From Dyadobacter fermentans DSM 18053 (GTDB lineage: Bacteria > Bacteroidota > Bacteroidia > Cytophagales > Spirosomataceae): DNA of 64,000 bases. The first letter of the stretch is position 1, and each line of letters begins with the position of its first letter. The notes under the pieces are model-generated. The model was not told the origin of the DNA. It did not search any database and saw only the letters and a program-made list of their open reading frames with translations. Shown here in pieces: positions 1 through 64,000 of this stretch. The translations under genes and the position numbers were made by a program. The stretch covers positions 1,426,001 through 1,490,000 of the forward strand of contig NC_013037.1 in NCBI RefSeq assembly GCF_000023125.1. Direction: 5' to 3'.

Positions 1-2
1 AA

Positions 3-938
3 GTCTACGCATCTACGCTTACTCCGGCCTGCTCGACGTCCGTATTCGCCTCTGCGAGTTGCTCCGGCTTCGATTGCCAGTCGGTATCTTACCAGTGGAG
101 CGGCCAGGGAACCAGCTCCACATTTTCATCGGCCTCACTAAGCCTTCCGCGGTCCAACGGCACCTACACCTACACGCTCACGGCCAGCAAAAACGCTTGC
201 CCGCCGATTGTCAAAACGCTGGACGTTACCGTCAGCGGATGCGACAATTCCGGGCCGTTCAGCGCCTGTCTGGAATCGGAATGGGCGGCCGGCAATGGTC
301 CCACCAGCAGTGATCCGAACGCGTCGAACGGACAAACGAAAGGTGCCCAGAACAATTATGATTATTATGTCGATTACTTCGTCGCGAATGTGCCTGCCAC
401 AGGATTGTACCCGGTAACATTGCGCTATTATGCCGAACCGAATGCGCAGGTAAGCGTAGCGGTAAATGGAAGCATTGCGATCCCGGCATTACAGTTACCC
501 CCCACTTATAGCTGGAATATTGTTTGGCGTGAAGAAACATTCTACGTCAATTTGCCCGTCGGCAATAACACAATCCGCATTCAGGGCTTGCCGGGTGCGG
601 CTACGCGCCAGGATAAGCTTTGCGTGGGAAATGCGCAAAGCAATGTACGAATGGGCGCACCGGAATCCTTTCAGCTGCCGGGAGATACACCGCTTCTGCA
701 AGCATATCCGAACCCCGCTTCCGGTGAATTTAAAGCGGTATTTACCCTGAAAACGGGAGAAACCGGCGCGATATCGGTAACCGACGTCCAGGGCAAGATT
801 TGGCACACGCGGAGCGTCGGGGGCGCGGGCACGCACGAGGAGCGCATTACGCTCGACCGGGCGCCAGCGGGCATTTACCTGCTGCAAGTGAAAAAGCCCG
901 ATTCAGTAGAAACTAAAAAGATATTGCTCACACGATAA
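3..938 (+). CDS. T9SS-sorted surface/secreted protein, C-terminal part
   Basis: The reading frame is open from the left edge (first full codon at base 3) to TAA at 936-938, so the N-terminus lies outside the window. About 311 residues are visible. The first 75 or so are Ser/Thr-rich with spaced Cys and resemble an Ig/PKD-like beta domain. Next comes a segment beginning CLESEWAAGNGP, rich in Tyr and Asn, which looks like a carbohydrate-binding-type beta sandwich. The last 85 residues contain QAYPNPASGEF, then AGIYLLQV and a basic end (KKILLTR), the pattern of the type IX secretion C-terminal sorting domain. The protein is therefore probably exported across the outer membrane and attached or released there. 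The catalytic part, if any, is not visible, so no enzymatic function is assigned. Confidence 0.85.
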   Translation, partial: VYASTLTPACSTSVFASASCSGFDCQSVSYQWSGQGTSSTFSSASLSLPRSNGTYTYTLTASKNACPPIVKTLDVTVSGCDNSGPFSACLESEWAAGNGPTSSDPNASNGQTKGAQNNYDYYVDYFVANVPATGLYPVTLRYYAEPNAQVSVAVNGSIAIPALQLPPTYSWNIVWREETFYVNLPVGNNTIRIQGLPGAATRQDKLCVGNAQSNVRMGAPESFQLPGDTPLLQAYPNPASGEFKAVFTLKTGETGAISVTDVQGKIWHTRSVGGAGTHEERITLDRAPAGIYLLQVKKPDSVETKKILLTR

Positions 939-943
939 ATGCC

Positions 944-974
944 AAAGCGGTTGCCCTCATCAGGCAACCGCTTT
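944..974. terminator. bidirectional hairpin terminator
   Basis: A perfect 12-bp stem (AAAGCGGTTGCC at 944-955 with GGCAACCGCTTT at 963-974) encloses a 7-nt loop. It is flanked by A-rich and T-rich ends and sits between the convergent T9SS protein and M61 peptidase genes, so it can end transcription from both sides. Confidence 0.85.
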
Positions 975-975
975 T

Positions 976-2796
976 TTACTTCCATTTGCTTCCCAGCCAC
1001 GCATTCCTGAACGTCTGCATTTCCGGCGTAACCGTTTTCCCGGCCTGCTCGAACGTCGCTACCTGCCACCGCGGATGTTGCACCATTTCCACCACGGCCG
1101 TTTTGTAATCGTCGCGGTGCCGGTATTCTACCGTGATCTGATCGCCGGGCTTGTGCGCTTTGAGAATGGCGAGGAGTTCGTCATTCGTCGAGATCACCTT
1201 TCCGTCCACTTTCAAAATTTCGTCGTCGATGTCCAGTCCGGCGGTGTAGAGCGGACTACCGATGGTGGTGTTCGTTGTTATCGTCAGTCCGGTGCCTTCC
1301 TTGTACCGCACGAAATCGCCGATCCAGGCCTGGCCCTCAAATTGTTTCCTCAGCAGCAAACCGGCCTTCGCAAGCAGCGGCGCGTAGTCGATCGACTCGT
1401 GGCCGCTGATATATTTGGAAAAAAAACGCTGCGCGAACGCCTTGTCACGGGTGTAGGATTCTAAAACAGCTTGCAGATCGGCCACGTTGTACGCAGCTTC
1501 CGGCTTACCGTGTTTGGCCCAAACGGCTTTCATGAAATCATCGAGATTGAGGCCCTTTTCCCTTAATTGCAGATCCAATGCGAGCGCTAGGGCCGCTCCG
1601 TAGGTGTAATAGGAAGTGTGCATATTGGGATAATTCGCCTTGTCGACAGCCACGCCTGCGTCTACAAAAACCGCATTGCAGCTCGCTTCCACCGGGGAAA
1701 TGCGCCTGGCACCGACCGTATTTTCCTTGGCATTTACGAGCATGCCCAAGATATTGCAATACTCGTCGACCGAATGGAATCCAGCCCTTTCAAGCAGTAA
1801 TTCTCCATAATACTGGGTAAAACCTTCGGCAAACCAGAGTTCGAAACTCATATTACTCTTCTCGAAATTGAATGGTTCGAGTGTTTTCGGACGAATGCGC
1901 TCGACGTTCCAGGCATGAAAGAACTCATGCGAGAATACGCCCAGCAGGTTATCGGAAGCGTTGAAAACCACCGGCACGCTGATCATCGTGCTGTTGCGGT
2001 GCTCCATGCCGTCGCCTTTCACGTAGGGATTGATGCTCGCCAGGAACGTGTAATGGCCGTTGTCAAACGCCGGAAATTCGCCGAAAACCATTCTTGCTTC
2101 TTCCGTAATGCGCTTTATTTTGTTGGCAAATACGGTCGCCAGCGAGTCGCTGCTTTTCGCTTCGAGTGCGAGCCGGAACCGCGCTGGCTTGCTGTCGGCA
2201 TTGGGAACGTTCCAATCCTTGACGGTCAGTTTACCGATTTTCGTGGGTGAATCCATGAAATATTGCAAATCCGGTGCGGTGAACGTGTGGGCGTCAGCCG
2301 TCGTTTTAAGCTGCGTCGCGATCGTCCACTGGCTGTTTTGCGGCAAATCAAAGCGTATTTCCATCGGCGATTTTTCCAGACCTTTCACCCACATGAATGC
2401 GGCGGGCATATTCAAATGTACGCTGTTCTGGTCGATGCCCGCATAGGTGCCGTCGGCGTGGTTGGCATAGAGGATATACTCCACCCGCACGTACCCATCA
2501 ATGCCCGAAACCTTGTACACGTCCCCATCCACGCGCGCAATGGCCACCGGCTTGCCCGACTTATCGAATGCTTTCACATCATACACATTCTTCCCATACT
2601 CGTGCGTCGCGTAGCGGCCGGGCGACGAGCGCGACATTCTGAACAGCAGCTCTTTCTGGGGCGCGTCGGACACACTCAGGGCGATCCGCGCTTCGTGGTG
2701 AACGATGTTCGGGAACGATACATCATATTGGATCTTCTGCGCGAATGCGTACGAGCATATCAAGGGCGTAGCCAGCAATGCAGCCAGTTTTTTCAT
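976..2796 (-). CDS. M61 family glycyl-aminopeptidase with PDZ domain
   Basis: A 606-residue secreted or periplasmic metallopeptidase. Residues 1-19 form a signal peptide (basic start, hydrophobic core, cleavage near SYAFA-Q). An N-terminal beta domain is followed by the zinc-peptidase motif HEFFHAWN near residue 290 and the downstream Glu-containing WFAEGFTQYY near residue 327, the gluzincin arrangement of family M61. A PDZ domain lies roughly at 480-570 (GSPLYTAGLDIDDEILKVDG). Family members cleave N-terminal glycine or alanine from peptides. Length and domain order match the family. The gene is monocistronic between a terminator and a divergent DUF1080 gene. The substrate is not inferable. 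Confidence 0.93.
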   Translation of the reverse strand: MKKLAALLATPLICSYAFAQKIQYDVSFPNIVHHEARIALSVSDAPQKELLFRMSRSSPGRYATHEYGKNVYDVKAFDKSGKPVAIARVDGDVYKVSGIDGYVRVEYILYANHADGTYAGIDQNSVHLNMPAAFMWVKGLEKSPMEIRFDLPQNSQWTIATQLKTTADAHTFTAPDLQYFMDSPTKIGKLTVKDWNVPNADSKPARFRLALEAKSSDSLATVFANKIKRITEEARMVFGEFPAFDNGHYTFLASINPYVKGDGMEHRNSTMISVPVVFNASDNLLGVFSHEFFHAWNVERIRPKTLEPFNFEKSNMSFELWFAEGFTQYYGELLLERAGFHSVDEYCNILGMLVNAKENTVGARRISPVEASCNAVFVDAGVAVDKANYPNMHTSYYTYGAALALALDLQLREKGLNLDDFMKAVWAKHGKPEAAYNVADLQAVLESYTRDKAFAQRFFSKYISGHESIDYAPLLAKAGLLLRKQFEGQAWIGDFVRYKEGTGLTITTNTTIGSPLYTAGLDIDDEILKVDGKVISTNDELLAILKAHKPGDQITVEYRHRDDYKTAVVEMVQHPRWQVATFEQAGKTVTPEMQTFRNAWLGSKWK

Positions 2797-2943
2797 GGAC
2801 GAATCAAACAGTTTTTGAAATGAGAAAGCACCAATTTAAACCAATAACCGAACATTTGGAGCGGCGATAGATTTACTGAACCGATAATTGCTTAATTTTT
2901 CCGGTTCAAATCCCATTAAACCTTTAAATAATATCGATCATCC

Positions 2944-3633
2944 ATGAAGAAAATTCTCCTGCCCCTTGCCCTGACCGTCGCGATCGCCTCGCAGCATGCA
3001 TACAGCCAAACGAAAGCGCTTTTCAACGGCAAGGACCTCAGCGGCTGGCATATAGACGTTCCCGAAATGGATAAGAACCCAAAGGCCATTAACCCATTCA
3101 TCGTGCGTAACGGCCTGTTGGTGAGCCTCGGAGAACCCGGCGGACATTTAATCACCGACGCGCAGCATGAGAATTTCCGCTTCACTTTTCAATACCGTTT
3201 CGCAGGCAAGCCGGGCAATTGCGGGGCGCTGGTATTCGTTTCAAAGCCGCGGGATTTGTACGACATGTTCCCGAAATCCATTGAAATACAACTCATGAAC
3301 CAGAACGCCGGCGATTTTTGGTGCATTCAGGAGGACATTACCGTGCCAGACATGGAGAAACGCCGGGGCCCGAAAGAAAAATGGGGCGTGAACGGCGATA
3401 AGCTGCGCCGCATTCCCAACCTCACCGACGGCACCGAAAAGCCCCTGGGCGAATGGAATTCCATGGTGATCGAATGCGTTAAGAATTCAATTAAAGTATG
3501 GCTCAATGGCGTGCTGGTGAATTACGGCTACAACGCGACAGCTTCGAAAGGGCAGATTGCATTGCAGTCGGAGGGCTCGGAAGTGGAGTTCAAAGAAGTT
3601 AAACTGACGCCGATTAAAGCACTTTCCAAATAA
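2944..3633 (+). CDS. DUF1080 (3-keto-disaccharide hydrolase-like) secreted protein
   Basis: A 229-residue protein with an N-terminal signal peptide (MKKILLPLALTVAIA, cleavage near AYSQ) and one DUF1080 domain (PF06439), recognised by ALFNGKDLSGWH near the start, the central YRFAGKPGNCGALVF strand and the WNSMVIEC segment. The fold is a concanavalin/LamG-like sandwich. Some members hydrolyse 3-keto-glycosides and others are only known as secreted sugar-related proteins, so activity is uncertain. The stop codon overlaps the start of lspA by one base (TAATG), so the two are translationally coupled, although no functional link is obvious. Confidence 0.9.
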   Translation: MKKILLPLALTVAIASQHAYSQTKALFNGKDLSGWHIDVPEMDKNPKAINPFIVRNGLLVSLGEPGGHLITDAQHENFRFTFQYRFAGKPGNCGALVFVSKPRDLYDMFPKSIEIQLMNQNAGDFWCIQEDITVPDMEKRRGPKEKWGVNGDKLRRIPNLTDGTEKPLGEWNSMVIECVKNSIKVWLNGVLVNYGYNATASKGQIALQSEGSEVEFKEVKLTPIKALSK

Positions 3634-4145
3634 TGAATTTTAAATCCAACCGCCTCGTCAGGAACATTGCCATCGTGCTCGTGCTGATCGCCAACATTGG
3701 ATGCGACCAGATCTCGAAGAGCGTGATCCGGGAGAATGTGGGCTTTTACCAGACGATCCACGTCATCAAAGACTACGTGACGATCACCTACGTAGAAAAC
3801 ACAGGCGCATTTCTGAGCATCGGCAGCTCTCTACCTGATTCCGTGAAGATCCTCGTGCTATCGGTCATCCCGCTGATCGCATTGCTTTTCGGCATTATTT
3901 ACCTGCTTACGAAAAAGAACCTTACCTGGCTCAGCGCATTGGCATTGAGTTTCGCGATCGGCGGCGGCATTGGTAACATTTACGACCGGCTCATCCACGG
4001 CTCCGTGACCGATTTCATGCACATTAATTTCGGGTTATTTCAAACGGGCATTTTCAATATGGCCGACGTTTCGATCATGACGGGGATGTTTATCTTTTTG
4101 TACCAGTCGTACAGTCGCCAGCGGTCGCGGTTTCCGGGGCTTTGA
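3633..4145 (+). CDS. lspA: Lipoprotein signal peptidase (signal peptidase II)
   Basis: A 170-residue inner-membrane aspartic protease that removes signal peptides from diacylglyceryl-modified prolipoproteins. The four hydrophobic segments are visible. The family signatures are VENTGAF near 54-60, GNIYDRLIHGSVTDF with catalytic Asp118, and FNMADVSI with catalytic Asp145. The start overlaps the stop of the DUF1080 gene by one base. Length is normal for the family. Substrates in this window probably include the lipoproteins at 39.7-41.0 kb and the TPR lipoprotein at 21.9 kb. Confidence 0.95.
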   Translation: MNFKSNRLVRNIAIVLVLIANIGCDQISKSVIRENVGFYQTIHVIKDYVTITYVENTGAFLSIGSSLPDSVKILVLSVIPLIALLFGIIYLLTKKNLTWLSALALSFAIGGGIGNIYDRLIHGSVTDFMHINFGLFQTGIFNMADVSIMTGMFIFLYQSYSRQRSRFPGL

Positions 4146-4171
4146 TAGCATTACCGGCCGAGGGCTATCAA
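4142..4171 (+). terminator. hairpin overlapping the lspA stop codon
   Basis: TTGATAGC (4142-4149) and GCTATCAA (4164-4171) form an 8-bp stem that includes the lspA stop codon. There is no clear T tract after it, so it may stabilise the 3' end rather than terminate transcription. Confidence 0.4.
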
Positions 4172-4337
4172 CAGTTTGCAGATGGCGCGTCTATGAATTG
4201 ATGACAACAGCCAGCCTGGCAAACGATTGCAACCGTCCGCTCCGTAGAAGCTCCCTGTTTATAGCACCCGCCGATCTCCCGATTCGTCGGCCCCGGCGGG
4301 GCCTCCTGCATTGACATGAAGTTTGCATTGTCGTTAC

Positions 4338-4351
4338 ATGCCTGACGGCAT
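4338..4351 (-). repeat. 14-bp palindromic repeat, inverted copy
   Basis: ATGCCTGACGGCAT is the exact reverse complement of the element seen three times at 4504-4630, and is preceded by GTTAC just as the forward copies are followed by GTAAC. Confidence 0.75.
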
Positions 4352-4503
4352 TATCAAACACCGGCAATCGTTCATTTTTCTACCAACATTACATCGCTAA
4401 CGCGATTTGGAATCGTAATTCGCAACACCCCCGCCGAGCGCCAACGGCGCGCAATATTTGTAGAGGTTTGTTCAAGCATTTTTTAGACCGACAAACGTCG
4501 GAA

Positions 4504-4630
4504 GTGCCGTCAGGCACGCAACATTGGTAGCATTCGATTTGCTTCCATTTCCCGTCAAAATGCCGTCAGGCATGTAACATCGGTAGCATTCATTCGCATC
4601 CATCGTCTGTCAAAAAATGCCGTCAGGCAT
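4504..4630 (+). repeat. three direct copies of a 14-bp palindrome at 56-57 bp period
   Basis: Copies lie at 4504-4517 (GTGCCGTCAGGCAC), 4560-4573 and 4617-4630 (both ATGCCGTCAGGCAT). The first two are followed by a similar stretch, ACATYGGTAGCATTC, and the later copies are preceded by GTCAAAA, so the unit behaves as an imperfect tandem repeat of about 57 bp. The change of the outer A-T pair to G-C in the first copy is compensated on both sides, so pairing is kept. Confidence 0.8.
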
Positions 4631-4818
4631 GTGACAACGCCACGAATGCAGGAGGCCACCGCAGGAGCCAAATATGCAGGTCCATCTGGTTTACTACAAA
4701 CAGGGAGCCCCGCTGGGGCTGGCAAACGCCGTGAATCCAATTCTGCTACAAACAGGATGGCCCTCCGGGCGGACGAAATGGTGAACCGGTTCCATCAAAA
4801 CACTTGGTTCAAAACCCC

Positions 4819-4862
4819 AAAATGCAAAAAGGCCTCCGTCATCGGAAGCCCTTTTGCATTTT
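4819..4862. terminator. bidirectional terminator downstream of the aconitase gene
   Basis: AAAATGCAAAA (4819-4829) pairs with TTTTGCATTTT (4852-4862), continued by an inner stem 4831-4838 with 4843-4850 that has one mismatch, around a TCAT loop. It sits just beyond the minus-strand aconitase stop codon and is flanked by runs of A and T. Confidence 0.85.
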
Positions 4863-4876
4863 TATACAATTACCCA

Positions 4877-7147
4877 CTACGCGGCGCCAACCGACTTGCG
4901 GATGATGTTCAATGCAGAACCTGCTTTGAACCATTCGATCTGCTGGGCATTGTAGGTATGGTTCACGGGGAATTCCTCGTTGGTACCGTCGTTGTGGTGC
5001 AGCACGATAGTCAGCGGCTGTCCTTCTGCAAAGGTTTCAAGGCCCAGGATATCGATCGTGTCGTCCTCCTGGATTTTGTCGTAATCCGATGTGTTTGCGA
5101 ACGTCAGCGCCAGCATTCCCTGCTTTTTCAGGTTGGTTTCGTGGATACGGGCAAATGATTTGGTCAAAATCGCGCGTACGCCCAGGAAGCGGGGCTCCAT
5201 GGCGGCATGCTCGCGGGATGATCCTTCGCCGTAGTTTTCGTCACCAACCACGATCGTACCGATGCCGTGCGCCTTATAGTCGCGCTGGACGGCCGGAACT
5301 TCCGCATACTGGTTGTTGAGCTGGTTCTTGATCGTGTTGGTTTTCTCGTTGTAATAGTTCACCGCGCCGATCAGCATGTTGTTCGAGATGTTATCGAGGT
5401 GTCCGCGGTATTTCAGCCACGGGCCGGCCATGGAAATGTGGTCGGTGGTACACTTGCCTTTCGCTTTGATGAGCAGTTTCAAACCCTTCAGATCTGTTCC
5501 TTCCCATTCAGCAAATGGTTCGAGGAGCTGCAAACGGTCGGAAGTGGGGCTAATGAGCACCTGAACCTGGCTTCCGTCTTCGGCCGGAGCCTGGTAACCG
5601 GCATCTTCCACGGCAAATCCTCTTGTGGGCAGTTCAAGACCTGTTGGTTCGTCGAGCAGCACTTCCACGCCGTCGGTGTTGACGAGCTTGTCCACGCGTG
5701 GATCGAACGTCAGGCGCCCGGCAATGGCCATGGCCGTCACGATTTCAGGCGATGCCACGAAAGAGTGCGTGTTGGGGTTGCCATCCGCCCGTTTCGAGAA
5801 GTTGCGGTTGAATGACGTGATGATGGAGTTCTTCTCCCCTTTTTCCGCGCCATGCCGCGCCCATTGACCGATACATGGCCCACAGGCATTGGCCAGCACC
5901 ACGCCTCCGATTTGCTCGAAAGTATCCAGGAAACCATCCCGCTCTACCGTATAGCGCACCTGCTCGGAGCCGGGCGTAATGGTGTATTCGGAAGTTACCT
6001 GCAATTTTTTATCAACAGCCTGCTTGGCCAGCGAAGCGGCACGGCTCACGTCCTCATACGAAGAGTTGGTGCACGAGCCGATCAAACCGACCGAAAGCAC
6101 CTCCGGCCATCCGTTTTCTTTCACCGCCGTGGCGAATTTGGAAAGCGGCCAGGCCAGGTCCGGCGTAAATGGACCGTTAATGTGCGGTTCAAGCGTGGAA
6201 AGGTCCAGTTCGAGAAGCTGATCATAGTAAGCAGCCGGGTCCGCATACACTTCATCATCGGAACGAAGATGTCCTTTGATTTTGTCCGCAGCATCGGCCA
6301 CGTCGGCACGGTCGGTCGCTCTCAGGTACGCCGCACTTTTCTCGTCGTACGCAAAAATGGACGTCGTTGCCCCGATTTCAGCGCCCATATTGCAAATGGT
6401 GCCCTTTCCGGTCGCGGATAAGCTTTCAGCTCCTTCGCCGAAATACTCTACCACATAGCCCGTTCCGCCTTTCACGGTAAGTTGGCCGGCAACCCAAAGG
6501 ATCACGTCCTTCGCAGCTGTCCACCCGCTTAATTTACCGGTGAGCTTCACTCCGATCAGGCGGGGCATTTTCAGTTCCCACGCCAGTCCCGACATTACGT
6601 CGGACGCATCCGCACCACCAACGCCGATGGCAATCATACCGAGCCCGCCCGCATTAGGCGTATGCGAATCGGTACCGATCATCATCCCGCCGGGGAATGC
6701 GTAGTTTTCGAGTACCACCTGGTGGATGATACCCGCGCCTGCGCGCCAGAAGCCGATGCCGTATTTGTTGGATACGGACGACAGGAAATCGTAAACCTCT
6801 TTATTTTTATCTACGGCATTCTTCAAATCCTGCACAGCGCCCACTTCGGCCTGGATCAGGTGATCGCAATGGACGGTAGAAGGAACCGCTACTTTCGGAC
6901 GGCCCGCCTGCATAAATTGCAACAACGCCATCTGAGCGGTGGCATCCTGCATCGCAACGCGGTCCGGAGCGAAATCCACATAAGACTTCCCACGCTCGTA
7001 AGCCTGGGTTGCCGTTCCTTCCCACAAATGGGAGTATAAAATCTTTTCTGCGAGGGTTAAAGGCCGCCCGGCAATTTTACGGGCGGCTTCAACTCTTTCT
7101 TCCATTCGGGCGTAAACGCCCTTGATCATATCTAAGTCAAACGCCAT
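4877..7147 (-). CDS. Aconitate hydratase, AcnA/mitochondrial-type
   Basis: A 756-residue [4Fe-4S] enzyme interconverting citrate and isocitrate in the TCA cycle. Cluster-binding cysteines are seen in [10 protein letters not shown] and in ACGPCIGQW. The C-terminal swivel domain carries [17 protein letters not shown], which contributes substrate contacts. The length and the motif [10 protein letters not shown] resemble mitochondrial-type aconitases rather than the longer IRP-like AcnA. The start is placed at ATG 7145-7147; an in-frame TTG lies nine bases upstream at 7156. It follows the AcnB gene by 56 bp in the same direction, so the two probably share a transcript. Why both are kept cannot be told from sequence. 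Confidence 0.95.
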
Positions 7148-7203
7148 ATCTCTCAAATTAATGATTACACATTCACACTTATCAACAACTGTACCACCAG
7201 TAA

Positions 7204-9975
7204 CTATCTGCTTAGCGTCTTGATGGGTGGTGCGAACTTGGTCAGGTCAATGCCTTCTACCGCAGCTTTGTATTCACTGATATTGGGTATGCGTCCCAGG
7301 ATTGCCGAAAGCACTACCACCGGTGTGGATGCGAGCAGCGATTCCCCTTTTTTGCGTTCCGAATCTTCCACAACCCGGCCCTGGAACAGACGTGTAGAAG
7401 TAGCCAGTACCGTATCGCCTTTGGCCGCTTTTTCCTGGTTACCCATGCAAAGGTTACAGCCGGGGCGTTCAAGGTACATCATGTTTTCGTACTCCGTGCG
7501 TGCCGCTACTTTCGGGGCATTGTCGTCGAATTCAAAACCGGAGTATTTCTGCAATACATCCCAGTCGCCTTCGCTTTTCAGCTCTTCGATGATGTTGTAG
7601 GTAGGCGCGGCCACCACAAGCGGTGCGTGGAATTCCACTTTGCCTTGCTGCTCTTCCAGGTTTTTAAGCATTTGAGAAACAATCTTCAAATCGCCTTTGT
7701 GCACCATGCAGGAGCCTACAAAACCGAGGTCTACCTTTTTCTCATCGCCGTAGAAAGAAATCGGGCGGATCGTATCGTGCGTGTAGCGCTTTGATACATC
7801 CTTATTATTCACATCCGGGTCGGCGATCATCGGTTCCACGATCACGTCGAGGTCGATCACCACTTCCGCATAGTATTTCGCGTTGACGTCAGGAGTAAGC
7901 GCTGGCTTTTCACCGGATTTGATTTCGGCAATGCGCTTTTCGGCCCTGTTGATCAACCCTTGCAGCACTTGCTTGTGGTTTTCCATACCCTTGTCGATCA
8001 TGATCTGGATTCTGTTTTTCGCAATTTCCAGTGATTCGATCAGCGTATCGTCTTCTGAAATACAGATAGAAGCTTTCGCCTTCATTTCCGCGGTCCAGTC
8101 GGTGAATGTAAATGCCTGGTCGGCAGGAAGTGTTCCAATGTGTACTTCGATGATGCGGCCCTGGAATACGTTTTCACCTCCAAACTGCTGCAACATCTGA
8201 GCCTGGGTTGCGTGAACGACGTCACGGAAGTCCATATGCTCTTTCATGCTGCCTTTGAACGTCACTTTCACGGATTCGGGGATCGGCATGGAAGCTTCGC
8301 CCGTCGCAAGTGCAATGGCCACGGTTCCCGAGTCGGCACCGAAGGCCACACCTTTGGACATCCTTGTGTGGGAATCGCCACCGATGATGATCGCCCATTC
8401 GTCCACTGTGATGTCGTTCAGCACCTTGTGGATTACGTCGGTCATCGAATGGTATTCGCCTTTCGGGTCGCGGGCGGTGATGAGGCCGAAGTCGTTCATG
8501 AACTTCATCAGCTTAGGAATGTTAGCCTGCGCCTTTTTGTCCCAAACCGACGCCGTATGGCAACCCGACTGATAGGCTCCATCCACAATCGGCGAAATCA
8601 CGGTAGCCGCCATCGATTCCAGCTCCTGGGCGGTCATCAGCCCCGTCGTATCCTGCGAGCCGACGATATTTACCTCCACACGAACGTCCGAGCCGGCGTG
8701 CAGGATTTTGCCCGGCGTAACGCCGACGGCATTTTTATTAAAGATCTTTTCAACCGCCGTCAATCCCTGTCCTTCATTCGAAATCTCTTTCGAAGGAGCA
8801 AAAACCGGCGTAGGCTCGATACCAAGGATTTTCGCGGCAACTGTCTGGATTTTTTTACCAAACACAATGGCATAAGAGCCGCCTGCGCGGATAAATTCCT
8901 TCTTCTGCGGCGTGAGCGCTTTTGAAATATCGATCAGCTCCTGCTCGCCGTTGTAAAGTTTCTTGGTTTTGGTATTAATGGTAAGAACAGTGCCGGTAGC
9001 AACCGAGTACACTTCTTCCAGCACGGGATCGCCGTTTTCGTTACGGACCACATTACCATGCTCGTCTGTTTTCTTAACCCAGTTTTTCAGGTCGATACCA
9101 ATACCGCCCGTAACGTCTACGGTTGTGAGGAAAATTGGCGAAATGCCGTTGGTACCGCCCACGATCGGCGCAATGTTCACGAATGGAACGTATGGGCTGG
9201 CCTGCTTGCCGGTCCAGAGCGCCACGTTGTTCACACCCGACATCCGGGATGAACCCACACCCATTGTACCTTTTTCAGCGATCAGCATCACGCTCTTGTC
9301 GGGATGCTCCTCCTGCAACAGCTTAATCTCCTGCTGAGCTTTGGGTGTGATCATGCATTGGCCGTGCAATTCACGGTCGGAGCGCGAGTGCGCCTGGTTG
9401 CCGGGAGAGAGCAAATCGGTCGAAATGTCGCCCTCGCCGGCGATAAACGTCACTATTTTGATTTCTTCGGGAACTTCGGGCAGCTTGGTGAAGAACTCGG
9501 CCTTCGCGTAGCTTTCCAGAATCTCTTTCGCGATTTCGCTTCCGCTTTTGAATGCTTCTTTGAGCCGGTCGGTGTCGGCGTCGTACAGGAAAACCTGTGT
9601 TTTCAGAACGTCGGCGGCTTGTTTTGCGATTTCAGCATCTTCGCCCAGGGCCAGATCGAGCAATACACTGATGGACGGCCCGCCTTTCATGTGCGAAAGC
9701 AGCTCGAATGCAAATGCAGGTGATATTTCCTCCACTACGGATTCGCCGAGGATGATTTCCTTCAAAAACCGGGCTTTCACGCCGGCAGCACTCGTAGTAC
9801 CTGGTAATGTATTGTAAATAAAAAATTTGAGAGAGTCGTCCCGGTACTCGTTCGCCTGATCTTTGATTTGAGCGATGATTTCGCCCAGCAATTCGGCACT
9901 GTCAATCGGCTTCGGGTGAAGCCCCTGGGTTTTTCTTTCTTCAATCTCTTTAATGTAGTCCTGATAGATATTCAT
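7204..9975 (-). CDS. acnB: Aconitate hydratase B (bifunctional 2-methylisocitrate dehydratase type)
   Basis: A 923-residue AcnB with the order typical of this class: N-terminal HEAT-like helical domain (about 1-165), swivel domain next (contains GVGSSRMSG and [10 protein letters not shown]), then the three catalytic domains. Iron-sulfur ligands are in [12 protein letters not shown] and in [14 protein letters not shown]. AcnB is a TCA-cycle aconitase that in some bacteria also dehydrates 2-methylisocitrate; no methylcitrate genes are nearby, so that role is open. It is the first gene of a probable acnB-aconitase transcript, and its start is divergent from topA. Confidence 0.96.
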
Positions 9976-10303
9976 GATGAAATCTTTTCAATGTTAAAGG
10001 CAATATCTGTTGTCAATAAAACGGGCGAAAGTACGAAATTACGGAATATACGGAGGCATTTCGACCGATTTTCGCTACTATTTAAAACCAGTATATTCTA
10101 GCCGTACATTAAGATAACCTTCTCAAAAAATTTTTTGTTCTGGCAATGTCCATATTCAGGAAATAACTTCAAATGTCCCTTCGGGAGGCTCAGCGGCGCA
10201 CTTCTATTTTCGTTCAGCTTTTTTTTGCGCTTTGATTTTTTCTCGGATTGTGCCCTATATTTGGGACATTCAAAGTGCTACCAGGTCCCTTAAATCCAAA
10301 GTT
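9976..10303. promoter_or_regulatory. divergent promoter region acnB / topA
   Basis: These 328 bp contain no gene. On the topA side there is a good Bacteroidota-type promoter (listed separately). On the acnB side the minus strand has TACTTTCG at 10033-10026, a one-base variant of TAnnTTTG, without a convincing upstream TTTG. The centre is AT-rich with no repeat that I can see. Confidence 0.5.
10231..10263 (+). promoter_or_regulatory. probable topA promoter (TTTG / TAnnTTTG)
   Basis: TTTG at 10231-10234 and TATATTTG at 10256-10263 are separated by 21 bp, fitting the primary sigma-factor consensus known from Bacteroidota. The predicted transcript would begin near 10270, about 35 nt before the topA ATG. 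Confidence 0.55.
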
Positions 10304-12682
10304 ATGTCAAAAAATCTGGTGATCGTAGAGTCACCGGCGAAGGCCAAAACCATTGAAAGTTACCTTGGGCAGGATTTCACTGTCAAGTCCAGTTTCGGAC
10401 ATGTCCGTGACCTCCCGGAGCATGATATGGGTGTTGATGTTGAGCATGGTTTCCAACCCTCTTACGAAATCTCCTCCGATAAAGTCAAAGTCATTTCAGA
10501 GCTCAAAAAACTGGCAAAAGATGCAGAAGTTTGGCTCGCAACCGATGATGACCGCGAGGGAGAAGCGATTTCCTGGCATTTGAAAGAAGCGCTGGGGCTT
10601 CCCGACAATACCAAGCGGATCGTGTTTCGTGAGATCACCAAAACTGCTCTGCGGAACGCCATCGAAAAGCCGCGGACCATCGACACGGCCCTGGTAGACG
10701 CCCAGCAGGCACGCCGTATCCTCGACCGCCTCGTGGGCTACGAGCTTTCCCCGGTACTCTGGAAAAAGATCCGGATCGGTAAATCGAACCTCTCGGCCGG
10801 CCGTGTACAATCGGTAGCCGTACGTATAATAGTGGAGCGCGAACGTGAGATTGATGCATTTAAAAGCAAAAGCAGTTTCAGGGTAACCGCGCATTTCGAC
10901 CTGGGCAATGGCAAAGTACTGAATGCGGAGCTCGCCAAGAACATCCCTACCGAGCAGGAAGCGCAACAGTTCCTCGAAAAATGCGTCGGGGCCGAATTCT
11001 CGATCCGTAACCTTGAAGTAAAACCAGCCAAAAAATCACCTGCACCGCCATTCACAACTTCTACCCTACAACAGGAAGCATCCCGCAAGCTGAGTTTTTC
11101 CGTTGCGCAAACGATGACCGTCGCGCAGCGTCTGTACGAAGCCGGTAAGATTTCCTATATGCGTACCGACTCGACTAACCTGTCGGAAGAAGCGTTGGAT
11201 AAGTCAAAGCAGCAGATCACGAAAGAATACGGGATCGATTACTATAACCGCCGTATTTTCAAAACCAAGTCCGAATCCGCACAGGAAGCGCACGAAGCGA
11301 TCCGTCCTACCGATTTTTCTACGCTGCTAGGCAGCAGCGACCGCAACGAGCAACGCCTGTACGAGCTGATCTGGAAGCGCGCCATCGCATCGCAGATGTC
11401 GGACGCCCAGCTGGAACGCACCACGGCCACGATCGGCATTTCGACCACTTCGGAAGAGCTGGTAGCGCAAGGCGAGGTGATCAAATTCGAAGGTTTCCTG
11501 AAAGTATACCTCGAATCGAGCGACGACGAAGGTGACGAGGAACAAAAAGGAATGCTCCCGCCGCTGAACATCGGCCAGATCCTCAAACTGGCGGATATGA
11601 AGGCAACAGAGCGCTTCACCCGTAACCCGCCACGCTATACGGAGGCGAGTTTGGTAAAAAAATTGGAAGAAATGGGAATCGGACGGCCATCTACATACGC
11701 GCCGACGATTTCGACGATCCTGAAACGGGAATATATAGTAAAAGAAGACCGTCAGGGTTTTGAAAGGGAATTCAAAGAAATCACCCTTGCCAATGAGCAG
11801 ATCAAGAGCAAGGTAAATAAAGAAGTATACGGCTCGGAGAAGGCCAAGCTCTTCCCGACCAGCACCGGTATGGTGGTGAACGACTTCCTCGTAAGCCATT
11901 TCCAGGACATTGTCGATTATTCCTTCACCGCGAGCGTTGAAAAAGACTTTGACCACATTGCCGACGGCCAGCTGGAATGGCAGCAGATGATCAAGAACTT
12001 CTACACGCCGTTCCAAAAGAAAGTAGCCGAGGCACGTGAGGAAGCCATTGACAAGAGCCTGACCTCACGTGAACTGGGCGAAGATCCTGCAACGGGCAAA
12101 AAAGTATCCGTGCGGATCGGGAAATACGGCCCCTATGTGCAGATCGGTGATGTGGAAGATGAAGAAAAACCGCGTTTTGCCAGCTTGCAGAAAGGCCAGC
12201 TGATGGAAACCATCACATTGGACGAAGCATTTGAGCTTTTCAAACTGCCGCGCCAGGTGGGTTTCTTTGAGGATAAAGACATGATCGTGAACGTCGGCAA
12301 ATTCGGTCCGTACGTGAAACACGACGGCAAATATTACTCGCTGGCCAAAACGGATGATCCGATGGCGGTGACAGAAGACCGATTGGTTGAAATCATTGAA
12401 GAAAAGCGCTTGCAGGACTCCAACCGCACCATTAAAGAATTTGCGGAAGATCCCGAGGCGAAGGTTTTGAACGGCCGTTACGGGCCCTACATTGCTTTTG
12501 GAAAAAAGAATGTAAAAATCCCGAAAGGCACCGAGCCGGCATCGCTCACTTACGAGCAGGTGTTGAAACTGGCCGCTGAGACGCCCGACAAGCCTGCGGG
12601 ACGGGGCGGCGCGAGAAAACCGGCCGCGGCCAAAGCGCCTGCGGCGAAGAAGCCGGCTGCCAAGAAAGCCGCCAAAAAGTAG
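10304..12682 (+). CDS. topA: DNA topoisomerase I (type IA)
   Basis: A 792-residue enzyme that relaxes negative supercoils. The Toprim domain carries VIVESPAKAKTIESYLG at the N-terminus and ATDDDREGEAISWHL near 90. The catalytic Tyr lies in ISYMRTDSTNL. The C-terminal third has topoisomerase C-terminal repeats, each with a KYGPYV/KFGPYV/RYGPYI core, instead of Cys4 zinc fingers; only one Cys occurs, outside any zinc motif. The last 30 residues are a Lys/Ala/Pro tail (KAPAAKKPAAKKAAKK) likely to bind DNA non-specifically. The ATG at 10304 is chosen because homology begins at MSKNLVIVES; the frame is open further upstream but that overlaps the promoter. Confidence 0.96.
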   Translation: MSKNLVIVESPAKAKTIESYLGQDFTVKSSFGHVRDLPEHDMGVDVEHGFQPSYEISSDKVKVISELKKLAKDAEVWLATDDDREGEAISWHLKEALGLPDNTKRIVFREITKTALRNAIEKPRTIDTALVDAQQARRILDRLVGYELSPVLWKKIRIGKSNLSAGRVQSVAVRIIVEREREIDAFKSKSSFRVTAHFDLGNGKVLNAELAKNIPTEQEAQQFLEKCVGAEFSIRNLEVKPAKKSPAPPFTTSTLQQEASRKLSFSVAQTMTVAQRLYEAGKISYMRTDSTNLSEEALDKSKQQITKEYGIDYYNRRIFKTKSESAQEAHEAIRPTDFSTLLGSSDRNEQRLYELIWKRAIASQMSDAQLERTTATIGISTTSEELVAQGEVIKFEGFLKVYLESSDDEGDEEQKGMLPPLNIGQILKLADMKATERFTRNPPRYTEASLVKKLEEMGIGRPSTYAPTISTILKREYIVKEDRQGFEREFKEITLANEQIKSKVNKEVYGSEKAKLFPTSTGMVVNDFLVSHFQDIVDYSFTASVEKDFDHIADGQLEWQQMIKNFYTPFQKKVAEAREEAIDKSLTSRELGEDPATGKKVSVRIGKYGPYVQIGDVEDEEKPRFASLQKGQLMETITLDEAFELFKLPRQVGFFEDKDMIVNVGKFGPYVKHDGKYYSLAKTDDPMAVTEDRLVEIIEEKRLQDSNRTIKEFAEDPEAKVLNGRYGPYIAFGKKNVKIPKGTEPASLTYEQVLKLAAETPDKPAGRGGARKPAAAKAPAAKKPAAKKAAKK

Positions 12683-12693
12683 CATTGCCAGCC

Positions 12694-12709
12694 GCCTCGC
12701 AAGCGAGGC
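12694..12709 (+). other. small hairpin between topA and the sirtuin gene
   Basis: GCCTCG (12694-12699) and CGAGGC (12704-12709) form a 6-bp stem with a CAAG tetraloop. There is no T tract, so read-through into the sirtuin gene is likely. Confidence 0.45.
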
Positions 12710-12736
12710 CATTGATACGAAAACACGACAAAGCCC

Positions 12737-13429
12737 ATGAAAAAACTGGTTGTACTTTCCGGAGCAGGTATCAGCGCTGAGAGCGGGATCAGTACTTTTA
12801 GGGACCATAACGGGCTTTGGGATAATTACCGGATAGAGGATGTGGCCACACCGGAAGCCTGGATTCGTAACCAGGAGCTCGTGCTGGATTTCTACAACCA
12901 GCGGCGCAAGCAGGCTGCCGACGTGAAGCCCAACGCCGCACACTATGCATTGGCCGAGCTGGAAAAGCATTTCGACGTGACGATTATCACGCAAAATGTC
13001 GATAACCTGCACGAAATCGCGGGCTCCACGAATGTAATCCATCTACACGGCGAGCTCTTCAAATCGCGCAGCACCAAAGATCCCAGGCTGGTGTACCAAA
13101 TGACTGGCTGGGAGCTCAAAACAGGCGATTTGTGCGAGCTGGGAAGCCAGCTGCGCCCGCATATCGTGTGGTTTGGCGAGGAGGTGCCGATGATGGATAT
13201 AGCCGTGGATGTGACCGAGCAGGCCGACATGTTCCTGGTGATAGGCACGTCGCTGGCCGTCTATCCGGCGGCAGGGCTCGTGCATTACGTACCTACCCGC
13301 AAACGCATTTACATTGTGGACCCGGCCAAACCGGATATTACATTAAAATCGAACATGGTGTTCATTCAGGAAAAGGCAACGACCGGAATGCAAACGCTGA
13401 TCAAGAAATATTTACTACCTGAATCATAA
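12737..13429 (+). CDS. NAD-dependent protein deacylase, sirtuin family, without zinc site
   Basis: A 230-residue Sir2-family enzyme that removes acyl groups from lysines using NAD. NAD-binding GAGISAESGISTFRD, TQNVDNLH and the catalytic His104 of HLHGE are all present. Tyr53 and Arg56 (YNQR) match the Tyr-x-x-Arg pair that in CobB and SIRT5 selects succinyl/malonyl lysine, so a desuccinylase role is likely. The usual four zinc-binding cysteines are missing: the protein has a single Cys, in GDLCELG. The gene is 54 bp after topA, and its stop codon directly abuts the folD ATG, so it is co-translated with folD. Confidence 0.92.
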   Translation: MKKLVVLSGAGISAESGISTFRDHNGLWDNYRIEDVATPEAWIRNQELVLDFYNQRRKQAADVKPNAAHYALAELEKHFDVTIITQNVDNLHEIAGSTNVIHLHGELFKSRSTKDPRLVYQMTGWELKTGDLCELGSQLRPHIVWFGEEVPMMDIAVDVTEQADMFLVIGTSLAVYPAAGLVHYVPTRKRIYIVDPAKPDITLKSNMVFIQEKATTGMQTLIKKYLLPES

Positions 13430-14311
13430 ATGCAACTACTCGACGGGAAAGCTATTTCTTCCCAAATAAAATCCGAAATCAAGGCCGAGGTGGAACAATG
13501 GGTCGCCGGAGGTGGCAAAAAGCCGCATTTGGCAGCTATTCTTGTAGGCCAGGACGGCGCGAGTGAAACGTACGTCGCTTCCAAAATCCGCAGCTGTGAA
13601 GAAATCGGCTTCACTTCTACCCTGCTTCGGTTCGAGGCAGACATCACCGAGGCGCAGCTTCTCGAAGCCGTCGAATCGCTGAACAACGATCCCGACGTGG
13701 ACGGTTTTATTGTACAGCTTCCGCTGCCGAAACACATTTCTGAAAACACGGTGATGGAAGCCGTGAATCCCGCGAAAGACGTGGACGGTTTTCACCCGAT
13801 CAACGTGGGAAGAATGTGCAAAGGCCTGCCGGCCTACATTTCCGCAACACCGTTCGGTATACTCGAAATGCTCATCCGCGCGGGCATCGAAACGAGCGGC
13901 AAGCATTGCGTGGTAATTGGCCGGAGCCAGATTGTGGGCCTGCCGATGAGCATTCTCATGCAGCGCAACACCTTCCCCGGCAACTGCACGGTGACAATCA
14001 CGCACAGCAAAACGCAAAACCTGAAAGAGATCTGCCAGTCGGCCGACATCCTGATCGTCGCATTGGGCCGTCCGGAATTCGTGAAAGCGGATTACGTGAA
14101 GGAAGGCGCGGTGGTGGTGGACGTGGGCATTACCCGCGTAGCCGACGCAACCAAGAAAAGCGGCTTCTCGATCAAAGGCGATGTCGATTTCAACGACGTA
14201 GCACCCAAAGCCAGCTTTATTACCCCGGTTCCGGGCGGCGTAGGGTTGATGACCATCTGCGGGTTGCTAACTAATACTTTCAAGGCGGCTAAGAAGGAGA
14301 TTTATAAGTAG
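13430..14311 (+). CDS. folD: Bifunctional methylenetetrahydrofolate dehydrogenase / methenyltetrahydrofolate cyclohydrolase
   Basis: A 293-residue enzyme that oxidises 5,10-methylene-THF and hydrolyses the methenyl form, giving 10-formyl-THF for purines and formyl-Met-tRNA. The catalytic Tyr-x-x-x-Lys is seen in ETYVASK; substrate-binding [13 protein letters not shown]-site [13 protein letters not shown] and the C-terminal [11 protein letters not shown] follow in the expected order. The ATG comes immediately after the sirtuin stop. Two strong hairpins follow the gene. Confidence 0.96.
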
Positions 14312-14312
14312 T

Positions 14313-14380
14313 ACTTCGGCAGTCGGCCGTCGGCTTTTTGGAAAGCCCTAAGTCGATCGCCGATTGCCGACTGCCGAAGT
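14313..14380. repeat. GCCGA-type inverted repeat
   Basis: ACTTCGGCAGTCGGC (14313-14327) and GCCGACTGCCGAAGT (14366-14380) form a perfect 15-bp stem. The arms are made of CGGC(A/T)GT units also found at 20608-20625 and 20939-20967, so this is one member of a family of extragenic repeats. It begins two bases after the folD stop. Confidence 0.75.
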
Positions 14381-14382
14381 AA

Positions 14383-14431
14383 AAAAAGCCGGATCATCAG
14401 GACGTTACAAATCCTGATGATCCGGCTTTTT
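14383..14431 (+). terminator. strong terminator after folD
   Basis: A perfect 20-bp stem (14383-14402 with 14412-14431) encloses a 9-nt loop, with AAAAA on one side and TTTTT on the other. It can act in either direction. Confidence 0.85.
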
Positions 14432-14530
14432 GCATTAAAAATTTAAAAAAACAGATGAGAAAGTTGTGCAATTCGTTTTTTACTAAAAGATTTGTCAATT
14501 AGTAGGGACTTTTGAACGGTTGGTTGTACT

Positions 14531-15715
14531 ATGAGCATCGTCAGCAATAACATCAAGTATCTCAGAAGGCTCAACGGCCTGACGCAGGAACAGTTTGCCC
14601 GTAAGATCGCGATCAAGAGATCGTTACTGGGCGCTTACGAAGAGGCGCGGGCCAACCCCAACCTTACTAATCTCAAAAACATGGCCGCCGCTTTCGGGGT
14701 TAGCGTTGATAATTTGCTAAAAAACGACCTCCGAAAACTAAGGGAAACGCCGGAAATGTCGCTCCCGCTTACTACCTCGCGGCAAATGACGGTTTCCCAC
14801 TCGGGCCTGCCCCAGTCTACCCCTACACGCACGCCTGGGTACACGGAGCCGCAGCCATTGTCTAAGATCATCGAAACATACCAGCAGCCCGAGCAGCCGC
14901 TCAGGCAGGTTTCCAGGCAGATTAACCTGAAACCGGTCGGCGGTGAAATGCAGCAGCCCGTGCAGCATTTCAATGCAGCCAGTCCGCAGGCGCTGCCGTT
15001 TAACCAGCCGGGTGCAGCCCAGCAGGGTGCGGCCCAGCCGAATGCGGCCCAGCCGGGTGCGGCCCAACAGGAAGTTTTTCAGCAACCGAACTTTCAGCAG
15101 CCAGCTCCCAGCAGGACGGCAGCGACATACCAGCAGCCGGCAGCGGTTCCGGCAGCGGCGCAGCCGGCCGGGTTTCCGACATTTAATAATCAATATCAAA
15201 GTCCACAATTCAATGCGGCGGTGGAACAGCCTGCGCAACACTTCCCTACCATTCAATGGGTGGCGCGTAATCAGCAGGCCGATTACATTGCCAATTTTCA
15301 GAATCCGCATTATTTGAATGCATTGCCGCTTTTCCAGCTGCCTAACCTGCCGACGGGCTATTATCGTGCATTCGAAAGCGGCGAGGACTTCACCTACCCC
15401 GGCTCGATTCTCGTGGGCACATTCATTCGCAACTGGTACGATATCAAGGACGGCATGCAGTATGTTTTCCTGCTCCGAAGCCACGGACTGATTTACAGAA
15501 ATGTATTCAATCAGGTGAAAACGGCCGGCACTTTGCTGCTTACCTCCGATAATGCGTCTATTGCGGACCTGGAAATTCCATTGCAGGATGTGCTGGAAGT
15601 GTGGGAAGTGAAGGCTTTTGTAAGCGTGCAAATGCCTGTGCCTCAACCTTCACTCGAAAGGGTGGCTCAGCTCGTGGATGAATTGCAAATGGAGCTGAGC
15701 CAGTACCGTCAGTAA
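14531..15715 (+). CDS. XRE-family regulator with S24/LexA-like C-terminal domain
   Basis: A 394-residue DNA-binding protein. Residues 1-65 are a helix-turn-helix of the XRE type (LTQEQFARKIAIKRSLLGAY). Residues 70-240 are a disordered-looking linker rich in Gln, Pro and Ala, including four tandem (G/N)AAQ units. Residues 268-362 resemble the peptidase S24 beta domain of Bacteroidota XRE-S24 regulators (YPGSILVG, DIKDGMQYVF, LLTSDNAS, DVLEVWEV). The places where such proteins carry the Ser (GDSM) and Lys (YKRV) of the self-cleavage dyad read ESGEDF and YRNV here, so autocleavage is unlikely. A short amphipathic C-terminal helix follows. Targets are unknown. The stop is two bases from that of the opposing gene. 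Confidence 0.85.
   Translation: MSIVSNNIKYLRRLNGLTQEQFARKIAIKRSLLGAYEEARANPNLTNLKNMAAAFGVSVDNLLKNDLRKLRETPEMSLPLTTSRQMTVSHSGLPQSTPTRTPGYTEPQPLSKIIETYQQPEQPLRQVSRQINLKPVGGEMQQPVQHFNAASPQALPFNQPGAAQQGAAQPNAAQPGAAQQEVFQQPNFQQPAPSRTAATYQQPAAVPAAAQPAGFPTFNNQYQSPQFNAAVEQPAQHFPTIQWVARNQQADYIANFQNPHYLNALPLFQLPNLPTGYYRAFESGEDFTYPGSILVGTFIRNWYDIKDGMQYVFLLRSHGLIYRNVFNQVKTAGTLLLTSDNASIADLEIPLQDVLEVWEVKAFVSVQMPVPQPSLERVAQLVDELQMELSQYRQ
15011..15070 (+). repeat. four tandem 15-bp units in the regulator linker
   Basis: Units start at 15011, 15026, 15041 and 15056, each close to GGTGCGGCCCAGCCG and encoding G/N-A-A-Q-P/Q. In-frame units of this kind can expand or contract by slippage without breaking the gene. 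Confidence 0.85.
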
Positions 15716-15717
15716 TT

Positions 15718-16491
15718 TTATTTGGCAAGCGTGTTGAACAGCGCTTCTATCTTGGCGAGATCTTTGCTTTTGGAAGTGGTTTCGAGGACAGCCACGCCCA
15801 TTTGATACCACAAGCCATCGCCGGCAGTCAGATATTTGCCGCGTTTGGTTGGACGGGTTTCGGTTGCATTATCTGCAACGAATTCAGCTTTGTAAACTGT
15901 ATCCATGATTTTTTGCAACTGATCCCAATGTAGTTTACGGGTTGCACCGGCGTTCTTGCTTAATGTAAATTCCTTTTTGCCGAACGACGCTTTCAGGTCG
16001 ATGGTCGTTTTGCCCTCGCTATCGATCTCGAGGTAGGTCAGTTCAAATGGCTTTTCACGGCCGCCGGTTTCGAAAATCGCCTGCATCATTTCCTGCAAAA
16101 AGTACGACCAGCGTTCCTTATCTACCGGATAGATGGTCACATATTTGCCGTTTTCTTCCAGTTCTATTTCAATGAAATCTTCATACTCGCTCTCCTCGCG
16201 CTTGCGGATCGTTTTCGAGCTCTCAAAAATTTCCTTAAACTCATTGATCCATACCGCTGGCAAAGCGCCTTTCCATTTGTAATCGTCGTCTTTGGAAAAA
16301 CCTTCGTCATAAATCTCATCGTCGCTGAGCTCTTCACGGTCGTTGTACAGGATGTCGAAGTCCACACGCAGGTCCTGCTCCGACTGGATGTCGAGTTTCA
16401 GGGTATAGAAGTGGGCAAATGGCGCCGGAACTACCGGAGCCGTCTGATAGCGAACAATATACTGACCGGGAATTTGAAGATTTTTATCCAT
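15718..16491 (-). CDS. Uncharacterised protein downstream of menE
   Basis: A 257-residue soluble-looking protein with no signal peptide or membrane segment. I do not recognise a family. It is rich in Glu, Lys and Tyr, with an acidic middle (DREELSDDEIYDEGFSKDDD) and a C-terminal part of alternating strands (LAKIEALFNTLAK end). The ATG at 16489-16491 is chosen because the longer frame upstream (to 16656) lies wholly in menE; from this ATG it overlaps the end of menE by eight bases, so it is translationally coupled to it. The coupling hints at a housekeeping role, but nothing in the sequence shows a link to menaquinone. Confidence 0.8.
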   Translation of the reverse strand: MDKNLQIPGQYIVRYQTAPVVPAPFAHFYTLKLDIQSEQDLRVDFDILYNDREELSDDEIYDEGFSKDDDYKWKGALPAVWINEFKEIFESSKTIRKREESEYEDFIEIELEENGKYVTIYPVDKERWSYFLQEMMQAIFETGGREKPFELTYLEIDSEGKTTIDLKASFGKKEFTLSKNAGATRKLHWDQLQKIMDTVYKAEFVADNATETRPTKRGKYLTAGDGLWYQMGVAVLETTSKSKDLAKIEALFNTLAK

Positions 16492-17551
16492 TCGAAGAAT
16501 CTGAAAGCTTTTGAAATGTGGCGCGTTTGTCGATTTTATCGGTTTGTGTTTTGGCAAACGCTTTTGCAAAGTAAATATGTTTCGGGTTCTCATAGGTCGA
16601 AACGCGGCTTCTAATTTCAGCCGTGAGCCGTTCGGTAAGCGCTTCGGGCATTGCATTTTCGATCACCAGCACCAGTTTCTGTCCCAGTTTCGCGTCCGGC
16701 TCCCACCAACAGAAAAATGCATTGCCTATATTCAAATGATGAAAAACCGCCGCGATCCGCTGGTCGATCTGGTCCAGTACAATTTTCACGCCACCTGAAT
16801 TGATCACATTATCGGCCCTTCCGATCCATTGGAATGCATTGCCGTGAATCTCCACCAGATCATTCGTTTGCACCGTTTGCCCATTGGTAACTGCGCCGGA
16901 AATGTGCAGGCATCCCCGCTCATCCACACCATACTGAATACCCGGCAAAAAAACGTACAACTCACTGGCCTCCGGGCCGTTCAGGGCCTTCAATGCAACG
17001 TGCGACACGGTTTCGGTCATGCCGTAGCTTTGATACACTGGCATGGCCAGGTCGCTGATTTGCATCGCCAGCGCATGGTTCACCGGCGCGCCGCCCAGCA
17101 GGACTTTGCCCAGGCGGTCAACCTGGCCGGAAGTAGCGCTATTTTCAAGAATCGACTGCAACTGCATGGGCACCATCGCCACGAAATCGAAATCCGCATG
17201 GTCCAGGCCGGCGAGCGGATTAGCGGTTGGTTCCGTGACCGTGAGCTCCCAATCCAGCTCCATCCCGCGCACGAGCATCATCAGACCTGCAATGTAGCCC
17301 ACATTCAGGCATACAAGGGCACGCGTGCCGGGCCCGAGCGAGAGCGCCTTGCCCGTCATGGCTGCGCTGGCGGCCAGTTGCGCGCGTGTGACGGTGATCG
17401 GCTTGGGCATACCGGTGGAGCCGGAGGTATGAAGCACAAATTCCCGCGCGCCGCCGAGCCACTTTTCCATAAAGTCGTAGGCCTGTGCGAAATAGGGGTT
17501 TCGCGGCCGTTTCTGCGTTTTACAAAGCGTTTTGCCCGTTGTCCAGATCAT
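16484..17551 (-). CDS. menE: o-succinylbenzoate-CoA ligase, short form
   Basis: A 355-residue acyl-adenylating enzyme that makes o-succinylbenzoyl-CoA in menaquinone biosynthesis. The AMP-binding P-loop is LHTSGSTGMPKP near residue 42, the A5 motif is YQSYGMTETVSH, and the C-terminal domain includes GRADNVINSGGVKI. It lacks about 100 N-terminal residues compared with the E. coli enzyme, as is usual in Bacteroidota. It is divergent from menB (197 bp apart), whose product acts on the MenE product, which supports the assignment. The unknown 257-residue gene overlaps its 3' end. Confidence 0.9.
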   Translation of the reverse strand: MIWTTGKTLCKTQKRPRNPYFAQAYDFMEKWLGGAREFVLHTSGSTGMPKPITVTRAQLAASAAMTGKALSLGPGTRALVCLNVGYIAGLMMLVRGMELDWELTVTEPTANPLAGLDHADFDFVAMVPMQLQSILENSATSGQVDRLGKVLLGGAPVNHALAMQISDLAMPVYQSYGMTETVSHVALKALNGPEASELYVFLPGIQYGVDERGCLHISGAVTNGQTVQTNDLVEIHGNAFQWIGRADNVINSGGVKIVLDQIDQRIAAVFHHLNIGNAFFCWWEPDAKLGQKLVLVIENAMPEALTERLTAEIRSRVSTYENPKHIYFAKAFAKTQTDKIDKRATFQKLSDSSNG

Positions 17552-17628
17552 ACTTGTAATTTCTTCGGATTCGTTGCTGCCAGTTTATAATGGCGGATTT
17601 CAATGCGGTGGAAAGTTATTCATTTGTT

Positions 17629-17660
17629 TTTGAAGGAAACCCAAACAATGAGTAATTTCG
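17629..17660 (+). promoter_or_regulatory. probable menB promoter
   Basis: TTTG (17629-17632), a 20-bp spacer and TAATTTCG (17653-17660, one mismatch to TAnnTTTG) fit the Bacteroidota promoter pattern. It leaves a leader of about 80 nt before menB. Confidence 0.45.
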
Positions 17661-17748
17661 CGCATTCCGGCATGATGTAGCATGCAGCGCCGCACGGCCG
17701 CATTGCCCGCCGACACATGCATTTATTTCAATTTTATCATCTGATTTT

Positions 17749-18573
17749 ATGTCCAGTACAGTTCAATGGGAAACCATTAAAGAATACGAGGAAATCCTGT
17801 TTACACTTCACGAAGGAATTGCCAAAATCAGCATCAACCGCCCGCATAAGCATAATGCATTCACCCCGCTGACGGTGACCGAGATGATCGATGCTATGCA
17901 TATCTGCCGGGAAGATCCCCGCATTGATGTGATCATTCTCACCGGCGAGGGCGGCAAGGCGTTCTGCTCCGGCGGCGACCAGTCGGTACGCGGCCACGGC
18001 GGCTACATCGGCGACGACCATGTGCCGCGCCTGAACGTGCTCGACCTGCAAAAGATGATCCGCTCGATCCCCAAAGCGGTGATTGCCATGGTGGCCGGCT
18101 GGGCGATCGGCGGCGGACATGTGCTCCACGTGATCTGTGACATCACCATTGCGGCCGAAAATGCGCGCTTCGGGCAAACCGGACCGAAAGTCGGCAGCTT
18201 CGACGGCGGTTTTGGTGCTTCTTACCTCGCCCGCGTGGTGGGCCAGAAAAAGGCACGCGAAATATGGTTCCTCTGCGACCAGTACGATGCCGGCGAAGCA
18301 TTGCAAATGGGCCTGGTGAACAAAGTCGTTCCATTGGAGCAGCTGGAAACCGTTACATTGGAATGGGCGAAGAAAATCCAGGAAAAAAGCCCGCTGTCGA
18401 TCCGGATGCTCAAAAGCGCATTCAACGCGGAGCTGGACGGACAGGCCGGTATCCAGGAACTCGCGGGCAATGCCACATTGCTATATTACCTCAGCGAAGA
18501 GGCGAAAGAAGGCCAGCGTTCGTTTTTGGAAAAGCGCAAACCCGATTTCAGCAAATTCCCTAAGTTCCCTTGA
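17749..18573 (+). CDS. menB: 1,4-dihydroxy-2-naphthoyl-CoA synthase
   Basis: A 274-residue crotonase-fold enzyme that cyclises o-succinylbenzoyl-CoA to the naphthoquinone ring. The family-specific features are the N-terminal [17 protein letters not shown], oxyanion-hole [15 protein letters not shown] and [13 protein letters not shown], the [15 protein letters not shown] segment, and the C-terminal [13 protein letters not shown]. Length matches the MenB family. It lies divergent to menE, so two consecutive pathway steps share one intergenic region. Menaquinone is the sole respiratory quinone in most Bacteroidota. Confidence 0.95.
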
Positions 18574-18625
18574 TTTAGTCCCGAAAGATTAACATTTTAA
18601 GTCCTACCATACAAATACGCATTGA

Positions 18626-19039
18626 ATGAACCATTGGCTTGTAAAATCAGAACCATTTAAATACTCCTGGGACCATCTTGTGGCAGAGGGTGAAGGCATG
18701 TGGGACGGCGTGCGCAACTACGCGGCCCGCAATAACCTGATGGCGATGAAAGTCGGTGACCCCGTGCTGTTTTACCACAGCAACGAGGGAAAAGAGGTTG
18801 TAGGGCTGGCAAAGGTTTCCAAAGAACATTACCCCGACCCTACCACCGACGAACCCGGCTGGGTGGTCGTGAATGTGGTTCCTATTGAGAAATTTCCCAA
18901 CACCGTCACACTGGCGCAGATCAAAAAGGACGAGCTTTTGAAACAAATGGACCTGGTCCGGTTGTCGCGCCTGTCGGTAGTGCCGGTCAAACGCGAAGAA
19001 TTCGACCATATCGTTGCATTGGCGCATGACAAGAAATAA
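18626..19039 (+). CDS. EVE domain protein (thymocyte nuclear protein 1-like)
   Basis: A 137-residue single-domain protein. EVE domains share the PUA-like fold and are thought to bind modified bases in DNA or RNA. The signature is visible from the first residues (WLVKSEPFKYSWDHL), with WDGVRNYAARNNL and VLFYHSNEGKEVVGLAKV after it. The last 14 bp overlap the next gene, which is probably in the same transcript. The biological target is not known. Confidence 0.9.
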   Translation: MNHWLVKSEPFKYSWDHLVAEGEGMWDGVRNYAARNNLMAMKVGDPVLFYHSNEGKEVVGLAKVSKEHYPDPTTDEPGWVVVNVVPIEKFPNTVTLAQIKKDELLKQMDLVRLSRLSVVPVKREEFDHIVALAHDKK

Positions 19040-20606
19040 GCGAACCGTTTTCCGGCTGGTCTTACCGTTACTCTTCCTGGGCCTCATCGGCATTCAGCTT
19101 CTGGCCCAGGGAGTGAAACGGATCGAACTTCCTTTGCCCGGTAACACCGCTTACCAGGCCGTTCCGCTTGGCAAACAGGGCGTGCTGCTCATTTCCAAGC
19201 CCGACAAAGGCACGTTCAATGTCCAGAAATTCGATACGAACCTCGAACGGGTGTGGTCCATCGACGGCCCCATCGAGTCGAACCTCGATTACATCGCTTC
19301 CTCCTACGACGGGCAGGCCGTTTTCCTGCTTTTCAGCAAGTACCGGAGCTCATTGTACCAGATTGTGAAGGTGAATGTGGGCCCGGGTTTCGTGGAGACG
19401 TTTACCATTAACACCGTCGACCGTTTTGAGATCACCGATTTCAAAACGCTGGGCTATTCCGTTTTTATGGCCGGCATGGTTCGCAACGAGCCGGTTTTGA
19501 TTTACACACAGCTTACCACGCAGCAAACCCGTGTATTACCTTCCGCCATTAAAGGCTCCAACGCCATTCAGACTGTGGAAGTGGACACGGCGCAGCATTT
19601 GGTGAATGTGTGCTTTGCAGTGAAAAAAGGCCGTCAGACCAAGATCGTGGCGCGGTCCTATGAAGAAACCGGCGAGCTCTACACCCAGGTAAGCGTCGAC
19701 CCGGAGGATGACTTTTCGCTGCTGAGCGGTCGCCTGCAAGTGCTCAACGACTCCGTACGCATTGTAATCGGCACTTATGGATACCGCAACATGCAAAGCA
19801 GCAGCGTTGCGGCCTCACAGGGGTTGTATATCAGCAAGATCGTCGGTGATGAAACGGTTTTTACCAAATACCACAGTTTCACCGACTTCAAAAACTTCTT
19901 CAATTTCCTCAGCGAACGACAGCAGGAAAAAATGGAGAAACGTATCCGCAAGAAAAAAGAAAGCGGCAATGACCTGAAACTGAACTACCGCCTGCTGGTG
20001 CATGATATTGTTCCAAAAGCGGCTAATTTCCTGCTCGTGGCAGAGGTTTTCTATCCCGAATACCGCTACCAGAACCCGAGCATGATGGGCGGGTTCGGTT
20101 ATGGATACGGCGGCTACGGTTATCCGTTTGGCATGGGGCTTTATAATCCTTACCTCTGGAACCCGATGTACGGCGGGCGCGGCTACAACTCGCAGGTATT
20201 CGACGGCTTCACATACACGCACGCGATTGTAGCGGACGTGGACCATAACGGCAACCTGAACTGGGACAACAGCATTAGTTTCGACAATGTCAAAAGCATG
20301 GAATTGAAGGAAAAAATCAAGGTCCAGAACTTTACCAACGGCAATTCGAAACTGATTTACAGCCATAACGGCGCCATCAAGAGCAAGATCATCAAAGGAG
20401 ACCAGGTCATCGACAGCGACCGCGTAATCCCGAATGAAACCTACGTGGACGGTGATAAAGTCCGCAAAACCAGCACCGACGACATTGATTACTGGTACGA
20501 CAATTTCTACCTCGCCTGGGGCGAACAGCGCATTGTAAACGCAGCGGGAGACCCGCAAACGAGGGGGCGGAGGAATGTGTTTTATTTGAATAAGATTGCT
20601 TATTAG
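19026..20606 (+). CDS. Secreted protein of unknown function with a Gly/Tyr-rich insert
   Basis: A 526-residue protein beginning with a signal peptide (basic MTRNKRTVFR, hydrophobic core, cleavage near LLAQG). The rest is strand-rich and looks like a beta-propeller or other repeated beta structure, with many K/T-F-D turns. Residues near 355-395 form a low-complexity Gly/Tyr/Pro/Asn stretch (FGYGYGGYGYPFGMGLYN). A basic coiled segment (QQEKMEKRIRKKKESG) comes before it. I do not recognise a family. ATG 19026 is chosen over TTG 19014 and overlaps the EVE gene by 14 bp. Its position is in the envelope or outside the cell. Confidence 0.85.
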   Translation: MTRNKRTVFRLVLPLLFLGLIGIQLLAQGVKRIELPLPGNTAYQAVPLGKQGVLLISKPDKGTFNVQKFDTNLERVWSIDGPIESNLDYIASSYDGQAVFLLFSKYRSSLYQIVKVNVGPGFVETFTINTVDRFEITDFKTLGYSVFMAGMVRNEPVLIYTQLTTQQTRVLPSAIKGSNAIQTVEVDTAQHLVNVCFAVKKGRQTKIVARSYEETGELYTQVSVDPEDDFSLLSGRLQVLNDSVRIVIGTYGYRNMQSSSVAASQGLYISKIVGDETVFTKYHSFTDFKNFFNFLSERQQEKMEKRIRKKKESGNDLKLNYRLLVHDIVPKAANFLLVAEVFYPEYRYQNPSMMGGFGYGYGGYGYPFGMGLYNPYLWNPMYGGRGYNSQVFDGFTYTHAIVADVDHNGNLNWDNSISFDNVKSMELKEKIKVQNFTNGNSKLIYSHNGAIKSKIIKGDQVIDSDRVIPNETYVDGDKVRKTSTDDIDYWYDNFYLAWGEQRIVNAAGDPQTRGRRNVFYLNKIAY

Positions 20607-20960
20607 ACTTCGGCTGTCGGCTTTGTTTCTAGCTGAAAAAGAGTTGCAACATCGATCGCCCCGGCGGGGCGCCCTGTTTATAGCAAACGGGTGTGAGTTG
20701 GAGCGAAAACTCCGTAGGAGTTACCTTTGCAGCAGGAAGCTCCTGACGGAGCCAAAAAATTACGCCGAGATAACTTTGCTATAAACAGGAGGCTCCTAGC
20801 GGAGCCAAAAATTACGCCGAGATAGGCATGCTATAAATGGGAGGCTCCTCACGGAGCCGGTAAATCGCTCGGGACTGGTTGTTCTTCGGCGATCGGCATT
20901 AATTCTTGGATCATTTATTAATTTACCACTTAAAAAGGGCCGACGGCCGAAAGCCGAAAG
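20607..20960. repeat. repeat-filled spacer before the methyltransferase gene
   Basis: This 366-bp gap has no credible gene. It is bounded by GCCGA-type units (20608-20625 and 20939-20967, inverted to each other). Inside are copies of the element seen at 4.2-4.8 kb: GCCCCGGCGGGGCGCCCTGTTTATAGCA in opposite orientation at about 20657-20684, then three direct copies of a CTATAAACAGGAGGCTCC-type unit with the palindrome GGCTCC-N4-GGAGCC at about 20726-20760, 20780-20818 and 20830-20868. The last two also share AATTACGCCGAGATA or a similar trailer. Confidence 0.8.
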
Positions 20961-20972
20961 CCGAAGTACACC

Positions 20973-21860
20973 TTGATACTACTTTCACCAGACCAACATA
21001 CCGACTACCAACTGATCGATAGCGGCGGATTCGAGAAACTTGAAAAATTCGGCCCATATGTCCTTTCGCGGCCTGAGCCGCAGGCCATTTGGGACAAGTC
21101 GCTTTCGGAAGCGGAATGGGACAAGCGCTCGAATGCGGTTTTCAAAAAGGATAAGAACTCGCAGGAAAAAGGCCAGTGGATCACCAAAGGCGATATGCCT
21201 GATAAGTGGGTGTTCCAGTACCGCACCAAAGAGCTGCATTTGCGTACGAAACTCGCATTGTCGTCATTCAAGCACGTAGGCGTCTTTCCCGAGCAGGCTA
21301 CCAACTGGGATTTCATCGCGCGGACATTGAAACAAATGCCCGAGGACAAGCCCTCGGTACTCAACCTGTTTGCCTACACCGGCATCGCGTCGCTGGCGGC
21401 AAAGGCGTCGGGCGCGGACGTGACGCACGTTGATTCGGTGAAGCAGGTGATCAGCTGGTCGCGGGAAAATATGGACCTGAGCGGCCTGAGCAACATCCGC
21501 TGGGTGGTGGAAGATGCATTGAAATTCGTGCAGCGTGAGGTACGGCGGGGGAATAAATACAATGGCCTCATCCTCGATCCTCCTGCTTACGGGCGCGGAC
21601 CGGATGGCGAAAAATGGCTACTCGAAGAGAGCCTGAATGAACTCCTCAGGCTGTGCGCACAGTTATTGAAGGACAAGAACTTCTTTTTTATCATCAACCT
21701 GTACTCACTTGGTTTCTCGGCGCTGATCGTCGAAAACCTGATCAAGGCGCATTTCGGGACAGAGATAAAGCATGAGTTCGGCGAACTTTTCATTCCCGAT
21801 TCATTTGGTAAAAAACTTCCATTGGGCGTGTTTTCGCGTTTTTCGGACCAGAATGTGTAG
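20973..21860 (+). CDS. Class I SAM-dependent methyltransferase (RlmI/RlmK-like rRNA methyltransferase family)
   Basis: A 295-residue enzyme of the Methyltrans_SAM group (PF10672). The SAM-binding region has VLNLFAYTGIASLAAKASGA, the acidic loop HVDSVKQVISW, and the catalytic-loop motif ILDPPAYGRG. Such proteins usually methylate rRNA bases; the exact position cannot be assigned. The start appears to be TTG at 20973: homology to the family (LLSPDQHTDYQLIDSGGFEKL) begins right there and no in-frame ATG fits. This places the start five bases after a GCCGA repeat, so the leader is made of extragenic repeat sequence. Confidence 0.88.
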   Translation: MILLSPDQHTDYQLIDSGGFEKLEKFGPYVLSRPEPQAIWDKSLSEAEWDKRSNAVFKKDKNSQEKGQWITKGDMPDKWVFQYRTKELHLRTKLALSSFKHVGVFPEQATNWDFIARTLKQMPEDKPSVLNLFAYTGIASLAAKASGADVTHVDSVKQVISWSRENMDLSGLSNIRWVVEDALKFVQREVRRGNKYNGLILDPPAYGRGPDGEKWLLEESLNELLRLCAQLLKDKNFFFIINLYSLGFSALIVENLIKAHFGTEIKHEFGELFIPDSFGKKLPLGVFSRFSDQNV

Positions 21861-21866
21861 CCGCGG

Positions 21867-23066
21867 ATGAAACCGGACAACCTGAAATACTTTTCAATTG
21901 CGATCCTCATCGCGCTCGCGGGACTCGAACAGTCGTGCGAGAGCGACGCGCGCACGTCCACGCGCATTCCGCCGGTGATCAAAAAGGGGAAGGAACAATG
22001 GCAAAAGGACGCATTGCTCTCACTGACCGAGCTCATCAACCGCGGCATCGATTCGGATGTCAATTATTTCAAACGGGCCCGAATTTACTTCGAACGCGAG
22101 CAGTATGCGGAGGCGCTGGACGACATCAATGAGTCTATCTACGAACAGGATAATGTGAGCGAATATTTTCTTTTACGTGGCAAAATCAATCGTGAACTGG
22201 GAAATATCGATAATGCATTGGAGGACGCGCAGCGCGCCGAGGCATTGCAGCAAAGCAGCCCGGAACTGTATGTGCTACTGGCGGACATCCTGCAAGCCAA
22301 AAACCGCTTCGGCGAAGCGGCCGGTTACTTGAACCAGGCATTGCGAATGGCTCCTTACGATGGTTCGGCCTATTATGTAAAAGGAATGTTGCAGGCCAAG
22401 CAAGGCGATTCGCTCGCCAGCCTGTCGAGCCTGAATTACGCCATGAATGTAAACCCGCGGCTACTGAGGGCTTACGAGCAGGGCACAATCATTAATCTAA
22501 AGCTCAAAAACACGGCGGAAGCGCTGGCGATCAACGAAAAGGCGCTGAACCGCTTTCCCGAACGTGCCAGCCTTTTTTACGGTCGGGGCGAAATCCTGAA
22601 TGCACTGGCCCAGCCGGACACCGCATTGATTTTTTACCAGAAAGCATTAGCCATTCAGCCCGACTACGACGAAGCATTGAATGCGCTGGCGACCGTAGCC
22701 ATGCAGCAGCGCGCCTACCCGGCCGCCATTCCTGCATTGAAAAAGCTTTTACGTAAAAAACCGCAGTCCAAAGAGCTGAACAACATGCTCGGCTACGCCT
22801 ACGAAAAAAGCGGCGAACTGGACCTGGCCAAGACGTATTACACCACGTCGCTTACCATCGCGCCCGGCGACCAGGATGCGCGCTACGGCATGTACCGCAT
22901 CCGGAAGATCGAGTCGGAAGGGCTTTACCCCTCCTACTATCCTGAGGAAAATACCAGGGATGGCTATAAACTGCTCGATACATCACGGGTTAAAATCAAT
23001 ATAATCCAACCGCGCGGCACCACAAATATCCGCGTGGACTCATCACGCAAAGCTAAAATTGAATAG
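21867..23066 (+). CDS. Tetratricopeptide-repeat lipoprotein
   Basis: A 399-residue protein with a lipoprotein-type N-terminus (hydrophobic core then LEQSC, Cys24 the likely lipidation site). Residues 45-345 contain about nine TPR-like units, for example YAEALDDINESIYEQD, NAEALAINEKALNRFPE and YAEALxxx-type helices; these serve as protein-binding scaffolds. The tail (last 50 residues) is Tyr/Arg-rich and non-repeated. The gene follows the methyltransferase by six bases, so they form an operon. It has no identified partner; TPR lipoproteins often take part in envelope assembly or gliding in this phylum. Confidence 0.88.
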   Translation: MKPDNLKYFSIAILIALAGLEQSCESDARTSTRIPPVIKKGKEQWQKDALLSLTELINRGIDSDVNYFKRARIYFEREQYAEALDDINESIYEQDNVSEYFLLRGKINRELGNIDNALEDAQRAEALQQSSPELYVLLADILQAKNRFGEAAGYLNQALRMAPYDGSAYYVKGMLQAKQGDSLASLSSLNYAMNVNPRLLRAYEQGTIINLKLKNTAEALAINEKALNRFPERASLFYGRGEILNALAQPDTALIFYQKALAIQPDYDEALNALATVAMQQRAYPAAIPALKKLLRKKPQSKELNNMLGYAYEKSGELDLAKTYYTTSLTIAPGDQDARYGMYRIRKIESEGLYPSYYPEENTRDGYKLLDTSRVKINIIQPRGTTNIRVDSSRKAKIE

Positions 23067-23127
23067 CTTTGTGTTTTGCGGCCTTCCGCATGGCCATTGA
23101 ACCATAGTCACAGAATTATTTTTTTGA

Positions 23128-25071
23128 ATGAAAGACGAGTCTCAAGTAAAAATTACCCTGCCCGACGGTAGCGAACGTTTTTACCCAAAAGGGGTAACCG
23201 CTCTCGAAATCGCGCTCAGTATCAGTGAAGGGCTTGCACGGAATGTGATAGCCGCCAAAGTGAATAACGAGGTCTGGGACCCTACGCGCCAGATCACGGA
23301 AGACTCGCTGGTGAAGCTGCTGACGTGGAACGACGAGGACGGTAAAGCTACGTTCTGGCACTCTTCGGCCCACTTGCTGGCCGAGGCATTGGAAGCGCTG
23401 TATCCGGGAATCAAGTTCGGTACGGGGCCTTCGATCGAAAAGGGCTTTTACTATGATGTAGACCTCGGCGGACAGACCATTTCGCAGGAAGATTTCCCGA
23501 AAATCGAAGCGAAAATGCTGGAACTGGCACGCCAGAAAAACGAATATATCCGCAAGCCGATCAGCAAGGCCGAAGCCATTGACTATTTTACCCAAAAAGG
23601 CGACGAGTACAAGCTGGAACTGATCGACGGGCTGGAAGACGGCTCCATTACTTTGTACGAGCAAGGCAGTTTCACCGACCTTTGCCGCGGGCCGCACATC
23701 CCGAATACCGGCTTCATTAAAGCCGCCAAACTGACCAACATCGCAGGTGCTTACTGGCGTAACAAGCAGGAAAACAAGATGTTGACCCGCATTTACGGCA
23801 TTACTTTTCCAAAACAAAAAGAACTGGAAGAGTATGTGACCCTGATGGAAGAAGCTAAAAAGCGCGATCACCGCCGCCTCGGCAAGGAATTGGAGCTTTT
23901 TGCATTCTCTGAAAAAGTAGGACAAGGTTTGCCGTTGTGGCTGCCCAAAGGAGCGATGCTGCGCGAGCGCTTGCAGGCATTTTTGAGCAAGGCGCAGTCG
24001 CGGGCGGGTTATGTGCCTGTGATAACACCGCATATCGGCAGCAAGGATTTGTACGTGACCTCTGGCCACTGGGATAAGTATGGCAAGGACTCGTTCCAGC
24101 CCATTAAAACCCCGAATCTGGATGAAGAGTACATGCTCAAACCGATGAACTGCCCGCACCACTGCGAGATTTACAAAACGTCGCCACGCTCCTACAAGGA
24201 CCTGCCGTTGCGCTTCTCAGAGTTTGGTACCGTTTACCGTTACGAGCAGAGCGGTGAGCTGCACGGGCTGACACGCGTACGCGGGTTCACACAGGACGAT
24301 GCGCACATTTTCTGCCGTCCCGACCAGGTAAAGGAAGAGTTTATCCGCGTGATCGACCTTGTGCTGTATGTGTTCAAATCGCTTGGATTCAACGATTATA
24401 GCGCACAAATCTCGTTGCGTGATCCTAATAACAAGGAAAAGTACATTGGTAAGGATGAGGACTGGGAAAAGGCTGAAAGCGCGATCATCGAAGCAGCGGC
24501 CGAGCGCGGCCTGAGCACGGTAACCGAGCTGGGCGAGGCTGCATTCTACGGTCCGAAGCTCGACTTCATGGTGCGTGACGCATTGGGACGCAAATGGCAG
24601 CTCGGAACGATCCAGGTGGATTACCAGCTTCCGCAGCGCTTCCAATTGGAATACACCGGCTCCGATAACCAGAAACACCGTCCGGTAATGATCCACCGTG
24701 CGCCGTTCGGTTCGATGGAACGCTTCACGGCGATCCTGATCGAAAACACTGCAGGCCAGTTCCCGCTGTGGCTTTCACCGGACCAGATTGCGATCCTGCC
24801 GATTTCGGAAAAATTCGCCGATTATGCAGAAGAGGTGTTTTTCCAGTTGCAGGACCACGATATCCGCGGCTTTGTAGATCACCGCGACGAGAAGATCGGA
24901 CGCAAAATCCGCGATGCGGAAGTGACCAAAGTGCCGTTCATGCTCATTGTAGGTGAAAAGGAAGCCGCCGAAGGCAAGCTCTCCGTACGCCGCAAAGGTG
25001 AGGGAGATTTAGGAAGTATGACGATCGAAGAGTTCGCTGCCTTTTTCAAAAAGGAAGCCAGCATTGCTTGA
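23128..25071 (+). CDS. thrS: Threonyl-tRNA synthetase
   Basis: A 647-residue class II synthetase charging tRNA-Thr. In order: N-terminal TGS domain (1-65), editing domain with [11 protein letters not shown] near 75-85 and [10 protein letters not shown] near 185, catalytic core with the zinc-binding [11 protein letters not shown], motif 2 [15 protein letters not shown], and C-terminal anticodon domain ([10 protein letters not shown] to the end). Full length, both editing and synthesis sites intact. The infC gene follows 110 bp later, and the rpmI and rplT genes beyond it, an order conserved in many bacteria. Confidence 0.97.
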
Positions 25072-25112
25072 TGTTTTTCTAAGATTTTAGTATTATTCCA
25101 GCAATAAGGCAC

Positions 25113-25120
25113 TATTTTTG
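25113..25120 (+). promoter_or_regulatory. possible infC promoter element
   Basis: TATTTTTG matches TAnnTTTG in the thrS-infC spacer; no exact TTTG lies at the correct distance upstream. It would give a leader of about 55 nt. Confidence 0.35.
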
Positions 25121-25181
25121 TGGAGCTAGTGTTAATTTTTTCGATTTCCACCAAAAACAAAAAAACACCAATACGAATTAT

Positions 25182-25739
25182 ATGGCATTACGACCCCCTA
25201 GTGGACGGATGAGGATTCCCGAAGAACCTTACAAAATTAACGAACGAATTACAGCAAAAGAAGTACGATTGGTCGGTGAGAACATTGAGCCGGGCATCGT
25301 AGATATCAATACCGCCCGCGCTATGGCAAAGGCACAAGGGCTTGATCTCGTGGAGATTGCGCCAACGGCAGTTCCGCCGGTCTGCAAAGTGGTCGACTAC
25401 TCGAAGTTCAAATACGAGCAGAAAAAGAAACAAAAGGAAATTAAGGCGAAAGCGCAGAAAGTGGTCATCAAGGAAATCCGTTTCGGCCCGAACACGGACG
25501 ACCACGATTTCGATTTCAAATTGAAGCACGCGACCAACTTCCTCAAAGAAGGTTCGAAAGTGAAAGCTTATGTGCACTTTGTGGGACGTACGATCGTCTT
25601 CAAAGAGCGCGGTGTGAACCTGTTGAAGAAGTTTTCCGAAGCATTGTCCGAGTACGGCAAGCTGGAAATGGAACCGAAGCTGGAAGGAAAACGGATGACG
25701 ATCATCCTCGCTCCTGCTCCTGCAAAAGGCGCTAAATAA
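25182..25739 (+). CDS. infC: Translation initiation factor IF-3
   Basis: A 185-residue factor that binds the 30S subunit and checks initiator tRNA and start codon. The N-terminal domain shows YKINERITAKEVRLVG, the linker is Lys-rich (YEQKKKQKEIKAKAQK), and the C-terminal domain has KEIRFGPNTDDHDF and KVKAYVHFVGR. It starts with ATG rather than the AUU used for autoregulation in enterobacteria. A terminator follows before rpmI. Confidence 0.96.
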   Translation: MALRPPSGRMRIPEEPYKINERITAKEVRLVGENIEPGIVDINTARAMAKAQGLDLVEIAPTAVPPVCKVVDYSKFKYEQKKKQKEIKAKAQKVVIKEIRFGPNTDDHDFDFKLKHATNFLKEGSKVKAYVHFVGRTIVFKERGVNLLKKFSEALSEYGKLEMEPKLEGKRMTIILAPAPAKGAK

Positions 25740-25767
25740 TACGCTAATTCGTAAAGTATATCGATAG

Positions 25768-25811
25768 AAAATCGTGTTTTCGGCATTGTGTCGGGGACAC
25801 GATTTTTTTTT
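25768..25811 (+). terminator. terminator between infC and rpmI
   Basis: AAAATCGTGT (25768-25777) pairs with ACACGATTTT (25797-25806), loop of 19 nt, followed directly by a run of T to 25811. It separates infC from the ribosomal protein genes or acts as an attenuator for them. Confidence 0.7.
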
Positions 25812-25825
25812 GTGTAAAATTTCGC

Positions 25826-25833
25826 TAATTTTG
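25826..25833 (+). promoter_or_regulatory. possible rpmI-rplT promoter element
   Basis: TAATTTTG fits TAnnTTTG just after the infC terminator and 42 bp before the rpmI ATG. The nearest TTTG (25809-25812) is 13 bp away, shorter than the usual spacing. Confidence 0.4.
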
Positions 25834-25874
25834 CGCGCTGTTTTATATTTTATCAACTATTAGTTTTTTGAATC

Positions 25875-26069
25875 ATGCCTAAAATGAAAACCAACTCTGG
25901 GGCTAAAAAGCGTTTCGCGCTGACTGGCACTGGAAAAATCAAACGTAAGCACGCTTTCCACAGCCACATCCTGACCAAGAAATCAAACAAGCGCAAGCGT
26001 GGTTTGGTAAAGACTGGTCTGATCGATGAGTCTAACGAGAAGCAAGTATTGGCAATGCTTCGGAAATAA
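25875..26069 (+). CDS. rpmI: 50S ribosomal protein L35
   Basis: A 64-residue basic protein with the L35 pattern [20 protein letters not shown] at the start, [19 protein letters not shown] in the middle. It binds 23S rRNA. It lies 104 bp before rplT, as in most bacteria. Confidence 0.96.
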
Positions 26070-26173
26070 TCCGTAAAACGCCAATTCAGAAATTAAATTC
26101 TGGTTTTTTGTTCAACCCGATAGAAGGCATTCAAGTCCCAGCAGGGCGCCGATTATCAAAAACAGTTTAAATT
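26070..26173 (+). promoter_or_regulatory. rpmI-rplT spacer with a weak hairpin
   Basis: This 104-nt spacer contains CAGAA-(N6)-TTCTG (about 26091-26106) followed by a T run, and a CCC-AGCA-GGG mini-hairpin near 26140. L20 is known to regulate its own operon through RNA mimicry in Gammaproteobacteria and Firmicutes, so an L20-binding site here is possible but unproven. Confidence 0.3.
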
Positions 26174-26518
26174 ATGCCACGTTCGGTAAACCACGTAGCG
26201 TCACGTGCAAGACGCAAAAAAGTTTTAAAACTCGCGAAAGGCTATTTCGGCCGTCGTAAAAATGTATGGACCGTTGCCAAGAACGCCGTAGAACGCGGTT
26301 TGGCTTACGCATACGAAGGCCGTAAGCAGAAAAAACGTAACTTCCGCGCATTGTGGATCCAGCGTATCAACGCAGGAACCCGTCAGCACGGATTGTCTTA
26401 CTCTGCTTTCATCGGCAAACTTAATGCAAAAGGCATCGAGCTGAACAGGAAAGTGCTCGCGGACCTCGCGATGAACCATCCTGACGCATTCAAAGCGATC
26501 GTTGATCAGGTAAAATAA
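26174..26518 (+). CDS. rplT: 50S ribosomal protein L20
   Basis: A 114-residue primary 23S rRNA-binding protein required for early 50S assembly. The long basic N-terminal helix ([20 protein letters not shown]) and the globular domain ([19 protein letters not shown]) are typical. A strong terminator ends the block. Confidence 0.97.
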
Positions 26519-26524
26519 AACAGC

Positions 26525-26551
26525 ATCCCGCCCGAGTGGCGGGATTTTTTT
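26525..26551 (+). terminator. rho-independent terminator after rplT
   Basis: ATCCCGCC (26525-26532) and GGCGGGAT (26538-26545) form a stem around CGAGT, followed by seven T. Confidence 0.9.
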
Positions 26552-26580
26552 GCTTCAATATTCATAGTCAGATAAAGCAG

Positions 26581-26638
26581 GGGCTTTAAAACGATAGTAC
26601 ATTTGCATAAAATGATGTACTACCGTTAGAAGCCCTTT
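26581..26638 (+). promoter_or_regulatory. long imperfect inverted repeat containing a promoter box
   Basis: GGGCTT..ACGATAGTACAT on the left pairs imperfectly with ATGTACTACCGT..AAGCCC on the right (26581-26602 with 26615-26636). The left arm includes TACATTTG (26598-26605), a match to TAnnTTTG, so transcription of the phospholipase gene may begin inside the repeat near 26612. A T run follows the right arm, so a terminator reading is also possible. Confidence 0.45.
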
Positions 26639-26662
26639 TTCTTTCTATAACTCACCCTTACC

Positions 26663-29209
26663 ATGGACTCAAGAAGAGAATTTATCCGGAAAGCCACCAT
26701 GCTCACAGGAGCAGCCGGGTTGTTCAGCACCCTACCCGCTTCCATCCAGAAAGCGTTGGCCATCAACCCGCCGAAAGGCACCACCTGGAAAGACGCCGAG
26801 CATGTCGTGATATTAATGCAGGAAAACCGGTCATTCGACCATTCATACGGAACGCTCCGCGGCGTACGGGGTTTCAACGACCCGCGCGCGATCACGCTTC
26901 CGAACAACAACCTGGTTTGGCTGCAAACGAATGCATTCGGAGAGACTTACGTGCCTTTCCGGCTGAATATGAAGGAATCCAAAGCGACCTGGATGGGTTC
27001 GCTGCCGCATTCATGGCCGAACCAGGTGGATGCGCGCAATGGCGGAAAATATGACAAATGGCTCATCGCCAAGCAACCGGGCAATAAGGATTATGCCAAA
27101 ATGCCCCTGACCCAGGGATTCTATAACCGTGAGGACATTCCTTTCTACTATGCAATGGCCGATGCATTTACGGTGTGCGATCAGAATTTCTGCTCGTCGC
27201 TCACCGGCACCACGCCCAACCGCCTTTACCTATGGACGGGCACTGTCCGCGAGAATACCGATCCAGACAAGCATTACGCCAATATCCGGAATGAAAACGT
27301 GACGGACGACCGCGAAGCGAAATGGACGACCTTTCCCGAACGCCTGGAAGACAACGGCGTTTCGTGGCGGATTTACCAGAACGAGCTGAGTATCAATACC
27401 GGATTCACCGGCGAAGAGGATTCATGGCTCGCTAATTTCACCGATAACCCGATCGAATGGTTCACGCAGTACAATATCCGCTACCACACGGGCTACCAGC
27501 GCTATTTGAAAGAACGCCAGCAAATGCTGCCCGGAGAGATCGAACAGGCGCAGGCAAAACTGAAAACGCTGTCGGGCAAGGAGGCGAATGATCTTGAAAA
27601 AATACTGAAAGAAAAGCGGGCGTTGTTGAAACTCGCCAACGAGGAATTGATCCGTTGGAGCGCCGAGAAGTTCGAAAAGCTTTCGCAGCGCGAGAAAAAC
27701 ATTCATAACAAGGCATTTACCATTAACAAAAACGACCCGGACTATCGGAAGATCACCACGATAAAGTACCACGACGGCGATATCGAACATGAAGCCAAAG
27801 CGCCGATGGGCGATGTGCTGTACCAGTTCCGCTCGGATGTCAAAACCGGTTCATTACCGACCGTATCATGGCTGGTAGCGCCCGAAAACTTCTCCGACCA
27901 TCCCACCTCGCCCTGGTATGGCGCGTGGTACGTGTCGGAAGTGCTGGACATTCTTACGGCCAATCCGGAGGTTTGGAAAAAAACGATCTTTATCCTTTGC
28001 TACGATGAAAACGACGGCTATTTCGACCACGTGCCGCCGTACGTCGTTCCCGATCCTTACAAAGAAGACACCGGCGCCGTTTCGGCGGGCATCGATTGCA
28101 AGACGGAGTTTGTGACGTTGGAGCAGGATATGACCAAAAAAGCGAAGAAAGACAGTCGCGAAAGCCCCATCGGGCTCGGTTACCGCGTGCCGCTCATCGT
28201 CGCTTCACCCTGGAACCGCGGAGGAAATGTGTGCTCGGAGGTATTCGACCACACATCGATATTGCAATTCCTCGAAAAATTCGTGAGCCTGAAATCCGGC
28301 AAGGAAATCAAGGAAACAAACATCACCGAGTGGCGGCGCACCATTTGCGGCGACCTGACGTCCACCTTCACTCCTTATGACGGCCAGGAACTAAAGCTGC
28401 CCACGTTCCTCGAAAGGACGGAGTTTATGGAAAGCATTTTCAATGCCAAATTCAAGAAACTTCCGAACGGCTACAAAGCATTAACCAAAAGCCAAATCGA
28501 CGAGGTGAATGCCAACCCGCTCACCTCTCCGATCCTTCCGAATCAGGAAAAAGGAACCCGCCCGGCGTGCCCCATCCCGTATGAGTTATATGCCGACTGC
28601 GCATTCAACTCTGCCAAAAATGCATTTGAAATTAACCTGGAAGCCAGAAATGGCATATTTCACGACAAATCTGCCGGGTCGCCATTCATCGTGTATGCCC
28701 CGGGAAAATACAAAAACGAACAGATGAAAGTCTGGAACTACGCCGTGAAAGCTGGTGACGCACTAACCGGCTCCTGGAACGTCGGCGACTTCGAAAACCA
28801 GCGATTCCATCTGAAAGCATACGGCCCGAACGGTTTCTTCCGGGAATATAGCGGCGACAAGGAAAATGCGTCTGTTAAAATCGAATGTGCCTATCAACTC
28901 AACCGAAGCAAAAAGCCAACCGGACATATTGAATTGAAAATCAGCAACCTGCATTCTTCCCAAAAATGCAGCCTCACGCTTACCGACAATGCATATGGTG
29001 CTGCCGCTCAAAAGATTACGCTCGAAAAAGCGTCCACCGGTGCGAAATCACAAAAAACGATTGTCCTGAATCTCGCAAAAAGCTTCAACTGGTATGATTT
29101 CACGGTTGCGGTTGAAGGAGTCGAGCATGCATTCTCGCGGTTTGCCGGCCATGTGGAAACCGGTGCGGAAAGCCAAAGCGATCCGTTCATGGGGCAGATG
29201 ATCAGCTAA
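26663..29209 (+). CDS. Phosphocholine-specific phospholipase C, Tat-exported
   Basis: An 848-residue extracytoplasmic phosphoesterase of family PF04185. The N-terminus has a twin-arginine signal (SRREFIRKA followed by MLTGAAGLFSTLPAS), consistent with export of a folded metalloenzyme. Catalytic-domain motifs appear in order: ILMQENRSFDHSYGTLRG, CDQNFCSSLTGTTPNRLYLW, and CYDENDGYFDHVPPYV. The last 200 residues hold two beta domains of the type found at the C-terminus of these lipases (DUF756). A Lys/Glu-rich helical insertion lies around residues 285-345. Members hydrolyse phosphatidylcholine or sphingomyelin; activity in this organism may serve phosphate or choline scavenging. Monocistronic. 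Confidence 0.93.
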   Translation: MDSRREFIRKATMLTGAAGLFSTLPASIQKALAINPPKGTTWKDAEHVVILMQENRSFDHSYGTLRGVRGFNDPRAITLPNNNLVWLQTNAFGETYVPFRLNMKESKATWMGSLPHSWPNQVDARNGGKYDKWLIAKQPGNKDYAKMPLTQGFYNREDIPFYYAMADAFTVCDQNFCSSLTGTTPNRLYLWTGTVRENTDPDKHYANIRNENVTDDREAKWTTFPERLEDNGVSWRIYQNELSINTGFTGEEDSWLANFTDNPIEWFTQYNIRYHTGYQRYLKERQQMLPGEIEQAQAKLKTLSGKEANDLEKILKEKRALLKLANEELIRWSAEKFEKLSQREKNIHNKAFTINKNDPDYRKITTIKYHDGDIEHEAKAPMGDVLYQFRSDVKTGSLPTVSWLVAPENFSDHPTSPWYGAWYVSEVLDILTANPEVWKKTIFILCYDENDGYFDHVPPYVVPDPYKEDTGAVSAGIDCKTEFVTLEQDMTKKAKKDSRESPIGLGYRVPLIVASPWNRGGNVCSEVFDHTSILQFLEKFVSLKSGKEIKETNITEWRRTICGDLTSTFTPYDGQELKLPTFLERTEFMESIFNAKFKKLPNGYKALTKSQIDEVNANPLTSPILPNQEKGTRPACPIPYELYADCAFNSAKNAFEINLEARNGIFHDKSAGSPFIVYAPGKYKNEQMKVWNYAVKAGDALTGSWNVGDFENQRFHLKAYGPNGFFREYSGDKENASVKIECAYQLNRSKKPTGHIELKISNLHSSQKCSLTLTDNAYGAAAQKITLEKASTGAKSQKTIVLNLAKSFNWYDFTVAVEGVEHAFSRFAGHVETGAESQSDPFMGQMIS

Positions 29210-29220
29210 TCCATTCCCGG

Positions 29221-29247
29221 GTGTCAGGCTGAAATACGGCCTGACAC
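29221..29247 (+). terminator. hairpin after the phospholipase gene
   Basis: GTGTCAGGC (29221-29229) and GCCTGACAC (29239-29247) form a perfect 9-bp stem, then TTTGTCATTT, a weak T tract. Confidence 0.6.
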
Positions 29248-29386
29248 TTTGTCATTTCGGTTTTGTGTGAAACTTTCTGGTACGGGCTTTTTAACAAAAC
29301 TCCCAGTGACCAACGGAAAAGCGCTGCGGCGCCCGCCGGTCAGAGAGTCTAGAAATCATATCATACTTAACTTATAAAATAGAACA

Positions 29387-31306
29387 ATGGGAAAAATTAT
29401 TGGCATAGACTTAGGAACAACGAACTCCTGCGTGGCTGTCATGGAGGGTAACGAGCCGGTTGTAATAGCCAACAGCGAAGGTGCCCGCACTACCCCTTCC
29501 GTAGTTGCATTCATGGATAATGGTGAACGCAAAATCGGAGCACCGGCCAAACGTCAGGCGATTACGAATCCCAAGCATACTATTAGCTCCATCAAGCGTT
29601 TCATGGGTAAAAAATACGATGACACAACGTCTGAAATGAAGACCGTTGCGTACTCCGTCGAAAAAGGCCCTAACAATACCCCACGCATTCCAATCGGCGA
29701 CCGCCTGTACACGCCACAGGAAGTTTCTGCATTCATTCTCCAAAAAATGAGACAAACTGCGGAAGACTATCTGGGTCAGGAAGTTACAGAAGCGGTGATC
29801 ACCGTTCCTGCGTATTTTAACGATGCGGAACGCCAGGCTACCAAAGAAGCTGGTCAGATTGCCGGTCTGGATGTAAAACGTATTATCAACGAACCTACTG
29901 CTGCTGCCCTGGCTTACGGCCTCGACAAACAGCATAAGGATATGAAAATCGCCGTGTTTGACTTGGGTGGTGGTACTTTCGACGTATCTATCCTTGAACT
30001 GGGCGACGGTGTATTTGAAGTAAAATCTACCGACGGTGATACCCACCTGGGTGGTGACGACTTCGACCAGGTGATCATCAATTGGCTGGCCGACGAGTTC
30101 CAAAAGGACGAAAACGTGGACCTGCGCAGAGATCCAATGGCATTGCAGCGTTTGAAAGAAGCTGCTGAAAAAGCGAAAGTTGAATTGTCGAGCTCTACGC
30201 AGACTGAAATCAACCTGCCTTATATCTTCCCGGTAGATGGTATTCCAAAGCACTTGGTTCGCACCTTGACCCGCGCGAAATTCGAGCAATTGGCTGATAC
30301 GCTCTTCCAACGCATGATGGAACCTTGCAAGAGAGCGATGAAAAACGCAGGATATTCGAACAGCGATATCGACGAGGTGATCCTCGTAGGTGGTTCGACC
30401 CGTATTCCTCGCGTACAGGAAGAAGTAGAGAAGTTCTTTGGTAAAAAACCTTCGAAAAACGTTAACCCGGACGAAGCTGTGGCCGTAGGTGCTGCAATCC
30501 AGGGTGGTGTATTGACTGGTGAAGTGAAAGACGTACTTCTTTTGGACGTAATTCCTTTGTCACTCGGTATCGAAACATTGGGTGGTGTGTTCACCAAGCT
30601 GATCGAAGCGAACACCACTATTCCATCGAAGAAAACCGAAACATTCTCAACTGCTGCTGACAACCAGCCATCTGTGGAGATCCACGTATTGCAAGGTGAG
30701 CGTCCGCAAGCTTCCAATAACCGTACACTCGGCCGTTTCCACCTTTCGGATATTCCGCCAGCACAACGCGGTGTACCTCAGATCGAAGTAACATTCGACG
30801 TGGATGCGAACGGTATCCTGCACGTATCAGCGAAAGACAAAGGAACCGGCAAAGAGCAGAAGATCCGCATCGAAGCTTCCAGCGGTTTGACCGACGCTGA
30901 AATCGCCAGAATGCGTGAAGAAGCGAAAGCAAACGAAGCTGCTGACAAAGCAGAACGTGAAAAAATCGAAAAAATCAACGGAGCTGACAGCCTGATCTTC
31001 TCGACTGAGAAACAGCTGAAAGAATATGGCGACAAACTTTCTGACAGCAACAAGTCGAGCATCGAAGCTGCATTGGCAGAGCTGAAAACCGCTCACCAAT
31101 CGCAGGATCTGACCGCGATCGACGCTGCATCCGAAAAACTGAATGCGGCATGGCAAGCTTCGGCGCAGGAAATGTACGCTCAGGGCGGTGAACAGCCCGG
31201 CGGCCAGCCTGGCGCAGGCGGCCCAACCGGAAATCCGGGAGCAGGTGCCGGCAACAGCGGTTCGACTGACGACGTAACGGACGTTAATTTCGAAGAGGTA
31301 AAATAA
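29387..31306 (+). CDS. dnaK: Chaperone DnaK (Hsp70)
   Basis: A 639-residue ATP-dependent chaperone. The nucleotide-binding domain opens with [16 protein letters not shown] and has [19 protein letters not shown] and [14 protein letters not shown]; the linker is [19 protein letters not shown]; the lid is helical and the tail is Gly/Pro/Asn-rich ([19 protein letters not shown]) with the EEVK-like end VNFEEVK. It stands alone here without grpE or dnaJ. Its codon use is visibly more biased towards a few codons (for example GGT, CGT) than the neighbours, as expected for a highly expressed gene. Confidence 0.98.
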
Positions 31307-31321
31307 GAATCAGATTAGAAA

Positions 31322-31348
31322 AAGTCCCCGTCCGTCAAACAGATGGGG
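31322..31348 (+). terminator. terminator after dnaK
   Basis: AAGTCCCC pairs with GGGGATTT (with one G-T pair) around an internal loop near 31330-31344, followed by eight T. Confidence 0.75.
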
Positions 31349-31495
31349 ATTTTTTTTACCTGCCATGTTACATTTTGGGGTTTTTAAGCGTATATAAAAA
31401 TAGAAAAAGCGCTCCCGGATGCCTGGCATTGATTTTTCTGAAATTTGAATACAATCATCATCAATCTAATCAACCACTACTAAAATTCATCTCCT

Positions 31496-31711
31496 ATGGA
31501 CGCAAGAATCGCATTACCAGAATTGATGTATCTTTCTCCCACTACCCGCGAAAAAGCGGTTGCCGTTGCGCAGGAACTGTTGAGATCAACAAACATCTCC
31601 CCGCGCGAAGCCGTTTCCAAAGCAATTCTGATTGCGAAAAACTGGGCGGTTAAAAATGTGAACCGCCGCGTTTGGAAAAAATTGAAGTCTGTCGAAAAAG
31701 AAATGATATGA
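31496..31711 (+). CDS. Small uncharacterised protein coupled to an SDR gene
   Basis: A 71-residue, mostly helical, basic protein (REAVSKAILIAKNWAVKN near the middle, KKLKSVEKEM at the end). I do not recognise a family. It has no signal peptide. Support for its reality: normal codon use, a clean ATG, and a four-base ATGA overlap with the SDR start at 31708, which implies translational coupling. The function is unknown. Confidence 0.65.
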   Translation: MDARIALPELMYLSPTTREKAVAVAQELLRSTNISPREAVSKAILIAKNWAVKNVNRRVWKKLKSVEKEMI

Positions 31712-32526
31712 ATGATCTGAAGTTCAAAGATCAGGTCGTCATTGTGACCGGATCAAGCTCCGGGATTGGAAAAGCTTGTGCAGTGCACTTTGGAAACAAC
31801 GGAGCGAATGTCGTAGTCAATTACAGTTCCAATGCGGAAGCCGGACAAGAGGTCGTCGACCAAATCAAGTCAAATGGCGGCAACGCCATTCTGGTAAAGG
31901 CCGACGTCAGCAAGGAAGATGAAGTAAAAGCGCTGTTTGCCGAAACAGTGAACCAATTCGGTCGGGTGGATGTGCTCGTAAGCAATGCGGGCCTGCAAAA
32001 GGACGCACCGTTCCTGGAAATGACATTGGAACAATGGCAAAAGGTGATCGATGTCAATCTCACCGGCCAGTTTCTTGCCTGCCGCGAAGCCGCGAAGCAA
32101 TTTATTGCTCAAAACCAGTCGGCTACGGAAGTTACACACAGTGAACTCGCCATCGGAAAAATCATCCTGATGAGCTCCGTGCACGATGTGATTCCCTGGG
32201 CCGGTCACGTCAACTATGCCGCTTCTAAAGGTGGGACGATGATGTTCATGAAATCCATATCGCAGGAGCTCGCGCCCCACAAAATCCGCGTGAACTCGGT
32301 AAGTCCCGGAGCGATCAAAACACCTATTAATCAGGACGTTTGGTCCGATCCGGACAAATACCAGAGCCTTTTGCAATTGATTCCTTATAAACGGATCGGC
32401 ACGTCGCAGGACGTAGCGAAGGCAGTTGCCTGGCTGGCATCCGACGATTCGGATTACGTGAATGGCGAAACGTTATATATCGACGGCGGTATGACGCTCT
32501 ATCCCGAATTCGCCGATAACGGCTAA
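31708..32526 (+). CDS. Short-chain dehydrogenase/reductase (glucose 1-dehydrogenase-like)
   Basis: A 272-residue cytosolic NAD(P)-dependent oxidoreductase of the classical SDR type. The cofactor site is VTGSSSGIGKA, NAG occurs in VSNAGLQKD, the catalytic Ser is in ILMSSVHDV and the Tyr-Lys pair in NYAASKGG; SPGAIKTPIN and NGETLYIDGGMTLYPEF follow. The closest functional group by pattern is glucose 1-dehydrogenase, though substrate prediction in this family is weak. ATG 31708 is preferred over an upstream in-frame start at 31672 because homology begins there and it overlaps the 71-residue gene by four bases. Confidence 0.9.
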   Translation: MNDLKFKDQVVIVTGSSSGIGKACAVHFGNNGANVVVNYSSNAEAGQEVVDQIKSNGGNAILVKADVSKEDEVKALFAETVNQFGRVDVLVSNAGLQKDAPFLEMTLEQWQKVIDVNLTGQFLACREAAKQFIAQNQSATEVTHSELAIGKIILMSSVHDVIPWAGHVNYAASKGGTMMFMKSISQELAPHKIRVNSVSPGAIKTPINQDVWSDPDKYQSLLQLIPYKRIGTSQDVAKAVAWLASDDSDYVNGETLYIDGGMTLYPEFADNG

Positions 32527-32577
32527 TGTCCCGATTTAAACCGCAGCTACTGGTTGTCACATATAGTAGTTAAACAA

Positions 32578-32609
32578 AAAAACGTCAGGCCGAGAGACCT
32601 GACGTTTTT
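32578..32609. terminator. bidirectional terminator
   Basis: AAAAACGTCAGG (32578-32589) and CCTGACGTTTTT (32598-32609) form a perfect 12-bp stem with an 8-nt loop between the convergent SDR and hydrolase genes. Confidence 0.88.
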
Positions 32610-32629
32610 GCATTATACCTAACTAATTT

Positions 32630-35080
32630 TCAATTTGTTACAAATTCTCCTTTTTCTACGGACCAGTCGTTTCCAAAGAATCCGGCCATTTTCACTTCCT
32701 TAATGCCGCCCTTCAACATCTCCGCGGAGAAAATCATCAGGTCGGGAAACCCGCTGCCACCGCTGAAATACTGATTCGCATTGGCGGCCTGAAAACCCAG
32801 CTTGCCGGTTCCGGAAATCACCGTTACCGACGCAGTGTGGCTGTCCGACCTTGGATAGATAAAATACGCAGCCAGATCAGCACCTGAAAACTGCTTATCA
32901 CCCACGCTGATTTTGCCGTTCGTTACAGTAACCGGGCAGTCTTTTAAGACTTTATCCCAGGCTACATTCGTGGTCTTATTACCGTACAAAATCACACCTC
33001 TATCTTTAAACTGCTGTGGATCAAAGTCTTTGTCCGAAATAATATCCACCGCCCCATTGCCGCGATAGTACCACGACTCGGCGTCGAACTTCGCCTTATC
33101 CATGGCCCATGCCTTTTCCTCCGGCGATCCGCCCGTCGCGTACACTAACACCATTCGGTTTCTGAATGCATCTTTCAAAGTGCCATTCCGATCGGCATTC
33201 TTTTCCTGCATCGTCGGAGCGCCACCGATTTTCCATCCATCCTCATTTTTAAGGTAAATGGTTTCTTTGCCTTTCACTTCATGCGTTATCGGAGCTTGAC
33301 CATCCAGTACAATTTTCACTTTCGACCCAGGAGTAAAAGCTGCCAGGTCCAGCGAAAGCAACGCAACATTATCGGTCGTTCCTTCAATGCGAAGGTCTTT
33401 TTTGCTGCTCGTTAGTTTAATGTGACTGTATTTCAATGCATTAAGCTGCTGCTGCACACCCGCCCAGCGCATGCGCGAGGAAATCCCCGGGTTGGCGGTT
33501 TTAAAGTCGATTGCAGTAACCGTGGTATCTTGAGGAATCGAATGCCAGCTGAAAAAATTGAAAAGCGGCGGCCAGTCCACGCTGATGTCGCCATACCAGT
33601 GCTCTCCTCCAATGTGCTCATAATAACTGAAATCGCGGTGGAACTTCCCGAGAATATCGCGCATCTGGCGCGCATAAGTCACCGGCACCGTCCTGTCCGC
33701 GTCGCCGTGGGCAACGTACACGCCAAGGCTTTTGTAGTTGGAAGTCAATGCCAATACATTGCTTGGATTGCTGGCTCTCAGCAACATAGCCTCAACCGGC
33801 GAACCCGCGCTATCGGGGATTACGCCGTCGTGCGAGCCATACGCCGCCAGCGTAGGGTAACCGGCGGAAGGGGCAATGGCAGCCCATTTGCCCGGATAAG
33901 TCGCGCCAAGAAACCACGTTCCATGCCCGCCCATCGAATGGCCGGTAAGGTATATACGCGAAGGATCAGGCTTGAACTGTTTTTCAGCTATACCCAGTAC
34001 TTCCAGCGCATCGAGCCTGCCCCAATCTTCCCAGTTGAACCCGCGCGGCCGGCGGTTGGTAGGCGCTACCAGTACGCCCCAATCTTTCGGTTTATAAGCT
34101 CTCGCCTGACTAATCGCCTGAACCTCAGCTCCGTGAACTGAAAGAAACAATGCCGGTTTCTCTGCCGAAGTGCCATTGACTTGTGGTGAAACTGCGTAAT
34201 ATTGAACGCTGCCATCAAGTCCGCTCACAAATGTCCGGCTGTATTGTTTGCCTGGCTCAACAGATTGTATCGCGATTTTTACCTGATCAATCTCCTTTCC
34301 ATTTTGTGACAAGCTCATCGTCACCTCATTTTTCCCGGGATTGGCTACCTGGCTTCCATCAATGAGCACCGGAATTTTGCGCAATGTCATCGCGGGAACC
34401 GGGGGAAGCGGCGTCTTGATTTCTCGTCCAGCCAGCGTCGTCCGCATTTCCAGACCGGTCAGCGGTTTCGCCGACATATTTGAAATGACCATTCCAGTCC
34501 AGAGTGAATCGTTTTTGAAACCCGGCACGATATCAGAGATCGTCAAATCCTCCGTGCTGAGCGAAACGGCTTTTGCAGGGAAGCTGAGGTTGGCAGTAAT
34601 TCCGCCGAAACGGCCGAACCGGGCGACGCGCGCGTAAATTTCATTCTTACCTTTTTTCAGCACGACCGGCAAATGCATCCAACCGTAACGGTACATGTCC
34701 CCTCCCCGCGGCACGCCATTCAGGAAAATCATATCCTGGCCGGTGATCGTCAAGATCGCAGTTTGTTCCTTTTTGGATTCATAGGTTAAATAAACATAAC
34801 CATTCGAAAACGCATCGCCACGAAAACGATGAGTCGAGTCCGCCTTTACTTTCTTCCATTTTACTTCACCCGCCTTCGGGTCGGTCAAAAGTACGCTTCC
34901 TTCTTGCGGTTTCAGCGTGCCTTTGTAGAGTTGGTAAGCGAGCTGATCGGTGTACAATGCCTCTCGGCCATACTGATGACACGGCCCAATGGCCAGCCCT
35001 TCTTCAAAATGGTAAACGGATTGAGCGTGACTTTGAGTAAGCGTAAAGACAAGCGTGAGTGTCGCAAAAATTCTTTTCAT
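32630..35080 (-). CDS. Secreted alpha/beta hydrolase, prolyl oligopeptidase/esterase type
   Basis: An 816-residue exported protein with signal peptide (MKRIFATLTLVFTLTQSHAQ). An N-terminal beta region (residues 40-300) precedes an alpha/beta-hydrolase domain with nucleophile motif LTGHSMGGHGTW near 395, VYVAHGDADRTVP (acid) near 475 and GGEHWYG (His) near 508. The last 250 residues are beta-rich with FIYPRSDS and no known motif. The catalytic triad appears complete. The likely role is esterase or peptidase action on extracellular polymers; the substrate is not predictable. The adjacent genes do not form an obvious degradation cluster. Confidence 0.88.
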   Translation of the reverse strand: MKRIFATLTLVFTLTQSHAQSVYHFEEGLAIGPCHQYGREALYTDQLAYQLYKGTLKPQEGSVLLTDPKAGEVKWKKVKADSTHRFRGDAFSNGYVYLTYESKKEQTAILTITGQDMIFLNGVPRGGDMYRYGWMHLPVVLKKGKNEIYARVARFGRFGGITANLSFPAKAVSLSTEDLTISDIVPGFKNDSLWTGMVISNMSAKPLTGLEMRTTLAGREIKTPLPPVPAMTLRKIPVLIDGSQVANPGKNEVTMSLSQNGKEIDQVKIAIQSVEPGKQYSRTFVSGLDGSVQYYAVSPQVNGTSAEKPALFLSVHGAEVQAISQARAYKPKDWGVLVAPTNRRPRGFNWEDWGRLDALEVLGIAEKQFKPDPSRIYLTGHSMGGHGTWFLGATYPGKWAAIAPSAGYPTLAAYGSHDGVIPDSAGSPVEAMLLRASNPSNVLALTSNYKSLGVYVAHGDADRTVPVTYARQMRDILGKFHRDFSYYEHIGGEHWYGDISVDWPPLFNFFSWHSIPQDTTVTAIDFKTANPGISSRMRWAGVQQQLNALKYSHIKLTSSKKDLRIEGTTDNVALLSLDLAAFTPGSKVKIVLDGQAPITHEVKGKETIYLKNEDGWKIGGAPTMQEKNADRNGTLKDAFRNRMVLVYATGGSPEEKAWAMDKAKFDAESWYYRGNGAVDIISDKDFDPQQFKDRGVILYGNKTTNVAWDKVLKDCPVTVTNGKISVGDKQFSGADLAAYFIYPRSDSHTASVTVISGTGKLGFQAANANQYFSGGSGFPDLMIFSAEMLKGGIKEVKMAGFFGNDWSVEKGEFVTN

Positions 35081-35284
35081 TGAAACAGGTTTAGCATTCA
35101 GACAATGAACTAAACTTAATTAAAAAAATTAATAATGTAATGTCTTATTTTTAATTAACTCAAAAACACAAGCTAATGGCTACGTATATTGTCCCAAATT
35201 ACCCCATTTAGTGGGTTTAGCAAACGAAAATTCAAAAACCGTCCGTAACTTTCGGTATACAAACAATAAGATCATAACTTGAAA

Positions 35285-37311
<2,027 letters not shown>

Positions 37312-37368
37312 TCAAACCTTGGAGATGCAAAAATAGGGTTTTACGGCACTAAATGCGCTTTTTCCTCA

Positions 37369-38208
37369 TTAACTCGCCTGGCAAACGCCCCGGAAATAAC
37401 CAACCGACTCGGCAATGCCGGCCAATGGGTCCTTCATATCTTTCTCATATTCAAGGCTGCATGAACCAGAGTACTTCACTTTCCGCAGCATTTTCACAAA
37501 CGCTGGAATATCAATAATCCCGCGACCCAATTCACAGGTTTTGCCGTCTTTCGTTGCGGCAGTCACGTTTTTAAGGTGTATGTCGAAAATACGCTTGCTG
37601 TATTTCCCTAAATCCGTGACCGGGTCCTGGTTGTCACGCTGGTTATGGCCCATATCGAAGCAAAGGCCGATCCGCGGATCGAGATCTTTGACGTGATTGT
37701 AAACTGAGGTCGCATTGGGATACAACTTATCCTCCGGCCCGTGGTTGTGAATGGCGTAGCGGATATTGGTTTCCTTCACTTTCTGCTCCACATACTTCAA
37801 ATCGTCATGGTTAGGAATGCCGACGATGAGATCCACACCTACGCGCTTGGCATAATCGAATGCGTTATCGATGTCCTGGTGCGTCTTCGTATAAATCGGC
37901 CCGACGGCATAGCCGGTAACACCCGCGTCTTTGAGCTTCTGATGAAAAGCGGTGATCTGCTCCGCCGTGCTGTTATAAGGCAAATGGAAGTCCTTGATAC
38001 ACAGGAAATGAACATCTGTCTTCTTCATCATTTCAAGTGCTTCATCAAGTTTGAAATGATAGAAACTGTAACCGGCTACTCCGAGCTTAAAGGTATCTTC
38101 CTTTTTAGCCGGCGTTCCGGCTGCATTCACTTTTTCCGAAAATGGCACAATGCTGCCTGCCATCAGTCCGGCAATGCCTTTCTTGACAAATGTTCTCCTG
38201 GAATTCAT
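37369..38208 (-). CDS. Tat-exported sugar phosphate isomerase/epimerase-like protein
   Basis: A 279-residue TIM-barrel protein of the AP-endonuclease 2/xylose isomerase-like family. The N-terminus has a twin-arginine motif (NSRRTFVKKGIAGLMAGS), so it is probably periplasmic. Metal-binding type motifs include YAIHNHGPEDK, GLCFDMGHN and the C-terminal CSLEYEKD. Many Bacteroidota carry such exported isomerase-like proteins near Gfo/Idh/MocA proteins for sugar processing. The exact reaction is unknown. It lies between pgi and the DUF5009 gene, all on the minus strand. Confidence 0.88.
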   Translation of the reverse strand: MNSRRTFVKKGIAGLMAGSIVPFSEKVNAAGTPAKKEDTFKLGVAGYSFYHFKLDEALEMMKKTDVHFLCIKDFHLPYNSTAEQITAFHQKLKDAGVTGYAVGPIYTKTHQDIDNAFDYAKRVGVDLIVGIPNHDDLKYVEQKVKETNIRYAIHNHGPEDKLYPNATSVYNHVKDLDPRIGLCFDMGHNQRDNQDPVTDLGKYSKRIFDIHLKNVTAATKDGKTCELGRGIIDIPAFVKMLRKVKYSGSCSLEYEKDMKDPLAGIAESVGYFRGVCQAS

Positions 38209-38277
38209 TCTGATTGATTTGATATGGATTGCTGTTTTAATAAAAGACGAAGAGTCGGGAATTTACCACCTATCGCC

Positions 38278-39483
38278 TTATATTTTAAGTTTAATGCCGA
38301 CGCGGTTGATGGCGCCTGTGAGCATGATGACCAGCAATGAAAAGCAAGCAGATTTGACGAGCCCCAAGCCGCCGGTGCGTACCACGGCGGGCAGGCTGAT
38401 GCTGGCCAGCGAATTGACTGCATACCAGATATAAGGAATCAAATAACAGGTCAATGTTGCGGTACCCGCGGGTTTGATGATATCCGCCCACCTGCTGATC
38501 CTACGCATATCGACCAGCCAGTAAAAAAATGCAAATGCCCAGAAACTGATTCCCAAACAAATGCCGATCCAGGCCGGTGTAGCACGAATTTTGGAAATAC
38601 CCCAGAAAGGGCGGGTAGCAGCACCATACGCGAACAAGACCATTCCCAGCACGACCAACGTCAGCAGAAAAGCACCGCGCGCCGCATCCCGATTTGCACT
38701 TTTCCGATAAACCACCGAAGCCACCACTCCGCCCATGACAAACGCGGGCATCGAGCCGCTACCCACGATCCATACATAATCTTTGACTGATTGAAGCCAG
38801 TCAAGCGCCCCTGCAAACTCCGCGAGATTGAAAACCACAAAAAACACCCATGCAACAACCGCCCATCCGAGGCGATCACCCGTAAGTACATACGTGAGCG
38901 CGCCCAGCAGGTACGACCAGCCGATCAGGCCAAGGATACCATACCAATGCGTGCCCATCCACGAGGGATTAGCAGCATCGCCGCCTTTGTAAATGAAAGC
39001 CAGGCCTGCCAGCAATAGATAGCCAGCTATCTTCAAGCCGGTGTAAAGCGAAGTCCTTGCAGGATCATTAGGATAGACATTCCAGATCAGGAAAAATGCT
39101 GCCACCATGCCGATCTCCCACACATATTTACTGATCACCATCGCGGGCTCGGCTATGTTCTCGAAGTTTACGATGAATATACCCATCAGCAACAGAGCAA
39201 AAGTCCGTTCGGCTATATGCCTGATGATTAATGCATTACCGTCACCCTTCTTCCTGCGATTGGATATGGCGAATGGAATGGAAAGGCCTACGATAAACAG
39301 GAACGCTGGAAAAACGACATCCGACAGGCCCATGGCATCCTCTTCCGCCTTACTGTGTTCCAGCCATTTGGGCACTGCTTCGAGCGTCCAAAAGTCATTC
39401 ACGAAGATCATTAAAAGCATGGTAACCGCCCGGAACACATCGATCGAATCCAGGCGTAGCGAGGAAGAGGCAACTTTGTTCAT
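38278..39483 (-). CDS. DUF5009 membrane acyltransferase-like protein
   Basis: A 401-residue polytopic membrane protein with about ten hydrophobic segments. The N-terminal LDSIDVFRAVTMLLMIFVND and SDVVFPAFLFIVGLSIPFA match the group of heparan-alpha-glucosaminide N-acetyltransferase-like proteins (DUF5009). The group is thought to acetylate sugars across the membrane. It is 69 bp upstream of the Tat isomerase gene on the same strand, which agrees with a role in sugar processing, but the substrate cannot be inferred. Confidence 0.86.
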   Translation of the reverse strand: MNKVASSSLRLDSIDVFRAVTMLLMIFVNDFWTLEAVPKWLEHSKAEEDAMGLSDVVFPAFLFIVGLSIPFAISNRRKKGDGNALIIRHIAERTFALLLMGIFIVNFENIAEPAMVISKYVWEIGMVAAFFLIWNVYPNDPARTSLYTGLKIAGYLLLAGLAFIYKGGDAANPSWMGTHWYGILGLIGWSYLLGALTYVLTGDRLGWAVVAWVFFVVFNLAEFAGALDWLQSVKDYVWIVGSGSMPAFVMGGVVASVVYRKSANRDAARGAFLLTLVVLGMVLFAYGAATRPFWGISKIRATPAWIGICLGISFWAFAFFYWLVDMRRISRWADIIKPAGTATLTCYLIPYIWYAVNSLASISLPAVVRTGGLGLVKSACFSLLVIMLTGAINRVGIKLKI

Positions 39484-39650
39484 TCAGAAAGATTGGATTT
39501 AGGAAAAACCTAAGATAGCGGTTTTTCGGCTTTCTTGAATCTGAATGCATTTCCGCTATGAACGCGGGAAGAAAAACGAGACCAACCTGCTGCCATGCAA
39601 GCAAGTTGGTCTCAGATTAACTAATTGACTTATATATATGCCCGGGTCGT

Positions 39651-40073
39651 CTAATCGTCGGCAAATTTCTCACCATAGACGACATTCCCGTTTTGCAGAA
39701 TTGCATATGCCCTATAATGATAAACATCTACCTGCTGGTCTGTAAAAGGCGCTGGCTTTGAGTGATTGCCTACTGTGGCGGGCAAGTCAAAGATCACCTT
39801 CGGTCCACTAACAGTTGGGTTGTAATTTGCGGGATTACTTCCGTTTGGCGCGAGAAGATATGCGATACCATACTCTGTTATACCAACATTCCCTAAGCTT
39901 TCTATTTGGACATGAAAGGTTGGAGTCTGAGTTTGGCTATTGAAAGTACTGGCGCCCGTTTTAACTACCGGCAGAACTACTTGTGGCTGTTGCGGCTCAT
40001 GATCAGTACAAGCAACGCACCAAAAAAAGGCGAAGACAAGTATTCCGAGACTACGGATAGAAATTGTTCTCAT
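39651..40073 (-). CDS. Small lipoprotein, paralogue of the next gene
   Basis: A 140-residue putative lipoprotein: hydrophobic start, FFWCVAC with Cys22 as lipid site, followed by TDHEPQQP. The rest forms one beta domain ending YHYRAYAILQNGNVVYGEKF, a pattern common to fibronectin/Ig-like lipoprotein domains of Bacteroidota. The neighbouring 256-residue lipoprotein has the same TDHGPQ start and a matching YYRAYAVLNDGAVLYGD segment, so the pair arose by duplication. Function unknown; probably outer-membrane. Confidence 0.8.
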   Translation of the reverse strand: MRTISIRSLGILVFAFFWCVACTDHEPQQPQVVLPVVKTGASTFNSQTQTPTFHVQIESLGNVGITEYGIAYLLAPNGSNPANYNPTVSGPKVIFDLPATVGNHSKPAPFTDQQVDVYHYRAYAILQNGNVVYGEKFADD

Positions 40074-40241
40074 GGGTGATTTTTACGTTTAAATGAAAGA
40101 GTTTCTGGATTTCCAAATCCAAGATAAAGTCAGTACGCGAAGACTAGGATGCCCTTTGCGGCGTCCGTTATCCTGCGGCTAGCAATGAATTATCCATCGG
40201 AGATTTGGCAGACTTGCGAATGACCGTCGGCCGACTAATTA

Positions 40242-41012
40242 TCATTTCTTGGCATGCCCGACATATCTGCCGTAAACGACCGTCCCGTCGGTCAATTCAA
40301 CGAAGCTTCGGACATAGATTTCATTCACATTATTTTCCGCTAGGTTGTCAAGCAGAAATCCTGTGCCGGAGCCACCGACCGAGATTTTGACGTTTTCGTA
40401 CGAGAATTTAATGGACTTGCTGGCCAGTGTTGGCATAGCGGCGATTGCCTGATTTGCAGCGGTATTGTAAGAATAAACAACGCCATAGTTTTTGATCGGT
40501 TTTTGTCCCATATCCATCAGAATAATACCCGCATGATAAGGCTTTGCTAATTTGGGAACGCCCACGAATTCAAGTATTGCGCGGCCCGATTTATCCTGCT
40601 GATCGTATTTAATATCCCCATACAGTACCGCCCCGTCGTTCAGAACCGCATATGCCCGGTAGTAAATCCTGAAATAACTGGTGGCCGGCGCTACCACGTC
40701 CTTGGTATGCAGGCCGTTGGACGGGTTATCTTTGAAGAGGATTTTTTGCCAGTCTAAGGTCGGCTTATCGGTGTGGGAGCCTTTCAGTACATCATAATAA
40801 TGTACGCTGTAAACGATTCCGAATTCTTTAACGGCGTTGCCTGCGAATTCACTCAGATTGACCGAAAAACGAAAGAGATCGGGGTTTATCACGGCCATAT
40901 TGCCGGTTGCGACCTTTGGCGGATTGGTTTGCGGCCCATGATCGGTGCATTGGAAATGCAGCAAACCCAGCAACAAAAGTGCAAAATGAAGTACGAAGAA
41001 ATTTCTTCTCAT
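40242..41012 (-). CDS. Lipoprotein with two tandem beta domains
   Basis: A 256-residue putative lipoprotein (LLHFQC, Cys22, then TDHGPQTNPP). Two related modules are seen: the first ends YYRAYAVLNDGAVLYGD near 135-152, the second YVRSFVELTDGTVVYGRY near the C-terminus. The smaller downstream gene has a single module of this type. Probable adhesion or surface-display role by analogy, with no direct evidence. The intergenic distance to the smaller paralogue is 168 bp. Confidence 0.82.
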   Translation of the reverse strand: MRRNFFVLHFALLLLGLLHFQCTDHGPQTNPPKVATGNMAVINPDLFRFSVNLSEFAGNAVKEFGIVYSVHYYDVLKGSHTDKPTLDWQKILFKDNPSNGLHTKDVVAPATSYFRIYYRAYAVLNDGAVLYGDIKYDQQDKSGRAILEFVGVPKLAKPYHAGIILMDMGQKPIKNYGVVYSYNTAANQAIAAMPTLASKSIKFSYENVKISVGGSGTGFLLDNLAENNVNEIYVRSFVELTDGTVVYGRYVGHAKK

Positions 41013-41136
41013 AGCTGTGATCTGTTAGTGTTTTTGTGATTTAGTCACAATGATACACATGACAGATCAAGCTGGTAAGCGGATTGCCGAGACGATGAAC
41101 AAACGGCTAGCGCCATTTATCTAAGTGCACTTTCTG

Positions 41137-41883
41137 CTATTCGTCCCAGTCGTCCAGGTACGACCCTTCTTCCGTTTTCGTCGAACCGGCTATCGCCGCA
41201 TTGATCTCCTGCATTTCCGCGGCTGTCAGGTCGCGCCACTTGCCCACGGGAAGGTCTTTGAGCGTAACGTTCATGATCCGGACGCGTTTCAGCTTCGTCA
41301 CATTGTAGCCAAGGAACTCGCACATCCGGCGGATCTGGCGGTTGAGGCCCTGCGTGAGAATGATGGTAAAAACGTAGCTGCTGTCTTTCCGGACAAAGCA
41401 TTTCTTAGTTACAACCCCTAAAATGGGGACGCCGGACGACATTTTTTGTATGAATTCGGGTGTGATCGGCTTGTTGACCGTCACCACGTACTCTTTCTCG
41501 TGGTTGTTCCCCGCCCGGAGGATCTTGTTTACAATGTCACCGTCGCTGGTGAGGAATATCAGTCCTTCCGACGGCTTGTCGAGCCGGCCAATGGGAAAGA
41601 TGCGCTCCTTGTGCCGGATGTAGTCGATGATGTTGCCTTTGATATGCCGCTCGGTGGTACAGGTAATGCCCACGGGTTTGTTGAATGCAATGTAGACGCC
41701 CGCCTTTTTGGCTTTGAGCGGCTTACCATCCACGCGCACATCGTCCGAAGTCGTTGCCTTATCACCCAAAACTGCTTTCCGGCCGTTCAACATAACCCTC
41801 CCCTGCTCCACGAGCTTGTCGGCTTCCCTTCTTGAACAGAAACCGGTTTCACTGATAAACTTGTTGATCCTGACTGGCTCCAA
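41137..41883 (-). CDS. rluF: 23S rRNA pseudouridine synthase, RluF type
   Basis: A 248-residue RsuA/RluB/E/F-family enzyme. The N-terminal S4 domain ([19 protein letters not shown]) binds RNA; the catalytic Asp is in [17 protein letters not shown]; the C-terminal part has [15 protein letters not shown], the signature that with the [12 protein letters not shown] element points to RluF (position U2604 in E. coli numbering). An acidic tail ends the protein. Site specificity is inferred from family pattern only. Confidence 0.88.
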
Positions 41884-42045
41884 TGCTTTTCTAGTATTCT
41901 AAATGCTGCTTGCTTTTCCTAATCGACGGCAAATTAGCTCAAATCGCAAAAAAATTAAGGTTACAAATAAAGATTCGCGGCTTTTCACCCTTTACCTCAC
42001 AATGCAAATGATGTTTGATCACAAAATAGAACAAATTGCCGGTCT

Positions 42046-43344
42046 ATGAAAAATCGCTTTTTACTAATCCAAATCTTCCTCTGGATTACCATTATTTCCC
42101 TCCATGCCCAACCGGCACGGCGGCCCGTGGACGTGATCGTCACGACCGACCGCGACGACTGGACGTACAAACCCGGAGATAAAGTCCAGTTTCAAATCAC
42201 GGTGTTGCGCAATGGCAACCCGGTGAAAAATGCGCAGGTACGATATGAAATTGGCCTGGAAAAGCTCGAACCCACCATTAAAGAGACTAAAACCGCCGCA
42301 AACGGCACATTAACCGTCGACGGCGGAACGTTGAAAACACCTGGTTTCCTCCGCTGCATTGCATGGGCCACAGTAGACGGCGCGGAGTTCCGCGGGCTGT
42401 CAACAGCCGGTTTCGATCCGCTGAAAATCCAGCCCACCGTTGCGAATCCGACAGATTTTGATACGTTTTGGGACAATGCTAAAAAGGAACTTGCCACGGT
42501 GCCGATGGACGCTAAGATGACGCTCCTACCCGAACGCTGCACCGAAAAAACGAACGTTTACCACCTTAGCCTGCAAAATACCCGTCCGGGCGTGCGTGTT
42601 TACGGCATTCTGAGCATTCCGAAAAAAGAAGGAAAATATCCCGCATTGCTGCGCGTGCCGGGCGCGGGCGTACGCGCCTACAATGGCGACGTGGCCACGG
42701 CCGATAAGGACATTATCACCCTGGAAATAGGCATTCACGGCATTCCGGTGATCATGGACCCGTCGGTTTACCTCGATATGGGCCAGGGCGTCTTGAACGG
42801 CTATCCTACTTATAATCTGGATGATAAGGATAAATTTTACTACAAACGCGTGTACCTCGGCTGTGTGCGCGCGAACGATTTCTTAACCAGCCTGCCGCAA
42901 TACGACGGCACCAACCTGGCCGTGACGGGAGGAAGCCAGGGCGGCGCATTATCGATCATCACGGCCGGCCTCGACCCTCGCGTCAAGTGGCTTGGGGCAT
43001 TCTACCCTGCATTAAGTGATGTAACGGGCTACCTGCACGGCCGCGCGGGCGGATGGCCGCATTATTTCGATAAGAATGGCGCCAAAACGAACAATATGAA
43101 GGAAAAGCTGAACACGGTGTCCTACTACGACGTGGTGAATTTTGCGCGGCGCGTGAAAGCTCCCGGCCTTTATATGTGGGGTTTCAACGACGAAACCTGC
43201 CCGCCGACATCCATGTACGCCGCTTACAATGTGACCACCGCGCCCAAAGAATTGAAACTCTATCTCGACACCGGGCACTGGACTTATCCGGAGGAACGCG
43301 ATGCGATGAACAGCTGGCTCGTCGATAAACTCAAAGGCAAATAA
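42046..43344 (+). CDS. Secreted acetylxylan esterase (AXE1 family)
   Basis: A 432-residue exported esterase with signal peptide (MKNRFLLIQIFLWITIISLHAQ). Residues 25-125 are an Ig-like beta domain (PGDKVQFQITVLRNG). The hydrolase domain (PF05448) has the nucleophile in VTGGSQGGALS near 305, an acidic residue in MWGFNDETCPP and His in LDTGHWTYPEE near the end. Such enzymes remove acetyl groups from hemicellulose or cephalosporins. The next gene (Gfo/Idh/MocA) starts 26 bp later, so they form an operon for plant-polysaccharide or sugar processing. Confidence 0.92.
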   Translation: MKNRFLLIQIFLWITIISLHAQPARRPVDVIVTTDRDDWTYKPGDKVQFQITVLRNGNPVKNAQVRYEIGLEKLEPTIKETKTAANGTLTVDGGTLKTPGFLRCIAWATVDGAEFRGLSTAGFDPLKIQPTVANPTDFDTFWDNAKKELATVPMDAKMTLLPERCTEKTNVYHLSLQNTRPGVRVYGILSIPKKEGKYPALLRVPGAGVRAYNGDVATADKDIITLEIGIHGIPVIMDPSVYLDMGQGVLNGYPTYNLDDKDKFYYKRVYLGCVRANDFLTSLPQYDGTNLAVTGGSQGGALSIITAGLDPRVKWLGAFYPALSDVTGYLHGRAGGWPHYFDKNGAKTNNMKEKLNTVSYYDVVNFARRVKAPGLYMWGFNDETCPPTSMYAAYNVTTAPKELKLYLDTGHWTYPEERDAMNSWLVDKLKGK

Positions 43345-43370
43345 TACATTATCAAACCGAAACCTTTAAA

Positions 43371-44675
43371 ATGGATCGCAGACAATTCATTGAAAAATCG
43401 GCGCTGGCGGGCGCGGCATTCTCGTCGCTTCCCTTGCTGACGGCGTTGAAACGGGCATCTCCTTACCGCACGGCGCTTATCGGCGCGGGCTGGTGGGGCA
43501 CAAATATCCTCCGCTGCGCCGTGCAGGCAGGTGAATCCAAACTCGTGGCACTTTGCGACGTGGATCAAAACCAGCTCAAAACCTGTGCGGAGGTTTTTTC
43601 CAAACTCACGCCCGATAAACCAAAGCTCTATAAAGACTTCCGGGAAATGCTCGCCAAGGAGAAGCCCGAGATCGTGATCGTTGCTACGCCCGACCACTGG
43701 CATGCGCTATGCTGCATTGCGGCCATTGAAGCGGGTGCGCACGTGTATGTCGAAAAGCCCATTTCCCACACAATTAAGGAAGGCCGCGCGATGGTGAACG
43801 CCACGCGCAAGCACGGGCGCATCGTTCAGGTAGGCACGCACCGCCGCGTATCGCCGCACAATGTGTCGGGTATGGAATTCCTTAAATCCGGCAAAGCAGG
43901 AAAAATCGGGATGGCGCGTGCATTCGTGCATTATGGCGGCGGTCCCGGTCAGAAAACACCCGATTCGGAACCACCGCAAGGGCTCGATTGGGACTTTTAT
44001 TGCGGCCCGGCCCAGCTGGTCCCTTACAATAAGACCATGCACCCGAAAGGTTTCAGGAATTATCTCAATTTCGCCAACGGCACCCTGGGCGACTGGGGCA
44101 TCCACTGGCTCGATCAGGTATTGTGGTGGTCGGAGCAGAAGTATCCCAAAAAGATCTACTCCACCGGCGGCCGCGCGATCCGTCAGGACAGCACCGATGC
44201 GCCCGATCACCAGGTAGCCGTTTACGATTTCGATGGCTTCACGTTGGAATGGGAACACCGTACATTCGCAGCCAACAATGCCGAAAAAACGCATCCTAAC
44301 CAGGCGGTAGGTGTGTATTTCTACGGAACCGAAGGCACATTCCACATGGGCTGGCTCGATGGCTGGACATTCTATCCTACTAACCCGAACAAACCGGTGG
44401 TTCATCAGGATGCACAGCTCAACAAGCCGGATGACCAGAATATCCAAGAGCTCTGGGCAAATTTCCTCGAATCAATCAAAACCAACAAACCGCCGGTTTG
44501 CGAAATTGAAGTGGGGCAACGCTCCACGAATGTGGCGCTGCTGGGGATGCTTTCCTACAAATTGGGACGAAGCATTGTGTGGGATGGAGAAAAAGAAATA
44601 ATCCCGGGCGACAACGAAGCCAACAAGCTCCTCAGCCGGGATTACCGCGGGGAATGGAAATATCCGCAGGTTTAA
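43371..44675 (+). CDS. Gfo/Idh/MocA-family oxidoreductase, exported
   Basis: A 434-residue NAD(P)-dependent sugar oxidoreductase. The N-terminus (MDRRQFIEKSALAGAAFSSL) looks like a Tat signal, DRRQF with hydrophobic core. The Rossmann fold opens with TALIGAGWWGTNIL, then VALCDVD, the signature VYVEKPISHTIKEG near 130, and DWGIHWLDQVLWW. Exported members of this family are frequent in Cytophagales, beside esterases and isomerases; the cofactor then is tightly bound. The substrate is not predictable. It is convergent with the following gene, with a long hairpin between. Confidence 0.9.
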   Translation: MDRRQFIEKSALAGAAFSSLPLLTALKRASPYRTALIGAGWWGTNILRCAVQAGESKLVALCDVDQNQLKTCAEVFSKLTPDKPKLYKDFREMLAKEKPEIVIVATPDHWHALCCIAAIEAGAHVYVEKPISHTIKEGRAMVNATRKHGRIVQVGTHRRVSPHNVSGMEFLKSGKAGKIGMARAFVHYGGGPGQKTPDSEPPQGLDWDFYCGPAQLVPYNKTMHPKGFRNYLNFANGTLGDWGIHWLDQVLWWSEQKYPKKIYSTGGRAIRQDSTDAPDHQVAVYDFDGFTLEWEHRTFAANNAEKTHPNQAVGVYFYGTEGTFHMGWLDGWTFYPTNPNKPVVHQDAQLNKPDDQNIQELWANFLESIKTNKPPVCEIEVGQRSTNVALLGMLSYKLGRSIVWDGEKEIIPGDNEANKLLSRDYRGEWKYPQV

Positions 44676-44681
44676 AACGAA

Positions 44682-44749
44682 GTCAGGTGTGTTCGGGTGT
44701 TGTCAGGTATTTTATTCATTTGAAATGACAACACCTGACAACACCTGAC
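44682..44749. terminator. long hairpin between convergent genes
   Basis: Left arm 44682-44705 and right arm 44726-44749 pair at 21 of 24 positions, around a 20-nt loop. The right arm itself is a direct repeat of TGACAACACC. T tracts are weak, so it may be a terminator or an extragenic repeat. Confidence 0.65.
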
Positions 44750-44758
44750 CAGATGCCA

Positions 44759-45115
44759 TCAATCGATCTTCACGACTTCCGCCGGGATATTGTACTGATC
44801 CACCGCTTCCCGTGCAAAGCGCACGTGCCCGCGCGGGGCCATCAGGTACAGTTTTGCTCCTTTCATACCGGCCAGTTCGCTCAACAACTTCCATTTGGAA
44901 ATATTGGCGCGCATCTCGTCCGATTTAACACAGACTTCCAGATAATGCCGGTTGAACATGTTTACCCCTGTCACATCGGGCGTAAAACGGGTATTGTCCG
45001 CCGCCCGCTCGTACGATTTCGGCGTTTCGTAACCTTCCATGTTTGCCTGGATTTCCTTGAACCCGTGTGACTTTGCCCACTTCACTACCAGCGGGATGAA
45101 CGCTTCCTTTTCCAT
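44759..45115 (-). CDS. Uncharacterised protein, possibly nuclease-fold
   Basis: A 118-residue soluble protein. N-terminal helices are followed by FTPDVTGVNMFN and HYLEVCVKSD, then a helix (SKWKLLSELAGMKG) and a strand AKLYLMAPRGH. The PD followed by a strand with Glu and Lys recalls PD-(D/E)xK nuclease-fold proteins, but the E-x-K spacing is not standard (E-V-C-V-K), so catalysis is doubtful. I do not recognise a named family. Its TTG/ATG region is ordinary and neighbours give no clue. Confidence 0.75.
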   Translation of the reverse strand: MEKEAFIPLVVKWAKSHGFKEIQANMEGYETPKSYERAADNTRFTPDVTGVNMFNRHYLEVCVKSDEMRANISKWKLLSELAGMKGAKLYLMAPRGHVRFAREAVDQYNIPAEVVKID

Positions 45116-45218
45116 ATATAAGCATCAATAATTGTTCGCCCGTTCTGAACGGGACTACCAAAATTTTTTAAATTAACCTAAACCTGATAGAGGGAACGTG
45201 GCAGGCATTCCGGGACGA

Positions 45219-45545
45219 TCAGTCATCGAGTTCGTCCCGAAAGTTGTTATAGGCCGAGAGGAGTTCGCGGTGCGCTTTGGCGTTCTTTTGTATGACTGCC
45301 AGCTGCACACCTTTCTGATAAATTTCCTCAGCCTTTTCTATTCTACCTAACGCAGCAAAAAATGCGCCAGCGTGGTAATAAGTCGGTAAATAATCCTTAT
45401 GTTTTTCCAATAGCAGGTCAAAATAACGCTCGGCTTCCGCGGCATCCGACTTTACGTACTCGATGGCGAGTGCGTAAGCATTGAACGGATCGGCGGGGTC
45501 CTCTTGGTAAAATGCGATCAGATTGGCTAATAAGGAGTTATTCAT
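45219..45545 (-). CDS. Small TPR protein
   Basis: A 108-residue helical protein with three TPR-like units (NAYALAIEYVKSD, YLPTYYHAGAFFAALGR, AEEIYQKGVQLAVI) and an acidic C-terminus (NFRDELDD). No signal peptide, so probably a cytosolic protein-binding scaffold. The ATG at 45545 is preferred to the adjacent TTG at 45548. It is divergent from etfB. Confidence 0.8.
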   Translation of the reverse strand: MNNSLLANLIAFYQEDPADPFNAYALAIEYVKSDAAEAERYFDLLLEKHKDYLPTYYHAGAFFAALGRIEKAEEIYQKGVQLAVIQKNAKAHRELLSAYNNFRDELDD

Positions 45546-45639
45546 CAATATTATTATGCTTGCATACTGTTTACTTTTCCCTTAATTTGCCCGGGCAAAG
45601 TTATTCTCATCAAACGTACAGAAAAGTAACCATACCATC

Positions 45640-46377
45640 ATGAAAATACTCGTTTGTATAACTAATGTTCCTGATACAACCGCCAAAATAAGCTTCACCG
45701 ATAACGACACGCGGCTCAACAAGGCCGGGGTACAGTTCATCATCGGACCGTACGATGACTACGCCCTGGCGCGCGGTGTGGAGTTAAAAGAGCAGCTCGG
45801 CGGAACCCTCACCGTCCTGCACGTAGGTGAGGCCGACGCCGAACCGCAGATACGCAAAGCACTCGCCATTGGTGCCGACGACGCCATCCGCGTGAATGCC
45901 GATCCGCAAGATTCCTATTTTGTAGCCGCGCAGATCGCCCACATTGCCGGGCAGGCCAGCTACGACCTCATATTAATGGGCCGCGAGTCGATCGACTATA
46001 ACAGCGGCGTTGTGCACGGGCTGGTTGGCGAAATGCTGGGCATCCCGTCCTACTCACCTGTGATGAAGCTCGACCTCGACGGAAGCACTGCCACCATTAC
46101 CCGCGAGATCGACGGCGGCAAGGAAGTACTCAAAGCGCCGCTGCCCCTTGTACTCGGCTGCCAGGAGCCCATCGCAGAATGGAAAATCCCGAATATGCGC
46201 GGCATTATGACGGCGCGTACCAAACCATTGAATGTGGTAGAACCGGTTTCAGTGGATGATATGACCGTTCCGCAGCGTTACAAACTGCCCGCCCCGAAAG
46301 GCGCCTGCAAGATAATCCCTGCCAGTGAAGCGGAAACGCTCATCAGGTTGCTGCAAACCGAAGCAAAAGTGCTGTAA
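45640..46377 (+). CDS. etfB: Electron transfer flavoprotein beta subunit
   Basis: A 245-residue AMP-binding subunit of ETF, which takes electrons from acyl-CoA dehydrogenases and passes them to the quinone pool. MKILVCITNVPDTTAKISF opens the protein; DLILMGRESIDYNSGVVHG and the signature QEPIAEWKIPNMRGIMTARTK follow. The etfA gene begins 27 bp later. The ETF probably works with the menaquinone made by the men genes at 16.5-18.6 kb. Confidence 0.95.
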   Translation: MKILVCITNVPDTTAKISFTDNDTRLNKAGVQFIIGPYDDYALARGVELKEQLGGTLTVLHVGEADAEPQIRKALAIGADDAIRVNADPQDSYFVAAQIAHIAGQASYDLILMGRESIDYNSGVVHGLVGEMLGIPSYSPVMKLDLDGSTATITREIDGGKEVLKAPLPLVLGCQEPIAEWKIPNMRGIMTARTKPLNVVEPVSVDDMTVPQRYKLPAPKGACKIIPASEAETLIRLLQTEAKVL

Positions 46378-46404
46378 TTTTTCTTCATTCAAACGAAAAC
46401 AATC

Positions 46405-47379
46405 ATGTCAGTCCTTATATATGTAGAACTCGATAACGGTTCTATCAAAAAAACCTCGCTGGAAGCAGTTGCTTATGGCGCCAAAGTTGCGGAAAAGACC
46501 GGCGGCCAGGCCGTAGTGCTTGCATTGGGCAAAGCCGATGCAAGTGAGCTGGAAAAAGCAGGCGCTTACGGAGCGGCCAAAGTGCTTCATGCGGCCAATG
46601 CCAGGCTGGAACATGAAAACAGCCTCGCGTATGCCGACGCGCTCGTGCAGGCGGCCGCGCAGGAAGGCAGTAAGGTCATTATCCTTTCCAAATCCGGCCT
46701 GGGTGATGCCATGGCGGCGCGGGCGGCGGCCAAGCTCAAAGCCGGAATCGTTTCCGGTGTGACGGCTTTGCCCGAAACCGACGGCGGTTTCAAAGTCACC
46801 CGCGCGATTTTCACAGGCAAGGCATTCGCAACGACCGAAATCAAATCGGACATTAAAGTACTGGTGGTCCGCAAGAACGCGATTGAAATCGACGAAGCGG
46901 CGCTCGGAAGCGGAAGCGTCGCGCTAGAGGCGTTTCAGCCGACACTTCGTGACAGCGATTTCACGGCCAGTGTTGTGAGTGTCGAGAAAGCGGATTCTGA
47001 GTTGTCGCTCACCGAAGCGGAAATCATCGTTTCGGGTGGTCGCGGCATGAAAGGCCCCGAGCACTGGCAGCCGCTGATCGACCTTGCCAAAGCGCTGGGT
47101 GCGGCCACGGGATGCTCCAAACCCGTTTCCGACCTCGACTGGCGCCCGCATCACGAGCACATCGGTCAGACCGGCATTAAGGTTGCACCAAACCTGTACA
47201 TTGCCTGCGGCATTTCGGGCGCAATCCAGCACCTTGCCGGCGTCAATGGGTCGAAATGCATTGTGGTCATTAACAAAGATCCGGAGGCACCTTTCTTCAA
47301 GGCGGCGGACTACGGCATCGTCGGGGATGTTTTCGAAATCCTGCCTAAACTCACGGAAGCGGCAAAAAGCCTCAAATAG
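46405..47379 (+). CDS. etfA: Electron transfer flavoprotein alpha subunit
   Basis: A 324-residue FAD-binding partner of EtfB. The N-terminal domain (1-190) is followed by the FAD domain with [13 protein letters not shown], the [22 protein letters not shown] loop region (approximately 235-260) and the [10 protein letters not shown] and [20 protein letters not shown] segments. The pair forms an operon with no further flavin genes in it. Confidence 0.95.
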
Positions 47380-47492
47380 TGGCTTCTAGGCTCATTTTAT
47401 AAATTAATTGCAGGAATGCGCATTTAAAAAACGGCTATAAATCAATTGATTAACCTCTTTTGGTTTTTAGCCCGGCCATAGCCGCCGAATCT

Positions 47493-47528
47493 TAACCCTT
47501 ACAGCATTTTTTTATGCAGTAAGGGTTA
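47493..47528. promoter_or_regulatory. 15-bp inverted repeat directly upstream of a promoter box
   Basis: TAACCCTTAC (47493-47502) and GTAAGGGTTA (47519-47528) pair perfectly; GCAT and ATGC extend the stem past an A-A mismatch to a T6 loop. It ends two bases before TATTTTTG, so it may be an operator for the nuclease gene or a terminator for etfA. Confidence 0.5.
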
Positions 47529-47530
47529 TT

Positions 47531-47538
47531 TATTTTTG
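47531..47538 (+). promoter_or_regulatory. probable promoter box for the bifunctional nuclease gene
   Basis: TATTTTTG matches TAnnTTTG, with a T-rich stretch about 20 bp upstream in place of TTTG. The leader to the GTG start would be about 130 nt. Confidence 0.4.
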
Positions 47539-47673
47539 CAACCTTGATCCGCCGATGGCGCTTTTCAAACAGGAACACTTTAAAGGGTTTACTTGTTAAT
47601 TCGTTGAAAATCAAGAAGCAGCCCAAAAGACCATTCACCACAACTGTTAACCATTTGCGCATTTAATTTAAAC

Positions 47674-48267
47674 GTGAAAAAAATCAAGTTAGAAATTCTG
47701 GGGCTTTCACCAAGCCAATCCCAAGCCGGTTCGTTTGCATTGGTACTTGGAGAAGAACTCGGCAACCGCAGGCTGCCTATCATCATTGGTGTATTCGAAG
47801 CACAGGCCATCGCCGTCCAGATTGAAAACATAGTTCCCAACCGCCCGATGACGCACGACCTGTTCAAGTCGTTCGCCGACGGCATGAATTATACATTAAA
47901 GGAAATCGTCATTTCCGACCTCAAAGAAGGCATTTTCTACGCCAAGATCGTTTGCACCGACAACCTCCGCGAGGTGGAGATCGACGCCCGGCCGTCGGAC
48001 GCGATCGCGATCGGCCTGCGGTTCGACATACCGATTTACACCTACGAAACGATCCTCTCGGAAGCGGGCATCGTATCCAGCTCAATGAGCGAGGATGAAG
48101 ACGAGGACGAGGATGCCGTTCGTGAAACCATCCGCCCGACCGGTTCCAAAGATTCGCTCCGTGACCTGAGCTACGACGAGCTGCAACGCATGCTCGACGA
48201 CGCCCTTTCGAAAGAAGATTACGAGAAGGCCGCCAAGATCCGCGACGAGATGGGAAGAAGGAACTAA
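47674..48267 (+). CDS. Bifunctional nuclease family protein with UVR motif
   Basis: A 197-residue protein starting at GTG. Residues 1-130 are a BFN/DUF151 domain (LGLSPSQSQAGSFALVLGEE, RPSDAIAIGLRFDIPIYT). Residues 163-197 are a UVR helix pair (LSYDELQRMLDDALSKEDYE and AAKIRDEMGRR). A very acidic linker (EDEDEDEDAVRE) joins them. BFN proteins have been reported to cleave DNA and RNA in plants; the bacterial role is not settled. It is widely conserved in Bacteroidota as a stand-alone gene. Confidence 0.9.
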   Translation: MKKIKLEILGLSPSQSQAGSFALVLGEELGNRRLPIIIGVFEAQAIAVQIENIVPNRPMTHDLFKSFADGMNYTLKEIVISDLKEGIFYAKIVCTDNLREVEIDARPSDAIAIGLRFDIPIYTYETILSEAGIVSSSMSEDEDEDEDAVRETIRPTGSKDSLRDLSYDELQRMLDDALSKEDYEKAAKIRDEMGRRN

Positions 48268-48334
48268 TACTGCCTTTATCGTTAAAAATAGTTAAGGATT
48301 GTCCCTGAAAGGGCTGTTTTGAAATTTTAATCCT

Positions 48335-48342
48335 TATTTTTG
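48335..48342 (+). promoter_or_regulatory. possible ftsX promoter box
   Basis: TATTTTTG fits TAnnTTTG 54 bp before the ftsX ATG; the nearest TTTG (48318-48321) is closer (13 bp) than usual. Confidence 0.4.
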
Positions 48343-48395
48343 CCCGAGTCGTTTTCACCCAACCGAACCAACGACAGGCGAAATCCTACGCTGTT

Positions 48396-49274
48396 ATGCC
48401 TAAAAAAAAGAAGATCGGGAGTTACCCCAACGCGATGATCGTGATGAGCCTGACGGCAGCATTGTTCCTGATCGGCTTTTGCGGGCTCCTCGTCATCCAA
48501 TCCAAGAAACTGGTTTCCATCATCCGCGAGAACATCGAAGTGCGGGTGTTCATCAATAAAGAAGTTTCCAAAGCGGGGCAGGATTCTGTCTTCAACATTA
48601 TCCAGGCCAAGCCATTTGTATTAAAATCCACTGAAACAAAGGCGATTATATTCGTTTCCAAGGAAGAAGCCGCCAAGGAATTCATCGACGGCACAAAGGA
48701 AGATTTCGCAAGTTTTCTGGGCGAAAACCCCCTGCGCGACAGCTACCGCGTGAAAATCCAGGAGGACTATTTCGAAGAAGCCAAGCTCGCGCAGATCAAA
48801 AAAGACCTCGAACAGATCCAGGGCGTGTACGAAGTGGTGTACCAGGAAGATCTGGCCGATAATATCAATCGGAACGTTACCAAAATATACATTGTACTAG
48901 CGAGTTTCGCGCTGATCATGCTCGTGATCATTGTTTTGCTGGTGAACAATACGATCAAACTGGCGATTTACTCGCAGCGGTTCCTGATCCGCAGTATGCA
49001 GCTCGTAGGCGCTACCAACGGCTTTATCCAAAGACCTTACGTGCTGCGCGGGGCCATTCAGGGCCTTGTGGGCGGTGTTGTAGCGGCGCTCCTGCTGATC
49101 GGCTTGCAGCAACTGGCCATCCGCAATGTGGAAGGCCTGGCGATGTTGCAGGAATACGATAAAATCGTGATACTCGTAGCCTCTGTACTGGCCCTCGGCG
49201 TAGCGATCGGCGTGGCGAGCACTTACCAGTCGCTGGCGCGCTACCTTCGCATGGCACTGGACGATCTGTACTGA
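48396..49274 (+). CDS. ftsX: Cell division ABC permease FtsX
   Basis: A 292-residue membrane protein with the FtsX topology: one N-terminal transmembrane helix (residues 15-35), a periplasmic domain (to about 165) and three further helices. With FtsE it controls peptidoglycan hydrolases at the divisome. Motifs ENIEVRVFINKEVS and LIRSMQLVGATNGFIQRPYV are typical. No ftsE is next to it. It opens a likely operon ftsX-DUF3098-uppP-truB-ribF. Confidence 0.92.
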   Translation: MPKKKKIGSYPNAMIVMSLTAALFLIGFCGLLVIQSKKLVSIIRENIEVRVFINKEVSKAGQDSVFNIIQAKPFVLKSTETKAIIFVSKEEAAKEFIDGTKEDFASFLGENPLRDSYRVKIQEDYFEEAKLAQIKKDLEQIQGVYEVVYQEDLADNINRNVTKIYIVLASFALIMLVIIVLLVNNTIKLAIYSQRFLIRSMQLVGATNGFIQRPYVLRGAIQGLVGGVVAALLLIGLQQLAIRNVEGLAMLQEYDKIVILVASVLALGVAIGVASTYQSLARYLRMALDDLY

Positions 49275-49332
49275 CAGCCGCCTGCCTATCCTCTTTCAGA
49301 CATTCAAGAACAGTAACCGATAAACAAACGTT

Positions 49333-49548
49333 ATGAGTGCTTCAAAAAATGAATTACCCTTTTCATCATCCAATTATGTGATGATGCTGGTCGGCATCGC
49401 GGTGATCCTCGCAGGCTTTCTGATCATGACATTCGACGGCGAAGAGTTTGGCTTTGGCTTCCTCGGCCTCACCCTCGGCCCGATCATCACCATTGCGGGC
49501 TTCATCATCGAGTTTTGGGCGATCCTCCGTAAACCCGCTAATTCATGA
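49333..49548 (+). CDS. DUF3098 small membrane protein
   Basis: A 71-residue protein with two hydrophobic helices ([16 protein letters not shown] and [20 protein letters not shown]). This family sits between ftsX and uppP in many Bacteroidota. The function is unknown. Its stop overlaps the uppP start by four bases (ATGA). Confidence 0.85.
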
Positions 49549-50321
49549 GTATCTGGCAGGCGATCATTTTAGCAATTGTTGAAGGAATTACCGAGTTTTT
49601 GCCCGTCTCTTCTACCGGGCACATGATCATAGCCTCCTCATTCATGGGGATCAGCCATCTGGAATTCACCAAAATGTTCACGGTTAATATCCAGTTTGGG
49701 GCTATTCTTTCCGTCCTTGTGCTGTACTGGAAGCGTTTTTTCCAAACCACCGATTTCTATTTCAAACTTTTCGTAGCATTTCTTCCGGCGGCCGTGATCG
49801 GCTTTCTGCTGAACGATTTCATCGACGCATTGCTGGAAAACGTGTGGGTAGTGGCGATTTCGCTGCTCCTCGGAGGTATTGTCCTGATTTTTATCGACCG
49901 CATCGCGAACGATACCCGTGAGAAGGTGATCACCTTCCCTACCGCATTCAAAATTGGCTTTTTCCAGTGTATCGCCATGATTCCCGGCGTTTCGCGCTCG
50001 GCTTCGACCATTATCGGCGGGATGCTCAACGGATTGTCGAGAAAGCAGGCGGCCGAGTTTTCGTTCTTCCTCGCCGTGCCCACCATGGCCGCAGCAGGAG
50101 GTTACAAGCTGTTGAAAACGTACGATACCATTCAAAAAGAAGACATTCAGACATTGCTCATCGGAAATGCCGTCGCGTTCGTGGTGGCAATGCTGGCGAT
50201 CAAGTTCTTTATCAGCTTTTTGACTAAATACGGGTTCAAGGTTTTCGGTTACTACCGCATTATCCTCGGCCTGGTGCTGCTCGGTTTGCTGGCATCGGGT
50301 TACAAGCTGGACGTTGTTTAA
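49545..50321 (+). CDS. uppP: Undecaprenyl-diphosphatase
   Basis: A 258-residue integral membrane phosphatase (BacA/UppP) that recycles the lipid carrier for peptidoglycan synthesis and gives bacitracin tolerance. The two active-site regions are [17 protein letters not shown] near 15-31 and [14 protein letters not shown] near 148-161. About eight hydrophobic segments. Translationally coupled to the DUF3098 gene, which fits a shared envelope function with ftsX. Confidence 0.95.
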
Positions 50322-50342
50322 AAGCCTTCGGCTTCACCATAA

Positions 50343-50379
50343 GCGATCGGCCGACCATGCAGAATGGTCGGCCGATCGC
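50343..50379. other. perfect 15-bp palindromic hairpin before truB
   Basis: GCGATCGGCCGACCA (50343-50357) and TGGTCGGCCGATCGC (50365-50379) form a stem with a 7-nt loop. There is no T tract. It overlaps an in-frame ATG at 50364, which argues that truB starts later. Confidence 0.7.
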
Positions 50380-50396
50380 CATTAATCTCCCCTGAT

Positions 50397-51098
50397 TTGA
50401 AACAAGAAGAAAACATACCGGACGAAGGTGAGGTCATTCTGATCGACAAACCCTTGACATGGACTTCGTTCGACGTGGCCAATAAGCTGAAACGGGCCTG
50501 CAAATTCAAGAAAATCGGTCACGCCGGCACCTTGGACCCGCTCGCTACCGGCTTGCTCATCCTTTGTACGGGTAAAAAAACCAAGCAGATCGACAACTTC
50601 CAGGCGCAGGAAAAAGAATACACCGGCACGCTGGTATTGGGCAAAACGACGCCTTCGATCGACCTGGAAAGCGACTTCGACGCCGAATATCCCACCGACC
50701 ACATTACGCCGGAGGTGCTCGAAAATGCGAGACAGCAGCTCACCGGCCACATTGAGCAGGTCCCGCCGCTATTTTCGGCCATTAAAATCGACGGCGTGCG
50801 TGCGTACAAGCTCGCGCGACGCGGCGAGGAGGCGGAGATCAAGAAGCGGGCGGTGGAAATCAAACTGTTCGAAATCGACGCTACCCACTTTCCTTCCATT
50901 GATTTTAGGATCATTTGTTCAAAAGGTACTTATATTCGCAGTATGGTTCGCGATTTCGGTGTGCTGGCCGGCAGCGGGGCTTACATGAGCAAGCTCTGCC
51001 GCACCAGGATCGGCGATTTTGAACTGAAAGATGCCTGGGAGCTCACCGCTTTCATCCATCAGAAAAGAGTAGCGTTGAATTTGGAAGTTGACGAATGA
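50397..51098 (+). CDS. truB: tRNA pseudouridine synthase B
   Basis: A 233-residue enzyme making pseudouridine 55 in the T-loop of tRNAs. The catalytic Asp lies in GHAGTLDPLATGLLILCTGK; other signatures are ILIDKPLTWTSFDV, YTGTLVLGKTTPSIDLESD and CSKGTYIRSMVRDFG. The start is given as TTG 50397, where homology begins (KQEENIPDEGEV); ATG 50364 would add 11 residues but lies inside a stable hairpin. It overlaps ribF by four bases. Confidence 0.93.
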   Translation: MKQEENIPDEGEVILIDKPLTWTSFDVANKLKRACKFKKIGHAGTLDPLATGLLILCTGKKTKQIDNFQAQEKEYTGTLVLGKTTPSIDLESDFDAEYPTDHITPEVLENARQQLTGHIEQVPPLFSAIKIDGVRAYKLARRGEEAEIKKRAVEIKLFEIDATHFPSIDFRIICSKGTYIRSMVRDFGVLAGSGAYMSKLCRTRIGDFELKDAWELTAFIHQKRVALNLEVDE

Positions 51099-52021
51099 AC
51101 ATTTATCATAGCCTGGATTCCTTTGAAAAACTGGAATATGGCGTCGTAACCAGCGGCACTTTCGACGGGGTGCATCTGGGACATCAGAAAATACTGGCCC
51201 GTTTAAAAGAAATTACCGAGCAATCGGGCGGCGAATCGGTGGTGCTGACCTTCTGGCCGCACCCGCGCACGGTGGTGTCGGAGGATAGCCAGGACCTGCA
51301 ATTGCTTTCCACAATCGAGGAAAAAATCGAACTGTTTTCCAAACTGGGCATTCACCACCTCGCCATTGTTCCCTTTACCCGCTCGTTTTCGGAACTGACT
51401 TCGGAAGAATTTATCAAAGAAATTCTCGTTCAAAAGATCGGCACGAAAAAGCTGGTAATCGGTTACGACCACCGTTTTGGCCGTAACCGCGAGGGGAGCT
51501 TTGAGTTTCTGCAAAAGAACTGCTCGGAATATGGCTTTGAAGTGGAAGAAATACCGAGAGAGGACATTGAACACACGGCCATCAGCTCGTCGCGCATCCG
51601 CAAAGCGCTGATTACCGGGCATATCCACGAAGCAAACGAACTGTTGGGCCGGAACTACGCCCTGTCGGGAACTGTGGTGAAAGGGAAACAACTCGGCCGC
51701 ACGATCGGCTTCCCGACAGCCAACCTGTATGTGCACGAGGCGTACAAACTCATTCCGATGAATGGTGTGTACGTGATCAACGCCATTCACCAGGGCCAGC
51801 GCTTCAAGGGAATGCTCAACATCGGCGTGCGCCCCACCGTGGACGGTACGGTGCGTACGATCGAAGCGCATCTATTCGACTTTGACAAAGAGATTTACGG
51901 CGAAGACCTTCAACTGGAACTGCTGCATTACCTCCGCCCCGAGCAGAAATTCGACGGGCTCGATATGCTCGTAAGGCAGATCAAAATCGATCAGGAAAAC
52001 GCGCTCGCCTATTTTGGCTAA
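51095..52021 (+). CDS. ribF: Bifunctional riboflavin kinase / FAD synthetase
   Basis: A 308-residue enzyme making FMN and FAD from riboflavin. The FAD-synthetase domain (1-180) has GTFDGVHLGHQKIL, VLTFWPHPRTVV and ISSSRIRKALITG; the kinase domain (180-308) has GRTIGFPTANLYV and MNGVYVINA. It is coupled to truB by an ATGA overlap and closes the operon, which ends at a terminator. Flavin supply suits the nearby ETF and disulfide oxidoreductase, although that is only proximity. Confidence 0.96.
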   Translation: MNIYHSLDSFEKLEYGVVTSGTFDGVHLGHQKILARLKEITEQSGGESVVLTFWPHPRTVVSEDSQDLQLLSTIEEKIELFSKLGIHHLAIVPFTRSFSELTSEEFIKEILVQKIGTKKLVIGYDHRFGRNREGSFEFLQKNCSEYGFEVEEIPREDIEHTAISSSRIRKALITGHIHEANELLGRNYALSGTVVKGKQLGRTIGFPTANLYVHEAYKLIPMNGVYVINAIHQGQRFKGMLNIGVRPTVDGTVRTIEAHLFDFDKEIYGEDLQLELLHYLRPEQKFDGLDMLVRQIKIDQENALAYFG

Positions 52022-52063
52022 CCATACGTGGCGATTTAACTGCTCCAAAACACATTTTGAATG

Positions 52064-52091
52064 AAAGCGTGCCCGACCCGGCACGCTTTTA
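52064..52091 (+). terminator. terminator after ribF
   Basis: AAAGCGTGCC (52064-52073) and GGCACGCTTT (52080-52089) form a 10-bp stem with a 6-nt loop, then TTATT. Confidence 0.8.
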
Positions 52092-52161
52092 TTATGTCTA
52101 TACGTAAAACCGGGGTCATCCCTGCTTTTAACACGGACTTCGGCAACAATCCTTTCCTTTT

Positions 52162-53544
52162 ATGAGACATTACGACGCTATTGTAATCGGCGCAGGGCAA
52201 GCCGGCACGCCGCTTTGCCGCAAACTGGCTGAATCGGGTTTAAAAACTGCATTAATTGAAAAAAGATGGGTCGGCGGGACCTGCGTCAACGGCGGCTGCT
52301 CCCCTACCAAGGCTATGATCGCCTCCGCCAAAGCCGCCTGGTCGGCAAGGCACAACGAGGCCCTCGGCGTGAGCGTGGGCGGCATTACCATCGATTTCGA
52401 AGACATCATCGAGCGCAAAAACCGCATTGTGCAAATGATGCGCGACAATTCCGAAAAGCGCATCCGCGAAACCGCCGGCCTCGATCTTATTTACGGCACG
52501 GCACGTTTTAGCGGTCGAAAGGAGATAACCGTTACACTAACAGACGGCAGCAGCGAGACACTCATCGCCGATAAATTCTTCCTCAACAACGGTGTCCAGC
52601 CCGTCATTCCCGACATCGAAGGCATTCAAACCATCCCCTACCTCACTTCCACCACCATCATGCAGCTGGATGAGATTCCAGAGCATTTGCTGATCCTCGG
52701 CAGCGGGTACATTGCATTGGAATTCGGCCAGATGTTCGCACGGTTCGGCAGCAAAGTAACGCTCATCGAGCGCTCGGAGCGGATTTTGAAGAAGGAGGAC
52801 AAAGACATTACCGAGGAAATCGCCAAAATTCTCGCCCAGGAAAGCATTGAAATACTCACGAACACCGAGGCCACGGGCTTTTCAAAAAACGGGCATATTA
52901 TAAGTGTGACACTCGAAACAAATGGCCGGAAAAGTCAGCGGTCGTGTACGCATGTGCTCGTGGCGGCCGGGCGCAAGCCGCAGCTCCGCGAATTCGGCCT
53001 GGAAACGGCCGGTGTGGAAGCAGATGAAAAAGGGTATATCAAAGTAAACGACCAGCTCGAAACCTCGGCAGAGGGCATTTATGCATTGGGCGACGTCAAA
53101 GGCGGCCCCGCATTCACGCATGTTTCGTACGACGATTACCGGTTGATCATCCAAAAGGTGGTTGAGAAAAAGCAAATCAGCATCGCCGACCGCCTGATCC
53201 CATATTGCATTTTCACAGATCCGCAGCTCGGGCGAGTGGGCATGACCGAACAGCAGGCACGCGAAAAAGGGATTGACATCAAAGTGGCTGTCCTGAAAAA
53301 CGACAGCGTTGCGCGTTCCATTGAAACCGGGGACGAACGCGGCATGATGAAAGCCATTGTGGATGCGAAAACAGGGCAGATCCTGGGCGCCGCGGTGCTG
53401 GCCGAAGAAGGCGGAGAAGTGATCACGGTCCTGCAAATGGCCATGATCGGCAATATTACCTACGACCGCCTCATGAACGGCATATTCGCGCACCCGACGT
53501 ACTCGGAGTCGCTGAACAACCTGTTCATGTCGCTCGAAGGATAG
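52162..53544 (+). CDS. FAD-dependent pyridine nucleotide-disulfide oxidoreductase (class I)
   Basis: A 460-residue flavoenzyme of the lipoamide dehydrogenase/glutathione reductase/mercuric reductase group. FAD site AIVIGAGQAGTPLCRKL, redox-active disulfide in GGTCVNGGCSPTKAM (CxxxxC), NAD site ILGSGYIALEFGQMFA, second FAD site GIYALGDVKGGPAFTH and C-terminal dimer domain with ANLMTYDR-like NITYDRLMNGIFAHPTYSE. It lacks the N-terminal metal-binding domain and terminal Cys pair of true MerA, so a mercuric reductase label would be unsupported. Its disulfide substrate is unknown. It lies 113 bp before the betaine-type transporter and may belong to the same locus. Confidence 0.9.
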   Translation: MRHYDAIVIGAGQAGTPLCRKLAESGLKTALIEKRWVGGTCVNGGCSPTKAMIASAKAAWSARHNEALGVSVGGITIDFEDIIERKNRIVQMMRDNSEKRIRETAGLDLIYGTARFSGRKEITVTLTDGSSETLIADKFFLNNGVQPVIPDIEGIQTIPYLTSTTIMQLDEIPEHLLILGSGYIALEFGQMFARFGSKVTLIERSERILKKEDKDITEEIAKILAQESIEILTNTEATGFSKNGHIISVTLETNGRKSQRSCTHVLVAAGRKPQLREFGLETAGVEADEKGYIKVNDQLETSAEGIYALGDVKGGPAFTHVSYDDYRLIIQKVVEKKQISIADRLIPYCIFTDPQLGRVGMTEQQAREKGIDIKVAVLKNDSVARSIETGDERGMMKAIVDAKTGQILGAAVLAEEGGEVITVLQMAMIGNITYDRLMNGIFAHPTYSESLNNLFMSLEG

Positions 53545-53657
53545 CCGCATTTGCTTTTTTCGCCGGAAAATGGATCGTTTTCCGGCTGATTTACGTAGAA
53601 AAGAAACATGCAAACTGCCTAGCGCAGTCCTGAACCACGTACCTGCCAGCGACCATT

Positions 53658-54419
53658 ATGATCATTGCCGACCAAATCAGTAAACATTTCGATGGTGTAG
53701 AAGCCGTTACAGATGTTTCCTTCCGGGTCGGCGAGGGTGAAACGATGGTGTTGCTGGGCACCAGCGGCTGCGGCAAGACGACGACGCTCAAAATGCTCAA
53801 CCGGCTGATCGAAGCTACTTCCGGCCGGATTGAAATTGGTGGAAAAAACATCACCGAAGAAAAGCCGGAGATACTGCGCCGGTCAATCGGCTATGTGTCG
53901 CAAAACAATGGCCTGTTCCCGCATTATACTGTTGCAGAGAACATTGCAGTGGTGCCCAGGCTGCTCAACTGGCAGTCGGGCCACATTCAGGAGCATACTG
54001 CACGCTGGCTCGAACAGCTGAAACTGCCTGCGCATTTCACCGGTAAATATCCCGCCGAGCTGAGCGGCGGCCAGCAGCAGCGTGTGGCCATTGCCCGCGC
54101 GCTCATTGCCAATCCGCCCGTCCTGCTCCTCGACGAGCCTTTCGGCGCACTCGATCCGGTGACACGCACCAGCGTCCGGAAGGATTTTGCCGAACTTCCG
54201 GCATTACAGCAGACAACCATCGTCCTCGTCACCCACGACGTGCAGGAAGCGCTGCAAATGGGCGACCATATTTGCCTGATGGACAAGGGCCGCGTTGTGC
54301 AGCAAGGCACGCCGGGCGACCTGCTGCTCCGGCCTGTGAATGAGTTTGTACACGCATTCATCGGCCAGCAGGTGGCCGATATTTCCCGTATTTACGAACG
54401 CATCAAAGCACAGGAATAA
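53658..54419 (+). CDS. Betaine-family ABC transporter ATP-binding protein (candidate ergothioneine/hercynine type)
   Basis: A 253-residue ATPase. Walker A is LGTSGCGKTTTLKML, the signature LSGGQQQRVAIARALI, Walker B LLLDEPFGALDPVTRTSV, and the H-loop VTHDVQEALQMG. Pattern matches the OpuBA/OpuCA group, but there is no C-terminal CBS regulatory pair. Its stop overlaps the first base of the permease fusion (TAATG). Together with the fusion and egtB-egtD it seems to form one operon; known ergothioneine importers (EgtUV of Helicobacter and pneumococcus, from memory) have the same architecture, so this substrate is a reasonable inference. Confidence 0.9.
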   Translation: MIIADQISKHFDGVEAVTDVSFRVGEGETMVLLGTSGCGKTTTLKMLNRLIEATSGRIEIGGKNITEEKPEILRRSIGYVSQNNGLFPHYTVAENIAVVPRLLNWQSGHIQEHTARWLEQLKLPAHFTGKYPAELSGGQQQRVAIARALIANPPVLLLDEPFGALDPVTRTSVRKDFAELPALQQTTIVLVTHDVQEALQMGDHICLMDKGRVVQQGTPGDLLLRPVNEFVHAFIGQQVADISRIYERIKAQE

Positions 54420-55996
54420 TGGAGGAGCAGCAAACCTTATGGGCCTTTATGGCGCAGCAATCGGGCAAGCTGTGGAGCCAAACCCTGGCCCACATCGGCC
54501 TCACGTGCATTTCGCTGCTCATCGCCATTGCCATTGGCTTACCGCTCGGCATCTGGATCGCACGGCGGCAGAAGGCCGCCTGGCTGGTACTCGGCGTGGC
54601 GGGCATTCTGCAAACGATCCCCAGCATTGCATTGCTCGGTTTTATGATCCCGCTGCTGGGCATAGGCGCATTGCCTGCGATTACGGCCTTGTTTTTGTAT
54701 GCATTACTGCCCATTATCCGCAATACTTACACGGGCATTACGGGCGTCGACCCGGCCATTACCGAATCGGCGCGGGGTATGGGCATGAGCGCCTGGCAGA
54801 TACTGACGGGCGTGGAACTGCCGCTGGCGATGCCAGTAATCCTGGCGGGTATCCGCACGGCCACGGTCATCAATGTAGGCGTGGCGACGTTGGCGGCATA
54901 CATCGCGGCGGGCGGCTTGGGCGAGTTTATTTTCGGCGGCATTGCATTGAACAACACGCAAATGATCCTCGCCGGGGCCATTCCGGCAGCATTGCTGGCC
55001 ATTCTGCTGGACTTTTTGTTGTCATTACTTCAAAAGATGCGCTTGAAGAAAATGCGCAAAGTGTCCGTCGTGCTGCCTGTATTATTGCTGCTGCTTTCCT
55101 CTTTTTACCTCATCCCCTATACAAAAGGTAACCTGCTTGCCGGCTTCACGCCGGAATTTATGGGCCGCGAGGATGGTTATCTAGGTTTGAAATCCAGATA
55201 CGGCCTCGATATCCCGACGGTCGTGATCAGCGACGCGGTGATGTATAAGGCCGCATTTGAACAAAAGCTCGACGTTATCAGCGGGTATAGCACCGATGGC
55301 CGGCTTAAAGCATTCGACCTGATGACGCTCGACGACGATCAGCACATTTTTCCGCCTTACTATGCGGCGCCGGTCGTGCGGCAGGAGGTTTTAAGTCAAT
55401 ACCCTGAATTGCAGCCGGTTCTGGAACAATTATCAGGCTATATCAATGACTCGGTCATGACGGAGCTGAATTACCGGGTGGATTACCTGAAACAAGCGCC
55501 GGAACGTGTGGCGCACGATTTCCTGGTGTCCAAAGATCTTTACCAACCGCCGCGGAACGGCAACAAGGGGACAATTCGCCTCGGTTCCAAGATTTTTGCG
55601 GAGCAATATATTTTAATACAAATGTACAAAGAGCTGATCGAGGGGAATACCGAGCTCAAAGCGGCTACGAAAACCGGCCTGGGCGGCACCAAAATCTGCT
55701 TCGACGCATTGAGTAATGGCGAAATCGATATGTACCCCGAATACACCGGAACCGGCCTGCTGGCCATCCTGAAACCAGGCCGGGCGCAACTGAAAAGCCT
55801 TGGCGGCGACCGGGAGGAGGTTTATGAGTATGTCAAAAACGAATTTCTGGAACGGTACCGGCTGCAATGGCTGCGGCCGATCGGCTTTAATAATGCCTAC
55901 GCGCTGATGATGCGCCGCGCGCAGGCACAATCCTTGAACATCCAATCCATCACCGACCTAAAAAACTATGCAACTAATGGAAACCACCGGCATTAG
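54419..55996 (+). CDS. ABC transporter permease/substrate-binding fusion with circularly permuted binding domain
   Basis: A 525-residue protein. Residues 1-232 are an OpuB-type permease with five or six membrane helices (EAA loop ESARGMGMSAWQILTGVELP). The remainder is an OpuAC-type betaine-binding domain in unusual order. Residues 237-375 (AGFTPEFMGREDGYLGLKSR, ISGYSTDGRLKAFDL, HIFPPYYAAPVV, MTELNYRVD) normally form the second half; residues 386-517 (IRLGSKIFAEQYILIQMYKE, GEIDMYPEYTGTGLL, ITDLKNYA) normally come first. The two are joined by QPPRNGNKGT. The break lies at KNYA-T(K/N)GN, which appears at both ends. The last 29 bases overlap egtB. Substrate is likely a trimethylammonium compound such as ergothioneine. 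Confidence 0.88.
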   Translation: MEEQQTLWAFMAQQSGKLWSQTLAHIGLTCISLLIAIAIGLPLGIWIARRQKAAWLVLGVAGILQTIPSIALLGFMIPLLGIGALPAITALFLYALLPIIRNTYTGITGVDPAITESARGMGMSAWQILTGVELPLAMPVILAGIRTATVINVGVATLAAYIAAGGLGEFIFGGIALNNTQMILAGAIPAALLAILLDFLLSLLQKMRLKKMRKVSVVLPVLLLLLSSFYLIPYTKGNLLAGFTPEFMGREDGYLGLKSRYGLDIPTVVISDAVMYKAAFEQKLDVISGYSTDGRLKAFDLMTLDDDQHIFPPYYAAPVVRQEVLSQYPELQPVLEQLSGYINDSVMTELNYRVDYLKQAPERVAHDFLVSKDLYQPPRNGNKGTIRLGSKIFAEQYILIQMYKELIEGNTELKAATKTGLGGTKICFDALSNGEIDMYPEYTGTGLLAILKPGRAQLKSLGGDREEVYEYVKNEFLERYRLQWLRPIGFNNAYALMMRRAQAQSLNIQSITDLKNYATNGNHRH

Positions 55997-57134
55997 GGAA
56001 GCATTTCACAATGTCAGAAAACACACGGAATACATTTGCGAGCCGCTCGAAACGGAAGATTACGTGCCGCAGCCGGTCGCATTTGTGAGCCCGCCGAAAT
56101 GGCACCTCGCGCATTCCACCTGGTTTTTTGAAACCTTCATCCTCAAACCCAATGTACCCGGCTATCGGATGTACGATCCCGATTTCAACTATTTGTTCAA
56201 CAGCTACTATAATAATGTAGGCGAGCGCAGCCTCCGCACCGATCGCGGGAACGTGACACGCCCGACCACCAAGGCCGTGTACGCCTACCGCCAATATGTG
56301 GATGAGCAAATGGACGCATTTCTCGAAGATCTCACCGATCCGGACATCCTGGCATTGGTCGAACTCGGGCTGCACCACGAGCAACAGCACCAGGAACTGC
56401 TCGTGACCGACATCAAATACATTCTCGGCCACAACCCGCTCTTCCCCGTTTACCGCGAAGGCCAGAATATGGTGAGCGGCCGCAATACCGAAACCGGCTT
56501 TTTAACCATTCCTGAGGGCATCTACGACATCGGGCACCAGGGCGAAGGTTTCTGCTTCGACAACGAACTCGGCCGGCACAAGGTATACCTGCACGAATTC
56601 GAAATCGCGAAAGGACTCGTCACCAATAAAGAATACCTCGCATTTATGGAAGCCGGGGGTTATCAGGATTTCAACCTTTGGCTGGATGAAGGCTGGTCTT
56701 GGGTAAATGAAAACCACATTTCAGCACCAATGTACTGGCACCGGATCGGCGGCGAATGGCATTACTTTACATTAAACGGGTTGCGAAAAGTCGATCCCGA
56801 CGCCATTCTGAGCCATGTCAGCTATTTCGAAGCCGCTGCATTTGCTCAGTGGAAAGGCATGCGACTACCGACCGAATTTGAATGGGAAATTGCCGCCGCT
56901 AACCTCGACTGGGGCCAGCGGTGGGAATGGACCAACAGCGCCTACCTGCCCTATCCTGGATTCTCGAAAGCGCCGGGCGCCGTGGGCGAGTACAATGGCA
57001 AGTTTATGGTGAACCAGATGGTGCTCCGCGGCGCGTCCGTAGCGACCTCGCCGGGGCACGCCCGCAAAACATACCGCAATTTTTTTCACACACACGAGCG
57101 CTGGCAATACACAGGTATCCGCCTCGCGCAATAA
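55968..57134 (+). CDS. egtB: Ergothioneine biosynthesis sulfoxide synthase EgtB
   Basis: A 388-residue non-haem iron enzyme that joins hercynine with a thiol (gamma-glutamyl-cysteine or cysteine) to give a sulfoxide. The N-terminal DinB-like domain has HLAHSTWFFETFIL and HHEQQHQELL; iron ligands by homology are His49, His137 and His141. The C-terminal half is an FGE-sulfatase-type domain (GEGFCFDNELGRHKVYL, MRLPTEFEWEIAAANLDWGQ, VLRGASVATSPGHARKTYRN). Which thiol is used cannot be decided here. It overlaps the transporter fusion by 29 bases (20 if ATG 55977 is used) and precedes egtD by 10 bases. Confidence 0.93.
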   Translation: MQLMETTGIREAFHNVRKHTEYICEPLETEDYVPQPVAFVSPPKWHLAHSTWFFETFILKPNVPGYRMYDPDFNYLFNSYYNNVGERSLRTDRGNVTRPTTKAVYAYRQYVDEQMDAFLEDLTDPDILALVELGLHHEQQHQELLVTDIKYILGHNPLFPVYREGQNMVSGRNTETGFLTIPEGIYDIGHQGEGFCFDNELGRHKVYLHEFEIAKGLVTNKEYLAFMEAGGYQDFNLWLDEGWSWVNENHISAPMYWHRIGGEWHYFTLNGLRKVDPDAILSHVSYFEAAAFAQWKGMRLPTEFEWEIAAANLDWGQRWEWTNSAYLPYPGFSKAPGAVGEYNGKFMVNQMVLRGASVATSPGHARKTYRNFFHTHERWQYTGIRLAQ

Positions 57135-57144
57135 ACAATGGATC

Positions 57145-58089
57145 ATGACAGAGTTACAAACTTTTGCCCGCGACATCCACAAAGGACTGTCGGCGCCCCG
57201 GAAACACATTTCGAGCAAATACTTTTACGACGACATCGGTAGCGGCATTTTCCAGGACATTATGAAAATGCCGGAATACTACCCTACCCCTTGCGAATTC
57301 GAGATTTTATCGCTGCAAGGTGATAATATCATTCAAAAACTGGCATTCGACAGGCCGTTCCAGATCGTGGAATTTGGTGCCGGCGACGGCATTAAAACGC
57401 GCCAGCTGCTGAAAAAGCTCATCGAGCGGCAAGTGGATTTCACTTACGTCCCCATCGACATTTCCGCGAAGGCGATCGAGGAACTGACGGGCAATATGCT
57501 CGGCCATTTGCCTGGGTTGAAAATCCGGCCGATGATCGGGAATTACTTTTCGATGATGGAAGAGCTGGCCGCGTCGGGCGTTCCGAGCCTGCTGCTTTTT
57601 CTCGGCGGCAACATCGGCAACTACGAAGCGCATGAGGTCACGAGCCTCCTCACCGATTTCCGCAAATGCATGAATCCGGGCGATTACCTGCTCACCGGGT
57701 TCGACTTGCAGAAAAACCCCGCCACCGTCCGCTGCGCATACGACGACCCGAAAGGCATTACCAAAGCATTCAACATCAACCTGTTGCACCGGATCAACCG
57801 CGAGCTGGGCGGAACTTTCAAAACCAATCAGTTCGATTTTTACTCACATTATAACCCTGTAAATGGCGAAGTAAGGAGCTACCTGGTGAGCCTTGTGCCG
57901 CAAAAAGTACACATCCGGCACACGGACAAATGCTACGATTTTGAACGGAATGAATTGATATGGACCGAGTTATCCCAAAAATACACGCTCACGGGCATTG
58001 AGAAAATTGCGGAGGCCAACGGCTTCCGCGTCGTGGAGCATTTCCAGGATTGCAAGGCTTATTTTACCGATAGCTTGTGGACATTATAA
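57145..58089 (+). CDS. egtD: L-histidine N-alpha-methyltransferase EgtD
   Basis: A 314-residue SAM-dependent enzyme that trimethylates histidine to hercynine, the first step of ergothioneine synthesis. Signatures: HISSKYFYDDIGSGIFQDI near the start, PEYYPTPCEFEIL, the SAM site VEFGAGDGIKTRQLLKKL, VPIDISAKAIEEL and LLFLGGNIGNYE. It is the last gene of the cluster, ended by a strong terminator. No egtA, egtC or egtE is present in the window; the C-S lyase needed after EgtB must be encoded elsewhere. Confidence 0.95.
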   Translation: MTELQTFARDIHKGLSAPRKHISSKYFYDDIGSGIFQDIMKMPEYYPTPCEFEILSLQGDNIIQKLAFDRPFQIVEFGAGDGIKTRQLLKKLIERQVDFTYVPIDISAKAIEELTGNMLGHLPGLKIRPMIGNYFSMMEELAASGVPSLLLFLGGNIGNYEAHEVTSLLTDFRKCMNPGDYLLTGFDLQKNPATVRCAYDDPKGITKAFNINLLHRINRELGGTFKTNQFDFYSHYNPVNGEVRSYLVSLVPQKVHIRHTDKCYDFERNELIWTELSQKYTLTGIEKIAEANGFRVVEHFQDCKAYFTDSLWTL

Positions 58090-58126
58090 AAATCGGCCGG
58101 GACTTTTTGAAGCCCGGCCGATTTTT
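58088..58126. terminator. terminator after egtD
   Basis: A perfect 14-bp stem (58088-58101 with 58113-58126) with 11-nt loop and terminal A and T runs sits between egtD and the convergent next gene. Confidence 0.88.
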
Positions 58127-58153
58127 CTGAATGCATTGTTTTATACCAAGGCA

Positions 58154-58717
58154 TTAGTTGCTCGATACAAATTTATTGAAGCGGCTTTCCTTGCCGTCGG
58201 CGGTTGTTTCCTGGTACAAAAATTCCAGCTTGCTCTCGTCGAACTTCTGGAAAAACTCTTCCCAGCTGATTTCCTCCAACGAATCTTCACCGCTGTACCC
58301 CGGAAAATCGATTCGCAGGATGCCGCCGCCATCCTTTTTCTTTGCGGTGCCCTTCACTACCGAAGGCACACCGCCGCGCTTCTCCACCCACGCCCGGATC
58401 GTCTCATGGTCGCGGGTCGATGTGTTGGATTTGGAGCTGCCGGATGCTTTTTTAGTGCCGTCTGATTTGGAGGCTGTGGACTTGGTCGATGTCGATTTGG
58501 TCGTTGTGGATTTGGCCGCCGTCGCTTTCGTCCCTGTGGATTTTGCGCCGGATTTCGAGTCCGCAGTTTTGGTGTCTGATTTTGAGGCTGTTGATTTTGC
58601 AGTGCTCTTGGTAGCAGCCTTGGTGGCCGTGGTTTTCGCAGACGCGCTCTTTTCCGAAGCGCCTGCCGATTTCGTTTTAGAAGGGGCGTCTTTGGTGTTG
58701 CTTTTTGTAGTAGCCAT
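58154..58717 (-). CDS. Lys/Ser/Thr-rich tailed protein with conserved C-terminal domain
   Basis: A 187-residue protein. Residues 1-95 are low complexity: repeated K-(S/T)-(T/A/S) units such as KSTTTKSTSTKSTASKS, giving a strongly basic, disordered tail like those of histone-H1-like DNA-binding proteins. Residues 97-187 form a compact domain (TIRAWVEKRGGVPSVVKGT, GGILRIDFPGYSGED, SWEEFFQKFDESKLEFLYQ, SRFNKFV). I recall this domain in many bacterial proteins, sometimes mislabelled as a glucan branching enzyme; it has no such enzyme's features. A role with nucleic acid is plausible, not proven. Convergent with egtD. Confidence 0.82.
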   Translation of the reverse strand: MATTKSNTKDAPSKTKSAGASEKSASAKTTATKAATKSTAKSTASKSDTKTADSKSGAKSTGTKATAAKSTTTKSTSTKSTASKSDGTKKASGSSKSNTSTRDHETIRAWVEKRGGVPSVVKGTAKKKDGGGILRIDFPGYSGEDSLEEISWEEFFQKFDESKLEFLYQETTADGKESRFNKFVSSN

Positions 58718-58773
58718 GGTTTCAGTTGTTTGATTTGAAACCCATTAACTTCAAAAAGCGTGCCGATCGCTAA

Positions 58774-59520
58774 CTAGTCCTCCACCACACGGATAGCGCC
58801 TTTGAGCCGGAACCCGCACACCCGGAACCCCGCCTTTTCGAGGGTGGCCTGCGAAATGCGGTTGCCGATATTGCAGCGGGCCGCCGGCACGCGCCCCATT
58901 TTGTACGCCGTCCGTTTCAGTTCCTGCACAATGTAGGTCGCAAAGCCGCGCTCGCGGTACTGCTCCTTGGTTTGCATGTAAATGTCGGCATAAGGAATGT
59001 TGTAATTCAGCATCAGCCCGCCGCTCGCCACGATTTCGCCGTCCATATCGATCACATAATCGCTGTCGTCGCCATCCATCGGGTCGTGTTCGGAGCGCTT
59101 GCGGAATATCGCGCCGGGAATTTCGAATGCGGTTTGGAACTGGTCTTCGAACAGAATGGCTTCCGCGAATGAATGCTCGCAGAAACGGTGCAGCATTGTC
59201 GATAGCATGACGTCGTTGCTCTGCGCCTCGATCCATATCGCCTTGCATGCCTGCTGGAATGCTTCGAAAACCGTGCTGGCATATTTCCGGAACGGCGGAA
59301 GCAGGTAGAATTCGAAAATCGTGTCGCGGTCCTGGCGCCGATCGGTTCCCCAAACGGCACCGTAGCCGATCCGGACATTCCCGGTCCTGAACAGCCAGGT
59401 GTCGGCCCAGCCGTAGTCGTGGCACTTGTTGCAGACGAACTGAAAATGGTTTTCATGCAGGAACATCGTGCGAAAATCCCTGATTTCGTCCAGTGAGGTT
59501 TTAGTAATGTCGACTTGCAT
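58774..59520 (-). CDS. GNAT-family N-acetyltransferase
   Basis: A 248-residue protein. The C-terminal 120 residues have the GNAT fold: VASGGLMLNYNIPYADIYM followed by the acetyl-CoA-binding loop QYRERGFATYIVQELKRTAY and NIGNRISQATLEKAGFRVCG. The N-terminal half has CNKCHDYGWADTW with paired cysteines and a strand-rich region that may be a degenerate second GNAT unit. Substrate unknown. Divergent from the GH95 gene. Confidence 0.86.
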   Translation of the reverse strand: MQVDITKTSLDEIRDFRTMFLHENHFQFVCNKCHDYGWADTWLFRTGNVRIGYGAVWGTDRRQDRDTIFEFYLLPPFRKYASTVFEAFQQACKAIWIEAQSNDVMLSTMLHRFCEHSFAEAILFEDQFQTAFEIPGAIFRKRSEHDPMDGDDSDYVIDMDGEIVASGGLMLNYNIPYADIYMQTKEQYRERGFATYIVQELKRTAYKMGRVPAARCNIGNRISQATLEKAGFRVCGFRLKGAIRVVED

Positions 59521-59703
59521 AGTGTGATGGAACAGGCTAATAAGGTAGTATAATGGGTTGAAAAAAACTACTTGCGTTGCAGGAAAAAACGGCGCGTTAC
59601 CACACCTTTTTTGTACGGGGAATACGGCCGAAATCCCGTCAGCAAGGCAGCATTCAGGTGCTTTTTTGTGCCTGCATTATCCACCAACATAATTGAAACC
59701 GGC

Positions 59704-62010
59704 ATGAAGCCTATTATTCAGACCGTTACCTTATTTGCACTCATGATTTTTAAATGCCACGCACAGGCCCCGGGCCCGTTGACGCTCTGGTACGAGCAGC
59801 CTGCCCGGCAATGGGAAGAGGCGCTCCCCATCGGAAACGGCGCATTGGCGGCGATGATTTTCGGAGGCGTAGAAACGGAGCAGATCCAGTTTAACGAAGA
59901 AACGCTGTGGACGGGCGAACCGAGAAGCTACGCGCACAAGGGCGCATCGGCATACCTGGAACAGATCCGCCGGCTGCTGAACGAGGGCAAACAGAAAGAA
60001 GCAGAAGCGCTGGCCAACGAGCAATTCATGAGCCAGCCCATGCGGCAAATGGCTTATCAGGCTTTTGGTGATGTGTATTTAGATTTTCCCGGCCATGTTC
60101 AGCATCGCGCATATCACCGTGAACTCGACCTCCGTGCGGCCACTGTAAAAAGCAGCTACGAGTCCGGCGGCGTGCGCTACACGCGCGAAGCATTTGCGAG
60201 TTATCCGGCCAAGGCGATCTACTATCATATCAACAGTTCCCAAAAAAGTAAGCTGGATTTCACCGTGCGCATGTCGACCATACACGCGAAACCGAAAGTG
60301 AATGCCGAGAAAAACACCATCGAGCTGGAAGTTCAGGTCGAAAACGGGGCGCTCCACGGGCTGGCCCGATTGAAATTACTAACCGACGGAAAATTGAAAA
60401 CAGCCGACGGAAAAATAGAAGTTACCGGCGCCACCTCGGCGACAATTGTGCTCTCGGCAGCGACGAACTATATCAATTACAAAAATGTAAACGGAGATCC
60501 GCGCGCCAAGGTAACGGCCGCATTGCAAAACGCACCGGACGATTACAAGAAGGCCGCCAGCGGTCATTTGGCTGATTATCAGAAACTCTTCAACCGTTTC
60601 GCCCTGGATTTGCCTGCCAGCAAAGGCTCGGCACTTCCTACCGACCAGCGCCTGAGCCAATTCAAACACAATCCGGATGATCCGGCATTGCTTGCATTAT
60701 ATGTACAGTTTGCACGCTACCTGCTCATTACGAGCAGCCGTCCGGGAACGCATCCGGCCAACTTGCAGGGCAAATGGAACCATAAGCTCAATCCGTCGTG
60801 GGATAGTAAGTACACCGTCAATATCAATACCGAAATGAACTACTGGCCCGCGGAGCTTACCAACCTCAGCGAATGCCATCAGCCTTTGTTTCAAATGGTA
60901 AAAGAGGTTTCCGAAACCGGTGCCGAAGTGGCCAAAGAACATTATAATGCAAACGGCTGGGTTTTACACCACAATACCGACGTGTGGCGTGGTGCGGCGC
61001 CGATCAATGCGTCCAACCACGGCATTTGGGTGACGGGCGGTGCCTGGCTGAGCCTGCATTTGTGGGAGCATTACCGGTTTACGGAGGATAAGGCATTTCT
61101 TCAAAACACCGCCTACCCGCTCATGAAAGGCGCAGCGCAGTTTTTCCTCGACTTTCTCGTGAAAGACCCGAAAACCGGACACCTGGTGAGCTCGCCGTCC
61201 AATTCGCCGGAAAACGGCGGCCTGGTGGCCGGCCCGACGATGGACCACCAGATCATCCGGGCGTTGTTCAAGGCTTGCGCCGAGACGGCCGGCATTTTGA
61301 AAACCGATGCCGTATTTGCCCAAAAACTTACCGAAACCGCCAAACAAATCGCCCCGAACCAGATTGGCCGCCACGGTCAGTTGCAGGAATGGATGACGGA
61401 CATCGACGACACTACGAACCATCACCGCCACGTGTCGCATTTGTGGGGCGTGTACCCGGGCGAAGAAATCACACCCACCGGCACGCCCGACCTGCTGAAA
61501 GCCGCCATCAAATCCCTTGAATACCGCGGCGACGACGGCACCGGATGGAGCCTGGCCTGGAAAATCAATTACTGGGCACGGTTTCTGGACGGCGAGCATG
61601 CCTACACGATGATCCGCAAGCTTTTCAACCCCGTGTTTGAATCCGGCCGTAAAATGAGCGGCGGCGGCTCCTACCCCAACCTCTTCGACGCTCACCCGCC
61701 ATTCCAGATCGATGGGAATTTCGGCGGTGCATCAGGCATTCTCGAAACGCTGGTGCAGAGCCATCTGGGCGAGATCAACCTCCTGCCCGCATTGCCCAAG
61801 GCATTGCCCGACGGCCGAGTGAGCGGATTGTGCGCACGGGGAGGCTTCGAGATGGACATGGATTGGAAAAACGGCAAGCTCACCGGGCTGAGCATCCGAT
61901 CCAAGGCCGGCAACGAATGCAAGGTGCGCTACGGAGCCCAGGTAATTTCCATCCCGACGGAGAAAGGTAAAACCTATCGTTTCGGGCCGGATTTGAAGGT
62001 TTTGAAATAA
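59704..62010 (+). CDS. Glycoside hydrolase family 95 alpha-L-fucosidase-type enzyme
   Basis: A 768-residue secreted glycosidase with signal peptide (MKPIIQTVTLFALMIFKCHAQ). The N-terminal beta domain begins LWYEQPARQWEEALPIGNG; the (alpha/alpha)6 domain has LQGKWNHKLNPSWDSKYTVN, NTEMNYWPAELTNLSECH, the catalytic region LQEWMTDIDDTTNHHRHVSH and the C-terminal domain GNFGGASGILETLVQSH. GH95 enzymes are inverting 1,2-alpha-L-fucosidases or, in some subgroups, alpha-galactosidases acting on plant xyloglucan. ATG 59704 is chosen because it gives a clean signal peptide; the frame is open to 59572 without homology. No SusCD pair is next to it. Confidence 0.94.
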   Translation: MKPIIQTVTLFALMIFKCHAQAPGPLTLWYEQPARQWEEALPIGNGALAAMIFGGVETEQIQFNEETLWTGEPRSYAHKGASAYLEQIRRLLNEGKQKEAEALANEQFMSQPMRQMAYQAFGDVYLDFPGHVQHRAYHRELDLRAATVKSSYESGGVRYTREAFASYPAKAIYYHINSSQKSKLDFTVRMSTIHAKPKVNAEKNTIELEVQVENGALHGLARLKLLTDGKLKTADGKIEVTGATSATIVLSAATNYINYKNVNGDPRAKVTAALQNAPDDYKKAASGHLADYQKLFNRFALDLPASKGSALPTDQRLSQFKHNPDDPALLALYVQFARYLLITSSRPGTHPANLQGKWNHKLNPSWDSKYTVNINTEMNYWPAELTNLSECHQPLFQMVKEVSETGAEVAKEHYNANGWVLHHNTDVWRGAAPINASNHGIWVTGGAWLSLHLWEHYRFTEDKAFLQNTAYPLMKGAAQFFLDFLVKDPKTGHLVSSPSNSPENGGLVAGPTMDHQIIRALFKACAETAGILKTDAVFAQKLTETAKQIAPNQIGRHGQLQEWMTDIDDTTNHHRHVSHLWGVYPGEEITPTGTPDLLKAAIKSLEYRGDDGTGWSLAWKINYWARFLDGEHAYTMIRKLFNPVFESGRKMSGGGSYPNLFDAHPPFQIDGNFGGASGILETLVQSHLGEINLLPALPKALPDGRVSGLCARGGFEMDMDWKNGKLTGLSIRSKAGNECKVRYGAQVISIPTEKGKTYRFGPDLKVLK

Positions 62011-62115
62011 AATTGATTTTTTTGAGAGGTCCCGGAATGCTGCTGACATACTGCTGTCACTGGGCGATGTTTAGTTTGCAATGTAATCAAACAATAAACT
62101 ATAAAAACCTTTGAC

Positions 62116-62634
62116 ATGGAAACTAACAACACCGCACAGGAGATCACAGCCACCACGTACATTATCAGCGCCGATGCATTACTGGAACATTGGCAAGGCC
62201 ACCGCAGGCTCAGCCGGAAGGTTATTGAGGCATTTCCTGAGGATCAGTTTTATACTTTTTCGATCGGCGGCATGCGTACTTACGCCGAGCTTACGATGGA
62301 AATGATCGGTCTGGCGGCTCCCGGCATCCGCGGTATCGCATTCGGCGACTGGACTTTCAGCGAGCCGGTACTCGACTACTCGACGCCCGCCCCGGCCACC
62401 AAACCCGAAGTGCTCAACCTGTGGGACCTTATTACGGAATACATCAACAACGTGTGGCCGCAAATCCCGCCACAACGCTTCCAGGAAGTAGAAGCTGCCT
62501 TTGGCATGTATGAAGACAAGATCGTCGGAACAGTCCAGTACCTGATCGACAATGAAATTCACCACCGTGCGCAAGGCTACGTGTACCTGCGCGCCCTGGG
62601 CGTGGAGCCACCGGCTTTCTGGGATCGCCAATAG
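62116..62634 (+). CDS. DinB family protein
   Basis: A 172-residue four-helix-bundle protein. The metal-binding pattern is a His in the first helix (EHWQGHRRLSRKVIEAFPED) and the HHRAQGYVYLRALGVEPP end (IDNEIHHR). Members include thiol-dependent transferases and uncharacterised proteins; no substrate can be named. Monocistronic, with a palindrome after it. Confidence 0.88.
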   Translation: METNNTAQEITATTYIISADALLEHWQGHRRLSRKVIEAFPEDQFYTFSIGGMRTYAELTMEMIGLAAPGIRGIAFGDWTFSEPVLDYSTPAPATKPEVLNLWDLITEYINNVWPQIPPQRFQEVEAAFGMYEDKIVGTVQYLIDNEIHHRAQGYVYLRALGVEPPAFWDRQ

Positions 62635-62661
62635 TTTGCATTAGCGCCAACGAAAAACAAC

Positions 62662-62709
62662 CCGCGCGGGAGACAGGGACTTTCCGGAAGGCCTCATTCT
62701 CCCGCGCGG
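62662..62709 (+). terminator. inverted repeat after the DinB gene
   Basis: CCGCGCGGGAGA (62662-62673) and TCTCCCGCGCGG (62698-62709) form a perfect 12-bp stem around a 24-nt loop containing a further small palindrome TTCCGGAA. The T tract is weak (AATTGTT). Confidence 0.65.
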
Positions 62710-62723
62710 AATTGTTATAGATT

Positions 62724-62753
62724 TTTGTGGAATGGTTTTAGTGAGTACCTTCG
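62724..62753 (+). promoter_or_regulatory. probable promoter of the Gln/Pro-rich secreted protein
   Basis: TTTG (62724-62727), 18 bp and TACCTTCG (62746-62753, one mismatch to TAnnTTTG) precede the ATG by about 20 bp. Confidence 0.45.
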
Positions 62754-62774
62754 TGTGCTTGAACATTTGTTACA

Positions 62775-63419
62775 ATGACTATGCCGCACATGAAAACGAA
62801 AATTCTGACTACCATTGCCTTAACAGGCCTCCTGGCTGCATTCGGTGAAGCGAATGCGCAGGTCCGGCAGCCGTCACCCACCGGGCAGGTCCCCAAAGCT
62901 TACACGGGTGCACAAGCCGGGCAGGGTGCTCAAACGGCGACTTTCAAACCAAAACCAACCGGTCAGATCGCCCCCGAGGTGCCGGGACAGCCACTGGGAA
63001 CATTGCCCCAACCCGCACAGCCAGCTCCCGTGAAGAAAACTTCGGAGGTACAAAGCCTGGGTTTTGAAAGCTATTCGGCTCCCACAACCCAGTCGGGTAT
63101 GGTGCCCAAGGTGACCACGTCGCAGGATCAGCGGGTGATGACCGAACGGTTCGCTCCGGATGGCGAAACGCAACAGCGCACCGTGACGACCGAACAGGTA
63201 CAGCAAACGATCCGGGTGCAGCAGGTTCCTGCGGGCGGCACGTACACCCCCGGCACGGAGCCAGCCCCTGCCACCACCGCGCCTGTGACAACCGGCGAGG
63301 CGGTTTCACAACCCGCTCAAAGCGCCACACAGGCGCCTGTAACGCAGCCTGCAACCACTACCCAGCCCGCACCTGCGGCAGCGCCCAGGTCAGCCCCGCA
63401 ACGGGTAAGTCCAAAATAA
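62775..63419 (+). CDS. Secreted Gln/Pro/Thr-rich protein
   Basis: A 214-residue protein with signal peptide (TMPHMKTKILTTIALTGLLA, cleavage near EANAQ). The mature part is low complexity, dominated by Pro, Gln, Thr, Ala and Val, with repeated TGQ(V/I)(P/A) and PAQ(P/S)A motifs and no Cys. No enzymatic domain is visible. The conserved-looking stretch MTERFAPDGETQQRTVTTEQ lies near residue 125. It could be a flexible surface or cell-wall protein; I do not recognise it. ATG 62790 is an alternative start leaving a similar signal peptide. Confidence 0.75.
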   Translation: MTMPHMKTKILTTIALTGLLAAFGEANAQVRQPSPTGQVPKAYTGAQAGQGAQTATFKPKPTGQIAPEVPGQPLGTLPQPAQPAPVKKTSEVQSLGFESYSAPTTQSGMVPKVTTSQDQRVMTERFAPDGETQQRTVTTEQVQQTIRVQQVPAGGTYTPGTEPAPATTAPVTTGEAVSQPAQSATQAPVTQPATTTQPAPAAAPRSAPQRVSPK

Positions 63420-63425
63420 CACACA

Positions 63426-63448
63426 CCCCGGTTCTGCCGGGGTTTTTC
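63426..63448 (+). terminator. terminator after the secreted protein
   Basis: CCCCGG (63426-63431) and CCGGGG (63437-63442) with loop TTCTG, followed by TTTTT. Confidence 0.85.
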
Positions 63449-63602
63449 ATTTCTACATTTCGCTGCTCTTCCGGCAGGCGCCGTTTGGCACAATCACACC
63501 TGCATTTTGTCTCATCCTCACCCCGGGAAAGTGCCGGGCTGGCCGTATTTTTGTAACAACACTTCACAAGCCGGTGACAATCCGGTAGTTAAACACATCG
63601 TT

Positions 63603-64000
63603 ATGAAAACCTTTTATGCGGTCCTCGCCAACTCGCTCGCGGCCGCGCTCACCAATACATTTGTCTGGTTCGCCGTCACGTTCTGGGTGTATCTCGAAAC
63701 CAAAAGCGTGCTCGCTACTTCCGTGATGGCAGGCGTTTATCTGGCAACGGTGGCGGTTTCCGGCTTTTTCCTGGGTTCAATAGTGGACCGTTACCGGAAG
63801 AAAACATCTATGACGATCTCAGCCACGATCACACTGGCGCTCTACATTGTCGCACTCATCATCTACGTCACCACGCCCGAAGCTGTTTTCAAGGACGATT
63901 CGAGCATTAACCTGTGGCTTTTTATTACACTCTGCCTGTTTGGGGCCATTACCGGAAATATCCGCACCATCGCACTATCGACCGTCGTGACGATCCTCAT
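63603..64000 (+). CDS. MFS transporter, N-terminal part, cut by the window edge
   Basis: A frame open from ATG 63603 to the end, 132 residues visible. It begins MKTFYAVLANSLAAALTNTF and shows at least three membrane helices; a basic loop GSIVDRYRKKT between helices 2 and 3 is the family signature loop of major facilitator transporters (G-x-x-x-D-R-x-x-R/K). Substrate is unknown; the helix pattern resembles MFS exporters of the macrolide/drug type. It is incomplete at the right edge. Confidence 0.85.
   Translation, partial: MKTFYAVLANSLAAALTNTFVWFAVTFWVYLETKSVLATSVMAGVYLATVAVSGFFLGSIVDRYRKKTSMTISATITLALYIVALIIYVTTPEAVFKDDSSINLWLFITLCLFGAITGNIRTIALSTVVTIL

What the first reader, a model, noticed from the sequence alone, without database searches (positions are those of the whole stretch)
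54419..55996. Circularly permuted betaine-type binding domain fused to its permease
The domain after the permease begins with the segment that normally forms the second half of OpuAC-type proteins (AGFTPEFMGRED, GYSTDGRLKAF, FPPYYAAPVV), and the normal first half (IRLGSKIFAEQ, DMYPEYTGTG, ITDLKNYA) follows it. In OpuCC as I remember it, the order is the reverse. Both breakpoints fall at the same short sequence, T(K/N)GN, as expected if a tandem duplication was trimmed. I recall that domain-order swaps have been described among betaine-binding proteins, so there is precedent, but I cannot tell how common this form is.
Basis: partly seen in the sequence, partly recalled or inferred. Interest (0 to 1): 0.75.

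Follow-up and report, generated by a model that had tools for sequence, protein, structure and literature searches.

The report
Circularly permuted transporter binding domain
In this bacterium the ligand-catching part of a membrane importer is wired in swapped order, second half first: an old, widespread rearrangement of a known protein type that is predicted to fold normally and keeps its binding pocket, and whose gene overlaps predicted genes for making the antioxidant ergothioneine.

Summary
Confirmed. ORF 54419-55996 is a permease fused to an OpuAC-type (PF04069) binding domain whose second half precedes its first. Swapping the halves restores one continuous profile match in 54 of 54 permuted loci. 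The model (pLDDT 92.1) aligns end to end with Bacillus subtilis OpuAC, which has the same permutation, at 16% identity, whereas EgtUC (41%) aligns over one half. So the kind has precedent; but this version lies in another subfamily and is independent (AU p 3e-51). It forms one clade (99/97) with members named from Bacteroidota, Balneolaceae, KSB1, Aminicenantes, Scalinduaceae, Thermodesulfobacteriota and Cyanobacteria. Other Bacteroidota carry an unpermuted domain at the N-terminus (23 of 38 transporter genomes). The betaine cage is intact but AfProX-like, not EgtU-like. The gene overlaps egtB, and the family co-occurs with EgtB (33 of 38 versus 48 of 258 genomes), so ergothioneine or hercynine is the likeliest ligand, unproven. 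The T(K/N)GN 'scar' is not supported. Ten paper searches listed no description of this permuted fusion.

The parts
52162..53544 (+). FAD/NAD(P)H disulfide oxidoreductase-like gene, first gene of the cluster
   Evidence: NCBIfam best match NF004992 FAD-containing oxidoreductase 494.8 bits, below its cut-off of 629; upstream of the transporter in 19 of 28 permuted loci examined (13 of 14, 6 of 14)
53658..54419 (+). ABC ATPase of the importer (ProV-like)
   Evidence: PF00005 136.7 bits; TIGR01186 proV 273.8 bits, below its cut-off of 326.6; last base of its stop codon is the first base of the next gene
54419..55111 (+). permease part: five core transmembrane helices plus a sixth anchoring helix (residues about 209-231), all predicted
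   Evidence: PF00528 at residues 40-213; hydropathy; model helices 15-49, 51-66, 84-108, 125-164, 180-206, 209-231
55127..55543 (+). permuted binding domain, first segment (H2, residues 237-375): the normally C-terminal half
   Evidence: PF04069 profile 115-255; SpEgtUC chain 136-274
55544..55567 (+). linker joining the former C-terminus to the former N-terminus (about 8 residues here)
   Evidence: gap between the BLAST-aligned halves, 8 to 18 residues in 52 permuted loci
55568..55972 (+). permuted binding domain, second segment (H1, residues 384-518): the normally N-terminal half
   Evidence: PF04069 profile 2-128; SpEgtUC chain 7-134; pocket residues
55973..55996 (+). C-terminal tail TNGNHRH and stop, overlapping the start of egtB
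   Evidence: the two reading frames compared; tails differ outside close Dyadobacter relatives
55977..57134 (+). egtB, ergothioneine biosynthesis enzyme (start codon at 55977 chosen by me; 55968 also possible)
   Evidence: TIGR03440 542.4 bits, cut-off 360
57145..58089 (+). egtD, histidine N-alpha-methyltransferase
   Evidence: PF10017 322.8 bits, over its cut-off; TIGR03438 275 bits, just under its cut-off of 290.9

Best explanation
The ORF is the permease-plus-binding-domain subunit of a type I ABC importer for a carboxylate-bearing quaternary ammonium compound. Its binding domain is a natural circular permutant: the cut lies in the second lobe (D2), and the old ends, both in D1, are joined by a linker of about 8 residues. 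SHOWN by computation: order of the halves, conserved cage, purifying selection, a confident predicted fold matching OpuAC end to end, one permuted clade, independence from the B. subtilis OpuAC permutation. INFERRED: the domain closes on its ligand as a normal bilobed trap, hangs from transmembrane helix 6 by D2 instead of D1, and delivers to the permease powered by the upstream ATPase. Ligand, by gene context: ergothioneine or its precursor hercynine (about 0.55), otherwise glycine betaine or a similar osmolyte. Origin, inferred: tandem duplication of the binding domain in a permease-first ancestor, then loss of the outer halves.
Against: The S. pneumoniae EgtU specificity marks (G244, F293, Y337) are not met: F, Y and F instead (criteria from PMC9732360), which weakens the ergothioneine assignment. 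egtB and egtD are not within the fetched stretch in 4 of 14 permuted loci of the phylum sample, and one more has egtD only; those four genomes hold EgtB elsewhere, the fifth, G081, has none over the cut-off. The permease-only tree does not resolve a single origin (two changes; one clade in 38% of bootstrap trees), and the domain-only tree gives 62/89. No duplicated intermediate was seen in 332 database proteins, all best hits of permuted queries. The fourth Dyadobacter pair (L008) was saturated for H2 and gave dN/dS 0.100 for H1. The full-length model does not fix the placement of the domains (pTM 0.63).
Confidence: 0.8

Rival explanations
1. Same anatomy, but a plain osmoprotectant importer (glycine betaine or similar); the neighbouring ergothioneine genes are incidental.
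For: The cage is of the all-tyrosine AfProX type, with F at the G244 position in 52 of 54 and at the Y337 position in 54 of 54 permuted loci; PMC9732360 says relatives without the EgtU marks may bind other quaternary amines or be less specific (passage); 4 of 14 permuted loci of the phylum sample lack nearby egtB and egtD.
Against: Gene overlap with egtB and egtB plus egtD beside the gene in 14 of 14 named permuted loci, 10 of them Dyadobacter; co-occurrence with EgtB, also for the N-terminal architecture (19 of 23 genomes).
Confidence: 0.35
2. The permuted order was inherited from the same event as B. subtilis OpuAC.
For: Same order and equivalent cut after the SIxDLK helix; best linear structural match.
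Against: Both halves are close to unpermuted EgtU/OpuC-type proteins, and B. subtilis OpuAC is not among the 35 sequence matches at E 1e-3; forcing one clade costs 170 log units, AU p 3e-51 (long branches present).
Confidence: 0.02
3. The two segments pair between the two permease subunits of the dimer (domain swap) instead of within one chain.
For: Not excluded by any search; the linker is short and the importer is expected to be a dimer (inference).
Against: The single-chain model is confident (pLDDT 92.1, pTM 0.88), and B. subtilis OpuAC with the same order has solved structures that match it end to end.
Confidence: 0.04
4. Artefact: misassembly, frameshift or decaying gene.
For: None found for the window; one other genome, G387, has a broken copy.
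Against: Same order in other assemblies; one open frame; purifying selection.
Confidence: 0.01

Closest known systems
EgtU (EgtUBC), Streptococcus pneumoniae SPD_1642 (7TXL, 9EGI)
   Same: permease with C-terminal binding domain in one chain and six predicted helices (PMC9732360, passage); 40-41% identity over one half; nine listed ligand contacts shared by the window
   Different: unpermuted order; specificity positions G244, F293, Y337 differ
OpuAC of Bacillus subtilis (2B4L, 2B4M)
   Same: the same circular permutation with an equivalent cut; matches the model end to end
   Different: another subfamily (15-16% identity); independent origin; a separate binding protein, not fused (recalled)
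OpuA of Lactococcus lactis (7AHC)
   Same: permease with tethered C-terminal binding domain and an anchoring helix (PMC11065425, passages)
   Different: unpermuted order and other subfamily
ProX of Archaeoglobus fulgidus (1SW2)
   Same: tyrosine cage, F at the Y337 and G244 positions, by the comparison in PMC9732360
   Different: first half matches at the start of the chain, so unpermuted; not fused (recalled)
MglB-2 of Treponema pallidum
   Same: a natural circular permutation of a membrane-tethered binding protein; its authors raise tethering as a possible reason (PMC4990184, passages)
   Different: sugar-binding type I fold, another family

Membership tests
PF04069 OpuAC binding-domain family | profile match over the curated cut-off | tested here: met
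   193.1 bits against 21.2; each half alone is over it, 103 and 94.7 bits
PF04069 OpuAC binding-domain family | profile matched in linear order | tested here: not met
   second half first
Circular permutant of that family | swapping the halves restores one continuous match | tested here: met
   137.1 and 133.7 bits become one stretch of 280.5; same pattern in 54 of 54 loci
Circular permutant of that family | one folded bilobed domain | tested here: inconclusive
EgtU (ergothioneine-specific, S. pneumoniae type) | specificity residues G244, F293, Y337 | tested here: not met
   window F, Y, F; the same residues in 52, 54 and 54 of 54 permuted loci
EgtU (ergothioneine-specific, S. pneumoniae type) | other ligand contacts K242, T275, T296, N339, Y341, E375, R379, Y419, Y443 | tested here: met
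   all nine in the window; many are shared with the wider family
EgtU (ergothioneine-specific, S. pneumoniae type) | binds and imports ergothioneine | not testable with these tools
   needs a binding or uptake assay
Type I ABC importer of the betaine group | cognate permease and ATPase | tested here: met
   PF00528 85.4 bits and PF00005 136.7 bits, adjacent overlapping genes
Shared permutation event with B. subtilis OpuAC | common ancestry of the permuted state | tested here: not met
   AU p 3e-51

The most novel reading that the evidence does not exclude
The same loop of the OpuAC fold was cut twice independently. The window's event, single and old, founded an ergothioneine-linked importer clade of several phyla in which the binding domain hangs from the membrane by its other lobe, so that tethering geometry, not ligand binding, is what the permutation changed; together with the N-terminal and C-terminal unpermuted fusions it gives three natural wirings of one transporter.
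Probability: 0.35. Interest if true: 0.65.

Novelty: new variant of a known kind. Interest (0 to 1): 0.5.

Why it matters
Natural circular permutation is usually met as isolated pairs of structures (general knowledge). Here one event can be placed on a tree, is carried by at least 329 database proteins from several phyla, and recurs independently at the equivalent loop in a solved relative. Because the same transporter also exists with the unpermuted domain at either end of the permease, the effect of topology on tethering and delivery can be tested with natural proteins. The precomputed Pfam lists show only the two domain names, which hides the swap. The link with ergothioneine genes would suggest that some Bacteroidota both make and import such compounds, whereas SpEgtU homologues were described as nearly exclusive to Firmicutes (PMC9732360, passage).

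Tried and rejected
Rejected: assembly error or pseudogene; a T(K/N)GN duplication scar; common origin with B. subtilis OpuAC; filing as EgtU proper. Looked for and not found: a duplicated intermediate such as PM-H1-H2-H1 among 332 database proteins, each list being the best 120 of about 8000 scored; the permuted order on plasmids: the 60 rows shown of 394 records match in two pieces, which alone does not give the order, and the six that I opened are unpermuted. The permease-only tree is too weak to show one origin. Foldseek rows of unpermuted OpuBC, AfProX and YehZ that span the whole domain do so at rmsd 9 to 11. EgtU and OpuC-type chains are not among the 50 VIA rows shown; that is expected of an aligner that keeps order and is no evidence of another fold. 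Rows left out: L086, L103 and L108 from the permease tree; three of 42 non-redundant loci (L091, L096, L103) from the alignment for the domain model; 49 of the database proteins were picked by me for the full-length model, and 37 loci plus 18 proteins for the tree. Paper searches, ten in all, listed no description of a permuted fusion of this family; most papers I saw only as listings, subscription journals are mostly not held, and required four terms at once and found no paper. So 'not in print' is not claimed.

Full report
OBSERVATION. The ORF at 54419-55996 (+, 525 residues) has a permease part (PF00528, residues 40-213) and a PF04069 OpuAC domain matched in two stretches out of order: residues 239-369 fit profile 115-255, and the following segment fits profile 2-128. 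Against solved S. pneumoniae EgtUC, residues 236-374 align to chain 136-274 and residues 385-516 to chain 7-134. The genome is one contig of 6.97 Mb, and no other PF04069 match was found in it at E 1e-3. The nearest named relatives are Dyadobacter (90-94% identity for seven of them), so the organism is very probably a Dyadobacter (inference).

CONTROL FOR ORDER. I built a profile from 34 unpermuted relatives and searched 54 permuted loci (window included; not all independent). Native order gave two stretches in falling profile order in 54 of 54, best stretch median 137.5 bits. With the halves swapped there was one stretch in 54 of 54, median 277.6 bits. The 34 unpermuted domains, which trained the profile, gave one stretch natively and two when swapped.

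WHERE IT IS CUT. Using EgtUC numbering (chain number plus 229, from my alignment with the residues named in PMC9732360), the cut is at about residue 364, inside lobe D2 (341-432 in that paper, passages). The permuted chain therefore runs D2b, D1b, linker, D1a, D2a: D1 becomes continuous and D2 is split. The former ends are joined by about 8 residues (8 to 18 between the aligned halves in 52 permuted loci). The sixth predicted helix (209-231) hands over to D2 within about ten residues, against D1 in the usual fusion. OpuA of L. lactis has an 11-residue linker (PMC11065425, passages).

SURVEY. In a sample of the phylum, 38 of 296 genomes matched the domain: 15 as one continuous (permuted) match and 23 in two parts. 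All 15 are confirmed as permease, H2, H1 in one ORF, and all 23 as one ORF with the unpermuted domain at the N-terminus, then the permease. In a sample of the order, 41 of 194 genomes matched: 38 as one continuous match, one broken copy with six stops (G387), one N-terminal form (G146) and one marginal partial match (G416, E 8.6e-4). Loci were returned for 30 of the 38; the other eight rest on the continuous match alone. Of the 30, one (L086) lacks the permease at a contig end and one (L103) has the permease in another frame. Five of the 38 matches contain one or two stop codons; three of them are whole in the ORF check, so there the stop is the natural end, and two (G321, G437) were not looked at. 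Enterococcus loci L016-L018 and L020 have permease, first half, second half in one ORF. The 332 database proteins listed by three searches comprise 329 in the order permease, second half, first half, and 3 with two permeases in front (two further records are my own translations). These are best hits of permuted queries, so they show spread, not prevalence. Source names include Dyadobacter, Segetibacter, Adhaeribacter, Fodinibius, Balneolaceae, KSB1, Aminicenantes, Scalinduaceae, Thermodesulfobacteriota and Cyanobacteria (Myxosarcina, Baaleninema, Geitlerinema), as the sources wrote them; several are metagenome assemblies.

ORIGIN. On the concatenated permease and reordered domain segments, 36 permuted rows form one side of a branch with support 99/97, and in 99% of 200 bootstrap trees, against 19 others; I chose the rows for spread. 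The permease alone does not resolve it (two changes, one clade in 38% of bootstraps) and the domain alone gives 62/89. Holding the permuted rows together with B. subtilis OpuAC is rejected (170 log units, AU p 3e-51), with the caution that long branches are present. So the equivalent loop has been cut twice, in two subfamilies. The usual route, tandem duplication then trimming, is inference; no intermediate was seen.

THE SCAR. Of the 40 rows both copies are present in the window and L007 only; L002, L003 and L008 hold one of the two; all are Dyadobacter. Other rows end in unrelated short tails. NGNHRH of the tail is encoded by bases that in another frame start egtB as METTGIREAF. One family of 14-base repeats was listed in the gene, none at the breakpoints.

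POCKET AND LIGAND. Of the contacts listed for EgtUC in PMC9732360, the window keeps K242, I243, T275, T296, N339, Y341, E375, R379, Y419 and Y443; T274 is G. In 54 permuted loci the lysine, T275, T296, N339, Y341, E375 and Y443 are kept in all, Y419 in 51 (F in 3), R379 in 49 (M in 5), I243 in 44. But position 244 is F (52 of 54; Q in 2), 293 is Y and 337 is F (54 of 54), the AfProX pattern; among six C-terminal unpermuted fusions four have G, four F and four Y at these positions, the EgtU pattern. The 24 N-terminal forms share F, Y, F with the permuted ones. By the paper's criteria this is not EgtU proper.

CONTEXT. Oxidoreductase, ATPase, permease-domain fusion, egtB and egtD run in one direction; ATPase and fusion overlap by one base, fusion and egtB by 20. 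egtB and egtD accompany the gene in 14 of 14 named permuted loci (10 Dyadobacter, 3 Siphonobacter, 1 Mucilaginibacter). In 14 permuted loci of the phylum sample, window excluded, 9 have both in the fetched stretch, 1 egtD only, 4 neither; 4 of 23 N-terminal loci have both. EgtB (TIGR03440) has some match in 228 of 296 genomes and one over its cut-off in 81; only the 81 were counted: 33 of 38 genomes with the transporter and 48 of 258 without (Fisher p 1.6e-16, no correction for kinship); 14 of 15 permuted and 19 of 23 N-terminal genomes. Hence my preference for ergothioneine or hercynine at about 0.55, against the pocket evidence. The same paper notes lower-affinity ergothioneine uptake by relatives in H. 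pylori (passage).

MECHANISM. Shown by computation: order, fold prediction, cage, selection (dN/dS 0.036-0.063 in permease, H2 and H1 for three Dyadobacter pairs; the fourth, L008, gave 0.039 for the permease, 0.100 for H1 and was saturated for H2; dS is high throughout), clade. Inferred: ligand closes the two lobes, the domain docks on the permease, ATP drives import. The N-terminal form seems to end after five core helices and to begin with a signal-like segment (read from L060 alone), which would explain why C-terminal fusions need the sixth helix.

KNOWN OR NEW. A known kind (tethered betaine-family importer; circular permutation known in OpuAC and, in another fold, MglB-2, PMC4990184, passages). 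The permuted fusion clade itself was not described in what ten paper searches listed. Of papers I saw: section 11 and passages of PMC2395249; passages of PMC9732360, PMC2861598 (no word of a permutation found there), PMC4990184 and PMC11065425; the rest as listings only.

Noticed in passing
P0088, P0181, P0192 (database proteins of 788, 805 and 779 residues): Two permease domains in tandem followed by one permuted binding domain in a single chain, which would give a transporter with one binding domain per permease pair. P0192 lies apart from the other two on the tree.
   Followed up: partly
L057-L079 and L105 (Gemmatirosa plasmid): Unpermuted binding domain at the N-terminus of the permease in one ORF, in 23 Bacteroidota loci and one Gemmatimonadota record.
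   Followed up: partly
P0256, P0259, P0267, P0270: Permuted proteins with about 70 to 80 residues between the two halves; in P0256, the one read, the insert looks of low complexity.
   Followed up: no
window 52162-53544: A flavin disulfide-reductase-like gene precedes the importer in 19 of 28 permuted loci; it could act on an ergothioneine-related disulfide (speculation). A remote relative (27-28% identity) also lies near the transporter in 3 of 4 Enterococcus loci.
   Followed up: partly
   Followed up: no
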